From contig JAOAKA010000004.1 in assembly GCA_026413885.1 (NCBI GenBank), forward strand, positions 21,415 to 85,414: a stretch of DNA of 64,000 nt. Reading direction: 5' to 3'. Below, piece after piece: positions 1 to 64,000 of this stretch (positions within the stretch are counted from its first letter, which is position 1; the number at the start of each line of letters is the position of its first letter). The notes below the pieces were generated by a model. It was not told the DNA's origin. It ran no database searches and was given only the letters and a program-made list of their open reading frames with translations. Origin of the DNA: Sulfolobales archaeon (GTDB lineage Archaea; Thermoproteota; Thermoprotei_A; Sulfolobales; NBVN01). Made by a program: the position numbers and the translations under genes.

Positions 1-12
1 GTTATGCTAAAG

Positions 13-20
13 CATATATG
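13..20 (+). promoter_or_regulatory. putative TATA box of the subtilase gene
   Basis: The motif catatatg lies about 20 bases before the ATG at 37. This is slightly closer than the usual archaeal spacing, so the transcript would be nearly leaderless. It is a sequence match only, and the window starts too close upstream to judge the wider context. Confidence 0.35.
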
Positions 21-36
21 TTGAAGCAGGTTATAG

Positions 37-3000
37 ATGGGGGGTAAGATATTGAAGTTAGTGACATTTAATCGCGTTCTACCCATAGTTCTAGTTCTAG
101 TCCTAGTACTTTCTATAGCTCAGCTAGCAGCGGCATCGCAGGTAAGTAGCGATATCAGTGAATACCTGATTGACTATGGAGCCGACCCCTTAGTTCTAGA
201 TTCGCTCGTCAATGGAGGATGTCGAGTTGTGAGAGTTTTCAAATACTTCGATATCGCGCTAGTTAAGTGCCCTAAATCCATCGAGAAGCTGAGCTCACGG
301 AGAGTTGCTCCGAACGTTGAAGTGGTGAAAGCCGATGTAGAGTTGAGAGTTGTAGGTAGTCTCAGTGAGCTTGGAAATAGTAGCGATGGGGGATATACTG
401 AAGAGTGGTCTTGGGCTATTAGTAGAATTGGTGCTGAACTCGTTTGGAAGTACCTAGGAAGGTCAGGAAAAGATATCGTTGTCGCCGTTCTAGATACCGG
501 TATCGACATAAGCCACCCCCTACTAGCGGGCAAGTTAATAACAGTAGATCCGAACGACCCTAAGTACCCCGGTGGCTGGATTGAGTTCGATAGAGTGGGT
601 AGACCCGTATGTGTTAAGCCGCAGGATTCGAATGGACACGGAACATGGGTTAGCAGTATAATTGCGGGTGGAGATACCTCGACACACATCTTTGGTGTAA
701 TACCCAACGCGAAGCTAATGATTGCTTCAGTTATTCCGGGGGGTTACGGTACTATGGCCCAAGTACTGGCGGGACTTGAGTGGGTTATAGAACCGTACGA
801 TTGCTACGGAAGGCGAGTAGATGCTCCGAGACCTCTAGTAGTGTCAATGAGTCTAGGAGCTCGGGGAGACTATAGCAACGTACTTCTAACAGCTATTAAG
901 AAACTACTGGAGCTGGGAATTGTTGTTGTAGCTGCTATAGGTAATGGAGGTCCCCACAGTAGTTCAAATCCAGGCAACGTGTGGGGTGTTATAGGTGTTG
1001 GAGCAATAGACATCAACGATAAGGTAGCTGATTTCAGTAGCTACGAAGAAGTTGAGTGGCCTACACCACCAGATGAGTGGCCGTTTAAGGGATCGTATCC
1101 GAAGAGATACTTAAAGCCGGACCTTGTAGCTCCTGGAGTTAGGGTAACCGGTGCTTACCCAGGGAGTCTGCTAGCTATCGGTAGTGGCACTAGCGCAGCA
1201 ACACCTCTAGTAGCGGGCGTCGCCGCAATCGTCGCTAGTGAGTTGAAGAAGAGTGGCCTTAGTGGTGTGAAGCTCGTTGAATCTGTGTATGACATACTGA
1301 CCTCGACAGTGGTGGCTCTCGACCACCCAGGCGCGGGGCGCGGGAGAGTGAGATCTTACTTAGCCATATCGAAATCTATGAATCTCCGCACCGAGACCGT
1401 GTCTCTCTCAGTGCACCCAACCACAGCACAGCCCGGTAAAGAGGTTAGGGTAACCGCCAACGTCTCCGTCGGAAAGTCTGTCGATATCTACGTTTCTGGC
1501 GTAAATCTCTACTCCGGCCCCTACCTTCCAGGAGGTGTAGTGGTTACTCTACCGTATACTCACGGAGGTGGCAACACCCTCGTCCTAGTTTCGGAAGATG
1601 GTAGAATATATGGGGAGAACCTGGTTTTCGTATCTCCAGCTGTGATTCTAAACACGGTCATGACCTCTGGGTCGACCGTTAGAGTAGTAGCTACTGGTTT
1701 CGGAATAGTGGACTCTGTTACAGCGTACATAGCAAGCAACATCCTATTCACTAGATATACGAATCTTAGAGGAACTTTGTCCGATGTCTTCATAGCACCA
1801 TTTGTCGATGTCGAAAAGAAACTTTCATTCGTCGCGTACTCCGGTCTGGCATACACATCAACAACTATCCTCATTAAGCCTCCGACGGTAGTAAAGATTG
1901 AAGTTGTGAAGGAGGTTGTAAGAGAACTGGATATCATAATAAACATAAAGAGCCACTACGTTGTTGGAGAAGTCGGCACTATAGAAGTGCTACTCCCAAG
2001 TGAGGACTATAACGTCTCGTTAAGACAGGTCTACCCAGATAACGCGGTACTTCGCGTAATCGGCATGACAAGAGATAGGAAACTTACGGTATTCATTATT
2101 AGCGTAACTGACTATCCACCTAGGGGGGTCGCGTTTGTTGAAGTAAGTACTTGCTATGGGAGCAACTGCACGAAAAAGCAGATATCACTCAACGTGGTGC
2201 CTACGGATTCAGTAAGGCTTCTATACTATACCGTTAATACGCTAGAAGAGAAAATCGGTTCGATTGGTCAGACACTAAGTAAACTCGAAGCAGTAGTAAG
2301 TGAGCACAGCGGTAGTCTAAGTAGAGTCAACTCAATAGTAGCGGAGTTAAGCAGAGCACTCGCCGAATTAGAGAATAAGATGGGAGTAGCTGAAAACAAT
2401 CTCGCGAAAGTGAGCTCAGTAATCATAAATCTTGTTGGGGCACTTACTGAACTGGAAAGCAGAGTAGCAACAACTGAAAATAATCTCGTAGGAGTCAACG
2501 CGAGAATAGCGGAGCTCAATAAAGCACTTACTGAGTTAGAGAATAGAATGACGGCAGTAATTAACTTGAAAATCGCGGAGCTCAGTAAGACCTTTGAGAA
2601 GTCCCTTAGCAAGTTATCTGAAGATATAGTGAGAGTTAGCGCACAGACCTCAGACCATAGTAAGGCGCTCGCCGAGCTAGGAAATAGAATGACGTTAGCT
2701 GAAGGCGAGCTTGCGAGAATAAAAGCTATGAACTTGGAATCTCGGTTAACGAGATTTGATAGAGAGATAGATGAGATTAGGAAGTCGTATGAAGAACTAT
2801 CTGAAAGCACTGCGAGAGCCAGCCTACTGGTAGCAGACCTCGACAGAGTGCTTTCTAGTGTGAGAGGTCAAGTCGATGAAATTAGTAGAGAATTAAGTAG
2901 GGTCGACTCGTCGGTTAAGGATATCAGCAGAACTTTTGAGAGATCCTTCAGTAAGATATCTGAAGATTTAACAAAATTAGATTCAATTCACCTAACATCT

Positions 3001-3066
3001 CTTATCGCTCTAGCTATGTCGTTAATCTCTTTAGTCGCATCCGCGTGGAGATTAGCTAGAAGATAG
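37..3066 (+). CDS. secreted subtilisin-like serine protease with coiled-coil stalk and C-terminal membrane anchor
   Basis: A peptidase S8 (subtilase) acting outside the cell. Residues 1-34 form a signal peptide with a valine/leucine-rich core ending in AAAS. The catalytic triad is visible: Asp153 in VLDTGID, His201 in NGHGTW and Ser386 in GTSAATP, with the oxyanion Asn303 in IGNGG. Residues from about 460 to 730 look like beta-rich surface domains. Residues 735-980 are a long heptad-rich coiled coil with imperfect internal repeats such as ALTELENRM and a twice-used block like KTFEKSLSKLSED. The last 25 residues are a membrane helix followed by RLARR. The domain order recalls the surface-bound proteases that sit on stalk-like S-layer proteins in Staphylothermus, but similarity to that protein was not tested. 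The function as a protease is firm; the anchoring role is inference. Confidence 0.9.
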   Translation: MGGKILKLVTFNRVLPIVLVLVLVLSIAQLAAASQVSSDISEYLIDYGADPLVLDSLVNGGCRVVRVFKYFDIALVKCPKSIEKLSSRRVAPNVEVVKADVELRVVGSLSELGNSSDGGYTEEWSWAISRIGAELVWKYLGRSGKDIVVAVLDTGIDISHPLLAGKLITVDPNDPKYPGGWIEFDRVGRPVCVKPQDSNGHGTWVSSIIAGGDTSTHIFGVIPNAKLMIASVIPGGYGTMAQVLAGLEWVIEPYDCYGRRVDAPRPLVVSMSLGARGDYSNVLLTAIKKLLELGIVVVAAIGNGGPHSSSNPGNVWGVIGVGAIDINDKVADFSSYEEVEWPTPPDEWPFKGSYPKRYLKPDLVAPGVRVTGAYPGSLLAIGSGTSAATPLVAGVAAIVASELKKSGLSGVKLVESVYDILTSTVVALDHPGAGRGRVRSYLAISKSMNLRTETVSLSVHPTTAQPGKEVRVTANVSVGKSVDIYVSGVNLYSGPYLPGGVVVTLPYTHGGGNTLVLVSEDGRIYGENLVFVSPAVILNTVMTSGSTVRVVATGFGIVDSVTAYIASNILFTRYTNLRGTLSDVFIAPFVDVEKKLSFVAYSGLAYTSTTILIKPPTVVKIEVVKEVVRELDIIINIKSHYVVGEVGTIEVLLPSEDYNVSLRQVYPDNAVLRVIGMTRDRKLTVFIISVTDYPPRGVAFVEVSTCYGSNCTKKQISLNVVPTDSVRLLYYTVNTLEEKIGSIGQTLSKLEAVVSEHSGSLSRVNSIVAELSRALAELENKMGVAENNLAKVSSVIINLVGALTELESRVATTENNLVGVNARIAELNKALTELENRMTAVINLKIAELSKTFEKSLSKLSEDIVRVSAQTSDHSKALAELGNRMTLAEGELARIKAMNLESRLTRFDREIDEIRKSYEELSESTARASLLVADLDRVLSSVRGQVDEISRELSRVDSSVKDISRTFERSFSKISEDLTKLDSIHLTSLIALAMSLISLVASAWRLARR

Positions 3067-4107
3067 TTTTTTCGGTATAGCGTAACTATCCACTTCTCTA
3101 GTTCCGATAGTCATAACGAGGTCTTCAGAAGGTTTTTCAACACTCACAACTCCTCTTACTTTAATTTCTCCTCCTCTGTAGAGGGGAAAGGAGTATAGAG
3201 ATTCATACGTTACTATCTTAGCTAGTTTGAACCGCTTTAGTAAGTTCACGTAGTCATCCCGAATGATTTTAAAGATCTTTAGGTCTATCACCTTATCTAC
3301 ACTCGATACTCCAGGGTAGAAAAGGGAGCGGCAATCGGCTGAATTAACTACGACATCCGCTTCTGCGAGAGCTACTGGAACTAGAACGCTTTCACCGTGC
3401 CTCCCCGGTGTGTCGCTAGAGAACATTAGGTTTACTTCCCTCCTCCTGTCCCGCATGTAGAGTCTCTTATACGGAGCTGAAATAGAGCGAAGCACGTGTA
3501 TCGGGAGCCTGTACGTTCTAGACATTCCGGCTAGTCTAGCTGCTTCTACGTCGTCCGGTACTCTATCAAATGAGTTAAGTGTTGACTCGACCACGTCTAG
3601 CGCTTCCCTACATCCGTACACCACTAGATCTACGTCCGATACTAGGGGGTTGTGTATGCCGATAGCTATAGACCCGCCGACACCTACTCTCCACGAAGGC
3701 ACTCTGGAGCTCTCTCTCACCCTATCGAACGCTATCAGCACGTCTAGCTCTACTCTGTCGTCCGACCTTCTCAGTATCTCCTCGAACCTCTCCCGGGGTC
3801 TATAGACGGTCGCCACATTATTCAGCTTAACTACGGGAACTGACACACCGAGAGATGGCTCGTAAGCTTCTTCCTGAAGCTTCTTAGCTGCACTCAAGAC
3901 GCTGTCTACTCCGTATCTTCTGATCACTCTCTCGTAACATACTGAGCCGCGGCACCAGAGAGTGCTGCGCTCGGTCGGTACGTACTTAACGTAGGCTATG
4001 ACTGAATTCGGTGGGTGAGTGTTTCCAACGACTACGTAGATCCGCCCGTCGAAGTCCTCCACCTGGTCGTGGTCTAAGAAGCACTCAGTCGGTTTGCTAC
4101 TAATCAC
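3052..4107 (-). CDS. predicted nucleotidyltransferase (DNA polymerase beta-like fold)
   Basis: A 351-residue protein with a nucleotidyltransferase signature at about residues 143-165: a glycine-serine turn (GGSIAIG) followed by SDVDLVVYG, which supplies the paired acidic metal ligands. This matches archaeal predicted nucleotidyltransferases of the MNT/pol-beta superfamily. The substrate is unknown. The start is GTG (VISSKP after recoding). The gene converges on the subtilase gene and the two stop regions overlap by 15 bases. No partner toxin or antitoxin (HEPN) gene lies beside it, and its 350-residue length argues against a minimal MNT antitoxin. Confidence 0.65.
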   Translation of the reverse strand: MISSKPTECFLDHDQVEDFDGRIYVVVGNTHPPNSVIAYVKYVPTERSTLWCRGSVCYERVIRRYGVDSVLSAAKKLQEEAYEPSLGVSVPVVKLNNVATVYRPRERFEEILRRSDDRVELDVLIAFDRVRESSRVPSWRVGVGGSIAIGIHNPLVSDVDLVVYGCREALDVVESTLNSFDRVPDDVEAARLAGMSRTYRLPIHVLRSISAPYKRLYMRDRRREVNLMFSSDTPGRHGESVLVPVALAEADVVVNSADCRSLFYPGVSSVDKVIDLKIFKIIRDDYVNLLKRFKLAKIVTYESLYSFPLYRGGEIKVRGVVSVEKPSEDLVMTIGTREVDSYAIPKKLSSS

Positions 4108-4178
4108 ACATCATCCCGCTCGTGCTTCATCATATCCCTACTTATTTTACCAATAAGTAATGTGTGTAGGGTAAATAT

Positions 4179-4997
4179 ATGAAGCTCATGTCTGCTGCGA
4201 TAGTATTACTGAGTGTGCTCCTGGTAGCGGCGCCTGTGAGTGCTTGGAATGTTCTAGATAGATTTAAAGGTGACTCGATCTACATTATGTATGAAGTAGA
4301 CTACATAGTGAACGTAACTACCACTACTGGGAGAGGTACTGTATTTAACACCTACACACTTCACGTAGTCATCGAGAAGATGAATAGAAGTCACTACATA
4401 GTGAGTGCCCTAGCTGGAGATGTAACTTACTCTTTCACATCTAGCGACTTAGTCTTTCTTCACGCACTAGCAACTCTCTACTTAACTAACTTAAGTAGAT
4501 ACTTCATAGACCTACTATATGTGCCGCCGTCTGAAGGTGTAACGATCAACGTAGTTATACCTAAAGAAGTTGTCACACTTTTTCTAAACTCTATCTCTAG
4601 GTGGTATAAACTCGTAGAGAACACAACTGGTGAGACATGCAGAGAATTTAATTTAGATAACATCGTAGTTGGAAGTGGAGTTAGGTATAAAACAGTATCA
4701 CCACGAGCTGAGCTAATCTACGACTGTCCTACCGGTATTCTAATTGAGTTAACAGCACTGATTCAAGGAGGAACAACTGACGCTAGATCTGATGTTACTA
4801 TGAAGGTAAAACTAGCTAAACTCAATTTCCTCAATCTTACAAGTATAAGGAGTAGTATTGAATACACACCTCAAGTAGCTGTGGATACACTGCCTATAGT
4901 GCTTCTCGCGGTTACTACAGCTATTTTCATATCAGTACTACTGCTAACAATAGCTATAGTAAAGAGACTTAAGCAAATCAGAAACTCAACTAAGTAA
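4179..4997 (+). CDS. secreted, membrane-anchored surface protein of unknown function
   Basis: I do not recognise a family. The protein starts with a signal peptide (about residues 1-22, ending VSA), has a middle region rich in threonine and in N-x-S/T sites that could be glycosylated (for example NVTT, NLTS), and ends with a single membrane helix at about 238-262 followed by a basic tail (KRLKQIRNSTK). The topology is therefore outside domain plus cytoplasmic tail. It stands alone between the nucleotidyltransferase gene, which diverges from it, and gar1. The nearby subtilase shares the same anchored design, so both may belong to the cell envelope; that link is inference. Confidence 0.6.
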   Translation: MKLMSAAIVLLSVLLVAAPVSAWNVLDRFKGDSIYIMYEVDYIVNVTTTTGRGTVFNTYTLHVVIEKMNRSHYIVSALAGDVTYSFTSSDLVFLHALATLYLTNLSRYFIDLLYVPPSEGVTINVVIPKEVVTLFLNSISRWYKLVENTTGETCREFNLDNIVVGSGVRYKTVSPRAELIYDCPTGILIELTALIQGGTTDARSDVTMKVKLAKLNFLNLTSIRSSIEYTPQVAVDTLPIVLLAVTTAIFISVLLLTIAIVKRLKQIRNSTK

Positions 4998-5339
4998 TAT
5001 CTATCGAAGTACGGTCTAAGTCTAAGGCTTAAACTACCCTAGGCACACTATGTGAGCTATAGGTCTCCATATGTCTACGTGCTTTAATCAATTCATATAG
5101 TAGAAATACGTAGATTCGGTGCTCACACCTATTGAGTAATAGTGCTAGTTGCTGGATTCGAGGGTCTCCGGTGGGTGGAGACGTAGTAATACTCCAATTT
5201 AATTCTCGATATAGTAATACCTACTATAACTCCTGAGGACCTTCTCCTAAGTGCAGGTAATACCGATATTTTTCAGTCTCGTATTAAACCTATAGCTGTT
5301 TTAACTTTGCTCTAGGGAATATTCTAAGATGGTGACTCT
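4998..5339. other. 342-base intergenic region without a recognised gene
   Basis: No tRNA-like fold, no convincing open frame and no C/D box pair were seen. The last 15 bases hold the ribosome binding site of gar1 (ggtga, four bases before its TTG). AT-rich stretches such as gtattaaacc near 5281 could serve as the gar1-tfb promoter. The stretch gggtctccggtgggtggagac near 5161-5181 has complementary ggtctcc/ggagac arms that may fold into a short hairpin; its role is unknown. Confidence 0.4.
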
Positions 5340-5567
5340 TTGAAACGCTTAGGCTACTTCCTTCATAAAACTCCCTCAGGTAGACTCCTGGTTAAGTTAA
5401 GCTCTCTAAAACACCCTAAGCTAGGCTCTAAAATATTGAACTCTAGTGGTGAAGTAGTCGGAGTTCTAGTAGATGTTATAGGGTCTGTAAGATCTCCATA
5501 CGCAGTCGTTAAGCCGTTTACACAGAACTTAAAGCTGGGTAAGTATGAAGAATTATTCACAAGGTGA
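5340..5567 (+). CDS. gar1: H/ACA RNP component Gar1
   Basis: A 75-residue protein of the usual archaeal Gar1 length. The beta-barrel core is visible: GYFLHKTPSGRLLV, then GSKILNSSGEVVGVLVDVIG and SPYAVVKPF, the motif pattern of Gar1. Gar1 binds Cbf5 in H/ACA ribonucleoproteins that guide pseudouridylation of rRNA and tRNA; the cbf5 gene is in the same window. The start is a TTG preceded by ggtga, which decides it because no ATG is available. The stop overlaps the GTG start of tfb by four bases (GTGA), so the two are co-transcribed and translationally coupled. Confidence 0.85.
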   Translation: MKRLGYFLHKTPSGRLLVKLSSLKHPKLGSKILNSSGEVVGVLVDVIGSVRSPYAVVKPFTQNLKLGKYEELFTR

Positions 5568-6427
5568 TCTTATTGAACTGCAGGGAGGACATGATTGTAT
5601 TCGATGAATTTAGAGGGGAGTATATATGTACAGAAACTGGTGAAGTCCTCGAGGAGAGACTAGTTGACGTAGGTAAGGAGTGGAGGTCATTTGCTATCCC
5701 CAGTAATAGAGAGCGTGGTGAAATACCTAACACACTGAAAGTTCACGATATGGGTTTACACACAGAGATTGATACTAGTACTCTAATCGGTAGAAAGCTG
5801 TCGGAGCTAAATAACATAAGTAGAGTCGTTACTAGTAGAGAGAGAAAGCTATCTAGAGCTCTAAAGCTATCTAACGAAGTAATCAATAAGCTATCGACAC
5901 CTAGAGCTGCCGGACTAAAGGAGGAGGTAGGTCTAATACTTAGAAGACTGGTTAAAAACGGTGCTCTAGGGCGCAGGAAGCTTGGAGCTTTTGTAGCTGC
6001 TTCTATAATATGTGCAGCTGAGAATCTCGATATTCCAGTAGACTCTAAAAAGATAGTGAACTACTGTGGTACCACTATGAGTGATGTGTGGAATGCTTTA
6101 ATGAAGATTAGAAGAGACTTTGGAATAGCTAAATCTAGGTCTTACGACCCTAGAACTCTAATACTAACATACACTCAGAAGACTAAGTCACTTAGTCAGG
6201 TAGCTACACTAGCTATAAAGATAGTGGAAGCCGGTAGAGCTTCCGGCTGCCTCCTGAGTAAGGGACCTCACGGTGTTGCTGTAGCTTCTCTCTACGTAGC
6301 CTCGATAATTCTAGATGTGAGAAAAACTCAATCAGCAATTGCTAGAGATACAGAAGTCTCTGAAGTAACTATTAGAAATAGATATAAAGACATAGTTGAA
6401 GGAGTTTCAATTGAGGTAGGTCTGTAG
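5564..6427 (+). CDS. tfb: transcription initiation factor B (TFB) paralogue with a degenerate zinc ribbon
   Basis: A 287-residue TFIIB homologue. The core has two cyclin folds (about residues 95-185 and 190-285) and the B-reader region carries EWRSF. In canonical TFB the N-terminal ribbon has two CxxC pairs; here the equivalent positions read CRED and CTET, so only two of the four zinc ligands remain. The ribbon contacts RNA polymerase, hence this may be a specialised or regulatory TFB. It is coupled to gar1, and it converges on the prenyltransferase gene with seven bases between stops. Family assignment is firm; a reduced or altered zinc site is read directly from the sequence. Confidence 0.88.
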   Translation: MILLNCREDMIVFDEFRGEYICTETGEVLEERLVDVGKEWRSFAIPSNRERGEIPNTLKVHDMGLHTEIDTSTLIGRKLSELNNISRVVTSRERKLSRALKLSNEVINKLSTPRAAGLKEEVGLILRRLVKNGALGRRKLGAFVAASIICAAENLDIPVDSKKIVNYCGTTMSDVWNALMKIRRDFGIAKSRSYDPRTLILTYTQKTKSLSQVATLAIKIVEAGRASGCLLSKGPHGVAVASLYVASIILDVRKTQSAIARDTEVSEVTIRNRYKDIVEGVSIEVGL

Positions 6428-6434
6428 TACTACT

Positions 6435-7262
6435 TCAAACACCAAACCTCCTCTCTCTTTTCTGATAGTCTCTTATAGCTCTCAGTAGGTCTATAACTCT
6501 AAACTCCGGCCAATATACCTCACAGAAGTAGAGCTCACTATAAGCGATCTGCCATAGGAGGAAGTTGCTTATGCGTACTTCACCAGAAGTTCTAATCACC
6601 AGGTCTGGGTCCCCCAGTTCGCCGAGATGTGAAGTATAGAGATACGATCTGAATGTCGATTCATCTATACCGCTGGGATCGATCTTTCTAGCTACTGAGT
6701 CTCTAGCTATTTCTCTAACAGCTCTCAAAATTTCGTCTCGACCACCATAGCATAGAGCTATATTCAATACACCACCGTCGTAGCTCTCTGTTTTAACCTC
6801 TATTTCGCGAATTTTAGATGTTAGTGAAGGTGGTACTAAATCCAATCTACCGAATACCTTTACTCTCACCTTTTTCTCCTTTATTTCTTCACTACTCTCT
6901 AGCTCTCTGATAGCTCTCTCTATTAAGCCGAAGAGGTGGCTTCTCTCAACTGGGTCTCTCTTAACGCAGTTCTCTGAAGACATAGCGTATACTGTCACTA
7001 CCTTCACTCCGAGTCTCCACAACACCCTCAGAACTTCCTCAATCTTTCTATACCCATATTCGTGACCTACATTAGGGTCTAACCCAAGTTCTCTAGCCCA
7101 CCTCCTATTCCCATCTGGAATTATTGCGACATGCTTAGGCAGCGGACCTGACTTCACTTCCTCCCAGAGAAGTTTTTCGTAGAGCCTGTACGCAGGTCTT
7201 AGAAGTATCCTCAGTGGACTTCGAAGCACTCTATTTAAGAGTCCGACCAGCACTTCTCTCAC
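6435..7262 (-). CDS. uppS: cis-prenyltransferase (polyprenyl diphosphate synthase, UppS family)
   Basis: Condenses isopentenyl diphosphate units in cis to make the long polyprenyl diphosphate that becomes the dolichol-type lipid carrier for glycosylation. Family motifs are in order: IPDGNRRWA near residue 48 (catalytic Asp and the pyrophosphate loop), YAMSSEN, CYGGRDEI and DLVIRTSGEVRISNFLLWQ with the usual C-terminal YSELYF. Length (275 residues) is normal. The GTG start is placed by the N-terminal family extension. It diverges from a sugar aminotransferase gene, and a dolichol kinase-like gene lies 16 kb away; together they fit a protein glycosylation route, though this is inference. Confidence 0.93.
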   Translation of the reverse strand: MREVLVGLLNRVLRSPLRILLRPAYRLYEKLLWEEVKSGPLPKHVAIIPDGNRRWARELGLDPNVGHEYGYRKIEEVLRVLWRLGVKVVTVYAMSSENCVKRDPVERSHLFGLIERAIRELESSEEIKEKKVRVKVFGRLDLVPPSLTSKIREIEVKTESYDGGVLNIALCYGGRDEILRAVREIARDSVARKIDPSGIDESTFRSYLYTSHLGELGDPDLVIRTSGEVRISNFLLWQIAYSELYFCEVYWPEFRVIDLLRAIRDYQKRERRFGV

Positions 7263-7398
7263 TACTATGCGATAGTTGTAGTAGGCGTTATAAGGTCTTC
7301 AGAGAATCAGTAATACCTCTATCTGTAATTACGCTGTATCTCAGCGTGTTTTCTCCTCAGCGGCTGAGCTTATTACCTTATTCACGGGTTGATCGTGG

Positions 7399-8508
7399 TT
7401 GACATATTTGATAAGAGTTAGCGCGCCGTATATAACAGATGACGATATTAAAGCTGTTGTAGATGTTCTACACTCCGGCATGCTTGCGTTTGGTAGAGTT
7501 GGAGAAGAGTTCGAGAGAGAGTTAGCGAGATATTTAGGTGTAAAACACGCTGTAGCGGTGTGTAATGGTACAGCAGCTCTATATCTATCTATGAGAGCTC
7601 TCGGTGTAGGTCCCGGAGACGAAGTCGTAGTTCCAGACTTCACTTTCTTTGCTACAGCTTCAACAGTCCTCCACGCTGGAGCTACACCAGTGCTAGTAGA
7701 TATAGAGCCGGATACGTACACAATAGATGTAAGTCAGCTCGAGAGAGTAGTTAGCGATAGAACTAAAGCTATAGTTCCTGTCCACCTATACGGGCACCCA
7801 GCGGATTTAGATGGAGTAGTCAGTATAGCTAGAGAGAGAAATATTTACGTTGTAGAGGACTGTGCTCAAGCTCTAGGAGCAGAATTCAGAGGGAGGAAAG
7901 TAGGTGGATTAGGCTACGTAGCTGCGTTTAGCTTCTACCCAACTAAGAACATCACTACAGGGGAGGGAGGAGCAGTTACTACAGATGTAGACTACACAGC
8001 AGACTTAGTTAAGCTACTGAGGAGTCACGGTCAGAAGTCTCGCTACTACCACGTTGAGTTAGGCTGGAATATGAGAATGACCGATATCGGGGCAGCACTA
8101 GGGCTCTCACAGCTGAAGAGAGTTGAGGAAATGATTGAAAGGAGGAGAAAGCTAGCTAGAGTCTACCTAGAGGAGTTAAATACGTTGCGGCAGGTGAGAC
8201 TGCCCGTTGAGAAGCCGTGGGCTAGACACACCTACAACCTATTCACTATCTGGGTTGAAGATTCTGGAGGAGCCCGCGATAGACTCGCAGATTTCCTGAG
8301 GAAGAACGGTGTTGAAACAGCTATTCACTATCCAACCCCTCTACATAGACAGCCGGTTCTCACTGGAGTTAGAAAAGCTCGCGAATGCTGCCGAGTCTCC
8401 GATGAAGCCTCCAAACATGTGCTCTCCCTCCCACTACACCCAGGTCTCAGAGAGGAAGATGTACTCTATGTTTCAAAACTCATTAAGAGCTTCTTTAGAT
8501 ATATGTGA
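7399..8508 (+). CDS. DegT/DnrJ/EryC1/StrS-family sugar aminotransferase
   Basis: A PLP enzyme that transaminates keto-sugar nucleotides. The 369 residues show the family pattern: HAVAVCNGTAALYLSM (cofactor phosphate region), EDCAQALGA (Asp that binds the pyridine nitrogen) and YPTKNITTGEGG, where the lysine near residue 186 forms the Schiff base. The exact nucleotide sugar cannot be told. The start is TTG. No other sugar-nucleotide gene is adjacent, so it may act with genes elsewhere to make an amino sugar for surface glycans. Confidence 0.88.
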   Translation: MTYLIRVSAPYITDDDIKAVVDVLHSGMLAFGRVGEEFERELARYLGVKHAVAVCNGTAALYLSMRALGVGPGDEVVVPDFTFFATASTVLHAGATPVLVDIEPDTYTIDVSQLERVVSDRTKAIVPVHLYGHPADLDGVVSIARERNIYVVEDCAQALGAEFRGRKVGGLGYVAAFSFYPTKNITTGEGGAVTTDVDYTADLVKLLRSHGQKSRYYHVELGWNMRMTDIGAALGLSQLKRVEEMIERRRKLARVYLEELNTLRQVRLPVEKPWARHTYNLFTIWVEDSGGARDRLADFLRKNGVETAIHYPTPLHRQPVLTGVRKARECCRVSDEASKHVLSLPLHPGLREEDVLYVSKLIKSFFRYM

Positions 8509-8614
8509 GAACTAGAGTGTTATTTGTTTAGAAGCTCTGTAGAGATATGTACTTGTTCTAGGTGGAAAACTTCACTGTAAGACTCAGCACTAGTGCTAGC
8601 AGATGCTAGCTACT

Positions 8615-8626
8615 AAAGTATTTAAG
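8615..8626 (+). promoter_or_regulatory. promoter (TATA box) of the rps24e-rps27ae-kae1-bud32 operon
   Basis: aaagtatttaag is a good purine-rich BRE plus TATA match centred about 38 bases before the GTG of rps24e. It predicts a start of transcription near 8647 and a leader of about 12 bases. Confidence 0.55.
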
Positions 8627-8658
8627 TTGACTACATCAAACACTTACGGCTGATTGAA

Positions 8659-8982
8659 GTGAGTAGAAGTGGGGAGAAGGTAGTTAAAGTAGATAATGGG
8701 GAGATGCGGGTAGTTTCCGAGAGATACAATAGCTTAGTGCCTAGATTAGAAGTAGAAGCTATTGTAAGTCATCAAGGCTCACCTACTCCGAGTAGAAAGA
8801 CTATAGCTGAAGCTCTAAGTAAGATATACTCAAAGAATCCAGACCTAATTGTTGTGAGAAAAGTTGAGACTGAGTACGGTGCTGGTGCTTCGAGGATTTA
8901 CGCACACATCTATGAAGACCTAGGTAGACTCAGAAGCTTCGAGCCGGAGTACATCTTGAAGAGACAGGGTGTTGGGGTGTGA
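8659..8982 (+). CDS. rps24e: small-subunit ribosomal protein eS24
   Basis: A 107-residue protein with the eS24 pattern: PRLEVEAIVSHQGSPTPSR, then LSKIYSKNPDLIVVRKV and YGAGASRIYAHIYED. It is part of the small ribosomal subunit. The start is GTG, with a stop codon close upstream in the only TTG frame. The stop is three bases before the TTG of the next gene, so the cluster rps24e-rps27ae-kae1-bud32 is read as one operon. Confidence 0.93.
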   Translation: MSRSGEKVVKVDNGEMRVVSERYNSLVPRLEVEAIVSHQGSPTPSRKTIAEALSKIYSKNPDLIVVRKVETEYGAGASRIYAHIYEDLGRLRSFEPEYILKRQGVGV

Positions 8983-8985
8983 TAG

Positions 8986-9165
8986 TTGAGTGAGAAGAGT
9001 AAGAGCTTTAGAAGCAACCTCTACGAGATAGACCTTAAGAAAGGTGCTATCAGACTTAAGAATAGAGTCTGCCCTAAATGCGGTAGAGTTATGGCTCTAC
9101 ACGAAAAACCCATTCCTAGATGGCACTGCGGCTACTGTAGCTATGTGGAGGTCGTGAGGTCTTAG
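8986..9165 (+). CDS. rps27ae: small-subunit ribosomal protein eS31 (S27ae), too short for the ORF track
   Basis: A 59-residue protein translated from TTG at 8986 (MSEKSKSFRSNLYEI...). It contains a four-cysteine zinc ribbon: CPKCGR near residue 28 and CGYCSY near residue 47, with RWHCGYCSY typical of archaeal S27ae. It follows eS24 by three bases and precedes kae1 by eight, the same neighbourhood seen in many Crenarchaeota. The ORF track omits it, probably because of a length cut-off. Confidence is high because motif, length and context agree. Confidence 0.92.
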   Translation: MSEKSKSFRSNLYEIDLKKGAIRLKNRVCPKCGRVMALHEKPIPRWHCGYCSYVEVVRS

Positions 9166-9173
9166 GTGATTTA

Positions 9174-10163
9174 GTGGTTATCGTTCTCGGTGTCGAGTCT
9201 ACAGCTCATACTTTCGGTATCGGTATAGTTTCAGATGAACCGAGAATTCTAGCTGACTCTAGATTTAACTACGTGCCGGCGAGAGGCGGTATACATCCTA
9301 GGGAAGCTGCTGATAGCTTCATAAAGAATGCGCCCAGTGTCTTAAGAGAAGCACTATCTCAAGCTGGTCTATCTATAGACTCTATTGATGTGGTAGCAGT
9401 AGCTCTAGGTCCCGGTCTCGGTCCGTGTCTGAGAGTCGGCGCCACTATTGCTAGAGCTCTCTCGATATACTACAGTAAGCCGCTTACTCCAGTCAATCAC
9501 GCAGTAGCTCACATAGAGATAGGTAGAATGTTGACTGATGCTAGAGACCCTCTAGTTGTCTACATATCTGGAGGTAACACAGTTATTACAGCTAAGCAGG
9601 GGGGCAGATATAGAGTTTTCGGTGAAACTCTCGATATAGCTTTAGGGAACTTCATGGATGCTCTAGTGAGAGAGCTCGGTCTAGCCCCGCCGTACGTTGT
9701 AGGAGGTATTCACGCTATCGATAGATGTTCAGAGGGAGGGAGATATGTAGAACTTCCTTACGTAGTTAAAGGTCAGGATACGTCTTACTCAGGTCTTCTT
9801 ACAGCAGCTCTCAGAGCATATAGAAGTGGTGTGAGAGTTGAGGATATATGCTTCAGTGCTAGAGAAGTAGCTTACTCATCTCTAGTTGAAGTAGCTGAGA
9901 GAGGTCTGGCTCAATTGGGGAAGACTGAGATACTGCTTGTTGGAGGTGTGGCTGCGAGTAGATACCTAGTGGAGAAGTTTAAAGCTCTAGCAGAGTATAG
10001 AGGTGTGGAACTCTACGTAGTGCCTCCTAGATATGCTGTAGATAACGGTGTTATGATTGCTTGGACAGGTATGCTGATGTTTAAATACGGGGTAACTATA
10101 GAACCAGAGAATGCCGTAGTTAAGCAGAGGTGGAGGCTCGACGCAGTCGATATCTATTGGTAG
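9174..10163 (+). CDS. kae1: KEOPS subunit Kae1, tRNA N6-threonylcarbamoyladenosine synthase
   Basis: Transfers the threonylcarbamoyl group to A37 of ANN-decoding tRNAs. Of 329 residues, the ASKHA fold motifs are clear: VLGVESTAHTFG at the N terminus, the iron-binding HxxxH in NHAVAHIEIG, YISGGNT, GGVAAS and DNGVMIAWTG. In many Euryarchaeota kae1 is fused to bud32; here they are separate with one base between. The GTG start sits after the rps27ae stop. Confidence 0.95.
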   Translation: MVIVLGVESTAHTFGIGIVSDEPRILADSRFNYVPARGGIHPREAADSFIKNAPSVLREALSQAGLSIDSIDVVAVALGPGLGPCLRVGATIARALSIYYSKPLTPVNHAVAHIEIGRMLTDARDPLVVYISGGNTVITAKQGGRYRVFGETLDIALGNFMDALVRELGLAPPYVVGGIHAIDRCSEGGRYVELPYVVKGQDTSYSGLLTAALRAYRSGVRVEDICFSAREVAYSSLVEVAERGLAQLGKTEILLVGGVAASRYLVEKFKALAEYRGVELYVVPPRYAVDNGVMIAWTGMLMFKYGVTIEPENAVVKQRWRLDAVDIYW

Positions 10164-10164
10164 A

Positions 10165-10821
10165 GTGCAGAGAGTCATATATCTAGGTGCTGAAGCCCTC
10201 GTAGCTGAAGGCGAGTTCCTAGGGCGTAAAGCAGTCTTTAAGCTAAGACTTCGGAAACCCTATAGAGTTCTAGAGCTAGATCGAGAGATCGTTAGTAGGA
10301 GGACTGCTGCGGAAGCTAGGATAATGGCTATGCTAAGAGAGAGAGGTGTAAACGTTCCGAGAATCCTATTTGTAGACCCTCTCTACGGTCTGATAGTAAT
10401 GGAGAAAGTCGAGGGAGTAGTCCTCCGCGATGCTTTAGGAGTTCTAAGTGGGGAGAAAGCTTGTCGAGCAATGGCTGAATTCGGTAGAGAGGTTGGAGCT
10501 ATGCATAAACTCGGAGTAGCTCATGGAGATATAACTACCTCAAACGCAGTTTTAAGTAATGAAGACTCTATCTACATCTTAGACCTAGGGCTAGCGAAAC
10601 ACGTGGAAGATATAGAGGACCTAGCTGTAGATCTACATCTGCTAATCAGAGTTCTTGAGAGTTCTCACTATGCTGTTAAAGAGGACCTATTGAAGTGCTT
10701 CATGAGAAGCTATCGTAGTGTAGTAGGTGTTGATGAGGCTAGGAAAATCTTTGAGAGAGTGGCTGAGATTAGAATGCGGGGTAGATATATTGAAGAGAGA
10801 AAGGTTAGAAAAGTAAATTAA
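10165..10821 (+). CDS. bud32: KEOPS subunit Bud32, small atypical kinase/ATPase
   Basis: A 218-residue kinase-like protein that binds and stimulates Kae1. Family motifs: GAEALVAEGEFLGRKAVFKLR (compact N lobe with catalytic Lys), the catalytic loop HGDITTSNAVL and the metal site DLGLAK, ending in a basic RGRYIEERKVRKV tail as in other Bud32 proteins. Start GTG one base after the kae1 stop. It is the last gene of the operon. Confidence 0.94.
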   Translation: MQRVIYLGAEALVAEGEFLGRKAVFKLRLRKPYRVLELDREIVSRRTAAEARIMAMLRERGVNVPRILFVDPLYGLIVMEKVEGVVLRDALGVLSGEKACRAMAEFGREVGAMHKLGVAHGDITTSNAVLSNEDSIYILDLGLAKHVEDIEDLAVDLHLLIRVLESSHYAVKEDLLKCFMRSYRSVVGVDEARKIFERVAEIRMRGRYIEERKVRKVN

Positions 10822-10850
10822 GCAGCTCGGTTTTCCTAGCGTTGAAGTGA

Positions 10851-10862
10851 AAATTTAAATAT
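10851..10862 (+). promoter_or_regulatory. promoter (TATA box) of the peroxiredoxin gene
   Basis: aaaatttaaata lies with its centre about 37 bases before the ATG at 10893. A second AT-rich box (tatatatc, 10871) is too close to the start. A ribosome binding site ggtgag is at 10884-10889. Confidence 0.5.
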
Positions 10863-10892
10863 CTGAGGTTTATATATCGTAGTGGTGAGTGT

Positions 10893-11588
10893 ATGCCTAG
10901 TCTGATACCACTCATAGGTGAGAAGCTTCCAGAGATGATTGTTCCAACTACACACGGGATAAGAAAGCTACCAGACGACTACATAGGTAAGTGGTTAGTG
11001 CTCTTCAGCCACCCAGCTGATTTCACACCTGTCTGCACCACTGAGTTTGTAGCATTCGCTAAGAGATATGAAGACTTTAAGAAACTCAACACCGAGCTTC
11101 TCGGTCACAGTGTCGACAGTATCTTCAGCCACATCAAGTGGTTGGAGTGGATTGAGAAGAACTTAGGTGTCAAGATACCGTTTCCAGTAGTAGCGGACCC
11201 AGGTGCTGAAGTAGCTAAGAAGCTTGGACTACTGCATGCTCAAAGTGCTACCCACACTGTGAGAGCTGTCTTTATTGTAGACCCGAACGGCGTAATTAGA
11301 ACTATTCTCTACTACCCGCAGGAGCTCGGGAGAAATATTGACGAGATTCTGAGGATTATAGTAGCTCTACAAGTGAGCGAGAAGCTGAAGGCCGCCGTAC
11401 CTGCTGACTGGCCTAACAACGAGTTAATTGGTGATAGAGTTATAGTGCCGCCGGCAAGAACTGTTGATGAAGCAGCTGAGAGATCGAAGCATTACACATG
11501 TTTTGACTGGTGGATGTGCCACAAGGAGGGCTCTCCAGAGCACGCTGAGGCAGCTAGAGCATTTCTAAAGAGAGCAGCCGGACTCTAG
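10893..11588 (+). CDS. peroxiredoxin (Prx6-type thioredoxin peroxidase)
   Basis: Reduces peroxides in the cytoplasm. The peroxidatic cysteine is in [13 protein letters not shown] (about residue 49). Two further cysteines are in CFDWWMC near residues 207-213, the same arrangement as the Aeropyrum pernix thioredoxin peroxidase, where they help resolve the oxidised form. Length of 231 residues fits that decameric group, longer than classic 2-Cys enzymes. It has its own promoter and converges on cbf5 with six bases between stops. Confidence 0.94.
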
Positions 11589-11594
11589 TATGTT

Positions 11595-12643
11595 TTAGTT
11601 GGTAGTGCTCTTTTTTCTCCAAGTTCTCGGGTAGGTGTCTCTCTCTAGTATGACTCTAACTGTTTTAAAAGCTATCCCCCTACTACTCGATAGTACTTCT
11701 TCAGTAGACATAAGTGCTTCTGCTAGTGCTACAAGTTCTCCCTTGAGTGTGAATATCGCAGTTAGATCTCTTCTTCTAATGCCTTCAGATATAGCTGAAA
11801 TCCCCGGAATAGCTAAATCTGCTCCGTAGGATATAGCAGCAGCCGCCCCATCGAAGACTAACACCTTCGGTAGGTGGGACACTATATACTCCTGAGGGAG
11901 CACTAGTGACTTAAGTCTATCACTGCGGTTGAGTTCTCTATACATGTAGACAGCTTCTGAGAGTTCCTGCATTCTAACACTTCTCTCCTCTCTAAATGGT
12001 CCGCTCCTAATCCGGCGTAGCTCTCTCATATGTGCTCCGACACCGAGAACCTCACCTATATCGTGTATAAGCTTCCTCACGTAGGTTCCGTGCTGGCAGG
12101 AGATCCTCATCAACGCGTAGACGTCCTCGTACTCCAACACCTCTATCTCATAGATCTCCTTGACTCTGAGAACTCTCTTAACTGAAGATCTGAGTGGGGG
12201 TCTCTGATATATTCTACCAATAAACTCTCTAACGACCTCCTCAAATCTCTCTCTAGGTACTTCTGAGTGTAGTTGAGCTAGAGCTACATATTCTTTACTG
12301 GAGTGCGATATCACACCTATGAGCTTTGTAGCTCTATCTAGTGCTACCGGCAGGACACCGGATACCTTAGGGTATCCCCACCCTGCGAGGGCTCTAGGGT
12401 ACCCCCGTGTCCCGCCTTAGGAATGCCTAGGATCTTCTTAACCCACGCAACTACTTCATGACTCGTCGGACCTGGAGGTTTATCGAGATTGACGATACCG
12501 TATTTGAGGAGTTCCTCTAAGGTTCTAGCTGTTGGGGTTTTTCCGTAGTTTGGGTCTGTGAAGCCTTCCTTCTTCACTAAGTACCTCCTCTCTACACCGA
12601 CAAACCTATCTAACTCTGTGAGAAATCTGATAGCCTCCTCCAA
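11595..12643 (-). CDS. cbf5: tRNA/rRNA pseudouridine synthase Cbf5, split by a short intron
   Basis: The catalytic subunit of H/ACA RNPs. The ORF track shows two pieces: exon 1 (12643 down to about 12393) encodes VNLDKPPGPTSHEVVAWVKK and KAGHGGTL, and exon 2 (from about 12372) encodes KVSGVLPVALDRATK and the rest including the PUA domain. The two are in different frames. Removing 20 bases (12373-12392) joins them as GTL-DP-KVSG, restoring the catalytic aspartate of the TruB family and giving 342 residues, the normal Cbf5 length. Introns in cbf5, cut by the tRNA splicing endonuclease, are established for Crenarchaeota. Other registers of the same length would give Glu in place of Asp. A frameshift or sequencing error is the alternative, but the flanking pairing arms argue against it. 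It follows rpl14e in an operon. Confidence 0.9.
12349..12416 (-). repeat. inverted repeat in the exons flanking the cbf5 intron (splicing stem)
   Basis: On the minus strand, ggcgggacac (12416-12407) can pair with gtgtcctgcc (12358-12349) over ten positions with one G-U, and gggtacc (12404-12398) with ggtatcc (12366-12360) over seven positions with one G-U. Both arms lie in exon sequence and enclose the intron, as expected for the exon helix of a bulge-helix-bulge. I could not draw a perfect canonical 3-4-3 motif, so the structure may be relaxed. Confidence 0.65.
12373..12392 (-). other. putative 20-nt archaeal intron in cbf5
   Basis: On the minus strand the segment starts gccctcg and ends ggata. 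Excision links the cta-ga of exon 1 to c-cct-aag of exon 2 and yields LDPKVSG. Sliding the cuts by up to four bases keeps the frame but changes Asp to Glu. The segment contains its own small hairpin (ccct, loop cgc, aggg). It is much more GC-rich than its surroundings. Confidence 0.65.
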
Positions 12644-12709
12644 ACCTCACACCGAGATAGATCGTTGAGAAAGATAATAGGCGGTAGTGAAAGAAAAATG
12701 TATGAAGAA

Positions 12710-13030
12710 CTACTCTCTAGAGATGAGGGTAGTTGTTGCTAGAATCTCTCTTCTACTCAGTCTAACCCTCTCCTTCATAAAGTCAGTTAAGCCAGCGGTT
12801 TCTAGAGCTTTCAGTACCTCCTCATCACTAGCACTTCTAGATATCTCGACCTTCCTATCTAGTATCTCGATGTGTTTGACGTTAACCTTCCTCCTCTTAA
12901 CTCCCGTAAGGTTCTTAGGACCTGTAACTACGACGAAGTTTTCGTCAACTAAATCTACTATAACAGCTTTTCTACCAGCTTCTCTACCAGCTATCTTAAC
13001 GCAGACCCTACCTACCTCAACCACAGGCAC
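12710..13030 (-). CDS. rpl14e: large-subunit ribosomal protein eL14
   Basis: A 106-residue KOW-type protein: VVEVGRVCVKIAGREAGRKAVIVD is the eL14 opening, followed by VTGPKNLTGVKRRKVNVKHIEI. It belongs to the large subunit. In Archaea rpl14e is typically found upstream of cbf5, often with a cytidylate kinase gene between; here cbf5 follows after 66 bases with no kinase. GTG start. Confidence 0.93.
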   Translation of the reverse strand: MPVVEVGRVCVKIAGREAGRKAVIVDLVDENFVVVTGPKNLTGVKRRKVNVKHIEILDRKVEISRSASDEEVLKALETAGLTDFMKERVRLSRREILATTTLISRE

Positions 13031-13061
13031 TCAGCACCACCTCTACGGAGTGGGAAAAATA

Positions 13062-13074
13062 GCTTAAATATTTA
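13062..13074 (-). promoter_or_regulatory. promoter (TATA box) of rpl14e-cbf5
   Basis: On the minus strand the box reads taaatatttaagc, centred about 37 bases before the GTG of rpl14e, giving a predicted leader of about 10 bases. Confidence 0.5.
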
Positions 13075-13258
13075 ACAAACCACTAATCCAGGCATTTTGT
13101 AGCACATGCGCAATTCTTTTAAACAACTACTACACCCGCAGTAACAACGATCTCGACATTCACATTCGAAACCACTATAGCTATGTAATACAATACTCTA
13201 AAGACACATACAGAAATAGAAACAGATTAAGTAGATGTAGTATCCAGTGAAGTCAGCT

Positions 13259-13402
13259 ATGGGAGACAGCGAATACGGCGAGTCTTGGATAGCTAGCTGT
13301 ACCGCAGTGCTCAAGGAGATCGAGCTTCTGTCAGTAGGTAGTGTGCCTCAACTCTTTCTAACTACGGAGGCTATCTATATAAGATACTGTAAGACACTGT
13401 AG
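13259..13402 (+). CDS. possible small protein of 47 residues, unknown
   Basis: An ATG-started frame (MGDSEYGESWIASC...RYCKTL) that ends seven bases before the TTG of the eIF2B-like gene. It is too short for the ORF track. It could be the first gene of that operon, or simply leader sequence; I recognise no family. In support are the close spacing and an acidic start with hydrophobic middle; against it is the lack of a clear ribosome binding site. The 228 bases before it (13031-13258) hold only the rpl14e promoter and AT-rich sequence. Confidence 0.3.
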   Translation: MGDSEYGESWIASCTAVLKEIELLSVGSVPQLFLTTEAIYIRYCKTL

Positions 13403-13409
13403 TCGGAGT

Positions 13410-14426
13410 TTGGTGAATAAAGAGTTGAACTGTGATGAGGCTATCTCATCATATAAGAGAACTATAGAAGAAGTAAGAAACTTCGGAGTTCTCGGGTCAA
13501 CAGAGTCAGCAATCAAAATCGTGAGAGCTGTAGCTCACGTTTTCAGTAACTGCCGCCGACAGCAGGTGGTGACTGTCCTTGAACAACTGATACGTCTAGC
13601 TCTAGAAGCGAGACCTACTTCTCAAGCAGTCCGCAACTTAATGCAGATGTTCTTCGAGAAGCTTTCTCAGAGAGTATCTACACCATCTCCCGCAGATATA
13701 GATGTAGACTACTTAGTTAGAGAAGTTGAAAAACATGTAGTTAGTGCTAGAGAAACAGCATCTGAGCTAGCTTCTAGAAGGATAGAAGACGGTGATGTGG
13801 TGTTAACACATTCATATAGCACTACGGTACTGAATTCTTTAACTAAAGCCTCAGATCGAGGGCTCGAGCTATCGGTCTACGTAACTGAGTCAAGACCTGG
13901 GGGTGAGGGGAGGCTCACTGCTTCTTACCTCGGGAAGAGGGGTATAAGAACTCTACTAGTTGTTGACTCCGCAGTTAGATACGTAATGAAGGATGTCGAC
14001 AAAGTATTCGTGAGTGCTGAAGCTATAGCGGCGAACGGTGCTGTAGTAAATAAGGTTGGGACCTCCGCTATTGCTCTAGCTGCTAGAGAAGCTAGAGTTA
14101 GAGTGTATGTAGTATCTGGGCTATACAAGTTCGGAAGTGAGACTATCTTCGGAGACTTAATCACTATAGAGGAGGTAGAGAGACCGGAGTTCGTAGTGCC
14201 TTCTGAGAGGATTAGTGAGGTAACTCCTTACTTAGGTAGAAATCTCTACGTTAAAACCCCTCTCTACGATGTCACACCACCTGAGTATATAGATGCTATA
14301 GTAACTGAGAGAGGACTGATAGCTCCTCAAATAGCTATATATCTAGCTCGAGAACTCGTCGGATGGCCTAAAACACAGAAAACTCTCGAGTCAACTCTCT
14401 CGGAGCTGATGTCTCTATGGAGATAG
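13410..14426 (+). CDS. eIF2B alpha/beta/delta-related protein lacking the isomerase catalytic residues
   Basis: A 338-residue member of the eIF2B/ribose-1,5-bisphosphate isomerase fold. Where active isomerases have Cys and Asp, this protein has Ser (VLTHSYST) and Glu (VFVSAEAIAANGAVVNKVGTS). This matches the regulatory eIF2B-like subunits rather than the enzymes. Helical N-terminal domain about residues 1-115, Rossmann-like C-terminal domain after. The gene overlaps by ten bases the next gene, which does keep both residues. The two may form a mixed oligomer; this is inference. TTG start at 13410; a GTG follows directly. Confidence 0.8.
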   Translation: MVNKELNCDEAISSYKRTIEEVRNFGVLGSTESAIKIVRAVAHVFSNCRRQQVVTVLEQLIRLALEARPTSQAVRNLMQMFFEKLSQRVSTPSPADIDVDYLVREVEKHVVSARETASELASRRIEDGDVVLTHSYSTTVLNSLTKASDRGLELSVYVTESRPGGEGRLTASYLGKRGIRTLLVVDSAVRYVMKDVDKVFVSAEAIAANGAVVNKVGTSAIALAAREARVRVYVVSGLYKFGSETIFGDLITIEEVERPEFVVPSERISEVTPYLGRNLYVKTPLYDVTPPEYIDAIVTERGLIAPQIAIYLARELVGWPKTQKTLESTLSELMSLWR

Positions 14427-15406
14427 CTGGCTATAGAATACCGCCTGAAGTAGTTAGAATAAGAGAGGATATTAAGGCAATGAAGATCCGTGGCGCCGGC
14501 AATATAGCTAGACATGGAGCACAAGCAATAGCTATCGCTGCTGAGAAGTACTCAGGTGTGGACCTCGAAGACTTCAGGAAGTACCTGAAGACTGTAGCTG
14601 ATTACGTTAAGTCTGCTAGACCTACAGCGGTATCACTGCCTAACTCGGTATCGTACGTTGTGAGTAGATTAGAGAGAAGCACTCCCCCATCTGTTAGAGA
14701 AGCTATTGAGGTAGTCACTACAGCTGCTAGAGAGTTCATATCTTACTCTGAAAGCGCTGTTAAGCTAATAGCTCAGCTCGGTGCTAGAAGAATCGAGAGA
14801 GGGGACACGATAATGACTCACTGCCACAGTAGGGCCTCGGTTGAAGTAATAATTACAGCCCACAGACAGGGGAAGGTCGAGAGAGTTTACGTCAAGGAGA
14901 CTAGACCGATGCTGCAGGGCCTCATAGCTGCTGCTGAACTAGCTAGAGAGGGTGTTGAAGTAGTACTCATACCTGATTCAGCTGTCAGATACTATATGAA
15001 GAGAGTAGATAAAGTAGTAGTTGGAGCTGATGCTGTAGCAGCTAATGGAGCAGTAATCAATAAGATCGGGACATCTCTAGTAGCTCTAGCAGCTAGAGAA
15101 GCAAGAGCTAGAGTCTACATAGCTAGTGAAACCTACAAGTTCAGTCCATACACAGTCGTTGGAGAACTAGTGCCGATAGAGGTAAGAGAATCAACCGAGG
15201 TGGTTGACTCAACGTGGCTAGCTGAGAATCCAGAAGTCACAGTACTTAACCCAGTTTTCGATGCGACACCACCTGAATACGTAGACGCCATCATCACGGA
15301 GAGAGGAGTTATACCTCCACAGTCAGCCATACTGATATTGATAGAGGAATACGGAGTTACACCAGTCTCCACAGAGCACCCAGCATATTCTCCAGAGCCG
15401 GAGTGA
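14417..15406 (+). CDS. ribose-1,5-bisphosphate isomerase (eIF2B family)
   Basis: Converts ribose-1,5-bisphosphate to ribulose-1,5-bisphosphate in archaeal nucleoside/AMP breakdown. Of 329 residues, diagnostic features are IRGAGNIARHGAQA near residue 25 (substrate phosphate binding), the catalytic Cys in IMTHCHSRAS and the catalytic Asp in GADAVAANGAVINKIGTS. It is translationally linked to the preceding paralogue. No type III RuBisCO or AMP phosphorylase gene is visible in the window, so the pathway cannot be confirmed here. An alternative name in databases is translation factor aIF2B delta-like, which the active-site residues do not favour. Confidence 0.82.
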   Translation: MEIAGYRIPPEVVRIREDIKAMKIRGAGNIARHGAQAIAIAAEKYSGVDLEDFRKYLKTVADYVKSARPTAVSLPNSVSYVVSRLERSTPPSVREAIEVVTTAAREFISYSESAVKLIAQLGARRIERGDTIMTHCHSRASVEVIITAHRQGKVERVYVKETRPMLQGLIAAAELAREGVEVVLIPDSAVRYYMKRVDKVVVGADAVAANGAVINKIGTSLVALAAREARARVYIASETYKFSPYTVVGELVPIEVRESTEVVDSTWLAENPEVTVLNPVFDATPPEYVDAIITERGVIPPQSAILILIEEYGVTPVSTEHPAYSPEPE

Positions 15407-15557
15407 GAAGACGTCGAACACCAGATCTTTGGAGTCTCGTAGAGTGTGATACTATTCTAGCTTTACTTGAAGTAGAGGTGGTAGCTTTATGTTAGAGGAG
15501 ACCTAGAGTATTTCCACTCATTTTTATGTAAATAGTTAACGGTTTCTGGGCGGTGAC

Positions 15558-16391
15558 TTGAACTTCCGCGGAGTCTTCGTTGGTACTGCCGGTATCCCCA
15601 ATTCATCGAAGCGTAAGAACACTGTAGACGGTATTAAGCGTGTTGCTGAGTTAAATCTTAACGCTATGGAGTTAGAGTTTGTTAGAGGTATTAACATAAG
15701 TCGTGAGACAGCTGCTAGAGCCCGAGAGGTCGCGAGAGATTTAGGTGTAGTTTTAACAGCTCACGCACCATACTTCATCAACTTGCTCTCCGATAAGAGT
15801 GACGTTAGGAAGGCTTCTATAGAGAGAATAGTGGAGTCAGCTAAAGTAGCATACGTAGCTGGAGCACGGTCAGTAGTCTTCCACTCTGGATACTACGGGA
15901 AGTACGTGTCTGAAGAAGCTATTAAAATCGTTAGAGAGGCTCTGAAACACGTAGTTAGAGTCTTAGAGGATATAGGTGTGAGAATATGGGTCAGACCTGA
16001 GACTATGGGTGGACTAGCTGAAGTAGGATCTCTAGGGGAGGTACTCTCCATAGTTGAAGGCATCGATATGGCTTTACCGGCAATAGATTTCGCACATATC
16101 TACGCTAGAAGTATCGGTAGGTTAAATAACTCGGAGAGCTTTAGGAAAGTATTAGAGGAAGTAGAGAGAAGACTTGGTTCTGAGGCACTAAAGAACTCCC
16201 ACATCCATATGTCTGGAATAGAGTATGGAGAGAGAGGTGAGAGAGCCCACCTAAACTTCGATGAATCTGGATTTAACTGGGTAGCAGCTGTAGAAGCAGT
16301 GAGAGACTTCAAGGTCGAGGGAGTAATCATATCTGAATCACCTAACCTGGAGGAAGACGCGATGAAGATCCTCTCCATACTTAAGATGTAG
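15558..16391 (+). CDS. nfo: endonuclease IV-like TIM-barrel protein (AP endonuclease family 2)
   Basis: A 277-residue xylose isomerase-like TIM barrel. Metal ligands of endonuclease IV are in order: His in LTAHAPYF, His in VVFHSGYY, Glu in VRPETMGG, Asp/His in AIDFAHIY, His in SHIHMSG and Glu in IISESP. It probably cuts DNA at abasic sites. The TTG start is preceded by ggtga. An upstream AT-rich box (tttttatgtaaat at about 15521) is a possible promoter. The nearest DNA repair neighbour is xpb, convergent with it. Confidence 0.85.
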   Translation: MNFRGVFVGTAGIPNSSKRKNTVDGIKRVAELNLNAMELEFVRGINISRETAARAREVARDLGVVLTAHAPYFINLLSDKSDVRKASIERIVESAKVAYVAGARSVVFHSGYYGKYVSEEAIKIVREALKHVVRVLEDIGVRIWVRPETMGGLAEVGSLGEVLSIVEGIDMALPAIDFAHIYARSIGRLNNSESFRKVLEEVERRLGSEALKNSHIHMSGIEYGERGERAHLNFDESGFNWVAAVEAVRDFKVEGVIISESPNLEEDAMKILSILKM

Positions 16392-16442
16392 CTGACTACC
16401 GGTTTAAAGACATTCCTTCAACTTTGAGCACTGAGCTCTAAG

Positions 16443-18095
16443 CTAACTACCCTGATCTACCCCAGTTTCTAATTCACTTACCACTGAGAAGTCTTTTCTC
16501 TTCTTCGAATGAATCTCTTCAGCCGTTCCTCTAGTGACTACTTCGTAGAGCTTCGCGACTTTGCCTGGAGTAGGTCTAAGTAGGCGACCCAGTCTCTGCA
16601 CGAACTGCCTCGGCGATGAAGTTCCAGCAACTAAGATACCTACACTTGCGTCAGGTATATCTAGTCCTTCGTCTCCAACAGTAGTAACTACTAGAATTCC
16701 CTCTCTACCTTCTTTAAATGTCCTCAGTATCTCCTCTCTTTTAGATGCTTCTGTTTCACCGGTTAGGAGTAGGCCTCCGACTTCTCTAGCTATCTCTCGA
16801 GCTAAGTCCACGTAGTGAGCGAAGACAATGATCTTAGACCCACTCTCTTTTTCAACGATCTCTCTGACTTTCTCTACCTTAGATTTACTCGTCTGAACTA
16901 TCTTCCTCATCTCTGTAACTAACTTGAGGGCTTCGATAGCTCTCTCATCCCCCTTTCTAGCAGCTTCGAGAATCTCCTCAAACTTCACGTCACCGACCAA
17001 GTTCTTGAACTTCTTCTTAAGCTCTAGGTACTTCCTCTTTTCATCTGGTTTAAGACCGACTTTAACGGTCACTATCTCGTGTCGAGCTAGATATCCTGCT
17101 TCTGCGAGTTCTATAGGTGATTTATAGTAGACTACCCCACCCATTAGTGGGAACAGTTCGATGTGTCTTCCATCTTCTCTATAAGGAGTTGCTGAGAGCC
17201 CCAGTCTTTTAGGTGCTGGCGATCCGAGTGCTATACGCTTAAACTTATCTGCTGGTAGGTGGTGAACTTCATCTATTACTAGAAGACTGAAGTAGGGAGT
17301 TAGCTTACTCATATATCTAAATGCGGATTGATACGTAGCTATGGTGATAGGTGCTATTCTCTTCTGCTCGGAGTAGTAGAAGCCCACGAACTCTAGAGGT
17401 ATGGTGGAGGTTTTAGCTATTTCTTCGTACCACTGCTTTACGTGGTCCTTAGTTATAACGACTATCAGTGTTCTCTCCTTAGCCTCCACGATAGCCGCTA
17501 TAGCTATTAGAGTTTTACCGGAACCCGTTGGGAGAGCCACTATACCTCTACACCCGTTTTTCACCCACCTCTCTAGAGACTCTCTCTGATAGTCTCTGAG
17601 AGAAACCTTTAGATCTGCTGGAATATCTAGTTTAACTCTACTCAAAAACCCGGTTCTATCAACAACAGCTACACCACGTCTTCTAAGCACCTCCACGAAA
17701 TTTGTGTAGTACATAGGGTGTAGTAGAAAGACTCTTCCATCGCGGAAGTATCTAGGCTTGAACTCCGAGAGGGCTTCTCTCAATTCATCACTTAAGAAGA
17801 AATTGAATTTAACGTACACATAGTTCGATTGATAACTTAATTCAGCTATTCTCCCAGATCTCTGGAGTAAGTCCCTCAGGTATCCCTCATCAAATTCAGC
17901 TTCGATATCTGTGAGAAAAGCTACTACATCTTCTAAATCCTCTCCCTCACGCATAATCTTAGCTAGGTTCAACTTGAAGATAGAGCATCTCTCACTGCGA
18001 CCAATGTAGTCAGCATACTTCAATATCTCTTTAAACTCTTCTTCAGATAGCCATCTACATACACGCACTTCTAGAGATTTCAATCTATTTACCAC
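16443..18095 (-). CDS. xpb: XPB/Rad25-type DNA helicase
   Basis: A superfamily 2 helicase, 550 residues. Seen: N-terminal damage-recognition-like domain, Walker A ALPTGSGKT, DEVHH box, SATPYREDGR (which carries the RED motif of XPB) and QRLGRLLRP motif VI. In Crenarchaeota XPB often sits beside the nuclease gene bax1; here the upstream neighbour is a small membrane protein gene instead, 25 bases away on the same strand. Role: unwinding in repair or transcription-linked processes. Confidence 0.93.
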   Translation of the reverse strand: MVNRLKSLEVRVCRWLSEEEFKEILKYADYIGRSERCSIFKLNLAKIMREGEDLEDVVAFLTDIEAEFDEGYLRDLLQRSGRIAELSYQSNYVYVKFNFFLSDELREALSEFKPRYFRDGRVFLLHPMYYTNFVEVLRRRGVAVVDRTGFLSRVKLDIPADLKVSLRDYQRESLERWVKNGCRGIVALPTGSGKTLIAIAAIVEAKERTLIVVITKDHVKQWYEEIAKTSTIPLEFVGFYYSEQKRIAPITIATYQSAFRYMSKLTPYFSLLVIDEVHHLPADKFKRIALGSPAPKRLGLSATPYREDGRHIELFPLMGGVVYYKSPIELAEAGYLARHEIVTVKVGLKPDEKRKYLELKKKFKNLVGDVKFEEILEAARKGDERAIEALKLVTEMRKIVQTSKSKVEKVREIVEKESGSKIIVFAHYVDLAREIAREVGGLLLTGETEASKREEILRTFKEGREGILVVTTVGDEGLDIPDASVGILVAGTSSPRQFVQRLGRLLRPTPGKVAKLYEVVTRGTAEEIHSKKRKDFSVVSELETGVDQGS

Positions 18096-18120
18096 TAAAC
18101 CATGTGTACGAGAATTTAAT

Positions 18121-18468
18121 TTAACTACTCAACTCCTCCGCAGCAGAGTTTTTTGCTATTATATCGCCATCACTAAGTAGCACTAGAGGCTCTTCGATTT
18201 CGACTTCAGTGCTAGTATCTACAGTAGTCTTTAGTACGACTGTTAGTATTAGGTAGTCACCTACCTTACTGACCTTAACCTTTCTAACTATACTGCGAGT
18301 TAGTATATCAGGTAGAACTTCACCATGTTTCAATGATTTCACAGTGTTGTTAGACTTTCTAGCTGCGCTAAGTAGTCTGAAGGACAGTAGTCTACCTAGA
18401 CTCGCAGTAACTGCTAATACGGCTAGTAGCAATAGCGCTAATACTGACGTGTAATCCAGTTCTAACAC
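18121..18468 (-). CDS. small single-pass membrane protein, unknown
   Basis: A 115-residue protein with one hydrophobic helix (about residues 8-30, LALLLLAVLAVTASLG) followed by a basic segment and a small beta-rich domain. No family recognised. It is upstream of xpb on the same strand with 25 bases between, so they may be co-transcribed. GTG start. Orientation would place the C-terminal domain most likely in the cytoplasm by the positive-inside rule. Confidence 0.5.
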   Translation of the reverse strand: MLELDYTSVLALLLLAVLAVTASLGRLLSFRLLSAARKSNNTVKSLKHGEVLPDILTRSIVRKVKVSKVGDYLILTVVLKTTVDTSTEVEIEEPLVLLSDGDIIAKNSAAEELSS

Positions 18469-18580
18469 CGAGTGAGCTACTCTAGAACATGACTACTTTA
18501 AAGCTGTAAGCAAAATAAAGTAGATTGTCTACTCTCAGTAGCTGCCTATAACGGCGGTGCTACCATGAGGTAGCAGAAAA

Positions 18581-18590
18581 GCTTATAAGG
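18581..18590 (+). promoter_or_regulatory. promoter (TATA box) of alba
   Basis: gcttataagg after an A-rich BRE (gcagaaaa). Its centre is about 46 bases before the ATG, giving a leader near 20 bases that includes the ribosome binding site aggtggt. Confidence 0.6.
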
Positions 18591-18630
18591 TAATGTTTAT
18601 TTAACATGTGAAACAAAACAGGTGGTATAG

Positions 18631-18924
18631 ATGAGTGGTCCAACACCCGCAGCTACAAACGTAATCCTAGTAGGAAAGAAGCCGGTAATGAACTACGTAA
18701 TGGCTACTCTAACTCTACTGCACCAGGGAGTGCCGGAGATAGTGATTAAGGCTAGAGGTAGAGCTATCAGCAAGGCTGTTGATGCAGTGGAGATAGTGAG
18801 AAGCAGGTTCCTACCCGACAGAGTAGAAATTAGAGATATAAGAATCGGAAGCCAGGTACTATCTACTAGCGAAGGCAGACAGTCTAGAGTATCTACTATC
18901 GAGATAGTACTAGCGCGAAGGTAA
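18631..18924 (+). CDS. alba: chromatin protein Alba
   Basis: A 97-residue Alba (Sac10b) protein that coats DNA and RNA. Motifs: [16 protein letters not shown] with the lysine pair known as the acetylation site in Sulfolobus Alba, then [19 protein letters not shown] and a C-terminal strand [11 protein letters not shown]. It has a strong promoter, as expected for an abundant protein. It precedes the hexulose-phosphate synthase gene by 44 bases. Confidence 0.96.
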
Positions 18925-18968
18925 GACCTACACGACTCTCTAGTCGTAAAGCTAAGCAGTGTTTTTAG

Positions 18969-19646
18969 ATGAAGATAGGAGACCTAAAGCTCCCCGCACT
19001 CCAAGTCGCACTCGACTTCACCTCGATGGAGGAAGCTCTCCGAATCCTATCTGAGATATACGACTTAGAGCTTGGAGTAGTTGAGGTTGGGACACCCCTC
19101 ATTAAATCTCAAGGAATGAGGTCTGTTGTCGAGATAAGGAATTTCGTTAGAGAGACTCCAGTTCTCGCAGACACTAAGACTGTTGATGTTGGTGCTCTAG
19201 AAGCGGAACTAGCTATAAGAAGTGGAGCAGACTTCATGACTACTCTAGCACTAGCTGATGATGTCGTTATCGAGTCTGCGTTGAGAGCTTCGAGGAGTCT
19301 TGGTGGTGATGTTGTTGTTGACTTCATAGGGTTTAGAGGAGATATCTTAGCTAGAGCGCGAGAACTAGCTAGCATCGGAGTACGAGCAGTGAACATTCAC
19401 GTAGGTATAGATGTACAGAGGTCTCTCGGACTTACTGCTGCTAGTTTACGTGATATGGTGAGACGTCTCTCACTAGAAGTAGGCGATCTAGTCATATCTG
19501 TAAGTGGTGGTATCAGACCGGGGGACATACCCGCACTTCTAGATTCTGGAGCACGTATCATCGTAGTTGGAGGAGCAATAACTAAATCTCCAAGTCCGAG
19601 GAAGGTAGCTGAAGCATGTTTGAAAGCTCTCAAGCACTCTCTCTGA
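18969..19646 (+). CDS. hps: 3-hexulose-6-phosphate synthase (OMP decarboxylase superfamily)
   Basis: A 225-residue TIM barrel with the superfamily signature LADTKTVD (D-x-K-x-x-D) and C-terminal phosphate sites SVSGGI and VVGGAIT. In Archaea without the oxidative pentose phosphate pathway, the enzyme works in reverse to supply ribulose 5-phosphate from fructose 6-phosphate together with a phospho-hexulose isomerase; no isomerase gene is in the window. This pentose supply would feed the purine operon. Orotidine decarboxylase is the main alternative, but the ADTKTVDVG variant favours HPS. Confidence 0.82.
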   Translation: MKIGDLKLPALQVALDFTSMEEALRILSEIYDLELGVVEVGTPLIKSQGMRSVVEIRNFVRETPVLADTKTVDVGALEAELAIRSGADFMTTLALADDVVIESALRASRSLGGDVVVDFIGFRGDILARARELASIGVRAVNIHVGIDVQRSLGLTAASLRDMVRRLSLEVGDLVISVSGGIRPGDIPALLDSGARIIVVGGAITKSPSPRKVAEACLKALKHSL

Positions 19647-19727
19647 ATTCGCTGACTACGGTAGGTATTTCTCCACTTAGTCTACAAATATATTCCTAGT
19701 TAGTTACATCTCTGGGTGTGTTTGAGT

Positions 19728-20048
19728 ATGACTAGACTAACTAAGCTAATACTAGTAACAGCAGACCACCACCCACTCCATAAGTACTTTAAAGAGATAG
19801 CTGAAGAGTTAAGTAAGAAGTACGGAGTTCCTCTAGAGATTAGAGTTGAAGATTACTTATTCTTAATAGAGCATGGAGATACCGATGAATACGGAATGGC
19901 GTGGATACCTCAGATACTAGCTGAACTAGACTCTGGAGAAATATTTAAAGTGCTGACTAAGCCTATTCTAGACTCTATGGGTAATATTAGCAAGGAAAAC
20001 GATGTCAACGCTTCAATTAAGAGCATAGAGAGTGCTATCCCTAAGTAA
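19728..20048 (+). CDS. conserved-looking small protein of unknown function
   Basis: About 106 residues from the ATG at 19728 (MTRLTKLILVTADHHPLHKYF...); the ORF track starts 12 bases earlier at a GTG. The ATG is preceded by gggtgtg, which could be a ribosome binding site, while the box acaaatatatt near 19684 would allow a leaderless transcript starting near the GTG. The fold looks alpha/beta, with a conserved-looking HHPLHKYF segment and an acidic GDTDEYG loop. No family recognised. Confidence 0.6.
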   Translation: MTRLTKLILVTADHHPLHKYFKEIAEELSKKYGVPLEIRVEDYLFLIEHGDTDEYGMAWIPQILAELDSGEIFKVLTKPILDSMGNISKENDVNASIKSIESAIPK

Positions 20049-20068
20049 GTTAAAAGTGGTGTTTGAGC

Positions 20069-20608
20069 TTAAGTAGAGTACTTATTTCCATATTTATCTA
20101 GGTATACTATCTCCTCGAGAGGCTTTCTCGGTCTAGGCTGAGGTTTCTCAGCTGGGTAGCCCAGAGCTAGTATAGCTATAGGAACGTAGTTCTCTGGAAG
20201 CTCCAGAGTCTTCTGGATCTCCTCAATATTTCTAAGAGTTTGAATCCAGACGGTGCCGAGGCCCAGTGCGTGTGCTACAAGCATAACGTACACTGCGGCG
20301 TTAGCGCAGTCGACTTGATATGAAAATGGAGATGTATTCTTATCGCATGCTACGACAATTCCGATAGGTGCTCTTAGAAGTGGTATTGACCCTGCGTGAA
20401 TACCGGCTAGCTTTTCCTTTATCTTACCATCTTTTACTACAACAAAGATCCAGGGCTGTCTATTACCAGCACTCGGGGCGTACCTAGACGCATTCAATAT
20501 CTTCAGTACGACGTCATCTGGAACAGACTCCAACTTAAACTGTCTTATACTTCTTCTTGTAAGTAGAAACTCCAGTATATCTTCACTTCTACAGCTCAAT
20601 GCTATCAC
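20069..20608 (-). CDS. nitroreductase-family flavoprotein
   Basis: A 179-residue FMN-dependent oxidoreductase. Motifs: FLLTRRSIRQFK at the N terminus (FMN phosphate binding), YAPSAGNRQPW, DCANAAVYVMLVAHALGLGTVWI and ILALGYPAEKPQPRPRKPLEEIV, all typical of nitroreductases. Substrate unknown. GTG start. It diverges from deoxyhypusine synthase. Confidence 0.9.
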   Translation of the reverse strand: MIALSCRSEDILEFLLTRRSIRQFKLESVPDDVVLKILNASRYAPSAGNRQPWIFVVVKDGKIKEKLAGIHAGSIPLLRAPIGIVVACDKNTSPFSYQVDCANAAVYVMLVAHALGLGTVWIQTLRNIEEIQKTLELPENYVPIAILALGYPAEKPQPRPRKPLEEIVYLDKYGNKYST

Positions 20609-20628
20609 ATATAGATTAGGTGGGTGAG

Positions 20629-20639
20629 CATTTAAAACT
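20629..20639 (+). promoter_or_regulatory. promoter (TATA box) of the deoxyhypusine synthase gene
   Basis: gcatttaaaac is centred about 33 bases before the ATG, predicting a nearly leaderless transcript. A nearer box (gatataaa, just before the ATG) is too close to work for this start. Confidence 0.45.
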
Positions 20640-20666
20640 ACTGATCACTAGCTATAGTGATATAAA

Positions 20667-21701
20667 ATGGAGAGAAGCCCCTATCTAAGAGATAGACTTG
20701 AATCTATAGATGTGAAGTCTAGAAAGCTGAGTGAAATACTTCGAGAGATCTCTAAGACGGCATATCAAGGAAGAAAACTCGGCGAAGTTTACGAGATACT
20801 TTTGAAGATGTTCGAGGACCCGAAGATAACTGTCTTCATGGGGTTGGCCGGCTCTATGGGTCCTGGAGGTATGTGGAAGATTGTTAAGTGGTTTGTAGAT
20901 GAGGGATTCATCGATGTTCTTGTTTCAACTGGTGCTAATATATCTGAAGACATTGTGGAAGCTATGGGTTTCAGCTACTACAGAGGGTCTCCTTGTGTTG
21001 ATGACTACGAGTTACTTAAACATAAGATAGACCGCTTCTACGACGTCTATGTATCTGAGTTAGACTACAGAGTTATGGAGAATCTAATAGTGGAGTTCGT
21101 AAAGACTATCCCAGAAGGTATCTACTCAACACCGGAGTTCCTATACCTCTTCGGGAGGTTTCTAAATGGTAGAGGAATAGAGTCAATAGTTACTTCAGCC
21201 TACAGGTCTGGAGTACCTATATTCTCACCAGCATTAGTAGACTCAGGCTACGGTGTTGCTGCCGTTCTAGCTCTCAGAGAGGGAAGGAGAGTTGTGTTAG
21301 ACATGGTTAAAGACTTCGACCAACTCGTTAAAATAGCTGAGAAATCTGAGGAATCAGCTGTTATTTACGTAGGTGGGGGAGTTCCGAAAGACACAATAAA
21401 CTTAGTTACAGTAGTTCAAACACTTCTAGCAGAGAGGAGAGGCTCACACGACTACTATAAACCACATAAATTCGCAGTTCAGATAACTACAGACTTACCG
21501 CAGTGGGGCGGCCTCTCAGGAGCTACACTTGAAGAAGCGGTTAGCTGGGGGAAGACATCGCCTTGGGGTCTTAAAGCAACAGTTCACGTAGATGCTACTA
21601 TAGCGCTCCCGCTAATAGCACACGCACTAGCTGAAGAAGTAGTTACTAGAAGACCTAAGAAGAAACTCATTGAGCTGCTGCTACCGGAACTCGGCCGCTA
21701 G
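20667..21701 (+). CDS. dys: deoxyhypusine synthase
   Basis: Transfers the aminobutyl part of spermidine to a lysine of aIF5A. The 344-residue protein shows GLAGSMGPGGMW, VSTGANISEDIVEAMG (NAD site), VYVGGGVPKDTI-type loop and EEAVSWGKTSPWG, which holds the catalytic lysine (WGK). Its need for polyamine is notable because a SpeD-like gene 10 kb away appears to lack catalytic residues. Length normal for the family. Confidence 0.95.
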   Translation: MERSPYLRDRLESIDVKSRKLSEILREISKTAYQGRKLGEVYEILLKMFEDPKITVFMGLAGSMGPGGMWKIVKWFVDEGFIDVLVSTGANISEDIVEAMGFSYYRGSPCVDDYELLKHKIDRFYDVYVSELDYRVMENLIVEFVKTIPEGIYSTPEFLYLFGRFLNGRGIESIVTSAYRSGVPIFSPALVDSGYGVAAVLALREGRRVVLDMVKDFDQLVKIAEKSEESAVIYVGGGVPKDTINLVTVVQTLLAERRGSHDYYKPHKFAVQITTDLPQWGGLSGATLEEAVSWGKTSPWGLKATVHVDATIALPLIAHALAEEVVTRRPKKKLIELLLPELGR

Positions 21702-21940
21702 AATCTAGATCAACACTTACCTACCGCCGCAGGAATAACTTCAATACCGTCTATTTTATGGTGCTCTACACTCTCGATAGCTGTCCGTAGAGAGTGTTTT
21801 AGAAACCTTCGGTAAGTAAAGATATGCTGAAATTAGAATATATATTGGGATTTCAACTCTTATTCCCACATCTGCTAGACCTAAACTAATTAGCTTAAAG
21901 ACGTATCTTACAGCGAAATAAGTGTATATGGGGGACATCG
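21702..21940. other. 239-base intergenic region, possible gene remnant on the minus strand
   Basis: The minus strand has a 60-residue ORF (21756-21938) that is hydrophobic and without family. In another minus frame a 40-codon open stretch ends in IDGIEVIPAAVGKC before a stop near 21710, but it has no start codon. Neither is convincing as a gene; together they could be a frameshifted remnant. Upstream of 21941 I see no strong TATA box. Confidence 0.25.
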
Positions 21941-22573
21941 GTGTTTGAGATGGGGATTTCTTATAGATTTCGAACTAGCGATGCTGAATATTTAGCTATG
22001 AAAATTCACGAATTACTAAAGAATCTCGGTACATCTGAGCTAGACACTGTATACTTCTCTGAGGTCGTGGGATCTGTTGGTACTACATCTATAGCTCTAT
22101 ATCTATCGAAATCAAGTTTAGGTGTCCTAATTGCTGCTTCCGCCTGCGATAACGAGGAAAAGTGTCTTACCGGACCTACTAGAGAGATAATAGATGTCTC
22201 TCGAAAACTACTGAGAGAGATTAGAGACTTAATCGATGTCGTAAGAGTTGAGTATGTTGTTAAAGCTAAGCTAACTCTAGGTAGCGCCATTAGAAACTTA
22301 GTGAGACAATTAAAGATGGGTGGAATTGAGGTTTTAGATGGTGGTAGCTACGACGCCGGCTGGTACTCTGTTAAGACTTATAGAGGTAAGTACATAGTCT
22401 CTATGAAGAAGCTAGACGTAGTAATTACACTAGTTCAGGAAAAAACTGGTGGAGTAGCTAGTGTTCAAATAAGTGCTTCAAGAATACTGCAGAGAGCTAC
22501 CGAAGCTTCTGAAAATGAGTTCGCAGACTGTTTAAAAGCTGTTTCCCACATTATTGCTCACATAGTTAGCTAG
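21941..22573 (+). CDS. hypothetical protein, unknown
   Basis: A 210-residue alpha/beta protein without a motif I recognise. GTG start in the track; an ATG four codons in (21950) is an alternative. It has regular charged helices (REIIDVSRKLLREIRDLIDVVR) and a C-terminal ARILQRATEA-like helix, and no signal peptide, so it is cytoplasmic. It converges on the dolichol kinase-like gene with a four-base overlap of stop regions. Confidence 0.6.
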   Translation: MFEMGISYRFRTSDAEYLAMKIHELLKNLGTSELDTVYFSEVVGSVGTTSIALYLSKSSLGVLIAASACDNEEKCLTGPTREIIDVSRKLLREIRDLIDVVRVEYVVKAKLTLGSAIRNLVRQLKMGGIEVLDGGSYDAGWYSVKTYRGKYIVSMKKLDVVITLVQEKTGGVASVQISASRILQRATEASENEFADCLKAVSHIIAHIVS

Positions 22574-23334
22574 AGAAATCCTAAGACTCTACTCGCAACT
22601 AAGATTGCTAGAGTTGAAATCGTTATTAAGACATTGTCATCCATTAGTGGGGGTATCTCGTAGTGCTCCACAATACTCGCTACTACAGCAGCTATAACTC
22701 CCACAGATCCTGCGTAGAAAGCTCCTATGGGGAGTGCGACTAAAAACATCCCTAGATTTCCTATCCAAGACTTCGTTCTTCTCCTGTATACTGCGTTCCT
22801 TATTATTCCGGTTGCAGCATCTCCAAAGGACATGAATGCTATAGGTATAACTGCGTATATAGGACTGCCGAAGAGGAGCCATAGTATGAGAAGAGCTAGC
22901 CCCCAAGCAAAGCAGAAGTTTACTTCATACATATTATCTCTTACTTGAAACCAGTAGAAAAGTTTGCCGGATTTATGTGGAATATAGGTTATTACCGCTA
23001 GAATAAACGCAAATATCGCCGGTATTAGAGGTGAAGTAAATAAGTAAGGAACTGTGAGGCCTATCACACCTCCAGTTAAGATGTGGATTATCTTTCGATT
23101 ATAGTAGACTATGATATTATCGCTAAGCCCTCTCTTCTTCAGTAGTATGTAAATATACTTAGTGATTGCTAAAATCCCGAGCACATATAGGAAGAGAGGT
23201 AGAGCTATTAAAACCTCTGAAAATAGGTTTCTCGGCATGAGGTCACTGTATAAGCTGTCTACCACCTTAATTACCACATTAATCGCATAGGCGGAGTATA
23301 TAAGTATATTTAAACTAACTGTATAACTCAGCAT
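22570..23334 (-). CDS. membrane protein of the dolichol/phytol kinase (SEC59/VTE5) family
   Basis: A 254-residue protein with about seven membrane helices. Family marks: NRKIIHILTGG near residue 80, FMSFGDAATGIIRN and TKSWIGNLGMF, equivalent to the RK-x-x-H, GD-x-x-T/A-G and K-x-W-x-G-S motifs of CTP-dependent polyprenol kinases. It may phosphorylate a polyprenol or geranylgeraniol for lipid-carrier recycling. CDP-archaeol synthase is a related alternative. GTG/ATG start not certain. Confidence 0.72.
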   Translation of the reverse strand: MLSYTVSLNILIYSAYAINVVIKVVDSLYSDLMPRNLFSEVLIALPLFLYVLGILAITKYIYILLKKRGLSDNIIVYYNRKIIHILTGGVIGLTVPYLFTSPLIPAIFAFILAVITYIPHKSGKLFYWFQVRDNMYEVNFCFAWGLALLILWLLFGSPIYAVIPIAFMSFGDAATGIIRNAVYRRRTKSWIGNLGMFLVALPIGAFYAGSVGVIAAVVASIVEHYEIPPLMDDNVLITISTLAILVASRVLGFL

Positions 23335-23485
23335 AGAGATAGCTATCCTGCTTTAATCAATTTCTAGCTCACTCTCACTAAGCAAATTGATGGCATATAG
23401 ACGTAGACCATCCCCACGTAGAACCTGTCGGACTAACTGGCTAAGAGAACTAGTCCCCAGTATTTTAACGCGGTGTGAGACCTAG

Positions 23486-23497
23486 GGATATTTAAGG
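23486..23497 (+). promoter_or_regulatory. orphan TATA box
   Basis: ggatatttaagg after a purine-rich BRE-like stretch (cctaggg). Predicted transcription start is near 23517; no open frame follows before the next promoter. Confidence 0.4.
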
Positions 23498-23623
23498 CAT
23501 GTGTTTAAACATAATCTTTACTCTGTAGTTAGGTTAGGTCTTAATGCTCTAGCGTAGGCTGAATTCCATCTGTAGTCAGCTGAAATCTGACTATCGAGGA
23601 GTCAGCCAGAAATTTGTTATGAG

Positions 23624-23633
23624 TACTTAAATA
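23624..23633 (+). promoter_or_regulatory. promoter (TATA box) of the 23671 gene
   Basis: tacttaaata is centred about 42 bases before the ATG at 23671; the leader would include taggaga as a ribosome binding site. Confidence 0.45.
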
Positions 23634-23670
23634 CGTTCTGACAGAGTATTACAGTGTAGGAGAAATCTTG

Positions 23671-24051
23671 ATGATTAGTAATAAAAAACTACTTGCTGAA
23701 GCTGAAAAGGTGGGTAAGCTATTAGTCTGTGTTTCATCTCTTATTCAGCAAGGTCTTAGAAGTAGCTACCCGGGACTCAGCTCACTTCTTCTCCTAAGAT
23801 TTCGCCTACTGGGAATAGACCCACAAACAGGATTGATGAGTAATGTTGATGAATACATTAGAACACTAGTTCAGCTAGTAGGTGATGAAAAAACAGCTGA
23901 ATACATCCTCTACTCAGTACTTCCGAAGAAGAAAGTTTTTGAAAAAGTGATAAAGATCACGCTTTACGCTAGGAACGATGTGACTGAAGCTCTACTTAAG
24001 TTAATGCGAGAGTATGAGAAAGATATTAGAGCTGCTTGCGGAGATTTCTAA
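23671..24051 (+). CDS. small helical protein, unknown
   Basis: About 126 residues from ATG 23671 (the track begins one codon earlier at a TTG). Almost all helix by composition, with leucine-rich segments (SSLLLLRFRLLG) and charged ends (ALLKLMREYEKDIRAACGDF). No motif that I recognise. It has its own promoter and converges on ileS with 58 bases between stops. Confidence 0.6.
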   Translation: MISNKKLLAEAEKVGKLLVCVSSLIQQGLRSSYPGLSSLLLLRFRLLGIDPQTGLMSNVDEYIRTLVQLVGDEKTAEYILYSVLPKKKVFEKVIKITLYARNDVTEALLKLMREYEKDIRAACGDF

Positions 24052-24109
24052 TAAACTCTCTTAGATAGTCTTACCTACTACTAGCTTCAGATCGAGAAAA
24101 CTTATGTCT

Positions 24110-27088
24110 CTAGCCACTAAAGTGAGTTCTCTTTACTCCTATTCTTACTGTGAAGCCCTCTATATCCCAAGTCTTCACGTAGAAGCTCTCTCCAGGGCTC
24201 TCCTGAAGTAGATTAGATGCTCTTACTTCTCTTGATATATACTCTCTGAAGGTCCGCAGAGATGTAGCTATATCTTCAGAGTCTGTCTCAACTACAACCT
24301 CTATAAACTCTGCTACATCTAGATTCATCTCCTTCCTCATGACCTGTATTCTGCGTATGAGTTCTCTAGCTAGAGCTTCAGCATAGAGCTCCCTATCGAC
24401 AGTCTTCTGCAGACAGACAGTAATTTCTCCTTCTTGTATGTATTCGTAGTCTCCTCCGAGACATGTGGATATAGATGTCGATAGCTCGACATTCTTAACG
24501 TTAGATAGTCTAGATACGACACTTCTGAGGTGCTCTAATCTCTCTAATACGCCTCTCTCAGCTACTACAACAACTTCGCGAAGAGGATACCTTATCTTTA
24601 TACCTAATCTATTTCTTAGAGATGCCAGTAGTTCAACAACTTTTAGAGCTGTTCTAAAGCTCTCCTCTAGCTGCGGCTCCACTCTACCTCCATCGACCTC
24701 ATCTAGCTTAGATAGGTGAACACTCTCTAGTTCATCTGGTTCGAAGTACTTTATGAAGTGAATCCAGAGTGCCTCCGATAAGTGAGGTACCGCTGGTGAT
24801 AGTAGCTTGAGTAGCTGCTTGAGGGTGTAGTAGAGTGTGGAGTAAACAACGAATCTATCGTCACTCTCTTCACTCCAGACTCTCGGTCTCACCAGCTTTA
24901 GGTAGGTCCTACTTAAGTCGTTGACTGCGAAGTCTATTAGTAGCTGCACTGCTTTATGTATCTCATACCTAGTTAAATGCTCAATGAACTCCTTTACCAC
25001 AGTGTTGACTCTCGAGAGAATCCATCTATCTTCAATAGAGAGTCTGCTCGAATATTCCTCGAGTCTATGCACTCTCGGGCTGAATCTATCTAAATCCATG
25101 TACATAGCTGCGAATCTAAAGACATTCCACACTATGTTCAATATGCTAGACGAAGTCTTTCTAACTTCCTCCGGGTCGAACATGAAGGAGTCTCCCGGCG
25201 GGTATCTATACAGCAGGTAGAGTCTCAATGGGTCTACTCCGAATTTCCTTAACGCTTCTTCAGCATATACAACATTTCCTAGGTGTTTAGACATCTTTCT
25301 ACCGTATTTATCTAGTACATGTCCCTGAATGAGTATCTGCCTGTAGGGAGCTAGCTCTCTATCGATAACTGATGTAGCTATTAGTGAGTAGAACCACCCT
25401 CTGGTTTGGTCTATTGCTTCAGTTATGAAGGTGTAGGGGTATAGCTTATTAAATAGTTCTCTGTTTCTCAATCCATCTACAGAAGCTAACCAAGCAACAC
25501 CACTATCTATCCAGACGTCAACTACGAAGGGTTCTCTAACCCACTTAGAGCAGTCGGGAGATCTGAGCTCAACAGCATCTATCCAGGGTCTGTGAGTGAG
25601 TTTTTCGTCATCTACATCCGGCATACCTGAAGCATAACTCTTTAACTCATCTACGCTACCAATCACCAGTATCTTACTGGGGTTTTCTACACATCTCCAT
25701 ATGGGTAGCGGTGTACCCCATATTCTCGACCTAGATATAGTCCAGTCTTTAACGTTCGCAAGCCACGATTCAAACCTACTCCTATGTATCTTCGGGAATA
25801 TCTCGACAGAATTTAGAGCTTCAAGTAGTTTATCTCTTAGTTTACTCATAGCTATAAACCACTGTCTATCTGCTCTATAGATCAGTGGTGTTCCACACCT
25901 CCAGCAGTGGGGATATCTATGTACAATACGCCCGGATCTAACTAGGAGTTTCTTCTCGTTTAAGACTCTAACAACTAGTTCAGATGCTTCACTAATAGAT
26001 AGACCTCTAAATACCCCGGCTTGTTCGTCGAACACTCCATCGATATCTACAGTACTAGTTATCGGTAGTCCATACTGAACACCGAGTTCGAAGTCTTCCG
26101 GTCCGTGACCTGGAGCTATGTGAACTAAGCCGGTCCCCTCCTCAAGACTTACGAAGCCGGTGTCTAGAACTACGTGGCTATCTCTGTGGTCTCTATGTAT
26201 TGGTACTTCACTAAGTAGGGGGTGCTCGTATCTCAAGCCTCTTAGCTCAGACCCTCTCACTAAGTTGATACATCTTAAATTAGCTATACCTAACTCCGCA
26301 CTTACTCTCTCCACTAGCTGCCTAGCTATATACCACTTCTCACCGCCTAAGTCAGCTAGACAGTATTCCGCATCTGGATGTACAGCTACTGCTTCATTAT
26401 CTATTAATGTCCAAGGTGTTGTTGTCCAGACCAGCAGGTAGTCTCTATCTCCTCCCTCAATCTTCAGTTTCACGTAGATCGATGGAGACTCTCTTTCTTC
26501 GTAACCCATATCGACTTCAGCATCACTTAGAGCTGTCTCACATCTGGGGCAGAATGGTAGTACTCTATAGCCTTCGTAGAGTAACCCCTTCTCCCAAGCC
26601 TTCTTCACTAAGTACCAGACGTACTCTAAATACCTGCTTCTCCGAGTTTCATAAGCATTTTCGAGGTCTAGCCACAGACCTAGAGCTTCTGTAGCGTAGA
26701 GCTTCCAGTAAGTGAGGTAGTAGTCAACTAACTTGTTGCACTCTTCAATAAATCTCTCGAACCCTACCTTCTCTGATATCTCTCTCTTAGTTCTAATACC
26801 GAGTTTCTTCTCAACTTCTACTTCAACCGGTAGCCCCTGCTCATCCCACCCTCCTTGAGCCCATACATCGTACCCCAGAATCCTGTGGTATCTCAGGGCA
26901 AAGTCTTTATATATCCTACCTCTTAGATGACCTACGTGTGGGTAGCCGTTAGCTGTTGGTGGACCTTCAAGAAAGCTGAAGAGTTTTCTACCAGATAGTG
27001 CTCGCCACTTCTGTGGAATATTTCTCTCTCTCCAATATGCTCTAACTTCTTCCTCAACTTTCTTTATACTCAGCGGAGGTAAATCAAT
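24110..27088 (-). CDS. ileS: isoleucyl-tRNA synthetase with a non-standard start codon
   Basis: The ORF track gives 832 residues from an internal GTG at 26608, but the same frame stays open upstream to a TAG near 27134 and encodes the essential N terminus, including class I motif PHVGH (about residues 50-54) and WDEQGLPVEVEVEKK. KMSKH is near residue 597; editing and anticodon domains follow, with a C-terminal archaeal extension. Between that stop and the internal GTG there is no ATG, GTG or TTG in frame. An ATT at 27088, nine bases after the predicted transcription start, is the best candidate (992 residues); a CTG at 27073 is another. The protein identity is certain; the start is not. Confidence 0.92.
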   Translation of the reverse strand: MDLPPLSIKKVEEEVRAYWRERNIPQKWRALSGRKLFSFLEGPPTANGYPHVGHLRGRIYKDFALRYHRILGYDVWAQGGWDEQGLPVEVEVEKKLGIRTKREISEKVGFERFIEECNKLVDYYLTYWKLYATEALGLWLDLENAYETRRSRYLEYVWYLVKKAWEKGLLYEGYRVLPFCPRCETALSDAEVDMGYEERESPSIYVKLKIEGGDRDYLLVWTTTPWTLIDNEAVAVHPDAEYCLADLGGEKWYIARQLVERVSAELGIANLRCINLVRGSELRGLRYEHPLLSEVPIHRDHRDSHVVLDTGFVSLEEGTGLVHIAPGHGPEDFELGVQYGLPITSTVDIDGVFDEQAGVFRGLSISEASELVVRVLNEKKLLVRSGRIVHRYPHCWRCGTPLIYRADRQWFIAMSKLRDKLLEALNSVEIFPKIHRSRFESWLANVKDWTISRSRIWGTPLPIWRCVENPSKILVIGSVDELKSYASGMPDVDDEKLTHRPWIDAVELRSPDCSKWVREPFVVDVWIDSGVAWLASVDGLRNRELFNKLYPYTFITEAIDQTRGWFYSLIATSVIDRELAPYRQILIQGHVLDKYGRKMSKHLGNVVYAEEALRKFGVDPLRLYLLYRYPPGDSFMFDPEEVRKTSSSILNIVWNVFRFAAMYMDLDRFSPRVHRLEEYSSRLSIEDRWILSRVNTVVKEFIEHLTRYEIHKAVQLLIDFAVNDLSRTYLKLVRPRVWSEESDDRFVVYSTLYYTLKQLLKLLSPAVPHLSEALWIHFIKYFEPDELESVHLSKLDEVDGGRVEPQLEESFRTALKVVELLASLRNRLGIKIRYPLREVVVVAERGVLERLEHLRSVVSRLSNVKNVELSTSISTCLGGDYEYIQEGEITVCLQKTVDRELYAEALARELIRRIQVMRKEMNLDVAEFIEVVVETDSEDIATSLRTFREYISREVRASNLLQESPGESFYVKTWDIEGFTVRIGVKRTHFSG

Positions 27089-27119
27089 AGTGGGTCCCGA
27101 AGATAATAGATAGCTACAC

Positions 27120-27129
27120 CTTATAAGCT
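27120..27129 (-). promoter_or_regulatory. promoter (TATA box) of ileS
   Basis: On the minus strand agcttataag. Transcription would start near 27097, leaving only about nine bases before the ATT proposed as ileS start. Confidence 0.55.
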
Positions 27130-27219
27130 ACTCAAAACGTATGTTAGGTGATTACACATAACCTCGCCGAAGGAGTTGAATATCGCACTCTTAAGATTGC
27201 TTAAACCTATTTAGCGAGA

Positions 27220-27230
27220 GAGTTTAAATC
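27220..27230 (+). promoter_or_regulatory. promoter (TATA box) of the glycosyltransferase gene
   Basis: gagtttaaatc-type box centred about 31 bases before the GTG at 27256, predicting a nearly leaderless transcript. It shares the intergenic space with the ileS promoter on the other strand. Confidence 0.5.
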
Positions 27231-27255
27231 GAATGCTCTAGAATATTCTGGTGCT

Positions 27256-28449
27256 GTGGATATGCTGGATTTAGTATCAGCTGTCTTCAGCTTAATTTCT
27301 ATATCTATATTGTCTGCCAACTCTGCAGTAGTGACTCTTGCGTATTTAAGTAGATCGCGTCCAGTAGAGGTGTATCCAGAGAATCTATATGAATACCCTG
27401 AAGTAACTATAGTTGTGCCGGCATATAGAGAAAGGTCCAGCATTCACCACGTACTTCAGTCGCTTAAGGAAGTGAGGTATCCGAGAGACAAGCTTAAAGT
27501 AGTTGTTGTAGGTGAGAGTGACGATATCGAGACATACCGTGAAATCTCGAAGTTCTGTAAAGCAGGCAACCAGCTTCTCAACTGCGGGGAGGTTGTCGGT
27601 ATCTACATAGAGAACTCTTCTGGAGTACGTGGTAAACCCGCTGCTCTGAACTACGCGTTGAGATACATTAATACAGATATATTAGCAGTATACGATGCTG
27701 AAGACACTATACACCCAGACCACGTGCTAACCGCAGTTAAGATATTGGAAGACAGTGATGTAGTAGCTGTTCAATTTATTAGAGAAGTTGCTAACACGTC
27801 TAGCAAGTTGAGTAAAGCTCAAATAGCGGATTTCTACTTCTTCTACGAAGTCTTCCAGCCGTATATAGCACATAAAACGGGGCTCGCAGAAGTCTGCGGG
27901 TCTGCGTTCTTTATCAAGGTTCCACATTTAGTGAGCATTGGTGGATTCAATATCTCATCACCGACTGAAGATCTAGATTTAACCTATAGGATAGGTGCCC
28001 GCAGGTGGAAAGTCGTACTTGCTTACCCTCCATCGACTACGAGACCTATCTCCCGGTTTTCCAGTCTCGTCAAGCAGAGAGCTAGGTGGATTAGAGGTGG
28101 TATACTATCTATTTCCGTTGGGTTGAGAGCGGTGCCTAGGTCTATCCCACTACTACTAATAACTGGGTTTACACCTATTGCTGCGATTACTTCAACTATT
28201 GCGGTAGCTGTAGGTTTTGCTGGATTGCTCCTGGGATTTGAAATGACGCTATTCAGGCGGGTTATTCTAGTTCTAGCTGCTGTCTGTGTGCTTGGCTCTA
28301 CACCAGTTGTACTCGCAAATCCTGGTGGAAGAAGTGCTTTAAAGTACTTGGCCGTTATGTCTGCTGTCTATTACTTAGCTATCTGGAGAGCTGTTTTCGA
28401 GCTTCTTACAGCACCTAGGAGTTGGACTAAGTCTGACTTCAAGGCTTGA
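27256..28449 (+). CDS. membrane glycosyltransferase, family GT2
   Basis: A 397-residue processive-type GT2 enzyme. N-terminal membrane helix (about 5-30), nucleotide-sugar domain with TIVVPAYRER, the D-x-D-like AVYDAEDTIHPDH, a conserved PTEDLDLTYR and the QRARWIRGG motif (Q-x-x-R-W) that marks cellulose/chitin/hyaluronan synthase-like enzymes, then two to three C-terminal membrane helices. It likely builds a surface polysaccharide or glycolipid. GTG start, with an ATG two codons later. Confidence 0.9.
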   Translation: MDMLDLVSAVFSLISISILSANSAVVTLAYLSRSRPVEVYPENLYEYPEVTIVVPAYRERSSIHHVLQSLKEVRYPRDKLKVVVVGESDDIETYREISKFCKAGNQLLNCGEVVGIYIENSSGVRGKPAALNYALRYINTDILAVYDAEDTIHPDHVLTAVKILEDSDVVAVQFIREVANTSSKLSKAQIADFYFFYEVFQPYIAHKTGLAEVCGSAFFIKVPHLVSIGGFNISSPTEDLDLTYRIGARRWKVVLAYPPSTTRPISRFSSLVKQRARWIRGGILSISVGLRAVPRSIPLLLITGFTPIAAITSTIAVAVGFAGLLLGFEMTLFRRVILVLAAVCVLGSTPVVLANPGGRSALKYLAVMSAVYYLAIWRAVFELLTAPRSWTKSDFKA

Positions 28450-28453
28450 AGCA

Positions 28454-28463
28454 GATATTTATT
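28454..28463 (+). promoter_or_regulatory. promoter (TATA box) of the carboxyltransferase gene
   Basis: gatatttatt, centred about 38 bases before the ATG at 28497, followed by ribosome binding site ggtgag at 28483-28488. Confidence 0.5.
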
Positions 28464-28496
28464 CACTCTTACCAAGAGACTTGGTGAGCTTAAGAA

Positions 28497-30059
28497 ATGA
28501 GCTCTAAGATCGAGGAGCTCAAGAAGCTGTATGAGCAGGCACTACTGGGGGGAGGTAAGGAAGCTATAGATGCTCAACACTCTAGAGGAAAGCTTACTGC
28601 TCGCGAGAGAGTCGAGTTACTAGTAGACTCGGAGAGCTTTCTCGAGCTGGATATATTTGTTAGACATAGAACCACAGAGTTCGGTATGGATAAGAGGTGG
28701 GTGTGGGGTGATGCTGTAGTTACAGGTCTAGCTAGAATCGGCGGTAGAAGAGCTGTAGTTATAGCTCAAGACTTCACCTTCATGGGTGGTTCTCTCGGTG
28801 AGATGCACGCAGCTAAAATAGTTAAAGCAATGCAGACCGCGATAAGTCAGGGCATCCCGATAGTTTTTCTAAACGACTCCGGCGGCGCGAGAATACAGGA
28901 AGGAGTTGACTCACTGAGGGGCTACGGAGACATATTCTATATGAACGTCATGGCCTCGGGGATAGTGCCGCAGATAGCAGCGATCATGGGTCCATGTGCT
29001 GGAGGAGCAGTATACTCACCAGCTCTAATGGACTTCGTAGTAATGGTGAAGAAAACTTCCTTTATGTTCATAACTGGTCCTAGAGTTGTTAGAGCAGCTA
29101 TTGGTGAGGTAGTAGATGAGCAGCAGCTAGGGGGTCCGGAGGTTCACGCAGCTAAATCAGGTCAAGCAGACTTCATAGTGGAAGACGACAAAGAAGCTAT
29201 AGCAGTTATAAAGAAGCTACTTTCATACCTGCCGAGCAACAACATGGAGGACCCACCCGTTGTTAGAACCGGCGACCTACCCGATAGAGATATTCCAGAG
29301 CTAGATGGAGTAGTTCCAGAAGACCCTAACGCCGCCTACGATATGTACAAGATCGTAGATAGCGTTCTAGATGTGGGGTCGTTTCTCGAGGTAAAAACAC
29401 AGTGGGCTAGAAATGCTATCACTGGTTTCGGTAGATTAGACGGTAGGTCTGTCTGCATCATAGCTAATCAGCCTAACTATCTAGCTGGTGTTCTAGATAT
29501 AGACTCATCAGATAAGATCGCAGAACACGTAAGATTCTGTGATGCTTTCAACATACCTATAGTCACATTTGTCGATGTCCCAGGCTACATGCCCGGAACC
29601 AAGCAGGAGCACGGTGGTATAATAAGGCATGGAGCTAAAGTTCTCTACGCTTATAGCGAGGCAACAGTTCCTAAGCTAACGATTATAGTTAGGAAAGCTT
29701 ATGGAGGTGCCTACATAGCTATGGGATCTAAACATCTAGGAGCAGACTTTGTCGCCGCCTGGCCTACAGCTGAGATAGCGGTTATGGGTCCTGAAGGAGC
29801 TGCTGAGATAATATGGAGAAGAGAGTTAGAAGCTGTTAAAGACCCTCAGGAGAGAGCTAAGCTACTAGCAAAATTCACAGAAGAATATAGAAGCAAGTTT
29901 GCTAATCCTTATGTAGCAGCTAGCCGGGGATACGTAGACTCCGTAATCCAGCCGAGAAACACCAGGCGAGTACTCACTAAAGCTCTCGAAATACTGTCTA
30001 CAAAGAGAGAGGTAAGAATCTGGGTTCCACCAAAGAAGCACGGACTTACACCAATATAG
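28497..30059 (+). CDS. acyl-CoA carboxylase/decarboxylase carboxyltransferase subunit
   Basis: A 520-residue protein of the propionyl-CoA carboxylase beta / methylmalonyl-CoA decarboxylase alpha family. It has two crotonase-like halves: the N half with FTFMGGSLGEMHAAKI and NDSGGARIQEGV, the C half with VDVPGYMPGTKQEHGGIIRHGAK and RKAYGGAYIAMGSK. The oxyanion loops (SGGARIQEG and GGAYIAM) are intact. It transfers carboxyl between biotin and an acyl-CoA. No biotin carboxylase, biotin carrier or membrane decarboxylase subunit gene lies beside it, so partners must be elsewhere. Confidence 0.92.
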   Translation: MSSKIEELKKLYEQALLGGGKEAIDAQHSRGKLTARERVELLVDSESFLELDIFVRHRTTEFGMDKRWVWGDAVVTGLARIGGRRAVVIAQDFTFMGGSLGEMHAAKIVKAMQTAISQGIPIVFLNDSGGARIQEGVDSLRGYGDIFYMNVMASGIVPQIAAIMGPCAGGAVYSPALMDFVVMVKKTSFMFITGPRVVRAAIGEVVDEQQLGGPEVHAAKSGQADFIVEDDKEAIAVIKKLLSYLPSNNMEDPPVVRTGDLPDRDIPELDGVVPEDPNAAYDMYKIVDSVLDVGSFLEVKTQWARNAITGFGRLDGRSVCIIANQPNYLAGVLDIDSSDKIAEHVRFCDAFNIPIVTFVDVPGYMPGTKQEHGGIIRHGAKVLYAYSEATVPKLTIIVRKAYGGAYIAMGSKHLGADFVAAWPTAEIAVMGPEGAAEIIWRRELEAVKDPQERAKLLAKFTEEYRSKFANPYVAASRGYVDSVIQPRNTRRVLTKALEILSTKREVRIWVPPKKHGLTPI

Positions 30060-30174
30060 CGAGTTGAACATGGCCTGAATACCTAGATAACATATCGATC
30101 TACCATCTATAGCTACTATATTTTCTTGTATAATACATCAATACCTAAAACGTAGAGACTCAGCTCTCACGCAG

Positions 30175-30801
30175 TTAAATCTGCTGCATGTGTCTGCTGC
30201 TTCTCATCTCTCTCCACGGTCTATAGCACAGCGTGTACCACAGTTCCTCGATTTTCTTTAAGTTAGACTCTAGACTGAGAACTGAGAGTACCTCAGTGAG
30301 ACTCGCTCTCATATTCTTGAAGAAGACTAAGTCGTCTTCGTAACCACAGGTTAGCTTAGTGAGTAATTCTCCGTATATCTCCTCAATTGCGTGAAGCGAG
30401 ATTTCACTATATCCTAAGCTATTGAAGAGATTCCTCGACGGAGTGTTCTCAGATCTCGCAGTAGCTACTACTAGGTCTACACCTGCATCTTCGAGTAAGT
30501 ATTCAGCAGAAGACACTAACACTTTTCCGAATCCTCTACCTCTATACTCCTCTCTCACTACGACATAGTAAATCACACCGAGGCTGCGGTCTAGCTCTAG
30601 CTGAGCTGTGTAGAATAGAACCACACCTAAGAGTTTCTCTGAGGCGATTGCGAGGCTGCGGCATATCTTTTGATTGAAGCATGTAGAGGCGTAGTGAGCC
30701 TGCCACATCCCCATAGTTTTCTCGACTAACTCCACTACCTTCTTGACTAAGCCGTAGTCTGAAGAATCTACTTCAACTACTGATAAACTATCTTCGCTCA
30801 C
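30175..30801 (-). CDS. GNAT-family N-acetyltransferase
   Basis: A 208-residue protein with the acetyl-CoA binding motif REEYRGRGFGKVL (about residues 83-95) and the following helix and NLFNSLGY strand typical of GNATs. Residues after 150 form a helical extension of unknown role. It overlaps the end of the SpeD-like gene by 14 bases and is the last gene of the PAN operon. Substrate unknown; polyamine is an idea suggested only by the neighbour. Confidence 0.82.
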   Translation of the reverse strand: MSEDSLSVVEVDSSDYGLVKKVVELVEKTMGMWQAHYASTCFNQKICRSLAIASEKLLGVVLFYTAQLELDRSLGVIYYVVVREEYRGRGFGKVLVSSAEYLLEDAGVDLVVATARSENTPSRNLFNSLGYSEISLHAIEEIYGELLTKLTCGYEDDLVFFKNMRASLTEVLSVLSLESNLKKIEELWYTLCYRPWREMRSSRHMQQI

Positions 30802-31171
30802 CGAGAAATTCGCCTCTATATGTGAAGCCTACTCTATAAGACTGAGGCTTCAATATCTCTACTATCTTCTTAAATATTTTCTCCGGGTCGTAGTCTCCAG
30901 TTACAAGCACATCTAGAGTTGCGTATCTATACTCAGCCCATGTATGGATAACTAAGTGTGCTCCCTCTAGGAGAACGATAACTGAAACACCCCCCTTCCT
31001 ACCCCCAAAGCTCCAGGACTTAATCTCTACGGGCTCTATCCCCTCATCTCTGAGTGTGTTCTCGATAGCTCTAACTAAGCTAGCTTCATTAAATAGTAGC
31101 TCGCGATCTATACCATAGAGATTAGCGTAGATATGCTTACCTACTGGAGAGCTCCCAGAAACACCCGACAC
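30788..31171 (-). CDS. S-adenosylmethionine decarboxylase-like protein lacking the pyruvoyl serine
   Basis: A 127-residue SpeD-family protein. The class II core is recognisable (KHIYANLYGID..., VIHTWAEYRYATLDVLVTGD, then YDPEKIFKKIVEILKP and a SYRVGFTYRGE tail). In active enzymes the self-cleavage site reads ESH and the following region has a catalytic Cys before GD. Here the codons read Gly-Ala-His (EGAHLVIHTW) and VTGD, so the serine that becomes the pyruvoyl group and the cysteine are both absent, while the histidine is kept. It may be a non-catalytic paralogue. GTG start. Confidence 0.75.
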   Translation of the reverse strand: MSGVSGSSPVGKHIYANLYGIDRELLFNEASLVRAIENTLRDEGIEPVEIKSWSFGGRKGGVSVIVLLEGAHLVIHTWAEYRYATLDVLVTGDYDPEKIFKKIVEILKPQSYRVGFTYRGEFLGERR

Positions 31172-31184
31172 CTACGAACACCCA

Positions 31185-31658
31185 CTACCTACCGCCGGAT
31201 TCACTACTTAGTGACTTCATCTTGCTGGAGATAGTGTATAGTGTTAGAGCTATAGTTACTTGAGGTGGTGAGTCCACCGGGAGCTCCGGTATAGAGAGAG
31301 CTTCTATAGGTGCTTCACTCCTACTGTACTCTTCTCCGATGAAGATAAAGGCGTACTTCGAGCCTCCTATTTCGAGGTCTTCTAGCTTTCGCAGACCACT
31401 CTGACCAGGTAGAACTATGTAGACTTCGCTAAATCTAAAGTACTCGAAAACATCTTTAAGACTTGAGAGAACTACTAGAGGTTTACCGTATTTGAGAGCT
31501 ACCTTATACGCTTCCGGTATACCTACTTGCGACGCTAATCCAGTGGTTTTAGTAACTATGAACATATCGACACTAGCTCCTCTAAATCCGTAAGCAACTT
31601 TAACTGATTCTACTAGTCTATGTGGAGAAGTAACACCTGAGAGTACTACAGTAATCAA
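31185..31658 (-). CDS. uncharacterised archaeal protein, possibly SPOUT-like (COG4080-type)
   Basis: A 157-residue alpha/beta protein, opening VVLSGVTSPHRLVESVKVAYGFRGA and with GKPLVVLSSLKDVFE and EVYIVLPGQSGLRKLEDLEIGGSKYAFIFIGEE. The pattern recalls small archaeal proteins labelled RecB-family nuclease or SPOUT methyltransferase-like in databases; I could not confirm this. Its TTG start overlaps the downstream region of PAN closely (13 bases after the PAN stop), so it is co-transcribed with PAN and the SpeD-like gene. Confidence 0.55.
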   Translation of the reverse strand: MITVVLSGVTSPHRLVESVKVAYGFRGASVDMFIVTKTTGLASQVGIPEAYKVALKYGKPLVVLSSLKDVFEYFRFSEVYIVLPGQSGLRKLEDLEIGGSKYAFIFIGEEYSRSEAPIEALSIPELPVDSPPQVTIALTLYTISSKMKSLSSESGGR

Positions 31659-31671
31659 TGAAGAGCCTCCT

Positions 31672-32841
31672 CTATATGTTCGTCATCCAAGCAGCCGCAC
31701 TTTTTCCACTGGTAGATCTCTTAGACATATATTTACCTATAGCTTGAGTAAAATCATCTATACGGACAGAGCTTGCTCCTCTCCTTATGGCGCTATAACC
31801 AGCTTCCACACATATAGCCCTAATATCAGCACCACATAATCCATCAGTTATCTTAGCTAACTTCATGAGATCTACATCACTATCTAGAGGCATCTTAGAT
31901 GTATGTATCTTGAATATCTCGTATCTACCCGCTAAATCCGGAGATGGTACTTCTATTAGTCTATCGAATCTACCTGGTCTAAGGAGTGCTGGATCTATAA
32001 CATCAATTCTGTTTGTAGCAGCCATAACCTTGACTTTATCTAATGAGTCAAAGCCGTCGATTTCTACGAGGAGCTGTGAGAGTGTTCTATGTATTTCTCT
32101 CTCACCGGAGGTTCCAACATCTACTCTCTTAGCTCCTATAGCATCTAGTTCGTCTATGAAGACTATTGCTGGAGCTCTACGTCTAGCTAGTCTAAAGACT
32201 TCTCTAACTATTCTGGCACCCTCACCAACAAATTTCTGTGCGAGTTCTGAAGCCGCCAGCCTAATGAATGTAGCTCTAACTTCACCAGCTACAGCTCTAG
32301 CTAGTAGTGTTTTCCCGCAGCCGGGAGGTCCGTAGAGTAGGACTCCCTTAGGAGGCTCGATACCTATCTTCGAGAAAAGTTCGGGTGCTTTAAGTGGGAG
32401 TTCAACAACTTCTCTTATCTCTCTTATCTGTTCGTGGAGTCCCCCGATGTCTCTAAAGGTTACCGTAGGTCTCTCATCTATCTCCATAGCTTTTACGTAG
32501 TAGTCTTCTACTATTGGAAGTACTTCAACGATCGCGGACCCTCTCTGATTTAGTGCGACGTGAGCTCCAGGCTTTAGTTTAGAGGTGTCTACGAAATTAC
32601 CTATGTTGACAACTAGTGTCGGACCAGCACTACTCCTCACGATAGCTCTTCCATCTTCCAGTTGCTCTAATAGCACTGCTTCAACAAGTGGTGACGCCAT
32701 TAACTTATCGATCTCTCCTTTGTAGTAGTTGAGCTCTCTCCTCAGAAACTCTACCTCCGATTCAAGCTGGTGAACTCTCTCCTCCAGATACTTAGCGTAC
32801 TCAAAGATATTGCTCTTCTTGTCGCTACTGAAGTGACTCAA
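31672..32841 (-). CDS. pan: proteasome-activating nucleotidase (PAN) without a C-terminal HbYX motif
   Basis: A 389-residue AAA ATPase that unfolds proteins for the 20S proteasome. Order: coiled coil (about residues 10-55), OB domain (60-115), AAA core with Walker [18 protein letters not shown], Walker [12 protein letters not shown], and C-terminal small domain. In PAN the last three residues are hydrophobic-Tyr-any and dock in the proteasome. Here the protein ends AAWMTNI, with no such motif. Neither alternative frame of the last codons restores one. TTG start; it is the first gene of an operon with the next three. Confidence 0.88.
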
Positions 32842-32874
32842 GACATCTACACCACTGTCTTACTAGCTACAGAA

Positions 32875-32887
32875 CTTATTTATAAGG
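32875..32887 (-). promoter_or_regulatory. promoter (TATA box) of the PAN operon
   Basis: On the minus strand ccttataaataag, centred about 39 bases before the TTG of pan. Confidence 0.6.
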
Positions 32888-32967
32888 ATTAAGATGCCGG
32901 ATGTGCGGAGCGAGTAAGATGTGGTGCTCTCAATGCTAAATACAGCTTCAACATCTACTGTTGAGTA

Positions 32968-32977
32968 GCTTATAACA
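32968..32977 (+). promoter_or_regulatory. promoter (TATA box) of the TatD-like gene
   Basis: gcttataaca, centred about 30 bases before the ATG at 33003. Confidence 0.5.
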
Positions 32978-33002
32978 TATCTCACAGTCGAGTAGGTCGG
33001 GT

Positions 33003-33749
33003 ATGCGAGCAGTGAGTGCCTTAGTCGATTCTCACATACATCTCTACGAATATGGAGATAGCTGGGTAAAGTACTGTAGTGGTAGGTACTCGATGATAGC
33101 TGTTTCAGACGATTTAACCTCTAGCTTAGAAACTTTTGATATATGTAGAAGGTGTCCTCACGCAGTGCCGGCGGTAGGAATTCACCCATGGAACGCAGGT
33201 AGAGTGAGTGTTGAAGATTCTCTAAAAGCCATTGAGAAGCTCGTGAGTGAATACAATATCTACTTCCTAGGTGAAGTTGGGCTAGATAGAATATTCCACC
33301 CAGAGACATTTGAGATACAGCGAAAGCTGTTTGAAGGATTTCTGAGAATCGCCTCCGAGCATAGACTCGGCTTGAGTATTCACGCAGCTGGAGCTTGGAG
33401 AGATGTGTTAGATTTGCTGAGGAAGTACGAAGTAGCTGCGGTTGTTTTCCACTGGTATACAGGCCCTCTAGAACTAATTGACGAAATCGTTAATGAAGGA
33501 TTCTTCATCGGCATAAACCCAGCTCTCTTCATACAGAAAAAACATGAAGTAGTTGTGGAAAAAGCACCTATTGAAGCGATACTCACAGAATCAGATGGCC
33601 CATATAGGTATAGAGGACTCTCTCTCGGACCAGAGCTCCTCAGCGATCTACTGGAGAAAATCTCTCAGTTAAAGCATGTAGGTGTAGATGAAGTCTTCGA
33701 GCAAGTAGCTAGAAACTTCAGCAAGTTGGTTTCATCTGTCAGAAGGTAG
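33003..33749 (+). CDS. TatD-family metal-dependent hydrolase
   Basis: A 248-residue amidohydrolase-fold protein. Metal ligands are in order: DSHIHLYE (HxH), GEVGLDR (Glu), SIHAAG (His), VFHWYTG (His) and LTESDGPYR (Asp). TatD-type proteins act as DNases or have unknown substrates. It diverges from the PAN operon and has its own promoter. Confidence 0.87.
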   Translation: MRAVSALVDSHIHLYEYGDSWVKYCSGRYSMIAVSDDLTSSLETFDICRRCPHAVPAVGIHPWNAGRVSVEDSLKAIEKLVSEYNIYFLGEVGLDRIFHPETFEIQRKLFEGFLRIASEHRLGLSIHAAGAWRDVLDLLRKYEVAAVVFHWYTGPLELIDEIVNEGFFIGINPALFIQKKHEVVVEKAPIEAILTESDGPYRYRGLSLGPELLSDLLEKISQLKHVGVDEVFEQVARNFSKLVSSVRR

Positions 33750-33782
33750 CTGTGACATTCTTGAACTTCTCGATGTAGAAAC

Positions 33783-33792
33783 ACTTATAAAT
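33783..33792 (+). promoter_or_regulatory. promoter (TATA box) of the ECF transporter operon
   Basis: acttataaat; predicted transcription start near 33814, leaving a leader of about 48 bases before the ATG, longer than usual here. Confidence 0.5.
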
Positions 33793-33862
33793 CCCACAGA
33801 TACTGAGAAGAAAAATGTAGACTCTGCTTATTTACAATATCTACAACTTCCTGAGGGCATCT

Positions 33863-34462
33863 ATGAGCACTCGAACTCCGAGAGAAGCAAGATCTGCTGG
33901 AAGGCTGCTAGAGCTATCTACGGCTTCAGCTCTAGTAGCCTTATCACTAGTGCTTCACATATTTAAGCTTCCATACCCTCCGGCACCGTTTCTTAAATTC
34001 GACGGTGTTGGGATACCACTAGCAGTTCTAGCTCTCTACTCTCAAAAAATGTCTCTATTAGTGCTACCGGTGGTCTTCGTCGGACTCCACTTGATGGGTG
34101 CGGACTTCGTTGGTGCGAGTATGAAGATAGCTGCTGAAGTATCTACCTTCCTACCTATATCACTACTCTACAGCCACCTATGTCTAAAGAGAGCATATAC
34201 TAGGTGCTACATCGTATCTATAGTTGTCGGTATGGTTTTTAGAGTCTTCACAATGTCTCTTCTCAACTATCTAGTGACGCCGCACTGGTTGGTCTTAGTA
34301 TATGGGTGGACTTACGATAGAGCCTACTCAGTAACTATAGCACTACTACCACATATAGCAGTTTTTAACGCTATAGCAGCTTCATATATTGGAGTTCTAT
34401 CAACTGGAGTTTTTAGAGTAGTATCTAAAACTCTAGGCGTCAGTGGCTTCAAGAAAATGTGA
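33863..34462 (+). CDS. ECF transporter substrate-binding (S) subunit, possibly for riboflavin
   Basis: A 199-residue integral membrane protein with five to six helices. The segment LPYPPAPFLKFDGVGIPLAVLAL resembles the RibU motif (APFLKYD then IP) of riboflavin-type S components, which suggests but does not prove riboflavin. It is followed directly by the ATPase gene (four-base overlap) and then EcfT, giving a complete dedicated ECF system. Confidence 0.75.
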   Translation: MSTRTPREARSAGRLLELSTASALVALSLVLHIFKLPYPPAPFLKFDGVGIPLAVLALYSQKMSLLVLPVVFVGLHLMGADFVGASMKIAAEVSTFLPISLLYSHLCLKRAYTRCYIVSIVVGMVFRVFTMSLLNYLVTPHWLVLVYGWTYDRAYSVTIALLPHIAVFNAIAASYIGVLSTGVFRVVSKTLGVSGFKKM

Positions 34463-35961
34463 ATAAAATGGCTGACAACACCTCCCCGATTATTTCAGGA
34501 GTTCGAGACGATTCAACTCGACCATTAGTAGTGAAAAACCTCTGGTTTCGCTACCCGACATCATCTAATTGGGTCCTTCGAGGAGTAAATCTCTCCGTAG
34601 GTCCTGGTGAAGTAGTTCTAATAGTCGGTGCTAGTGGTTCCGGGAAGACTACCCTCTTAAGATCTCTAACTGGTGTTGGATCGTGGATCTATAGAGGGGA
34701 GGCAGTAGGTGAAGTACTACTTGGTGGAAGAAGAATAGAAGAGCTAGCTATAGAAGATCTTCGAAGGTTAGTTCAAGTAGTAAATCAGAATGTGTATACT
34801 CACTTTATAGAGCACGTAGTTAAGTCAGATCTCTACAATACCTCTATCGCTATTCACGGGGTAGATAGAGGTAGAAAGATGTTTTGGAAGGTAGTTAATA
34901 TATTTAAACTAGAGAAACTACTGAAGAAGAAGTTCTTCGAGCTCTCGGGAGGTCAGTTGAGGAGAGCAGCTATCGCGAAGGCCATGCTGTGGGATCCGAG
35001 TGTAGTGATATTGGATGAACCACTAATGTGGCTTGATGATGAAGGTCTTGAAGAAGTCAGAGAGCTCATTACAACACTTAAATCTATGGGAAAGTCTATC
35101 GTAATCTTTGAGCACAGATTTGTTAGTCTACTAAAGCTGGCTAGTAGTGTATACTTACTGAAAAGTGGGGTTCTCAAGATGATGAACCACGAGCAGCTTA
35201 GGTATCCTAGAGACATCTCTCTCAAGGTTCTCGTGAAGTCTGATGAAGATACTGGAGTAGGTAGTTTAGATAGCTATGTAGAGCTGTTGGGAGTTAGAGA
35301 TGTGTGGTTTAAGTACGATAGAAGTGAGGACTGGCTTCTTAAAGGGGTTAATCTTACTGCTTCTAGTCGGAATAGCACTATAGCTATATATGGATTAAAC
35401 GGTAGTGGTAAGTCTACTCTACTCAAGTTGATAGCGGGATATCTCTCTCCGTCAAAGGGAAGGATCGAGAGATCCTCTAGGATTAAGACTATCTATATTC
35501 CACAGAACATCTACCTATTCTTCACTGAAGAGAGTTTAAAGAGAGAATTTGAGGTAACTTGCTCTAAGTATCTCGAGAGAGAAATCTGCCTGGAGATTGG
35601 AGTTAAGAAGCTGAGGAGTTTAGGAGTAGATGTAGAACTCGATGCATCACCATTCAATCTATCTTGGGGGCAGGCTGTAAGAGCTGCTATATCTATAGCT
35701 ACTTCCGTAGGTAGCGACACAATTCTCTTGCTAGATGAGCCGTTTACTGGGTTGACCTACGCAGATAGACTCTCACTAGCCTCACTCCTCAACAGTATAA
35801 ATTCTCCTAAAGTCATAACCGTCAGTAATAGGGAGACTATATCTCTAATACAACCAGCGAAAATATATGAAATAAGAAGCGGTCTCTTGTTCGACTTCAA
35901 CTCTGAGGTTGACCTAGAGGTTATCACAGCAGCTGAAAAATGCAGAGAGCTAGGTATGTAG
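34459..35961 (+). CDS. ECF transporter ATPase with two fused ABC domains (EcfA-EcfA')
   Basis: A 500-residue protein with two ABC domains in one chain. First: Walker A GASGSGKTT, signature ELSGGQLRR, Walker B VVILDEP. Second (after residue 275): Walker A GLNGSGKST, a changed signature LSWGQAVR, Walker B ILLLDEP. The second signature lacks the usual SGGQ, so the two sites may not be equal. GTG start overlapping the S gene; an ATG three codons in is an alternative. It powers uptake by the S and T subunits. Confidence 0.92.
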   Translation: MNKMADNTSPIISGVRDDSTRPLVVKNLWFRYPTSSNWVLRGVNLSVGPGEVVLIVGASGSGKTTLLRSLTGVGSWIYRGEAVGEVLLGGRRIEELAIEDLRRLVQVVNQNVYTHFIEHVVKSDLYNTSIAIHGVDRGRKMFWKVVNIFKLEKLLKKKFFELSGGQLRRAAIAKAMLWDPSVVILDEPLMWLDDEGLEEVRELITTLKSMGKSIVIFEHRFVSLLKLASSVYLLKSGVLKMMNHEQLRYPRDISLKVLVKSDEDTGVGSLDSYVELLGVRDVWFKYDRSEDWLLKGVNLTASSRNSTIAIYGLNGSGKSTLLKLIAGYLSPSKGRIERSSRIKTIYIPQNIYLFFTEESLKREFEVTCSKYLEREICLEIGVKKLRSLGVDVELDASPFNLSWGQAVRAAISIATSVGSDTILLLDEPFTGLTYADRLSLASLLNSINSPKVITVSNRETISLIQPAKIYEIRSGLLFDFNSEVDLEVITAAEKCRELGM

Positions 35962-36683
35962 GGTGTTTAGTATTGTCAACACTCAGAGATTTCGCTTACG
36001 TCTTCATAGTTTCCGATAAGGCTGAGAGCTTCGGCTTACTCACCAAGGTTTTAATCCCAGTGCTACTCACACTATCACTGTCTCTACCCTACATATTTCC
36101 GGGTGTTAAGATTTCAGCTGTACAGACACTAGTAGCTTTACTCTACGAAGTAGCTATCGCAGTCTATCTCGCAGGTTTTAGAAGATTTGTAGGCATGTTG
36201 AGATTTATCGGGTTATTCATACTGTTGGGTTTCACATTAAATATTGTTTCAGTATTCATGGGGGCCGAGCCCTTCGATCCTATCTATATAGCACTCGCAA
36301 CTCTTCGAGTAGTTGCTGTAGTATTAGCTATAACACTACTATTTCAAATGCTATCGATCAGTGAGATTAGATATCTCCTGCTGAAACTCAAGCTTAAGTA
36401 CTACTCGGAGGTGTTTGCTGTAGCAATGGCTCAGCTCCCGTCTACATTCATATCTTTCTCAGAAGCGTATATAGCAGCTAAGTTGAAGCTTGGAGGTAGA
36501 AGTATCGCTTCACTTATAAAACCTCTAGTAGTAGAATCGATTTTAAACAGTAGATATGTAGCTGAAGCTCTCTACATGCATGGACTACCACCAGTTGCTA
36601 GGCCTAGACTACTCAGTCCTCTGGACCCAGTACTGCTAGTTCCAGCGGTTGTAGTCTCCCTTCTACACCTTATGGTGACTTAA
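35940..36683 (+). CDS. ecfT: ECF transporter transmembrane (T) subunit EcfT
   Basis: A 247-residue membrane protein with about five helices and the EcfT coupling region near the end (YIAAKLKLGGRSIASLIKPL and AEALYMHGLPP, similar to the A-x-x-x-R-G coupling helices). It overlaps the ATPase gene by 22 bases. It completes the S-AA'-T operon. Confidence 0.85.
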   Translation: MQRARYVGCLVLSTLRDFAYVFIVSDKAESFGLLTKVLIPVLLTLSLSLPYIFPGVKISAVQTLVALLYEVAIAVYLAGFRRFVGMLRFIGLFILLGFTLNIVSVFMGAEPFDPIYIALATLRVVAVVLAITLLFQMLSISEIRYLLLKLKLKYYSEVFAVAMAQLPSTFISFSEAYIAAKLKLGGRSIASLIKPLVVESILNSRYVAEALYMHGLPPVARPRLLSPLDPVLLVPAVVVSLLHLMVT

Positions 36684-36715
36684 TCGAGACTGAGTACTCG
36701 CTCACTAAGTAGGAG

Positions 36716-36740
36716 CATTTAAATCACAGTACTTAATAGA
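36716..36740 (+). promoter_or_regulatory. possible promoter of ubiX
   Basis: Two AT-rich boxes, gcatttaaatcac and tacttaatag, lie 41-65 bases before the ATG at 36781. Either could be the TATA box; the second has the better spacing. Confidence 0.35.
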
Positions 36741-36780
36741 GTATGTCCGTGGATCGTATCGAAAACTTGAGGGTGAATAC

Positions 36781-37407
36781 ATGTACGTAGTAGTTGAAGT
36801 AACTGGTAGTAGTGGACTAGTACTAGCTCTCAGATTAATTGAAGTCCTCAACTCCATGAACTATAGAGTTGATGTAGTACTCTCTAGAGCGTCAGTTAAA
36901 GTAGCTGAAAGTGAGTGTGCTTCATCTGAGTTCTTTACGTCTAAAATACGTGAACTCGGTGCTAGAGAGGTCTACTGGGAGGACGACCTCGACGCACCTC
37001 TATCTAGCTCTAGCTACTTAATCTACGTGGACTGGGTAGCTATAGTACCTGCCTCTATAAAGACTGTGTCATCAATAGCTCATGGATTATCTGATAATTT
37101 AGTTGTGAGAACAGCTATGAATGCTTTAAGACTCGGTAAGAAGGTTATCGCTGTTGTTAGAGAGTCACCACTGGGATATATCGAGCTACGCTCTCTCTAT
37201 ATGGCGGCGAGAGCTGGTGTAATAATCGTCCCAGCTGTAGTAGGTTTCTACACAAAACCAAGAACTCTCCGCGACGTAGTTGACTTCATAGTCGGCAAGG
37301 TTCTTGATGCAGCTGGTGTAGTGAGTCACTCTCTCTACACTAGGTGGCCTCACTCTCGAGCTACAGGTGAGGATCTATGCTCAATGCTCTATGAGAAGAG
37401 TAAGTAG
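36781..37407 (+). CDS. ubiX: flavin prenyltransferase UbiX-like protein
   Basis: A 208-residue flavoprotein of the UbiX/Pad1 family, which makes prenylated FMN for UbiD-type decarboxylases. Seen: VEVTGSSGLVLALRLIEVL (flavin phosphate region), VPASIKTVSSIAHGLSDNLVVRTA, VVRESPLGYIELRSLYMAARAGVIIVP and FYTKPRTLRDVVDFIVGKVLDAAG. The family match is strong. No ubiD gene is in the window. Its position just after the ECF operon is intriguing if that operon takes up flavin. Confidence 0.88.
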   Translation: MYVVVEVTGSSGLVLALRLIEVLNSMNYRVDVVLSRASVKVAESECASSEFFTSKIRELGAREVYWEDDLDAPLSSSSYLIYVDWVAIVPASIKTVSSIAHGLSDNLVVRTAMNALRLGKKVIAVVRESPLGYIELRSLYMAARAGVIIVPAVVGFYTKPRTLRDVVDFIVGKVLDAAGVVSHSLYTRWPHSRATGEDLCSMLYEKSK

Positions 37408-37469
37408 ACTTCGTTAGAGACCACTCGAGTGATGAATTAAGAAGATCGAGAAGATAGCTGCTGACTGAG

Positions 37470-38564
37470 CTATATTTCGTAGAGTACTTCACGGTTTTCT
37501 AGAGCTTCCTGTAGCACTTTCTTAAGTAGGTCCAGGTTGATCTTTTTTAAAGCAGATGTCTCGACAACTCTATATGGCCACACCCCCCGACTTACTTCTG
37601 AATCAACTAGAGACTTCAACCTAGCTACTCTATCACTGCTAACTAAGTCTAACTTATTTAGAACTACAACCAAGGGTTTACCTACATACCCTATGTTAAC
37701 TAAGATCTTCAAAGACTCTCTGAGCTTCACATAGAACGCTCTATCTTCATCTGAGCTATCCATAACTAAGACTACTGCTGAAGAAGTCGATATCTCTCTT
37801 AAAGTCGTGTAGAATGCTTCAACTATCTCTGGAGGTATATTCTTTATAAAACCTATAGTATCTATAAAGACAGCTTTCAAGTCATTGAGAGGAACCATCT
37901 TTGCTTTCGTTGATGTAGTTGTTAGTAGTTCGGGTCCTGTAGCTCTGCTTTCACCAGTTAAAGAGTTGAAGAGAGTTGTTTTTCCAGCGTTTGTGTATCC
38001 AGCTATAGCTATGTGGATAAGACCGCTCTCTTCTCTCCTAACTCTCTCGTAGTCCTTAATCTTCTTAAGTTTCTCCAACTCTCTACGCAGTCTACTGATT
38101 CTCTTTCTGACATGCGAGTAGTAGGCATCTATAGCGTAACCACCCGGCCCGAGAAAACCGGGTAACTCACCTATCTTAACTCTATTTATCCAGTCTCTTA
38201 GTAGAGGTATCTGGTGCCTTAGTCTAGCCATCTCTATTTGAATCTTTGCTTCTTTAGAACCTGCGTGTTCCGCTAAGACACTGAGGATCAGTAGAACTCT
38301 ATCTTCAACAATAACTCCGAGTTCCTTCATTAGATGGCTTACATGTCTGGGACTAAGTGTGTCGTAGATGTAGACTATGTTGTGCTGTCCGCCTTCAACC
38401 TTCTCTTTAACTATCTTCAGCCACTTAGGTGTTAGATATGTTGATGTAGAAGCTCTATATCTTTCTGGTAGCTCTACCGCCTCTACTCTACTATGGAGTA
38501 CTCTAGCTAGTTCGAGAGCTTCAGCAATGTCTTCAGTTTTAGCGATAACGAGTGCTGTAGTCAA
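37470..38564 (-). CDS. hflX: HflX-family ribosome-associated GTPase
   Basis: A 364-residue GTPase. N-terminal HflX domain with the GPGG motif (LPGFLGPGGYAID), coiled segment, then G1 GYTNAGKTTLFN, G3 DTIGFI and G4 NKLDLV. HflX binds and splits stalled ribosomes. It begins directly after mbf1 with no gap, so the two ribosome/stress-linked genes are one operon. Confidence 0.93.
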   Translation of the reverse strand: MTTALVIAKTEDIAEALELARVLHSRVEAVELPERYRASTSTYLTPKWLKIVKEKVEGGQHNIVYIYDTLSPRHVSHLMKELGVIVEDRVLLILSVLAEHAGSKEAKIQIEMARLRHQIPLLRDWINRVKIGELPGFLGPGGYAIDAYYSHVRKRISRLRRELEKLKKIKDYERVRREESGLIHIAIAGYTNAGKTTLFNSLTGESRATGPELLTTTSTKAKMVPLNDLKAVFIDTIGFIKNIPPEIVEAFYTTLREISTSSAVVLVMDSSDEDRAFYVKLRESLKILVNIGYVGKPLVVVLNKLDLVSSDRVARLKSLVDSEVSRGVWPYRVVETSALKKINLDLLKKVLQEALENREVLYEI

Positions 38565-39077
38565 CTATTTCTCACGCTTCTTTAGAGAGACTACATCACC
38601 TAAAGTTAGCTCCTTCATTTTAGCTGGATTCGGTAGGCGGGTTTCCGCAGCATCTACTACCGGCTCTAGAAGCTTAACGGAGAGAACTTCTTCAAGTCTT
38701 CTAGCTAGAGCTATTGTTGGTACCAGCCTCCCGGACTCGATCCTCTTTATAGTGTTCTCACTCTCTTTAATCATGTCTGCCAGTGCTTTCTGAGTTAGTC
38801 CTAGTCTCTCTCTAGCTTGCTTAACTCTTTCCGCATAATCAGGTACAACCTCATACTCCTCTAAAACTCTCTCTTCACTCTTCTTTACAGACTTCACACT
38901 GGTTCTCGGAGGCCGGGTTTTTGCGGTTTCTTCTCTTATCTCTCTCGCTACATCACCTCTAACTAGCCTACTATAGCACGATGAACAGACAGATAGCCTA
39001 ACGTTCTCCACATACATTACTTTCAGTTCGCGCTTGAGTACTGACCTGCCACACATCTCACAGTATCCGTAACTCAA
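38565..39077 (-). CDS. mbf1: multiprotein-bridging factor 1 (MBF1) homologue
   Basis: A 170-residue protein: N-terminal zinc ribbon (CEMCG and CSSCY), linker with TRPPRTSVKS, and a Cro/C1-type helix-turn-helix (GLTQKALADMIKESENTIKRIESGR). Archaeal MBF1 binds the small ribosomal subunit. TTG start with ribosome binding site gaggtgtg. It is upstream of hflX on the same strand. Confidence 0.9.
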   Translation of the reverse strand: MSYGYCEMCGRSVLKRELKVMYVENVRLSVCSSCYSRLVRGDVAREIREETAKTRPPRTSVKSVKKSEERVLEEYEVVPDYAERVKQARERLGLTQKALADMIKESENTIKRIESGRLVPTIALARRLEEVLSVKLLEPVVDAAETRLPNPAKMKELTLGDVVSLKKREK

Positions 39078-39194
39078 TTAAACACACCTCTAAGAGAATT
39101 TACCGACAGCTCTATTATTTGTGTGAATCATTCCTTAACGCACTAAAGACTAGATTCGAGAAGAGGTGTCCGACCGAAAGTTAAGGTGGGAAAG

Positions 39195-39205
39195 CGTATT
39201 TATAA
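39195..39205 (+). promoter_or_regulatory. promoter (TATA box) upstream of the ArsB/NhaD-type transporter
   Basis: gtatttataat; predicted transcription start near 39226. The transcript would then hold a 13-codon frame (ATG at 39241 to TGA at 39282) before the ribosome binding site aggtgatg of the transporter gene. Confidence 0.5.
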
Positions 39206-39297
39206 TAGATAAATCTTTTAGAGCTGGAGGATATCGCTATATGAAGTGGTATTCACACGTAGTTGAAGCACTACTTAAGTGAAGGTGATGAGAGAGT

Positions 39298-40815
39298 TTG
39301 AGAGTGCTCAAGATAGCTTTAATACTTGTGTTATGCTTCATACTCTCATTCCTGGTAGTAGTATCTGTAAGTATACCGAGTGCTGGAGTTGGTGGTGAAC
39401 TCAGAAAAGCTTGGGAGAGTGTTAGAGGAGGTGTGGAGATTGAGTCTCCTTCAGTTATATATGAGGGAGTAGTGTCTCTCGGTCTGTTTCTATTTGTAAT
39501 AGCGGTGCTCACTCTAGACATGAGATATAGACACTTTCTAGCAATTCTAGCGGTATCCGCAGTAGTGTTTATGGGTGTTGTCCCGCCTCAGAAGCTTATC
39601 GAGAGTGTTGACTGGGCTCTAATAGTCTTTCTAGTTGGCTCTATGGGTTTCGCCGCTATTCTGAGGAAGCTCGGAGTGTTCACGTATCTCGCAGCTCATA
39701 TAGTAAAGATCAGTAAGGGGAGACCACTACTCCTCCTAACTCTACTCTCAGTGCTTGCTTGGTTTACCGCTATGGTTGTAGATGAAGTTACTAGCATAGT
39801 CTACGTAATCATGGTTGTCCTCGAATTGAGTAGGATACTCAGGATAGATCCAGATGAGTTAGTTATTCTAGTTGTTCTAGCAACTAATACGGGTAGTCTA
39901 GCTCTCCCCGTTGGAAACCCTATAGGAGTCTACATAGCTTTCACAACTGGTTTCACACCAAGAGACTTCATACTAGCGGCTCTACCTCTCTCAGCAATAT
40001 GCTTTCTAGCTACTGTAATCCTATTCTCCACTCTCAGAGTGAAATACGTTAGAAAGCTTGCGCTAGCTATTTCATCTAGGTCCGATATGTTAGAAGCCTT
40101 CATTACGACTAAGATCGTTGATGTAGCACCTAAGGAGAGAAACGCCAGAATCTATGGAGTAGCACTCCTCCTAGCGTTCTTAGGGACTATCTCAATTACT
40201 CCACTACTCGCTGAGTTTTTGACGTCTATCTCAGGTTTCCATGTAGACTCTAACTCCCTACTGGCTCTGGTGCCCTACCTCTTCATCGCGCTCACTCTCC
40301 CAGTCACAGAAGCTCCGGAGCTCGGAGAAGTGATAGCAAAGGGTGTTGAGTGGCCATCGATAACGTTCTTCATGTTTCTCTTCATGCTCGGCTACAGCTT
40401 AACGTGGAGTGGTGCTATGGTGAAAGTAGCTTACGGAACTATAACCCTATCTCAAACAATAAACCCAGGTCTTCTCTCATTATTCATAGTGTTAATGTTC
40501 TCATCAGCTATTCTCAGTGCTTTTCTCGACAATCTATCTCTCGTAGTAGCTCTCGTACCGGCTATAGAGCTAGTAGTAGGAGTCACAGGTGCTAGAGAGT
40601 TGTTCTGGTCTATTCTATTTGGAGGTGTTCTAGGCGGTAATTTAACACCAATAGGGTCTACAGCAAATATAGTTGCTGTCTCCATATTGGAGAGAAGACG
40701 TAAAGTAAAGACAGACTGGGTAAAGTGGTTGAAGATATCACTACCAGTTGCGGTAGTGCACTTGATACTGACTTCTGCTTGGAGTTTAGTCCTACTTGAA
40801 CACGGCTTACTGTGA
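39298..40815 (+). CDS. ArsB/NhaD-type ion transporter (SLC13/IT superfamily)
   Basis: A 505-residue membrane protein with about twelve helices. Two inverted halves with their hairpin motifs: TNTGSLALPVGNPIGVY in the first and GGNLTPIGSTANIVAVS in the second, and the AFLDNLSLVVALVPAIE segment typical of arsenite/Na+ antiporter families. Transported ion unknown. The TTG start is set by aggtgatg eight bases before; an ATG is not available in frame. Confidence 0.88.
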   Translation: MRVLKIALILVLCFILSFLVVVSVSIPSAGVGGELRKAWESVRGGVEIESPSVIYEGVVSLGLFLFVIAVLTLDMRYRHFLAILAVSAVVFMGVVPPQKLIESVDWALIVFLVGSMGFAAILRKLGVFTYLAAHIVKISKGRPLLLLTLLSVLAWFTAMVVDEVTSIVYVIMVVLELSRILRIDPDELVILVVLATNTGSLALPVGNPIGVYIAFTTGFTPRDFILAALPLSAICFLATVILFSTLRVKYVRKLALAISSRSDMLEAFITTKIVDVAPKERNARIYGVALLLAFLGTISITPLLAEFLTSISGFHVDSNSLLALVPYLFIALTLPVTEAPELGEVIAKGVEWPSITFFMFLFMLGYSLTWSGAMVKVAYGTITLSQTINPGLLSLFIVLMFSSAILSAFLDNLSLVVALVPAIELVVGVTGARELFWSILFGGVLGGNLTPIGSTANIVAVSILERRRKVKTDWVKWLKISLPVAVVHLILTSAWSLVLLEHGLL

Positions 40816-40836
40816 GTGTAGAGTTTTCGACAAGAC

Positions 40837-41589
40837 TTACTTTAGCACTAAGCCAGTGTTTCTCTTACTAACTAACTTTCTGAGGATAGGGATAGCTTCA
40901 ATCTTCTCGCTCTCTAGGTACTCCCATAGAATACCTCTCGGTCTTCTCTTCTCACTTACACACCCAATCGCTCTCGTAGGTGTAAATACGAAGTCTACGG
41001 TTACATCCCAAGGTGCGAGTGGGATCTTAAATTCAACTACCTGAATATCGTGCACAGTTGTAGCTATAGGGACTTCCTCCGATAGTTTTCCGTACTCAAA
41101 TAGAATTCCGTACTCTAACTCAGAGTAGCCCTCGCCTTTACCCAATCTCTCTCCGAATTTACTGACGACGACCGAGCCGGCTACTACTAAGTCTACCTCT
41201 GGTATCTCCTCTGGATCTACTTTAGTACCGTATCTAAATGAGCCCGGTATAGTGGAAGCTTCTCTATATAGCCAGCTAGGTATTTTCTTAGGGTCTAGAA
41301 GGAGAAACCCCTCCGATATTCTAGGGGTTGGCACGATCAGCAGCTTACCTGCCTTAAGCACTAGTTCTCTAACTCTTCTCTGAGGGGCGTCTGGATTTAC
41401 TTTAACTACTCTCGCTTTCTTAAATAACTCAGAGTCAGCCAATCTAACTGCGGCAGATTCTGCTCCAACGAAGTTCGGTATCCTCCCGTAGACCGGTCTA
41501 GGAAACGCAGCTATATTTCTCTCCTCCATTAGCTTCCATATCGCATACCTTAACTTCTCTCTATTAACTTCCTCGGACATCAGCTGCAT
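40837..41589 (-). CDS. 5-formyltetrahydrofolate cyclo-ligase family protein
   Basis: A 250-residue protein of the 5-FCL fold: LRYAIWKLMEERNIAAFPRPVYGRIPNF opening, VVKVNPDAPQRRVRELVLKAGKLLIVPTPR, GSVVVSKFGERLGKGEGYSELEYGIL (phosphate loop and GEGY motif) and TVHDIQVV. Archaeal members may act on a folate or pterin analogue or on other carboxylates. It overlaps the MFS carrier gene by 26 bases, which suggests coupling. ATG 41589 or the next ATG three codons in. Confidence 0.82.
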   Translation of the reverse strand: MQLMSEEVNREKLRYAIWKLMEERNIAAFPRPVYGRIPNFVGAESAAVRLADSELFKKARVVKVNPDAPQRRVRELVLKAGKLLIVPTPRISEGFLLLDPKKIPSWLYREASTIPGSFRYGTKVDPEEIPEVDLVVAGSVVVSKFGERLGKGEGYSELEYGILFEYGKLSEEVPIATTVHDIQVVEFKIPLAPWDVTVDFVFTPTRAIGCVSEKRRPRGILWEYLESEKIEAIPILRKLVSKRNTGLVLK

Positions 41590-42817
41590 CCACTAGAAAT
41601 CGGGAATTAAAGTCTAAAATCTCCTGGTTGTAGCTGTGCGCTGCGGAGATTCGTCTCTCCTTAACTTCCACACGCTTTCTATAGCTGTAGCTAACAGTAC
41701 CTGCTAAAATTATTGACCCACATATAGCTGCTAGTGTTATTACTATACCTATGAATGTTGGGTCTATCTCTGGGTATGCGATAAGTGGTAACACTCCTAG
41801 ACCTCCAATAGCACTAGAGGCCAGGCCTGCTCCTAGAGCACGAATTCTACTATCTCCAGTGGTGCTTCTAGCTAGTAGTACATTCATTGATGTATCTATA
41901 ATCGGGTAAAGCGGGAACTGCCATATTAAGATAGTAGCTAGCCCCCCTAGAGAGATAAATAGCCAGTAGTTAGATATGTAGAGAATAAAGGAAAACAACA
42001 ACATTAAGTGGGGGTCGTATCTATCGACAAGATAGCCGACTAGGATTCTCGTAGGTACTGAGAGAAAAGACGTGAGACCCCCGTAGAAAACACCGAATGC
42101 GATATATTGATACTCCTCCGATATATTCGGTAGTATCTTCACTATTTCCTCACTAAGTTTAACTGGGGCTACTGAGTAATACGCTTCTCTACAGAAAACT
42201 AGGAGAGCATATGATGTGAGAATAGGTATCAGACTTCGGACCGCTGTTATAGTCGGTCTGCTGTTTTCTTCACCGACTGCTTCTCGAATGCCTGGGTAAA
42301 ATATGTAGAAGATCAGGTAGGATATTGCGTATAGAATCGAGCAGGCAGTGAATACTAGTGGAGCTCCTCCAGCATAGTAGAGCGCCCCCATAGCAAAGGA
42401 ACCTAGGCTAAACCCGAAGCCTGTGCCTATCGTGAAGAGGCTGTACATTTTCCCGAATCTACCTTCAGCTTCTGAGAACACTGTTGACATAATTGTAGGC
42501 CATGTTAGCGACCACGTTAGTGATGTAAGACTGAGTACTAATGCGAGACTCACTGGGTCTCTTATAGGTGGTGAGACTAGTAGTGGTACTGAACCTAGAG
42601 AGCCTAGTAGAATCCCGTTTCTTCTACCTACGAGTCTAGAGATTCTGCTGGAAGCTATAGCTGAGAAGGCGTACAGCCACTCTAGGCCGGCGATCAGGAG
42701 TATAGACCTAATGCCTCCCTCTAGTTCTACTCCTATATATCTACGCGTAAACGAGAAGTAGATACCCCACGTTGCGGTATTTATAGTAGCAGCTATAGAA
42801 TAGAAGATTCTCCACAT
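41564..42817 (-). CDS. major facilitator superfamily transporter
   Basis: A 12-helix carrier of about 417 residues. I place the start at the ATG at 42817 (MWRIFYSIAATIN), which follows taggtgtcg and opens the first helix; the track start at 42886 would overlap nadE by 53 bases and add a non-hydrophobic tail. Motif A-like RLVGRRNGILLGSLG and a central loop with EAVGEENSRPT are visible. Substrate unknown. It lies between nadE and a 5-FCL-like gene in one operon. Confidence 0.85.
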   Translation of the reverse strand: MWRIFYSIAATINTATWGIYFSFTRRYIGVELEGGIRSILLIAGLEWLYAFSAIASSRISRLVGRRNGILLGSLGSVPLLVSPPIRDPVSLALVLSLTSLTWSLTWPTIMSTVFSEAEGRFGKMYSLFTIGTGFGFSLGSFAMGALYYAGGAPLVFTACSILYAISYLIFYIFYPGIREAVGEENSRPTITAVRSLIPILTSYALLVFCREAYYSVAPVKLSEEIVKILPNISEEYQYIAFGVFYGGLTSFLSVPTRILVGYLVDRYDPHLMLLFSFILYISNYWLFISLGGLATILIWQFPLYPIIDTSMNVLLARSTTGDSRIRALGAGLASSAIGGLGVLPLIAYPEIDPTFIGIVITLAAICGSIILAGTVSYSYRKRVEVKERRISAAHSYNQEILDFNSRFLVDAADVRGS

Positions 42818-42833
42818 AGCGACACCTAGACAT

Positions 42834-43646
42834 CTAGAACCTCGCGATAGGTGGGGGACCGATTGCGAGCTTCCTCTTGTGTTCACTAGCTGGTATCCTG
42901 GAGACTATTGTCTTCACTGCCTCTAGATCTACCTTTGTAGCTCTAGATATCTCCTCAACTCTGAGTCCTCTATCTACGTATAGGTAGAGAACCGGGTCTA
43001 TAATGTCATAGTCAACTCCAAGTTCGTCGACTGCTCTATGCCCCGGCCACAGGTCGGGAGACGAAGGCTTCCAACATATATGTTCCGGCACTCCTAGGTA
43101 GTCACCCAGCAGTCTGACCTGGGTTTTGTATAGATTGATGAGAGGGTAGAGGTCGGCGGCTCCATCACCCCACTTAGTGAAGTAACCGATCAACCATTCA
43201 GACCTATCTGACGAACCTAGAACTAAGGAGTTAGTCTTATTGGCTAGATAGTACAGCATCACCATTCTAAGTCTAGCTTTAACATTACCTTTAGCTACTC
43301 TCGGAGCTATTTCGTATGAGTCCCCAAATGATTTTAAAATAAATTCAATACTGCTAGTTAAGTCTAGCTTTACAAGTCTTAGTTTAAGTAAGCTAGCTAT
43401 AGTTTCAGCATCGTGTGCACTCCTTGACGAAGTTTCTTTCTCATACATGAATAGAGCTGTAACTCTATCAACTCCGAGGGCTTCTACAGCCAGTGCAGCG
43501 AGAACTGAGGAATCCGTTCCCCCACTTAAACCTAGAACTACGCCTGAGGTGTTAGTTTTACTGATATAGCTTCTAATGAAGTCTATAATAGCTTCAGCCG
43601 TCCTAGCTTCATCGATTCTCAGATAGCTGGGGACTTCATACCTCAT
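42834..43646 (-). CDS. nadE: NH3-dependent NAD+ synthetase
   Basis: A 270-residue enzyme that amidates deamido-NAD. The P-loop LGLSGGTDSSVLAALA and GSSDRSEWLIGYFTKWGDGAADLYPL are diagnostic; KPSSPDLWPGHRAVDELG follows. There is no glutaminase domain, so ammonia or a separate glutaminase is used. ATG start. It begins an operon with the MFS and 5-FCL-like genes. Confidence 0.95.
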   Translation of the reverse strand: MRYEVPSYLRIDEARTAEAIIDFIRSYISKTNTSGVVLGLSGGTDSSVLAALAVEALGVDRVTALFMYEKETSSRSAHDAETIASLLKLRLVKLDLTSSIEFILKSFGDSYEIAPRVAKGNVKARLRMVMLYYLANKTNSLVLGSSDRSEWLIGYFTKWGDGAADLYPLINLYKTQVRLLGDYLGVPEHICWKPSSPDLWPGHRAVDELGVDYDIIDPVLYLYVDRGLRVEEISRATKVDLEAVKTIVSRIPASEHKRKLAIGPPPIARF

Positions 43647-43719
43647 CGAGCGACCCAGATATGTGGCTGATTAACGATAAATAGCTGTACTCTATTTAGC
43701 AGCAGTTTACTATCGATAT

Positions 43720-44469
43720 CTAGCAGTAAGTTTTCTTTACATCAGATAGCACTAAAACATTGGGTAGAGGCATGAAAGTCAGTAATACAGCGTTTTTTGG
43801 TGAGAGAATATCACAATATGACTCTCTCGAACCACCTGCCTCGAGATAGGAGTTCGAAAACTCGTTGAAGAGCTTCCGGAATTTCTCAGTGTCTATGTAG
43901 CTGGCGAGAGATATGAAGAAAGCTGCTACAGCTAGGTCCCAGCTACCCATATCTTCTCTGAATTGAGTTGACTGCTCTGCGTCTATAACGTACGGCACAC
44001 TACCACTGATTAAGAAATTACTCGGTTTGACATCTCCCATGCTAAAGCCTCGGTTATGTACTTCTGCTAGAACCCTCCCTAATATACGTACATCTGCCAA
44101 CTTATCACATCTAACGATCTTTCCTTCAATATACTCTCGAGTAATTACGAGTTCACTCTCATCTACACTCAAGATCTTTGGAACTCTGAGCTCACTCCAG
44201 TCTTTAAACTCCATAAACCCTACTTCACGCTTAAATCTCTCTCTCGGCGTTATTGTGAAAGGATAGCTAGCTCTGAGGAGTATTGCTGGAGGAAGCCACT
44301 TCAGTAAACCTATTTCACTCGTAAACTTCTTGATTACTAACTTTTTTCCACCTATCTCTCTAATTTCAGATTGAGTAATTAGAAAATCTAGGTTCTCTAT
44401 AGCGAATACCTTCCTGAGTTCAGCAATCACCTTACTTACTTCTGAAGATATCTCTCTAACTAGAGACAT
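43720..44469 (-). CDS. kinase-fold protein (RIO/LPS-kinase-like)
   Basis: A 249-residue eukaryotic-type kinase fold. Lys in KKLVIKKF fits the N-lobe position; the catalytic loop reads MGDVKPSNFLI (Met in place of the usual His, Asp kept) and the metal site is VIDAEQS rather than DFG, a variant also found in LPS-type and Bud32-like kinases. It lies eight bases after the permease gene, so it is co-transcribed with the giant surface protein and permease. Its substrate is unknown. Confidence 0.72.
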   Translation of the reverse strand: MSLVREISSEVSKVIAELRKVFAIENLDFLITQSEIREIGGKKLVIKKFTSEIGLLKWLPPAILLRASYPFTITPRERFKREVGFMEFKDWSELRVPKILSVDESELVITREYIEGKIVRCDKLADVRILGRVLAEVHNRGFSMGDVKPSNFLISGSVPYVIDAEQSTQFREDMGSWDLAVAAFFISLASYIDTEKFRKLFNEFSNSYLEAGGSRESYCDILSPKNAVLLTFMPLPNVLVLSDVKKTYC

Positions 44470-44477
44470 ACCACCAC

Positions 44478-45701
44478 CTACTCGTATCTTAAAGCTACTG
44501 CTGGAGGTATTCGAGCTGCGAGATATGCTGGGAAGAATCCTCCGATTAAACCGACAGATACTGTTAATCCAGCTGTTGTTAGAATGCTGTCGAGAGATAT
44601 CTCCGGTCTCGCAGAAAGTACTAGACTAGCTGTTCCAGCTCTTATAGTTAGACCTATAGTTGAAAGTAGGTGAGCACCTACTACTCCGAGAGATATCCCG
44701 ACTAATGCTCCAAGAAGAGACATCACTAGAGATTCAGATATAACTATATATACTACCTGCTTATTTGTAAATCCTACAGCCTTCATTACACCAATCTCTC
44801 TAGTTCTCTCGATAACGGAAGTTATCATAGTAGCTGAAACTCCCGCTACCGCAACCGCGAACGCGGAAAGTGAAGTTACATAGTTGATAAAGGAGACTGC
44901 TGTAGCGATACTAGAGACAGCATCCGCTATCGCAGCAAACGACACTAGCTCTACATTTCCTCCGTAAGACCTCCTCATCTCTCTAACAAAGTCTCTGACG
45001 TACTCAGAGCCCTTTAAAACTACGAATATTCCAGACCACTTCTTAGCTCCAAGCACGGTTCTACCTGACTCCGTATTTACTATAACCATCTGGTCTGGAC
45101 TAAGAAAGAACGCACCTCCATATTCTTCTAATAGAGCTGATGCAACGAAGTTTACACTTCTTACGTTCTTTATTCTCCCACCCTCTACCTCAGCGATGTA
45201 CAGCGAGAATACATCACCCACGTCTAAACATGGCTTCTCATCGACTATAGATACCCTATATCCAACAACAGCACTAACAATGTCGTTTTCTAACGGTGTA
45301 TAGCCTTTTCTAATTTTTAGGTTCCCCATAGCTTTGAATATTATGGAGGGATCTATCGCGTAGACCTGCACGGAGACATCAGACCCACACCTTCTAGCAA
45401 TACCCTGTAGAGCGTAGAATGGTTCTGCCGAATCTACGTACTCAATAGATCTCACGAACTCTAGATCCTGCTCCGACAGATCATAAGCTCCAGAAGGAAA
45501 CACTACTACGACGTTTTGACCGAGTAGCTGCAGTTCTCTTAAAACATAGCTGCTGTACCCACTGACAACAGAACCCATCATAATCATCATTAGTGGTCCA
45601 ACTACTATACCAGCTATAGTTAGTGCTGACCTAAGCTTTCTCTCACTCAACACCTTAACTGACATAGTAAAGGAGTCTATTAGAAACCAGAGTAGACTCA
45701 T
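44478..45701 (-). CDS. MacB/FtsX-type ABC transporter permease
   Basis: A 407-residue membrane protein with one N-terminal helix, a large outside domain (about residues 50-260) and three C-terminal helices with the FtsX signature ERTREIGVMKAVGFTNKQV. MacB-type permeases work with an ABC ATPase by mechanotransmission rather than pumping. No ATPase gene is next to it. Its ATG overlaps the stop of the giant gene (ATGA), so translation is coupled. Confidence 0.88.
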   Translation of the reverse strand: MSLLWFLIDSFTMSVKVLSERKLRSALTIAGIVVGPLMMIMMGSVVSGYSSYVLRELQLLGQNVVVVFPSGAYDLSEQDLEFVRSIEYVDSAEPFYALQGIARRCGSDVSVQVYAIDPSIIFKAMGNLKIRKGYTPLENDIVSAVVGYRVSIVDEKPCLDVGDVFSLYIAEVEGGRIKNVRSVNFVASALLEEYGGAFFLSPDQMVIVNTESGRTVLGAKKWSGIFVVLKGSEYVRDFVREMRRSYGGNVELVSFAAIADAVSSIATAVSFINYVTSLSAFAVAVAGVSATMITSVIERTREIGVMKAVGFTNKQVVYIVISESLVMSLLGALVGISLGVVGAHLLSTIGLTIRAGTASLVLSARPEISLDSILTTAGLTVSVGLIGGFFPAYLAARIPPAVALRYE

Positions 45702-48700
45702 GGAGGAGGTACCCTCGAGATAGCTTTTAACTTCCTATTGTAGCTAGCTACCACTCTATATATCAAGTATGCAACTCCCACTAAAAATCCTGCTACAGTT
45801 GCGATAATAATCCATCTCTCAATAGTATACTGATTTTCTACCGGAGTAGTTGTCTGAGTTGGAGTAGTAGTCACTGTTACAGAAACTGAAAATTCAATAT
45901 GCTGTAGTTCGTTGTATACATTGTAGTAATAGATAGTTAGTCTAACCACGTCTAATAGGGGTACCGCACTCATAGTGACACTAAAAGCTCTCTGCGCTCC
46001 AGACTCTACATCACCTATGAAACTCTCAGCACATCTCCCCCCACTTAAACATACTCGAGCTCCCGCTCTATATGCAGAAGCTGATCCGTAGTTAACTAAA
46101 ACTCCGGAAACCCGTAGAGTATCTGTGACTATCGTAGCTTTTAAATCTCTCAGTGTTAAATCTACAAAAGGTTCTACTACAACAACTGTCGACGTATTGA
46201 AGGTTTTTAGTCTACCACCTACATCTCTGTAGACTACTCCAATGATTAAGGGCACAGTACCGTAGGAAATAACTGACTGTGTACCACCAGCAAAAACTCC
46301 CATAGGGTTGTATGCTAGTGTCAAAACAATCTGTGCTTCGCGGTCTGGGTCCAACCTATCGATGTAGTGTACTGAAGGTGAAGCTAGCACAACCGGCAGC
46401 TGTGCGTAGGGGAAGACTGCTATGTAAACATTGTATGCTGGACTACTACCGATATTTCTTATCTTTAAAACTGCTTCAGTAAATCTCGATGAAACTCTCA
46501 CCGTACCTCCATCAATGTAGACATCGACATATCTAACACTACCGAGGACTGCTAGCGGTAATCTAAATTCACACCGTCTCGGAGTACCCCAGCTATCTAT
46601 GTAGTGTATTACTGCGTCCGCAGTATAGCTTCCAGTAGTATTTACTAAGACATTTAAAGGAACTAGAAAGTCAATCATACTTCCTCTGCTGAATGGTGAG
46701 CTAGGTACCGCCGGCCGCAGTAATTGAGTTAGAATACTCAACTGAGGTGTGCCAGCACTCAGTACACCTTGGAGAATCTGTTGAGAGATCGGGGGCACTT
46801 TAATAGTGCTAGAGTTATCTATCGAGCTAAAGACACCGGTTGGAAGAGCTAGCTCTAGAAACACACCAGCCATACCATCTACAAATCTATTTCTCACAAC
46901 TACGTGTAGTAGAGCTCCATATGTTCCAGGCTCTACTGAACCCTCGACCCAGCCGGCACTTATGAGTTCCACAGACTCCCTATCGTCTACTACAGCTATC
47001 TCGACTTCGTGTTCTTCAACTAGTCTATCTCCAGGTCCTCCAGATTGAACTATATAGTCTAATCTAACGATAGCTCTATAGGAACCCGGTTCCACTCTAC
47101 CCACAGAAACTCTGAAGCTAATAGAAGCTGTTGAGTAGCTTCTAAGTGGACCGTCTAGATAAGCTGTTGAGACTCCACCTCTACTTCCCCTAAAACCTCT
47201 CGGTAGGTAGAGTTCTGCTAGAACTCCGACCACGCTGTATGGCAGTCTATTGGCTACTGTAATTACGAATGTAGAATTCTCGGTCTCGGGAAAGACGTTA
47301 TAGTTATTGAGCCAACCCCAAGACACCGGCTTTAGTGATCCTCCAAATAGTGCTGTGGATTCTATGTAAAGCTGATTAGTGTGCTGTCTTGAAACTCTGG
47401 CGTGAGTTCCAAACACAGCTACGTAGTATTCTAATACTACATCGAACGCTATGTAGCCTCCCACTGAACTCGGTATGTCGAAGTAGAGTACTGCTGAGCA
47501 ATATGAACCTGGTGGTAGTCTCACTGAACACTCAGCTATATTTACGACCGGATTTAGATTTACTGAGCGAGCTCTAACAGTTAGACCTACAGCGTCGTAT
47601 CTACCGATATTCTGAAGAACTACTGTTACCGGCACATATCTCGAGCCGGAGAAAGCTGGTGATGGCTGCTGTAAGCCCCAGAAAGCTCTGAGTACTCTCA
47701 CCTCCGGTACGTAGTTCTCTAGAGAATCAACAGCAACCGGTATCGATAATCTCTCCGAGCTGTAGAGAACCACTCCAGATACCTGCTTAATGTACTCCAC
47801 ACCGATCTGAATAATGTATGTAGATGGTTCAACATCTTCTTGAACGTGTAGAACTATATCCAGACCACATGTTCCACCACTAGTTAAAGTGACTCTCGAG
47901 CAGTCTCCCCCAACACCAAGTATTCTAAAGCCTCTGGGAGCTTCTACGTGAACTCCCGATATACTGACAGGCTCCGGTCTTACGTTAGTTAGTAGAACCG
48001 CTAGTCTCACATCTCTAGCTGTAGGAAGAAGCGGTGATGGAGCACCACCGTACTCTATCTGGAACCGTGAAATAGCTAGATTTCTTTCAGATACCACTGG
48101 AATTCTTACTTTAAGTCTCTTAGACGCGTTATAGATAGTGTCACCGTAGCGTATAACAGCTTCGACGTAAAGCTCTATCTCTACTGCGTCTTCTACCCCC
48201 TCTGCTTCTAGAGCCGGTAATCTAACAGTTAGAGAAGAGCCATAAGAAATAGATTCTCTTGTAGAAACAGTAGACTCTATACCTCCACCGGATAGTCTCG
48301 CATTTAAGGGCTTTACCCGTATGTAGGTATGCAGTAGAGTATCTCTAGTGTAAGATGTTAATATAACGTACGGTATTAACCTACTTGAATTACGATAAGC
48401 TATTCCGGATGTCCAGCCGGCGTCAGCTATAACTACGTTTAAGGTAGGAGCTTCTACATCGATCGCTAGGTTGTACATCAAGTTCTGCCAGAAAGTGGCT
48501 CCAGATATCTCTCCTAGGACCTCTACTGATAGAGTGCTAAGATAAATACCAGCACTGCAGGTGATACCGATCTCGGGATATTCTAAGGTAACCGTAGATC
48601 CGTAGGGTAGTGTAGCACTACTTACGAAGGTCTTTCTAAGGTTGTCCACAGAGAAGCAATCTGGCAGCTCTAGAGTAGCTCTCAGACTTCTAACTACGAT

Positions 48701-50329
48701 ACTAGGGTCTGAGTTTCTGATGAAGATCCTCATCGAGTTACCTATTGATTGACTGAATGCCTTACCATCCACCCATCCATAACTTACTACCTCTAATCGC
48801 GGCTGTGGAGGGTCACTGACATTTATAGATAGGTAGACTTCCAGTAGAAATATGTAGACAGCTCTACCAGACCTTGCGAGAGAATTAACTGTAAGTTTCA
48901 GCGAATACGCACCGGGGGCTGTAGACCTGGGTATTGAAAGTCCTCGAAATACTAGTGTAGCTCTACTTAGAGACTCAACTGAGAACCCACTTAAAGTAGT
49001 TTCTCTGGGTTCTACAACATCGAGTAGTAGCTTTACAACACCATCGTATAGCGAGACATAGTCGTAGTTCTCGACTACCAGCACTAGGGAGAGTTCGGAG
49101 CTACCTGGATAAGCCGGTCCAGGACTCCAGTAGGTTGAGACAACTCTAATATCTATGGAGGGATTCTGCACTACTATAGGAACTCTATAGACTTGAGTAA
49201 CCCAGAATTCTGAACCGTCTCTAACAGCTAGAATCTCTAGTACTAAGCTTGCTAGCTCAGTAGATGAACAAGCTAGAGATATGTCGCTGAACACTAGCTC
49301 GAAGACTTCTCCGTAGCTTACCGGTCTATTTAGATAGGTGACAATAGTTCTACTTCCATTTATAGATTCAGCACATTCAGGAAGCTTCAACTCCGCGATT
49401 AGAGAGGAGATTGTAGAGGGGTCTTCAGACCTCACTAGCACTGAGTACTCCAGTGATCTACTACCACTTGGAGCTCTAGACTCCCTCCACCCGCTACTCA
49501 CTACTCTCAGTTGAACTACTGGTGGACTACCGACTTCTACAGATACCTGAAATGAGGCTGATGCCTCGTGCACCACTCCATCATCTGTTACAGTCTCTGC
49601 TTCTATGGCTACACTGACTCTATATACACCGGGATTCAATTTCTTATCTATATTGACTCCAGATACCGAAACTGTAAACATTGATTGCCTGCTTACAGCC
49701 CCCAGATTTCTCTTAATAGTACGGGGATAGAAGCCGTCCGGTAGTTCTACTCTAACTAAGGCGGACCTAATTCCAGTCCTACCGAGCTTGAAGACTAGGA
49801 AGAGAGTTGTTTCTGAAGTACCTGGATATGCTTCAGGAGACCAGTATGTATTGAGGAATTCAACCTCCAAGTCGGGATATCGACTCACCTCAACACTGAA
49901 GACCAGTACCTCCGAGATCACGGAAGTACTTACTCTACTAGATACGTTAAGTGTGATCAAGTATATTCCGGGAAATACAGCCTTATCTACATTTACTACA
50001 TACTCGAAGTATACTACCTCACCATACTCTACGGAGGTCGCATACAAGCCGTCTATACCTCTAGCTCCTGAACACAGATATCTAGCTGAAAAACCCGGTG
50101 GGAGTTTTAGACAGCCGGTAGTAAGGCGAGCAGTTTCAGATCCCAGATATCTGACACCGATAGCTAATCGAGCACTAGACGAACCAGGATATACATCTCC
50201 ACCTACTGAAGACCTAAAGCTGACTTCCTCAATCGAAAAGAGAGAGCTGGGAGTTGCTAGTAGAGCTATAGAAGAAACTTGAGAGAGTACCACCAACAGT
50301 ACGGCGAACACCACACCGAATTTCTTCAT
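45698..50329 (-). CDS. giant secreted surface protein with ten ~120-residue repeats and C-terminal membrane anchor
   Basis: A 1543-residue protein: signal peptide (1-30), ten repeats that start near residues 33, 153, 274, 392, 511, 629, 751, 876, 999 and 1119, then two CARDB-like units (about 1250-1480), a Thr/Pro linker and one membrane helix (about 1505-1528) with a basic tail. Each repeat opens with a strand then W/F-x-x-x-x-x-Y/F-P-G (for example VSTYWSPGPAYPGSS) and later has PPG- or LPDGF-like turns; the design is that of Ig-like COG1361-type S-layer/cell-surface domains. It is the first gene of an operon with the permease and kinase-like genes. Confidence 0.82.
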   Translation of the reverse strand: MKKFGVVFAVLLVVLSQVSSIALLATPSSLFSIEEVSFRSSVGGDVYPGSSSARLAIGVRYLGSETARLTTGCLKLPPGFSARYLCSGARGIDGLYATSVEYGEVVYFEYVVNVDKAVFPGIYLITLNVSSRVSTSVISEVLVFSVEVSRYPDLEVEFLNTYWSPEAYPGTSETTLFLVFKLGRTGIRSALVRVELPDGFYPRTIKRNLGAVSRQSMFTVSVSGVNIDKKLNPGVYRVSVAIEAETVTDDGVVHEASASFQVSVEVGSPPVVQLRVVSSGWRESRAPSGSRSLEYSVLVRSEDPSTISSLIAELKLPECAESINGSRTIVTYLNRPVSYGEVFELVFSDISLACSSTELASLVLEILAVRDGSEFWVTQVYRVPIVVQNPSIDIRVVSTYWSPGPAYPGSSELSLVLVVENYDYVSLYDGVVKLLLDVVEPRETTLSGFSVESLSRATLVFRGLSIPRSTAPGAYSLKLTVNSLARSGRAVYIFLLEVYLSINVSDPPQPRLEVVSYGWVDGKAFSQSIGNSMRIFIRNSDPSIVVRSLRATLELPDCFSVDNLRKTFVSSATLPYGSTVTLEYPEIGITCSAGIYLSTLSVEVLGEISGATFWQNLMYNLAIDVEAPTLNVVIADAGWTSGIAYRNSSRLIPYVILTSYTRDTLLHTYIRVKPLNARLSGGGIESTVSTRESISYGSSLTVRLPALEAEGVEDAVEIELYVEAVIRYGDTIYNASKRLKVRIPVVSERNLAISRFQIEYGGAPSPLLPTARDVRLAVLLTNVRPEPVSISGVHVEAPRGFRILGVGGDCSRVTLTSGGTCGLDIVLHVQEDVEPSTYIIQIGVEYIKQVSGVVLYSSERLSIPVAVDSLENYVPEVRVLRAFWGLQQPSPAFSGSRYVPVTVVLQNIGRYDAVGLTVRARSVNLNPVVNIAECSVRLPPGSYCSAVLYFDIPSSVGGYIAFDVVLEYYVAVFGTHARVSRQHTNQLYIESTALFGGSLKPVSWGWLNNYNVFPETENSTFVITVANRLPYSVVGVLAELYLPRGFRGSRGGVSTAYLDGPLRSYSTASISFRVSVGRVEPGSYRAIVRLDYIVQSGGPGDRLVEEHEVEIAVVDDRESVELISAGWVEGSVEPGTYGALLHVVVRNRFVDGMAGVFLELALPTGVFSSIDNSSTIKVPPISQQILQGVLSAGTPQLSILTQLLRPAVPSSPFSRGSMIDFLVPLNVLVNTTGSYTADAVIHYIDSWGTPRRCEFRLPLAVLGSVRYVDVYIDGGTVRVSSRFTEAVLKIRNIGSSPAYNVYIAVFPYAQLPVVLASPSVHYIDRLDPDREAQIVLTLAYNPMGVFAGGTQSVISYGTVPLIIGVVYRDVGGRLKTFNTSTVVVVEPFVDLTLRDLKATIVTDTLRVSGVLVNYGSASAYRAGARVCLSGGRCAESFIGDVESGAQRAFSVTMSAVPLLDVVRLTIYYYNVYNELQHIEFSVSVTVTTTPTQTTTPVENQYTIERWIIIATVAGFLVGVAYLIYRVVASYNRKLKAISRVPPP

Positions 50330-50363
50330 TATCCACTACCGATAGATTTAGGTTGAGTGTATA

Positions 50364-50376
50364 AAATATCTTTCTA
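50364..50376 (-). promoter_or_regulatory. promoter (TATA box) of the giant surface protein operon
   Basis: On the minus strand gatattttatac, centred about 40 bases before the ATG at 50329. Confidence 0.45.
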
Positions 50377-50414
50377 TACCTACACCATCTAACGACTGAG
50401 TGTAGACTTCCACA

Positions 50415-50427
50415 TAGTTTAAATACT
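50415..50427 (+). promoter_or_regulatory. promoter (TATA box) of alaX
   Basis: tagtttaaatact, centred about 31 bases before the ATG at 50452; the transcript would be almost leaderless. Confidence 0.5.
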
Positions 50428-50451
50428 TAGATAATATGTAGTGGGAGCCGC

Positions 50452-50940
50452 ATGTCAAGACCTGAAGACTACCCCGATGAAGTACGGACTCACACCGCTC
50501 TCCACGTTCTCAAAGGAGCTGTAGTGAGAGTTCTAGGCAAAGACGCTATGTGGACTGCTTCAACATATGTAGAGGGAAAACACGGTAGACTCGTAGTTCA
50601 GTTTAATAGAAAGCCACTAGATAATGAACTCAGAAGCATTGAGGAGCTAGCTAACTCTAAAATCTCCGAGAATCTCCGCGTAGAAGTTGTTGAGGTAGCT
50701 AGAGAAGATGCTGAGAAAGTCTACGGTGAGGTTATATATGACTTATTTAAAGTTCCTGAAGATGTTAAGGTGTTACGCATAGTAGTAATCTACGATACTT
50801 CGGGAGAGATATGGAATATAAATGCGTGCAACAAGCAGCACTCCGCATCGACTTCCACTATAGGTAGGATTAAACTCGGTAAAGCTAGATTTAGACAAAC
50901 AAAAAACCTGCTTGAACTCCCGTTTGATATAGAGCCTTAG
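50452..50940 (+). CDS. alaX: AlaX-type alanyl-tRNA editing protein
   Basis: A free-standing 162-residue editing domain that removes serine or glycine from mischarged tRNA-Ala. Zinc ligands: HTALH near residue 14 and the C-x-x-x-H pair in NACNKQH near residue 129. Short version without the N-terminal glycine-rich region (AlaX-S type). It has its own promoter. Confidence 0.87.
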   Translation: MSRPEDYPDEVRTHTALHVLKGAVVRVLGKDAMWTASTYVEGKHGRLVVQFNRKPLDNELRSIEELANSKISENLRVEVVEVAREDAEKVYGEVIYDLFKVPEDVKVLRIVVIYDTSGEIWNINACNKQHSASTSTIGRIKLGKARFRQTKNLLELPFDIEP

Positions 50941-51224
50941 AGCCGTTATACCTAATCTATCAAAAGTTCCACAACATAGGCATTAAAACACTAGCGGGTT
51001 ATCACTCAACTTACCGTGCCTCAGCTAGAGCTATAACTCTACCTCTAACTTTAAGAACATTCCATGTTTCTGCACAATATTAAATAACAGCTTGAGGCTT
51101 TCATGTTGAAGCCCGGTGTAGGTGTTGTATCTACCTCTTTAAGAGGTCGCTCATAAGTTTGCTTCAAGCAGATGTTTGTGAATGAGTTAGGTGTATATCT
51201 AGAAGCTCTACAGATAGAATTCCT
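50941..51224. other. 284-base intergenic region without a recognised gene
   Basis: Between the convergent alaX and purP stops. It holds a 17-codon ATG frame (MLKPGVGV...) on the plus strand and AT-rich segments (aatattaaataac near 51080). No tRNA-like fold seen. The frame is too short and without context to call as a gene. Confidence 0.3.
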
Positions 51225-52340
51225 CTAGGTAACTACTTTGTGGAGGCAGTCTTTCTCGACACACTCTCTTATTTCTTCAGCTATTCTCCACCCCATGCTT
51301 ACAGGTCTACCGAAGTAGAGCTTTGAGTACTGACTTCCTAACCCCATGTAGATATTTGTCCCTCCTCCAATTCTTAAAGCCACGTCGAAGACCACGGCCT
51401 CCATGTCTTTAGTGATAATTAGCTGAAGAGTAAATGGCCCTACAACACCTGGAGGCTCGATTCTTCGAGCTGCCTCAGTAAATCTATCTCCAATTTCGAA
51501 TAGTTTCTCTAAGACACTCTCGCGTATTGTGGCTGGCTCATGCCCTATTTCAATCATTTCCACATCTACGAATTCCTCTATCTCTAACTGCACACTAGCT
51601 GGGAGTTTGAGTAGTCCATCGAGACTTGTCTGTATTCTCCTATCTATGCTGAGAAGTTCCACTCTATCTCTAGCTACTGAGTAGAAGTAGTTTACGTTAA
51701 AGTGTGCTCCTACGATTAGCTCCTCTATGGAGGCCTTAGACATATCTTCTTCTCTCACAATACCTCTGCCAGCTAATTTAGTGAGCTTCTGCTTGAGATC
51801 ATCTCTATCAGAAGCAACAAAAAACCCCCTCTCAACTCTCTTTCTAGCGTGAGGGATTTTAACTATAACTGGTCTATCGACTTCGTCGACTGTTTTAAAG
51901 ACCTTCGGCCTCCTGATTCCGGCTTCATCTAGTAGTTTGTAGTAAGTTTTCTCTCCAGCTCTCTCCTCGTATCTAAGTAGGTATCTATTGCCGAAAATTG
52001 GTACTGGAAATCCTTCCTCAATCCCGCTGTACCCGACGTAGACTGCGAAACTTCTGTTCGGAATGAATACAGCCGAGCGCTCTCTAAGCTTACTTACAAC
52101 ACCTGGATCGAGAACATCGGAGAACTTCCTTAGAAGTACTACTTCGTCGACTACTCTACTAAATCTTATGTAGGTTTTTTCTCTACCTACTTCACATACA
52201 GCGATAGTGTTGAATCCGACGTCTTTAGCCCCATCGAAAACATCTAGTGCTGAGTGACTAGCTATAGTAGCTATACTCAAGCTACTGATTCTATATCCCT
52301 CCAGCAGTCTACCTGAATCATATCTCGATATAGCTATCAC
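51225..52340 (-). CDS. purP: PurP-family protein (FAICAR synthetase), copy in the operon
   Basis: A 371-residue ATP-grasp protein of the PurP family, which formylates AICAR with formate and ATP. Motifs: SIATIASHSALDVFDGAKDVGF, RPVIVKIPHARKRVERGFF (phosphate binding; note ARKRVERG where many have AKGGRG), YYKLLDEAGIRRPKV, FNVNYFYS and LRIGGGTNIYMGLGSQYSKLYFG. The start overlaps purM by 23 bases. It is last in the operon. The second purP copy at 63186 has the more canonical GAKGGRGYF loop; which one makes FAICAR is unknown. Confidence 0.85.
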   Translation of the reverse strand: MIAISRYDSGRLLEGYRISSLSIATIASHSALDVFDGAKDVGFNTIAVCEVGREKTYIRFSRVVDEVVLLRKFSDVLDPGVVSKLRERSAVFIPNRSFAVYVGYSGIEEGFPVPIFGNRYLLRYEERAGEKTYYKLLDEAGIRRPKVFKTVDEVDRPVIVKIPHARKRVERGFFVASDRDDLKQKLTKLAGRGIVREEDMSKASIEELIVGAHFNVNYFYSVARDRVELLSIDRRIQTSLDGLLKLPASVQLEIEEFVDVEMIEIGHEPATIRESVLEKLFEIGDRFTEAARRIEPPGVVGPFTLQLIITKDMEAVVFDVALRIGGGTNIYMGLGSQYSKLYFGRPVSMGWRIAEEIRECVEKDCLHKVVT

Positions 52341-53346
52341 CCCTCCAACTCAGCTTTATCTTAATAGAGCCGGACCCATCCTCGATTCTCCCAAGTACTA
52401 CAGGTTTAAAACCCATTTCTACTGTGAGGTCTAGTAACTCCCTCATTCTATCTGGGGGTGAGGTCAGTATTAGACCGATACCCATATTGAATACTCTATA
52501 TGCTTCATCTAGATCTATATCGCCATGTGAAGTAAGTATTTCAAATATCTTACTGGGTTTTGGAGCTTCTAAGACCGCGTCTAGCTCACTGCCGAGAACT
52601 CTCTTCATCTTCGTCCACCCCCCGCCAGTTATATGTGTCGCAGAAGTTACGTAGCCTAACTCAATTGCTTTAAGTAGTAGATTGTAGTATATCGCTGTAG
52701 GTTTAGCTAGTTCAACACCGAGTTCAACACCGTCAACAACCTTACTGTAGCCCCCTATTCTTTCTTCAACTACTTTTCTCACTAGACTGTAGCCGTTTGC
52801 GTGAAGACCCCAGCTTTCAACGCCTACAGCTACATCTCCAGCTTTAGCTCTATTTGAGAACTCTCTCTCTGCAATAGCAGCTGTAAAACACACGACATCT
52901 ACACCGCTGAGAAGTCCTGGAAGGATAGCTGTTTCTCCAGAGACTATAGGTGTGCTAACAGCTTCAGCAGCTTCAGCAACACCCTCTACAACCTCGCTGA
53001 AGATTTCTTCATCAGCTACACCCATAGCTATGTAGTCAGCTATAGCTACTAATCTAGCACCACCGCAAGCCACATCGTTTGCGTTCATAGCTACACAGTC
53101 CCAGCCGGCTACCTTCATAGCTCCGAGCTCTCTGAGAACTACAGTCTTAGTTCCAACTCCATCTACGTGAAGCACTAGCTTCTTTCCAAACACTTTTATA
53201 CCCGGGGTGAAACCTCCGAGTCCACTGATGTCCGCACCTAGCTTTCTCGATAGAGCCTCCGCCGTTTTTAGAGCTATAGAATGCATCTTTCTATGTCTAC
53301 CGAGGTCTACACCAGCTTTTGAGTAGGTTAGCTTCTCCACAGACAC
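52318..53346 (-). CDS. purM: phosphoribosylformylglycinamidine cyclo-ligase (AIR synthetase)
   Basis: 342 residues when started at the GTG at 53346 (VSVEKLTYSKAGVDLG), which follows gaggtga and begins right after the purF stop; the track start at 53454 lies inside purF and is too long. Motifs: DVACGGARLVAIADYIAMG, PIVSGETAILPG, GLHANGYSLVRK and HITGGGW are those of PurM. It closes the imidazole ring of AIR. Confidence 0.94.
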   Translation of the reverse strand: MSVEKLTYSKAGVDLGRHRKMHSIALKTAEALSRKLGADISGLGGFTPGIKVFGKKLVLHVDGVGTKTVVLRELGAMKVAGWDCVAMNANDVACGGARLVAIADYIAMGVADEEIFSEVVEGVAEAAEAVSTPIVSGETAILPGLLSGVDVVCFTAAIAEREFSNRAKAGDVAVGVESWGLHANGYSLVRKVVEERIGGYSKVVDGVELGVELAKPTAIYYNLLLKAIELGYVTSATHITGGGWTKMKRVLGSELDAVLEAPKPSKIFEILTSHGDIDLDEAYRVFNMGIGLILTSPPDRMRELLDLTVEMGFKPVVLGRIEDGSGSIKIKLSWRGDSYIEI

Positions 53347-53347
53347 A

Positions 53348-54763
53348 TCACCTCGAAAACATCTTCTCGAGATCGCATACAGCAAGACCTGGGAAAGTAT
53401 AGCGACAGGAGAAGCAAGCGTGGCAGACTCGAGGTAGGTTAACGGATTGCTCAAGAGCCTTCAGAGAGTTATAAGCCAGAGAGTCAGCTCCAACCGAGTT
53501 CTTAATGTCTTCAATACTACTCTTACCCCAAGCTAGAAGCTCCTTCCTAGACGCAATATCGATACCCATATAACACGGACATATAAAAGGCGGGCTAGCT
53601 ATTCTAACGTGTACCTGGCTAGCTCCACTCCTGCGTAGCTTATTTATCAGAAACCCCATAGTTGTCCCTCTAACTATAGAGTCATCAATTACGACAACTC
53701 TCCTTCCTTCGATAGCTGGTTTAACAATCCCGTACTTAATTTTCGATAAAGCATCTCGATCTCGCGGGGTTGAAATAAAGACTCGCCCAACATATTTATT
53801 GGCAACTATACCCTCAACTAGAGGTATACCGCTAGCTAGACTATAACCTACAGCAGCTAGTCTACCACTATCAGGCACTGGGACTACTGCGTCTACTGGT
53901 GCCGGTGATTCTCTAGCTAGATACTCACCCATCTTGATTCTAGAGACGTGGATGCTGACTCCGTTGAAGTACGAGTCCGGGCGGCTGAAGTATACGTACT
54001 CGAAAATACAGGGTGACGGATCTGGAGCTACTCTCGAGGACCTCGATTCGAGTGTAGCTCCATCGAAAGAGATTATCTCCCCAGGCTCTACCTCTCTCCA
54101 CTCTAGTTCGAAAACCTGGAGAGCTGATGTTTCAGAAGCTACGTACACCTCTCTATCTCTATATGAGAAAGCTAGAGGTCTGAAACCCCTGGGATCTCGG
54201 GAAACTATAAGTCTCGGCTCAGACGTTAGAATAACCATACTATACGCTCCAATAACGTATTCCGGCAGTCTTCTCAGTGCTTCAACCACATCCCATTTCT
54301 CGTCTCTAGCTAGTGCGTATATGGCGTAAGCAAGAGCTTGTGTATCATTGTCTACATAGTTAGGTAGTGTATCTGGAGAAAGCTTCTTAGCATGAGAGAA
54401 GAGCTCTCCATAATTCGCTATAGTGCCGTTGAAAGCTACGGAAATCTTGAGTTTCTCACTACCAACTACTAGTGGTTGAGCTAGTGATGGCCCATACTCC
54501 CCTGAAGTAGAGTATCTAGTGTGTGCTATACACCCAAATACCTCTCGATCTATACCGATCCCCGAGCTCGGGAAGTCTCCGAGAACACTGAATACTAGTG
54601 AACCACGCTTTATGGAGCTAATCGAGCCTTCAGTATCGGCGACTGCTAAACCAACAGATTCCTGACCTCTGTGCTGTAGCTCCGTGAGTATGAGGAGAGC
54701 GTTTCTAGCTGCTTGTGTAAAGCTGTGCGGAATACTAGAAGCATACGCGGAAATCCCACACAT
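53348..54763 (-). CDS. purF: amidophosphoribosyltransferase PurF (active copy)
   Basis: First committed enzyme of purine synthesis. The 471-residue protein starts MCGI, so Cys2 becomes the N-terminal glutaminase nucleophile. PRPP loop VVVIDDSIVRGTT is intact. Cysteines in PSPCIFEYV, ICPCYMG and HACFSCRY correspond to the 4Fe-4S cluster ligands of the Bacillus-type enzyme. Overlapping is avoided: one base separates it from purM. A second, altered copy (purF2) is at 61038. Confidence 0.95.
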   Translation of the reverse strand: MCGISAYASSIPHSFTQAARNALLILTELQHRGQESVGLAVADTEGSISSIKRGSLVFSVLGDFPSSGIGIDREVFGCIAHTRYSTSGEYGPSLAQPLVVGSEKLKISVAFNGTIANYGELFSHAKKLSPDTLPNYVDNDTQALAYAIYALARDEKWDVVEALRRLPEYVIGAYSMVILTSEPRLIVSRDPRGFRPLAFSYRDREVYVASETSALQVFELEWREVEPGEIISFDGATLESRSSRVAPDPSPCIFEYVYFSRPDSYFNGVSIHVSRIKMGEYLARESPAPVDAVVPVPDSGRLAAVGYSLASGIPLVEGIVANKYVGRVFISTPRDRDALSKIKYGIVKPAIEGRRVVVIDDSIVRGTTMGFLINKLRRSGASQVHVRIASPPFICPCYMGIDIASRKELLAWGKSSIEDIKNSVGADSLAYNSLKALEQSVNLPRVCHACFSCRYTFPGLAVCDLEKMFSR

Positions 54764-54767
54764 ACGT

Positions 54768-56954
54768 TTACACCATAGTTTTGCGTAAGCTTTCTTCGTG
54801 TAGCTCTCTGAGGTAGTCTAGGTGTTTCTCGATGACTGTAATGGAGCCCAACTTAACTGTATAGAACTTCCTACCAGTGGTTTTAGCAACTACTGCCGCA
54901 GTAGTACCGAGTGCTGAAGCTAGTTCTAGAGCTTTTTCCACTCTCTCTGGTTTGACTTCGATAAAGTATCTAGCTTGAGTTTCTGAAAACAGTATTTCAT
55001 CTAATCTAGAGCAGCCTCGGTGAGGGATCTTTTCTATATCGATTTCCACACCTATATCGCTGAGTACAGCCATTTCAGCAATAGCTACAGCTAGACCGCC
55101 TAGTCCAATATCGTGCACGGAGAGAGCGATCTCATCATCTATGAGTTTAGCTATGTATGAAGCATTTCTTAACTCACTGGACGGTCTAGGTGTCGGCACA
55201 CCTCCAGCCTCAATTCCGTGAACTCTAGCTAGATACTCAGTACCTCCTAGCTCCGGATATGTAGTTCCTACGACGAGGATAGTCGATCCTTCGTGCTTTA
55301 AGTCTATAGACTTGACTCTACCTACGTCTTCAATAGCTCCTACACCAACTATAGTTGCCGTCGGCTTTACCTGTCTACCGCGGTAGTCCTCGTTATAGAA
55401 ACTAACTTTTCCACCGACTACAGGAATCCCTAGCTCATTAGTCATCCAAGCTATGCCCTTCACCATCATCTCAAAGTACCAGAAGTGCTCTAGTTTCTCC
55501 GGGTTTCCAGCATTCGGCTCATCAACAAACGCTACTGGAGTAGAGCCTACCGCAACTAGGTTTCTATAGCACTCTGCTACACTGTTAGCAGCACCGTTAA
55601 ATGGGTCTATAGCTGTATACCTAGGATTAGCGTCTCCCTTAACTGCGATTCCCCTCCTATCGCCGGTGTCTAGCCTGAGGACTGCCGCATCTCCAAATCC
55701 AGGCTTCAGTATGGTTCTTATACCAACTTCGTGATCGTACTGCTCGTAGATCCACTTCTTCGACGCTATATTAGGTGAGGATAGTAGTGAGTCTAGTGCT
55801 TCAGCTACTGATACAACTGGAATATCGCTAACTGGATTCAGCAGTTTTACTAGCTCTACTGGAGGTCTAGAGAGTCTCCAAATATCGCGAGGTTTAGCCA
55901 GCTCTTTAGCCGGTATATCCGCAACTAGCTTGTTTTCGTAGTATGCTTTAATCCTCCCGCTTCCATCGAAGAAGCCTATTAGGCTTCTCGGAACATCGTA
56001 CTTCTCTAGAACTGCTACTACATCTGCCAGCTTCTCCTTGTCTACAACCAGCATCATTCTCTCCTGACTTTCTGATACAAGTATCTCCAGAGGTGTTAAC
56101 TCAGTTCTCAGATGGAGTCTATCTAATCTCAGCTCAGCACCGAGATCGAAGTCTGCGGCTACCTCTGCTACAGCTGTTGTAAGACCGCCTCCACCTAAGT
56201 CTTTAACAAACTTTACTAACTTCTTTCGAGCTAACTCTAAGATCGAGTCTATCAATATCTTCTCCATTAGTGGGTCTGCGACTTGAACCGCTCCTATGTC
56301 TTCACTCGGGTTATCGCTTAGAGGTTTTGACGCGAAACTACTACCCAGTAAGCCGTCTCGGCCTGTAGGATTCCCTATCACCAAGATCGCGTCTCTTGGA
56401 GCCGGCCTATCTCTAACTAGTTCTTCTGTTTTCGCTATCCCCACACAAGCTACGTTAACGAGTGGTTGAGTATTAAATGAAGAATCAAACCACGTGTCTC
56501 CAGCTACAGTTGGAATCCCTATTCTATTACCGTAGTCACTTATTCCCTTCACAATTCCTTTCGCTAGCCATTTAGCTCTACTATCTCGAAGATCACCTAG
56601 GTAGAGCATATCGAGGAGAGCTATAGGTTTAGCTCCGAGAGTCAGTATATCCCTTACGATACCTCCGATACCTGTCGCAGCTCCATTGTATGGATCGACA
56701 GCAGATGGGTGGTTATGGGATTCTATCTTAAAGACTACCGCAACTCCTGGGAAGACTTCAACTGCTGGAGCATCGCGTCCCGGACCTATTAGCACGTTTC
56801 TACCTGCAGTTGGAAGAAGTCTGAGGAGGCGTCTACTGCTCTTATAGGAGCAGTGCTCACTCCACTGAGCTTCAAACATTGCGAGTTCTTCGAGTGTGGG
56901 TTCCCTGCTGAGAATGCTCTTTATCTCTTCAATCTCTTCTCTACTTAGAGGCAT
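54768..56954 (-). CDS. purL: FGAM synthase large subunit PurL
   Basis: A 728-residue small-type PurL that works with PurQ and PurS. Features: EAQWSEHCSYKSSR near residue 28, KIESHNHPSAVDPYNGAATGIGG, GGGGLTTAVAE-like DLGGGGLTTA and the second half KGDANPRYTAIDPFNGAANSVAE. Length matches archaeal/Bacillus PurL. Three bases from purQ upstream. Confidence 0.96.
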   Translation of the reverse strand: MPLSREEIEEIKSILSREPTLEELAMFEAQWSEHCSYKSSRRLLRLLPTAGRNVLIGPGRDAPAVEVFPGVAVVFKIESHNHPSAVDPYNGAATGIGGIVRDILTLGAKPIALLDMLYLGDLRDSRAKWLAKGIVKGISDYGNRIGIPTVAGDTWFDSSFNTQPLVNVACVGIAKTEELVRDRPAPRDAILVIGNPTGRDGLLGSSFASKPLSDNPSEDIGAVQVADPLMEKILIDSILELARKKLVKFVKDLGGGGLTTAVAEVAADFDLGAELRLDRLHLRTELTPLEILVSESQERMMLVVDKEKLADVVAVLEKYDVPRSLIGFFDGSGRIKAYYENKLVADIPAKELAKPRDIWRLSRPPVELVKLLNPVSDIPVVSVAEALDSLLSSPNIASKKWIYEQYDHEVGIRTILKPGFGDAAVLRLDTGDRRGIAVKGDANPRYTAIDPFNGAANSVAECYRNLVAVGSTPVAFVDEPNAGNPEKLEHFWYFEMMVKGIAWMTNELGIPVVGGKVSFYNEDYRGRQVKPTATIVGVGAIEDVGRVKSIDLKHEGSTILVVGTTYPELGGTEYLARVHGIEAGGVPTPRPSSELRNASYIAKLIDDEIALSVHDIGLGGLAVAIAEMAVLSDIGVEIDIEKIPHRGCSRLDEILFSETQARYFIEVKPERVEKALELASALGTTAAVVAKTTGRKFYTVKLGSITVIEKHLDYLRELHEESLRKTMV

Positions 56955-56957
56955 TAC

Positions 56958-57653
56958 TCACCACCCAGACTTGAGAGAGTAGAGAATGCTTCTGAAGATT
57001 ACCTCACCACCGGGTTTGAAGCCCCTCGGTGTTAGTAGAGGGTTTACAGCTCGCTCAGGGTGAGGCATTACCCCGAGAACGTAGCCGTCTTCAGTGCCTA
57101 CCCCCGCAATATCGTATGAACTTCCATTTAGGTTATCGTTCGGTAGGTAGCGTATGAGCGGACTGGAGCTAGTGATGGATTTGTAGTCGCTTTCTTCGAT
57201 GTAGTATCTTCCCTCACCGTGAGCTATAGGCATGTGTAACTCGTCACCGTTTTTAGCGAGAGAGAGCCAAGGACCTTTAGGATTATCGACTCTAAGCCTT
57301 ACCCACCTGCAGATAAATCTCCCACTCTCATTAGGTAGAAACGCACCTCTGAGAAGACCTGCTTCTACTAATATCTGAAAACCGTTGCATATGCCTAGAA
57401 CTGGAACACTCTTGATGGCTGCTTCAGGTAGCTCCAGCACTGCTCTACTTCTCGCTGCTATAGCTCCAGCCCTCAACCAGTCGCCGTAGCTAAAGCCGCC
57501 CGGCACGATGACTGCGTCCCATCCATCAGCTAGTCTGAAGTCTTTATGCCAAACTATTTCTGCTCTAACTTCTCGGCCTACCTCTCTGAGAGATTTTAGG
57601 ACGTCTTCATCACAGTTAGTTCCCGGAAACTTTAGGATAGCTATTTTAGGCAT
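56958..57653 (-). CDS. purQ: FGAM synthase glutaminase subunit PurQ
   Basis: A 231-residue class I glutaminase: KFPGTNCDEDV opening, nucleophile Cys in VLGICNGFQIL, and His/Glu in HGEGRY and MPHPERA. Supplies ammonia to PurL. Overlaps purS by eight bases. Confidence 0.96.
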   Translation of the reverse strand: MPKIAILKFPGTNCDEDVLKSLREVGREVRAEIVWHKDFRLADGWDAVIVPGGFSYGDWLRAGAIAARSRAVLELPEAAIKSVPVLGICNGFQILVEAGLLRGAFLPNESGRFICRWVRLRVDNPKGPWLSLAKNGDELHMPIAHGEGRYYIEESDYKSITSSSPLIRYLPNDNLNGSSYDIAGVGTEDGYVLGVMPHPERAVNPLLTPRGFKPGGEVIFRSILYSLKSGW

Positions 57654-57903
57654 GTATAGTCACGTAGAGTTCGTGTATCACTGGGTTGTATATCATGAGT
57701 TTATCACAGATTTCTTTAACGTAGTTAACGGCTCTCTCAGGGCTTTCAGCTTCAACTAGTAGTGTAAACTGCTTACCCACTCTAACCTCCTTAACCGCGC
57801 TATAACCGTGTCTGAGTATAAGGTCTCTATAGATCGTTTCTGCTTCAGGGTCTTTAAGACCTCTTCTGTATGACACTACAGCAACTACTCTATAGAGCCC
57901 CAT
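57646..57903 (-). CDS. purS: FGAM synthase subunit PurS
   Basis: An 85-residue small subunit that bridges PurL and PurQ. Pattern: VVAVVSYRRGLKDPEAETIYRDLILRHGYSAVKEVRVGKQFTL, the PurS fold. Ten bases after purE stop region in the operon order. Confidence 0.93.
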   Translation of the reverse strand: MGLYRVVAVVSYRRGLKDPEAETIYRDLILRHGYSAVKEVRVGKQFTLLVEAESPERAVNYVKEICDKLMIYNPVIHELYVTIHA

Positions 57904-57913
57904 AGTAGTCCCT

Positions 57914-58315
57914 CTAGCTCCTACAGAGGTGAAGTACTCTAATCGCTAAGTAAGCCGCGTTTTCAGCGTTATCTATACCTACTGTAGCTACTGGAACACC
58001 ACGCGGCATTTGAACTATGCTTAGTAGTGAGTCTAGCCCACCTAGAGCGACATTGAGGGGTACACCTATTACCGGGCGCCGGGTTCTCGAAGCTATGAAG
58101 CCTGGAAGGTGAGCCGCTAGACCAGCCATAGCTATGAATAGATCTGCGTCTGATGTCTCAATATATCTCTCCAACTCCTTCGGGTTTCTGTGAGCACTGA
58201 GTACCACAATTTCATGTTCGATACCATTTTCCCGCAGTATGGTGGCTGCTCTTTCTGCGTGGGGTCTATCTCTCTCACTTCCAATAACTATTGATACCTT
58301 ACCCCTACACGGCAT
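57914..58315 (-). CDS. purE: N5-CAIR mutase / AIR carboxylase PurE
   Basis: About 133 residues from the ATG at 58315 ([20 protein letters not shown]); the track start at 58345 would run into purT. Motifs: [28 protein letters not shown] and [32 protein letters not shown]. No purK is in the operon, so this PurE may use CO2 directly (class II behaviour) or purK lies elsewhere. Confidence 0.93.
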
Positions 58316-58325
58316 ATTTCCACCC

Positions 58326-59543
58326 CTATGCATGGATGGAAACAAGTCTGACAGCTGCTCTAGCCTTCTTTAAGGCTTCCTCAACAGAGTTTCCTCTAGC
58401 TAGAACAACAGCGATTCTTCTTCCTGGATATGTGTTGGGTTTTCCGAATACTCTAATATCTACTCCCGGTGTTTTGAGGACTTCCCGAAGTCCGCAGATT
58501 TTCGGACTCCACACATTGTCTAGGTTGGTATAGATAGCTACACTAGCTCCCGGTGAGATGATCTTCGGCCTAGGGGCTGGAAGTCCTAGAGAAGCTCTAA
58601 CGTGAATAGCGAACTCACTTAGCTCTTGGGTGATCAGAGTTACTAAGCCGGTATCGTGGGGTCTCGGAGCTACCTCGCTGAAGAGTATTCTACCATCTCT
58701 AGCTAAAAATACCTCGACACCGAAGATTCCGATGCCGCCTAAACCATCAGCTACTCTTCTCGCAATTTCGGTAGCTTGCTTAAGTATTCCAGCATCTGAT
58801 TGAGGAGGCTGCCACGACTCTATGTAGTGGTATTCACCATATCTCCACTGCTCTATTGGTTCACAGACATCAGTTACTACTCTCTCTCCGTCTAGGTGTC
58901 TGTAGGCTAGTACTGTGTACTCTAGGGCTAGATCGACATATTCCTCTACTATAACTCTCCTACTCCTACCTCTAGAGTGTGATACCGCGTAGTTGTAAGC
59001 TCTAGCAATACTCTCTATGGAGGGAGAAGATATCTTTACGTGTCCGTGACCACTGCTACTCATCTCAGGCTTTATAAGACATGGAAACCCAACTCTCTCA
59101 CAGGCATATGCCGCTTCTTCCGGGTTTTCTGCGAACTCAAACTTAGTTGTCGGTAGTCCTAAAACCCCAGATGCGAATTTCCTCAACTCAACTCTATTCA
59201 TAGATATCTTGACGGACCTAGCGTTAGGCACTACTAAATAGCCTTCAGACTCCAACTCCTCTAATGCGTCTGTAGATATAGCCTCTATCTCCGGTATAAT
59301 AACATCTGGGCTCTCCCTTCTAACTACAGACTTAACAGCTGCGGAATTCATCATATCGATTACGTATCTTCTATGAGCTACATGCATTGCTGGAGCCCAG
59401 TCGTATCGGTCGACTGCTACTACCTCTACCCCGAGTCTCTGAGCTTCGATAGCGACTTCCTTACCTAGTTCTCCACTACCTAGTAGGAGCATCTTTATCG
59501 AGTCCTCGAACATAGGGGACCTAACGCAATCACTAATCTTCAT
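58326..59543 (-). CDS. purT: formate-dependent GAR transformylase PurT
   Basis: A 405-residue ATP-grasp enzyme that formylates GAR with formate. It reads [21 protein letters not shown] and VSSSGHG-type [29 protein letters not shown] and [28 protein letters not shown], which is PurT and not PurK. Overlaps purD by 11 bases. Together with formate-using PurP, both formyl steps here can use formate rather than formyl-folate. Confidence 0.95.
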
Positions 59544-61041
59544 GTTCCCACCCCAAGGGTGACAAAAGAGGGTTCTCTACTACACCTCTGCCGGGAAGCC
59601 AGACTGTGAAGAACTCTCCGAGGGTCCCTCTAAACTGTTTACTTCTATATACTCTGCGAACTCTCTCAGCTTCTCTAACTCTCTCATCGATGAGTCTGCC
59701 GGACCCTATATCGCCTCTATGGTAGAGAGGCCAGCCATCGAGAGAAGTTATGTAGCTAGCGGCCATCTCTGATAACCTATAGGCTTCCTCGTAGCTATCT
59801 GCGGAACAAACTACTTCGAATGCTCTAGAACCTCTAGTGTACATACGTCCATCGCTTCTCAGCTCTACACTCGCATAGAGTAACTCACAGCCTAAGCTTC
59901 TAATTCTCTCAACATCTGCTACTACCGGATGCCCCTGTGCTTCATCTTTAAACACAGGGTAGCCAGCAGGAGCTACTGCTTTCACAACACCTACAGCTTC
60001 TTCGGAAAAATCTATTTTCACTCCACTTAAAGCCCCTCTAGCAGCTCTATCGAATACCTCCAGAAAGTCTGACTCTATTCGCGGGAGGAGACATGAGATC
60101 TCCGGGTCTCCGAAGCGGCTGTAGTACTCTATAACTGTTGGACCCCACAGACCAGTCAACATCATCTGACCAGCGAAAGCACCTGTATACCTATCTCTAA
60201 CTTCTTCCTGCAGCTTCTCTAGTACTTCCTTCACTATTTTCTGCGTAGTTTCGTATTCTTCGTGAGTTATGAAGGGTAGGAGGTGTTCTGGACCGGAGAT
60301 ACACCCCATGCCTCCCGTTTCATAACCGAGGTCTAACTCGTAAGCGTGTGGGTAGTCTTGGACAAGTGGGAGCGGGAGGATAGAGCTTCCATCAGTTATT
60401 ACTTGAGCTGTGTATTCTACACCTTCGACTCTCTGCTCAACTAAGACGACGTAGTCTATGTCTCTATACTTATTGATTTCCTCAAAGGTTTTAGCTATTG
60501 ACTCACTCTTAACTTGGTGCCTTACCTCAGAGAGGAAGGCCTTAGTGTCTTTAATTACTCTCACACCCTTACCTCCAACCTGCCTGGCTGGCTTAACAAC
60601 AACGTCACCCGCATACTTAGCGAATTCTCTAGCCTCTTCAAGAGACTTAAATGCTATGTAGTAGAGTCTTCCGGGTATATTATATTTCCACATGAGATAT
60701 CTAGCGAAGACCTTACTTCTCTCTATTGACGAACACCTTCGAGAAGCTCCAAATACGTGGAATCCCCTCTCTTTTAGGCAGTCAACAACACCGTGAAACT
60801 GAGGTTCCTCCGGACCTACAACCACTAAGTCTGGTGATACGAGTTCAGCTATCTTTACAGCGTTTTCGGGAGAGGTCGTGGCTGCTGCAAATAACTTACC
60901 ACCAGTTATCTCAGACTCTCTCGCTAGTCCTGGGTTAACGTAATCAGAGAGCACGTAGAGCTTGACACTTGCTTGTGAAGACGTGATTAACTTAGCTAGT
61001 GCGTGCTCCCTACCTCCGGACCCGACTAAGAGAACCTTCAT
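59533..61041 (-). CDS. purD: GAR synthetase PurD
   Basis: A 502-residue ATP-grasp enzyme: VLLVGSGGREHALAKLI opening, VVVKPARQVGGKGVRVI and GYETGGMGCISG, ending in a long C-terminal part. It is longer than the usual 430 residues, as in some Crenarchaeota. Four-base overlap with purF2. Confidence 0.94.
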   Translation of the reverse strand: MKVLLVGSGGREHALAKLITSSQASVKLYVLSDYVNPGLARESEITGGKLFAAATTSPENAVKIAELVSPDLVVVGPEEPQFHGVVDCLKERGFHVFGASRRCSSIERSKVFARYLMWKYNIPGRLYYIAFKSLEEAREFAKYAGDVVVKPARQVGGKGVRVIKDTKAFLSEVRHQVKSESIAKTFEEINKYRDIDYVVLVEQRVEGVEYTAQVITDGSSILPLPLVQDYPHAYELDLGYETGGMGCISGPEHLLPFITHEEYETTQKIVKEVLEKLQEEVRDRYTGAFAGQMMLTGLWGPTVIEYYSRFGDPEISCLLPRIESDFLEVFDRAARGALSGVKIDFSEEAVGVVKAVAPAGYPVFKDEAQGHPVVADVERIRSLGCELLYASVELRSDGRMYTRGSRAFEVVCSADSYEEAYRLSEMAASYITSLDGWPLYHRGDIGSGRLIDERVREAERVRRVYRSKQFRGTLGEFFTVWLPGRGVVENPLLSPLGWEHED

Positions 61042-62297
61042 CTGCTCTCACCCACAGCATCTCTTCCGAAGCAAGTCGCACATAGACGCACTCTAAAGAA
61101 ATCAGCTACTGAGTCTATGTCTTCATCTCTCAGCCAGTGTAGACTATCTACATCGAGGTACTTCTCTATAGAGGAGTCATCGAGATAAGCAGATATCAGA
61201 GTCCCCGGATCAAGTGCTACAACATCGTAGGGGCAGGTATCGACTAGCTTAGGTGAAGCTATAAATACGTGAAGTTCTCTAACACCTATTCTGTATCTAA
61301 GAAGTTGTGCTACTGTCTTCAGTGTAGAACCAGTCACCATACTGTCATCTACTATAGCAACACTCTTTCCTTCGAAAACTCTCCTAATTGGGTTGAGCTT
61401 TAAATGCACAGCTATAAGTTTATCTCTAACACCTTCTCTAAGCATAGATCTGGCCTCCCTAGCTGTATTAACAAAGCCGAATTCGAGAGGAGTACCGGTG
61501 CTATGTGAGAGACCTACAGCATAGGGTAGAGCTGTTTCTGGAACACCTATGACAACATCTACTCTACTCTCCAGATACTTCCCTAGCTTCTCTCCTAACT
61601 TCTTTCTAAACTCGTAAGCACATACACCATCTACGATAGAATCGTGTCGAGCTGTGTAGAGTAGTTCAAATAAGCAGAGTCTACACTTACTCGACGGCTC
61701 TGAGTTAAATAGCTTCACCCTCTTCCTAGTTAGATAGAGACCTTCACCAGGTAGAAGATGTTTTCTGATGTCAGCATCTAGCACCTCTATTACCGAGCTC
61801 TCAGTAGATGCAACAACCATATCGAATCCATAACCTCCAATAGCCAGTGGTGTGAGACCTGTGTTAGACCTCCAAACCACGACTTCTTCTCTAGGTGAAA
61901 TAGCGGTAAACGTAGGAATATCGACATCTCTAAAGACACTCAAGTGTTTAGCTAGATCCTCATACGGTTTTGTAGACGTGAATGCTTTTTCAACGATATC
62001 GGCTACTTCATCTGAATACTTGCTTGGTCGATCGAAGACTAGAGCTAGTCTATCTCTACTGACGACTTGCTCACTCACTTTTCTGCTATCTACTCGCGTA
62101 GCTAGAGCTACTCCACTATGTGATAGATTCTGCGGTTCACTATTCTCATATTTTTCACACGCCACTCTATCGTTTTGTCTCCAGCAGACTAAGTTTAGTG
62201 AGCCACCTCTATGCTTCAGTGCTGATAGTCCGTAGTCTAAAAAACTACGTACATCCCACCCAGACTCGAAGAAAAGTATTGAGAAAAAGCCGGTCAA
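61038..62297 (-). CDS. purF2: PurF paralogue with Thr in place of the catalytic N-terminal Cys
   Basis: A 419-residue amidophosphoribosyltransferase homologue. It begins M-TGFFSI where PurF has M-CGIFGI: the codons are TTG ACC GGC, so the glutaminase nucleophile Cys is replaced by Thr. The N-terminal Ntn domain is otherwise shortened and divergent. The PRPP domain is kept (SVAIVDDSMVTGSTLKT). Cysteine groups like the Fe-S ligands remain (KCRLC, TCPYD, LCATC). It may be a regulator or an ammonia-using enzyme; the active PurF is in the same operon. Sulfolobales also have two purF genes, but whether they share this change is not known to me. Confidence 0.85.
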   Translation of the reverse strand: MTGFFSILFFESGWDVRSFLDYGLSALKHRGGSLNLVCWRQNDRVACEKYENSEPQNLSHSGVALATRVDSRKVSEQVVSRDRLALVFDRPSKYSDEVADIVEKAFTSTKPYEDLAKHLSVFRDVDIPTFTAISPREEVVVWRSNTGLTPLAIGGYGFDMVVASTESSVIEVLDADIRKHLLPGEGLYLTRKRVKLFNSEPSSKCRLCLFELLYTARHDSIVDGVCAYEFRKKLGEKLGKYLESRVDVVIGVPETALPYAVGLSHSTGTPLEFGFVNTAREARSMLREGVRDKLIAVHLKLNPIRRVFEGKSVAIVDDSMVTGSTLKTVAQLLRYRIGVRELHVFIASPKLVDTCPYDVVALDPGTLISAYLDDSSIEKYLDVDSLHWLRDEDIDSVADFFRVRLCATCFGRDAVGESR

Positions 62298-62312
62298 TAC
62301 TTCTTCAACTCG

Positions 62313-63044
62313 CTAGGCGGTACTTCCAGCTTCTACATTAAGTCCGAGTCTTAGAGCTAGGTCTCTATATGCTTTCAGCAATACATCTATATTCTTTGTT
62401 TTTCTAAATACTTCTTTATCTAAGTGCCTTCCCTGCTCGTCTAGAGCTCTAAGTGTATCTCCAGATATCTCGTCCGCGAGAACTAAGTCCCCCGTCTGGT
62501 CGTAGCCGAATTCAAGCTTTATATCTACTAACTTTAGGCCGACAGACTTAAAGTACCTACTTAAAGCATGATTTACTAGTATAGATAGCTCGGTGACTCT
62601 ACTTAAGTCTCTTACCGAGAGAACTCCGGCTCTCAAAATGTCTTCTGAAAGTATTAGTGGGTCGTGGAGAGAGTCGTCTTTATAGTGAAACTCTACTAGC
62701 GGGGGAACTAAGGGCTCGAGCTCTCTATAGAGAGGCATTCTCTTAAGTAGAGAACCATAGGAGAAGTTTCTAACTATCACCTCTATCGGCACCATCTTTA
62801 GCTTTTTCACAGTGAGTGTTCTAGATCCATCGTATTCGATGAGATGAGTTTTTACACCGGCGTCTTCAACAACTTTAAATAAGTGAGCAGAGACTACGGC
62901 ACATAGATAGCCTTTACCAGACGCAGAAGCCTTTATCGCGCCATCTCCAGCTGTTACTTCATCTTTAAACTCCATTAGGAGTTCATCTGCGTTTTTTACG
63001 TAGATACGTTTACTTTTTCCTTCGTATATCAATTTGTAGAACAT
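62313..63044 (-). CDS. purC: SAICAR synthetase PurC
   Basis: A 243-residue enzyme: YEGKSKRIYVKNADELLMEFKDEVTAGDGAIKA, the canonical PurC opening, then GVKTHLIEYDGSRTLTVKKLKMVPIEVIVRN and KLVDIKLEFGYDQTGDLVLADEISGDT. ATG start. It is the first gene of the purine operon. Confidence 0.96.
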   Translation of the reverse strand: MFYKLIYEGKSKRIYVKNADELLMEFKDEVTAGDGAIKASASGKGYLCAVVSAHLFKVVEDAGVKTHLIEYDGSRTLTVKKLKMVPIEVIVRNFSYGSLLKRMPLYRELEPLVPPLVEFHYKDDSLHDPLILSEDILRAGVLSVRDLSRVTELSILVNHALSRYFKSVGLKLVDIKLEFGYDQTGDLVLADEISGDTLRALDEQGRHLDKEVFRKTKNIDVLLKAYRDLALRLGLNVEAGSTA

Positions 63045-63073
63045 CTACGCCACCGTTTGCACATATATACGTG

Positions 63074-63086
63074 AAAATTTAAGCAT
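63074..63086 (-). promoter_or_regulatory. promoter (TATA box) of the purine operon
   Basis: On the minus strand atgcttaaatttt, centred about 36 bases before the ATG of purC. Another AT box (gtatatatg near 63063) is too close to the start. Confidence 0.55.
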
Positions 63087-63110
63087 GTTGCTCTTAAGTA
63101 AGCAACGTAG

Positions 63111-63126
63111 TTTTTATTTATTTAAG
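63111..63126 (+). promoter_or_regulatory. promoter (TATA box) of the divergent purP gene
   Basis: tttttatttatttaag; predicted transcription start near 63148. The purC and purP TATA boxes are about 40 bases apart, so shared regulation by a bound protein between them is possible. Confidence 0.45.
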
Positions 63127-63185
63127 TTAAATTAGCTGGCCATGAGTGTTTTTTAACTTATCTGTGTGAAGTAGGTTTGGGAACC

Positions 63186-64000
63186 GTGAATTCATCGATA
63201 AAGGAGGTGCTTGAAAACTACGAATCCGACAAACTAACTATAGCAACTCTCGCTAGTCATAGCTCTCTCCAGATAGTTCACGGAGCTAAAAAAGAGGGCT
63301 TGAGAACTCTTCTAATAGTAACTGAGAGTAGGACCTCTTTTTATAGGCAGTTTAATCACTTAGTTGACTCTATCGTCGTAGTTAGAAAATGGAGTGACCT
63401 CTGTAGAAAGGAGGTTGTAGAAACTCTCCGTAGATATAGCTCAGTACTCGTACCTCACGGAAGCTTCGTCGAGTACGTGGGACTCGATTGTGCTTTAAAT
63501 GTGGAGCTACCTATATTTGGTTTAAGAAGGCTACTTCAAGTAGAAGCTGACCAGCAAGCTAAAATGGACCTACTAAGAAAAGCTGAAATTCCAGTACCAG
63601 TTAGCTACTCGCTCAGCGGTGAGATAGATAGATTAGTTATCGTAAAGCTCCCCGGGGCTAAGGGCGGCCGCGGTTACTTCTTGGCGAGTTCACGACGGGA
63701 GGTAATTGAGAAGTTGGAGAAGCTGAGGAGTAGAGGTTTAGTAGATGATTTCAGTAAGGTGATAATTCAGGAGTACCTAATTGGAGTAAACGCCTACTTC
63801 CACTACTTCTATAGTCCGGCTCTCGAGAGATTAGAGATTACTGGTGCTGACATTAGGTATGAGTCAGATGTAGATGGTTTAAGAAGAATTCCCCCGGGAA
63901 AACTCACTGAAGTCAGTGTTGAACCTACATTTACAGTTGTTGGGAACATACCTCTAGTGCTTAGAGAGAGCTTACTGCCTACGGTATACGAACTCGGTGA
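63186..64000 (+). CDS. purP: PurP-family FAICAR synthetase, second copy (cut by the window end)
   Basis: The open frame runs off the window, so the ORF track omits it. Translation from GTG 63186 (VNSSIKEVLENYESDKLTIATLASHSS...) shows TLASHSSLQIVHGAKKEG, IVKLPGAKGGRGYFLAS (the ATP-grasp glycine loop), IQEYLIGVNAYFHYFYSPA and LEITGADIRYESDVDG; all are PurP landmarks. A TTG three codons upstream (63177) is another possible start. It diverges from the purine operon. Compared with the copy at 51225 it keeps the standard AKGGRG loop, so it is the better candidate for true FAICAR synthetase. Confidence 0.9.
   Translation, partial: MNSSIKEVLENYESDKLTIATLASHSSLQIVHGAKKEGLRTLLIVTESRTSFYRQFNHLVDSIVVVRKWSDLCRKEVVETLRRYSSVLVPHGSFVEYVGLDCALNVELPIFGLRRLLQVEADQQAKMDLLRKAEIPVPVSYSLSGEIDRLVIVKLPGAKGGRGYFLASSRREVIEKLEKLRSRGLVDDFSKVIIQEYLIGVNAYFHYFYSPALERLEITGADIRYESDVDGLRRIPPGKLTEVSVEPTFTVVGNIPLVLRESLLPTVYELG

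Follow-up and report, generated by a model that had tools for sequence, protein, structure and literature searches.

A probable AUU start codon for the isoleucyl-tRNA synthetase gene of a Sulfolobales genus

The window considered here, i.e., the whole stretch of 64,000 nucleotides that was analysed, comes from an incomplete draft genome of a Sulfolobales archaeon (23 contigs, 1.32 Mb) and carries on its minus strand ileS, the gene for isoleucyl-tRNA synthetase (IleRS). The ileS frame is open from 27127 to its stop at 24110, that is, over 1005 codons, behind an in-frame TAG (27130-27128). Its product is a complete class I isoleucyl-tRNA synthetase, with Pfam matches to tRNA-synt_1 (PF00133, E 4.5e-97) and Anticodon_1 (PF08264, 3.1e-32) and with the HIGH-type motif present as PHVGH. 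Only one ileS is seen in the 1.32 Mb genome, the next matches being approximately 29% identical paralogues such as ValRS/LeuRS. As the neighboring open frame is divergent (Table 1), ileS has its own promoter. Between the TAG and 26608 there is no in-frame ATG, GTG or TTG, with 26608 itself holding the first such codon, i.e., codon 174 of the open frame and 160 codons past an ATT at 27088. A sequence-only reading of this DNA had claimed that ileS possesses no canonical start, and re-reading of the frame confirms both that claim and its positions.

Table 1. Features at the 5' end of ileS and in its surroundings (window coordinates)
Feature	Position	Strand	Basis and remarks
ileS CDS, isoleucyl-tRNA synthetase	24110..27088	-	992 codons + stop; Pfam matches span the whole protein
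In-frame TAG, upstream limit of the ileS frame	27128..27130	-	sequence
ATT, proposed ileS start codon	27086..27088	-	invariant in 7/7 species; modal TATA and SD distances
TATA hexamer TTATAA	27121..27126	-	sequence; TTATAA/TTATTA 31-33 nt before ATT in 7/7 species
Shine-Dalgarno (SD)-like G-rich motif GGGA	27095..27098	-	6 nt before ATT; GGGG in five sister species, GGTG in other genera
CTG, other candidate start	27071..27073	-	invariant in 7/7 species
Out-of-frame mini-ORF TTG-ATT-TAC-CTC-CGC-TGA	27070..27087	-	opens with UUG, followed by an Ile codon; offset from ATT by one base in the downstream direction
Divergent neighboring open frame	27205..28449	+	starts between the two genes; resembles a glycosyltransferase, by eye only

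Genome-wide ORF statistics were taken from 1.04 Mb of this genome, which holds 845 ORFs that are 150 codons or longer. Of these, ileS displays the longest 5' stretch lacking a canonical start, i.e., 173 codons with a runner-up of 139, and by codon usage that stretch is coding. Such a length by itself is only mildly improbable, however, and the case presented here rests instead on conservation and on geometry.

Conservation was viewed first of all across a genus set consisting of the window species and six sister species (IleRS identity 72-82%), with public relatives drawn from MAGs of Sulfolobales, Desulfurococcales and other Thermoproteota. In the six sister species the 5' end of ileS reads GG[GA]-NC[TC]-[GA]CT-ATT-GAT-TT[AG]-CCT-CC[GA]-CTG, with ATT, GAT, CCT and CTG invariant across all seven species. 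No canonical start is common to the seven. Three sister species (L009, L010, L011) possess a TAG immediately preceding GGG-TCT-GCT-ATT, and the sole upstream in-frame GTG of the genus (L008) lies 30 nt before the ATT, within the promoter region. Changes found after the ATT are synonymous (TTA/TTG, CCG/CCA), whereas those found before it are non-synonymous (TCT/CCC, GCT/ACT). Over the six codons beginning with ATT, 16 of 18 nucleotides are identical, a degree of identity reached by 3 of 1003 six-codon windows, these included. By comparison, one codon is kept in all seven species at just 63 of the 513 invariant-residue columns of ileS (Met and Trp left out), including 1 of 34 for Pro and 2 of 68 for Leu, and the start region holds that Pro along with one of the Leu. 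Alignment of close relatives, which the sequence-only reading had proposed as a check, thus finds ATT rather than ATG conserved at 27088, in seven of seven species.

With regard to geometry, TATA-like hexamers in this genome are most frequent 28-34 nt ahead of first canonical starts, and the spacing from GGTG to those starts peaks at 5-8 nt. In every one of the seven species the ATT of ileS follows its TATA hexamer by 31-33 nt and GGGA/GGGG by 6 nt, that is, it lies at both distances jointly, a combination seen at 0-0.8% of large-offset positions and at 6.1% of first canonical starts. The out-of-frame UUG one base past the ATT likewise lies at both distances in all seven, but the GGA/GGG, TTA/TTG and CTG candidates lie at neither distance in any. 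An ATT start approximately nine bases after the predicted transcription start, as had been suggested from the letters alone, is supported by this placement and by its invariance; for the CTG at 27073, offered then as the other option, the geometry is unfavorable. Of all the arguments that favor AUU over CTG, this geometry is the strongest.

The spacing of TATA, SD and ATT at ileS is that of the short-leader layout most common in this genome, with the transcript's 5' end as predicted from consensus motifs, and it is not that of a leaderless mRNA, i.e., the TATA-ATT gap is 31-33 nt with an SD-like motif between. In this genus that motif is weak, being GGGA/GGGG rather than GGTG. The tail of 16S was not found in 1.04 of the 1.32 Mb of the MAG. 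In an RNAalifold analysis of the seven-sequence alignment, no pair at the ileS 5' end changed on both sides, and a hairpin hiding the SD (GGGG with CCTCC) was rejected for lack of this covariation.

Outside of the genus, sister genera along with Vulcanisaeta/Thermocladium-like genomes display GGTG-TCN-NNT-ATT-GAT at ileS, where the in-frame GTG, 9 nt upstream of the ATT in the sister genera, lies inside of the SD-like GGTG. Start and SD are thus indistinguishable in these genomes. Six sequences from two genera (L016, L042, L088, L059, L021, L069) have a further GGTGAT ahead of that GTG, which in those sequences may be the real ileS start; a proposal that ATT serves as start in all f1 genera has therefore been withdrawn. 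In some of these genomes outside of the window genus the GTG has been lost but the ATT kept, giving independent parallels, as seen in L211 (Vulcanisaeta-type, GTG to GGA), in L218 (TGA in frame) and in L018, which displays AGGTGAGGAAGC-ATT directly after an in-frame TGA. L223 too has lost the GTG, but an ATG follows two codons later. In L023 and L026 the codon at SD distance is ATC, and 18 nt upstream of it there is a TTG. A leaderless GTG as the general ileS start is rejected for the start-less lineages but possible in sister genera having an in-frame GTG.

More distantly, Ignisphaera-type and f3 genomes possess GGTG-N6-TTA-TCY with the GTG in frame, except that L132 lacks a canonical ileS start and L142 carries TTG in place of the TTA. 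Instead, GGTG-N7-TTA-T[CT]C is found in Pyrodictium-type genomes and two f10 genomes, 13 sequences in all, none of which has a canonical start in frame at the TTA or upstream of it; in a few, GTG or TTG is found 2-6 codons further on. In one Pyrodictium-type genome (G180, 2,023,836 bp) the GGTG-to-start spacing peaks at 7-8, matching the TTA of ileS. A start in Pyrodictium-type genomes at an out-of-frame ATG (ATG-NNY-ATT-ATY) followed by a +1 shift is weakened by that ATG having no SD, with the TTA found at the modal SD spacing. On an IleRS tree spanning Thermoproteota the start-less state requires seven label changes (bootstrap 7-8). Together the tree and the comparison of lineages imply a homologous start position that has been repeatedly occupied by non-canonical codons, and on these alignments the canonical start of ileS is missing time and again within Thermoproteota. 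A different arrangement is seen in five Thermoproteaceae (L225, L226, L228, L231, L232), where a mini-ORF, ATG-(NNG)-GGG-ATY-...-TGA, precedes ileS, its stop overlapping the ileS GTG/ATG start and with an Ile codon inside of it in five of five.

Nor is ileS the only gene of the genus with a non-canonical start, contrary to what might have been supposed, though it is the clearest case. A RIO kinase gene (G000 C16:204241-205068, minus strand; L243-L249) starts with ATA in five of the seven species, there overlapping the preceding gene's stop codon (this gene being aIF1A by eye), and with GTG in the other two. A DHH-family gene (G000 C16:4271-5284, plus strand; L260-L266) apparently starts with CTG in five of the seven species, and one other species has TTG at this position. 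Further coding ORFs with no canonical start are KaiC-like (G000 C19:54462-55850, minus strand; GGGGAGACT-ATT), radical SAM (G000 C2:17003-18022, minus strand; GGAGGTGTTGCTGA-ATA) and ketopantoate-reductase-like (G000 C21:8913-9824, plus strand). Given ileS along with these genes, the translation apparatus of the genus seems to accept AUU, AUA and CUG if well placed.

As the ATT is conserved, stands at modal TATA and SD distances and begins six codons that are conserved at the DNA level, ileS most likely starts there, and we hold AUU at 27088-27086 to be probably the working start. Absent canonical starts, a conserved ATT, start-like geometry and recurrence in other lineages are all matters of direct comparison among genomes. 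Use of AUU in the cell, Met as first residue and a weakness that serves control are what we infer. The gene's own TATA promoter would give rise to an mRNA with a leader of approximately 9-11 nt, its 5' end at, or just ahead of, the G-rich SD-like motif. The ribosomal P site would then be set on the AUU, with initiator Met-tRNA pairing at two of three positions, and the resulting IleRS would begin M-D-L-P-P-L-S-I-K-K... Given the position of the TATA box, an upstream exon or BHB intron would hardly fit and is unlikely.

The AUU overlaps an out-of-frame UUG, however, which is followed by AUU (Ile) and, after 5-8 codons, by a stop. Ribosomes might thus start at this UUG (27087-27085), itself a canonical start, and slip back one base onto the AUU when the A-site Ile codon is starved, with IleRS made by way of a -1 slip of the initiator tRNA that senses Ile-tRNA supply, a logic comparable to that of prfB. 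The UUG-AUU pair occupies an equally start-like position in seven of seven species and otherwise leads to a dead end. Among start-less relatives, L211, L218 and L223 too possess UUG followed by ATC, ATT or ATA, and in Ignisphaera/Pyrodictium-type genomes the overlapping frame reads AUU-AUC/AUU in every case of UUA but AUU-GUC in L142, which has the canonical UUG. The aRF1 gene of the same genomes displays a logic of product-dependent codons as well, with UAG. Against this, UUG-Ile arises automatically from ATTGAT unless the next base is G, i.e., the mini-ORF is implied by ATTGATT, and the overlap is absent from L018, L023 and L026. The GTG of sister genera would bypass the slip, and initiator -1 slippage is, to our knowledge, unprecedented. 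We view initiation at the UUG as unlikely.

A start at the CTG (27073-27071), giving MSIKKVEEE..., has in its favor a codon that is invariant in the seven species as well as the CUG start of the DHH gene in the same genus. That codon nevertheless is 46-48 nt from the TATA hexamer, with no SD, and the DLPP residues encoded upstream of it vary only synonymously, making CTG a very improbable start. Still less probable is a leaderless start at the GGA/GGG codon, which is where sister genera have their GTG and is roughly where the transcript is expected to begin, but which itself varies between GGA and GGG and is followed by codons that change non-synonymously (TCT/CCC, GCT/ACT). Lastly, a sequencing or assembly error hiding an ATG, as allowed for in the sequence-only reading and as possible in principle with a 23-contig draft, or instead a pseudogene, may be dismissed given an intact, single-copy gene of 992 codons and the same state in six further genomes of the genus and in complete Pyrodictium-type genomes.

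Returning to AUU as the start, it is plausible that this start may serve as a control point. The repeated loss of a normal ileS start in relatives points to a weak start being kept on purpose, possibly enabling ileS to sense what it encodes; expression would then be low and dependent on the stringency of start selection. The overlap of a UUG with a following Ile codon suggests, further, that Ile-tRNA supply could set the reading frame. That is, AUU/GAU in the ileS frame would compete with UUG/AUU, the latter opening the dead-end mini-ORF and needing Ile-tRNA in the A site. A shift between these two P-site codons would place GAU rather than an Ile codon in the A site, and a shortage of charged tRNA-Ile would thereby favor the ileS frame and with it the making of more IleRS. 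We propose such AUU/UUG competition, with low confidence, as the likeliest form that ileS control might take, and the control part of our interpretation is much weaker than is the claim of an AUU start, being improbable as it stands.

Non-canonical starts are of a known kind, with what is new here being a genus-wide AUU on an archaeal synthetase along with recurrent loss elsewhere; no earlier report of archaeal AUU starts or of ileS frameshifting was found in the openly accessible literature. The infC gene, encoding IF3, starts with AUU/AUC (PMC5472188). Both infC and ileS are essential to translation, and both combine an SD sequence with a near-cognate start that is conserved. In the case of ileS, all seven species lack a usable ATG, GTG or TTG at the conserved N terminus and all seven conserve a near-cognate codon at the predicted ribosome-binding position. 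Unlike ileS, infC is bacterial, and IF3 itself inspects start codons, which IleRS does not; archaea use aIF1/aIF1A in place of IF3. Streptomyces sigR starts with GTC and is repressed by IF3 (PMC5472188). It too has a conserved non-canonical start missed by annotation, one which has a control role, but sigR encodes a bacterial sigma factor, possesses a strong AGGAGGTG SD and was established by experiment, whereas the ileS case comes from sequence. Among closely related prokaryotes, one AUG to AUU and one GUG to AUU switch were seen for approximately 66,000 ancestral AUG and GUG starts (PMC5622118). AUU serves as a start there as well, but that of ileS is fixed across a genus and has parallels in other families.

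An AUU on an essential archaeal synthetase, if indeed used, together with UUA at the homologous position in Pyrodictium-type genomes, would mean that the ATG/GTG/TTG rule of most gene prediction fails systematically in an archaeal group. The ileS set could serve also as natural near-cognate starts for studying start-codon choice by archaeal initiation factors. Should the start be a control point, then it would represent a rare regulation of an archaeal aminoacyl-tRNA synthetase gene.

Comparable in logic to the proposed control is prfB, encoding RF2, with its autoregulatory +1 frameshift at CUU UGA (PMC5009743). In both cases a 5' codon would be decoded according to the gene's own product. The mechanism proposed for ileS differs in that it would act at initiation, with a -1 step, and on an Ile codon rather than a stop.

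A close resemblance to prfB (PMC5009743) is seen with aRF1, the class-1 release factor gene of these archaea (G000 C16:134220-135329, plus strand; L236-L242), whose conserved N terminus lacks a start codon in frame in seven of seven species. At the start of the mRNA in the genus there is instead a mini-ORF whose end reads AUU-UAG-C; in the +1 frame the same letters give UUU-AGC, from which aRF1 runs on. The arrangement has the look of an archaeal counterpart to the prfB frameshift, autoregulatory and +1, with UAG as the shift site; the consulted passages of two reviews (PMC5009743, PMC8211752) mention no such archaeal case. It supports the idea of unusual starts on decoding-factor genes in these archaea. 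The broadest form of that idea is that ileS possesses an Ile-tRNA-sensing start, i.e., two overlapping near-cognate P-site codons with low IleRS favoring the ileS frame, and that with aRF1, where UAG takes the place of Ile, this could represent a general archaeal self-control of decoding factors at their first codons, which we offer as a doubtful conjecture.

Across the class, 21 of 36 aRF1 loci (a wider set, L268-L296 included) are start-less with a mini-ORF of this kind; for two of the 36 (L277, L280) a script gave a later TAG and the AUU-UAG pattern was read by eye. The mini-ORF takes the form of GTG-NNN-NNY-ATT-TAG-C or instead of SD-ATG-TCT-ATT-TAG, leading into the +1 frame of aRF1 (TTT-AGY). 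In ten loci (L274-L276, L278, L279, L281, L282, L285, L288, L290) the AUG of the mini-ORF follows a GGTG at a distance of 7-9 nt, and the mini-ORF itself reads ATG-NNN-[ACG]TT-TAG.
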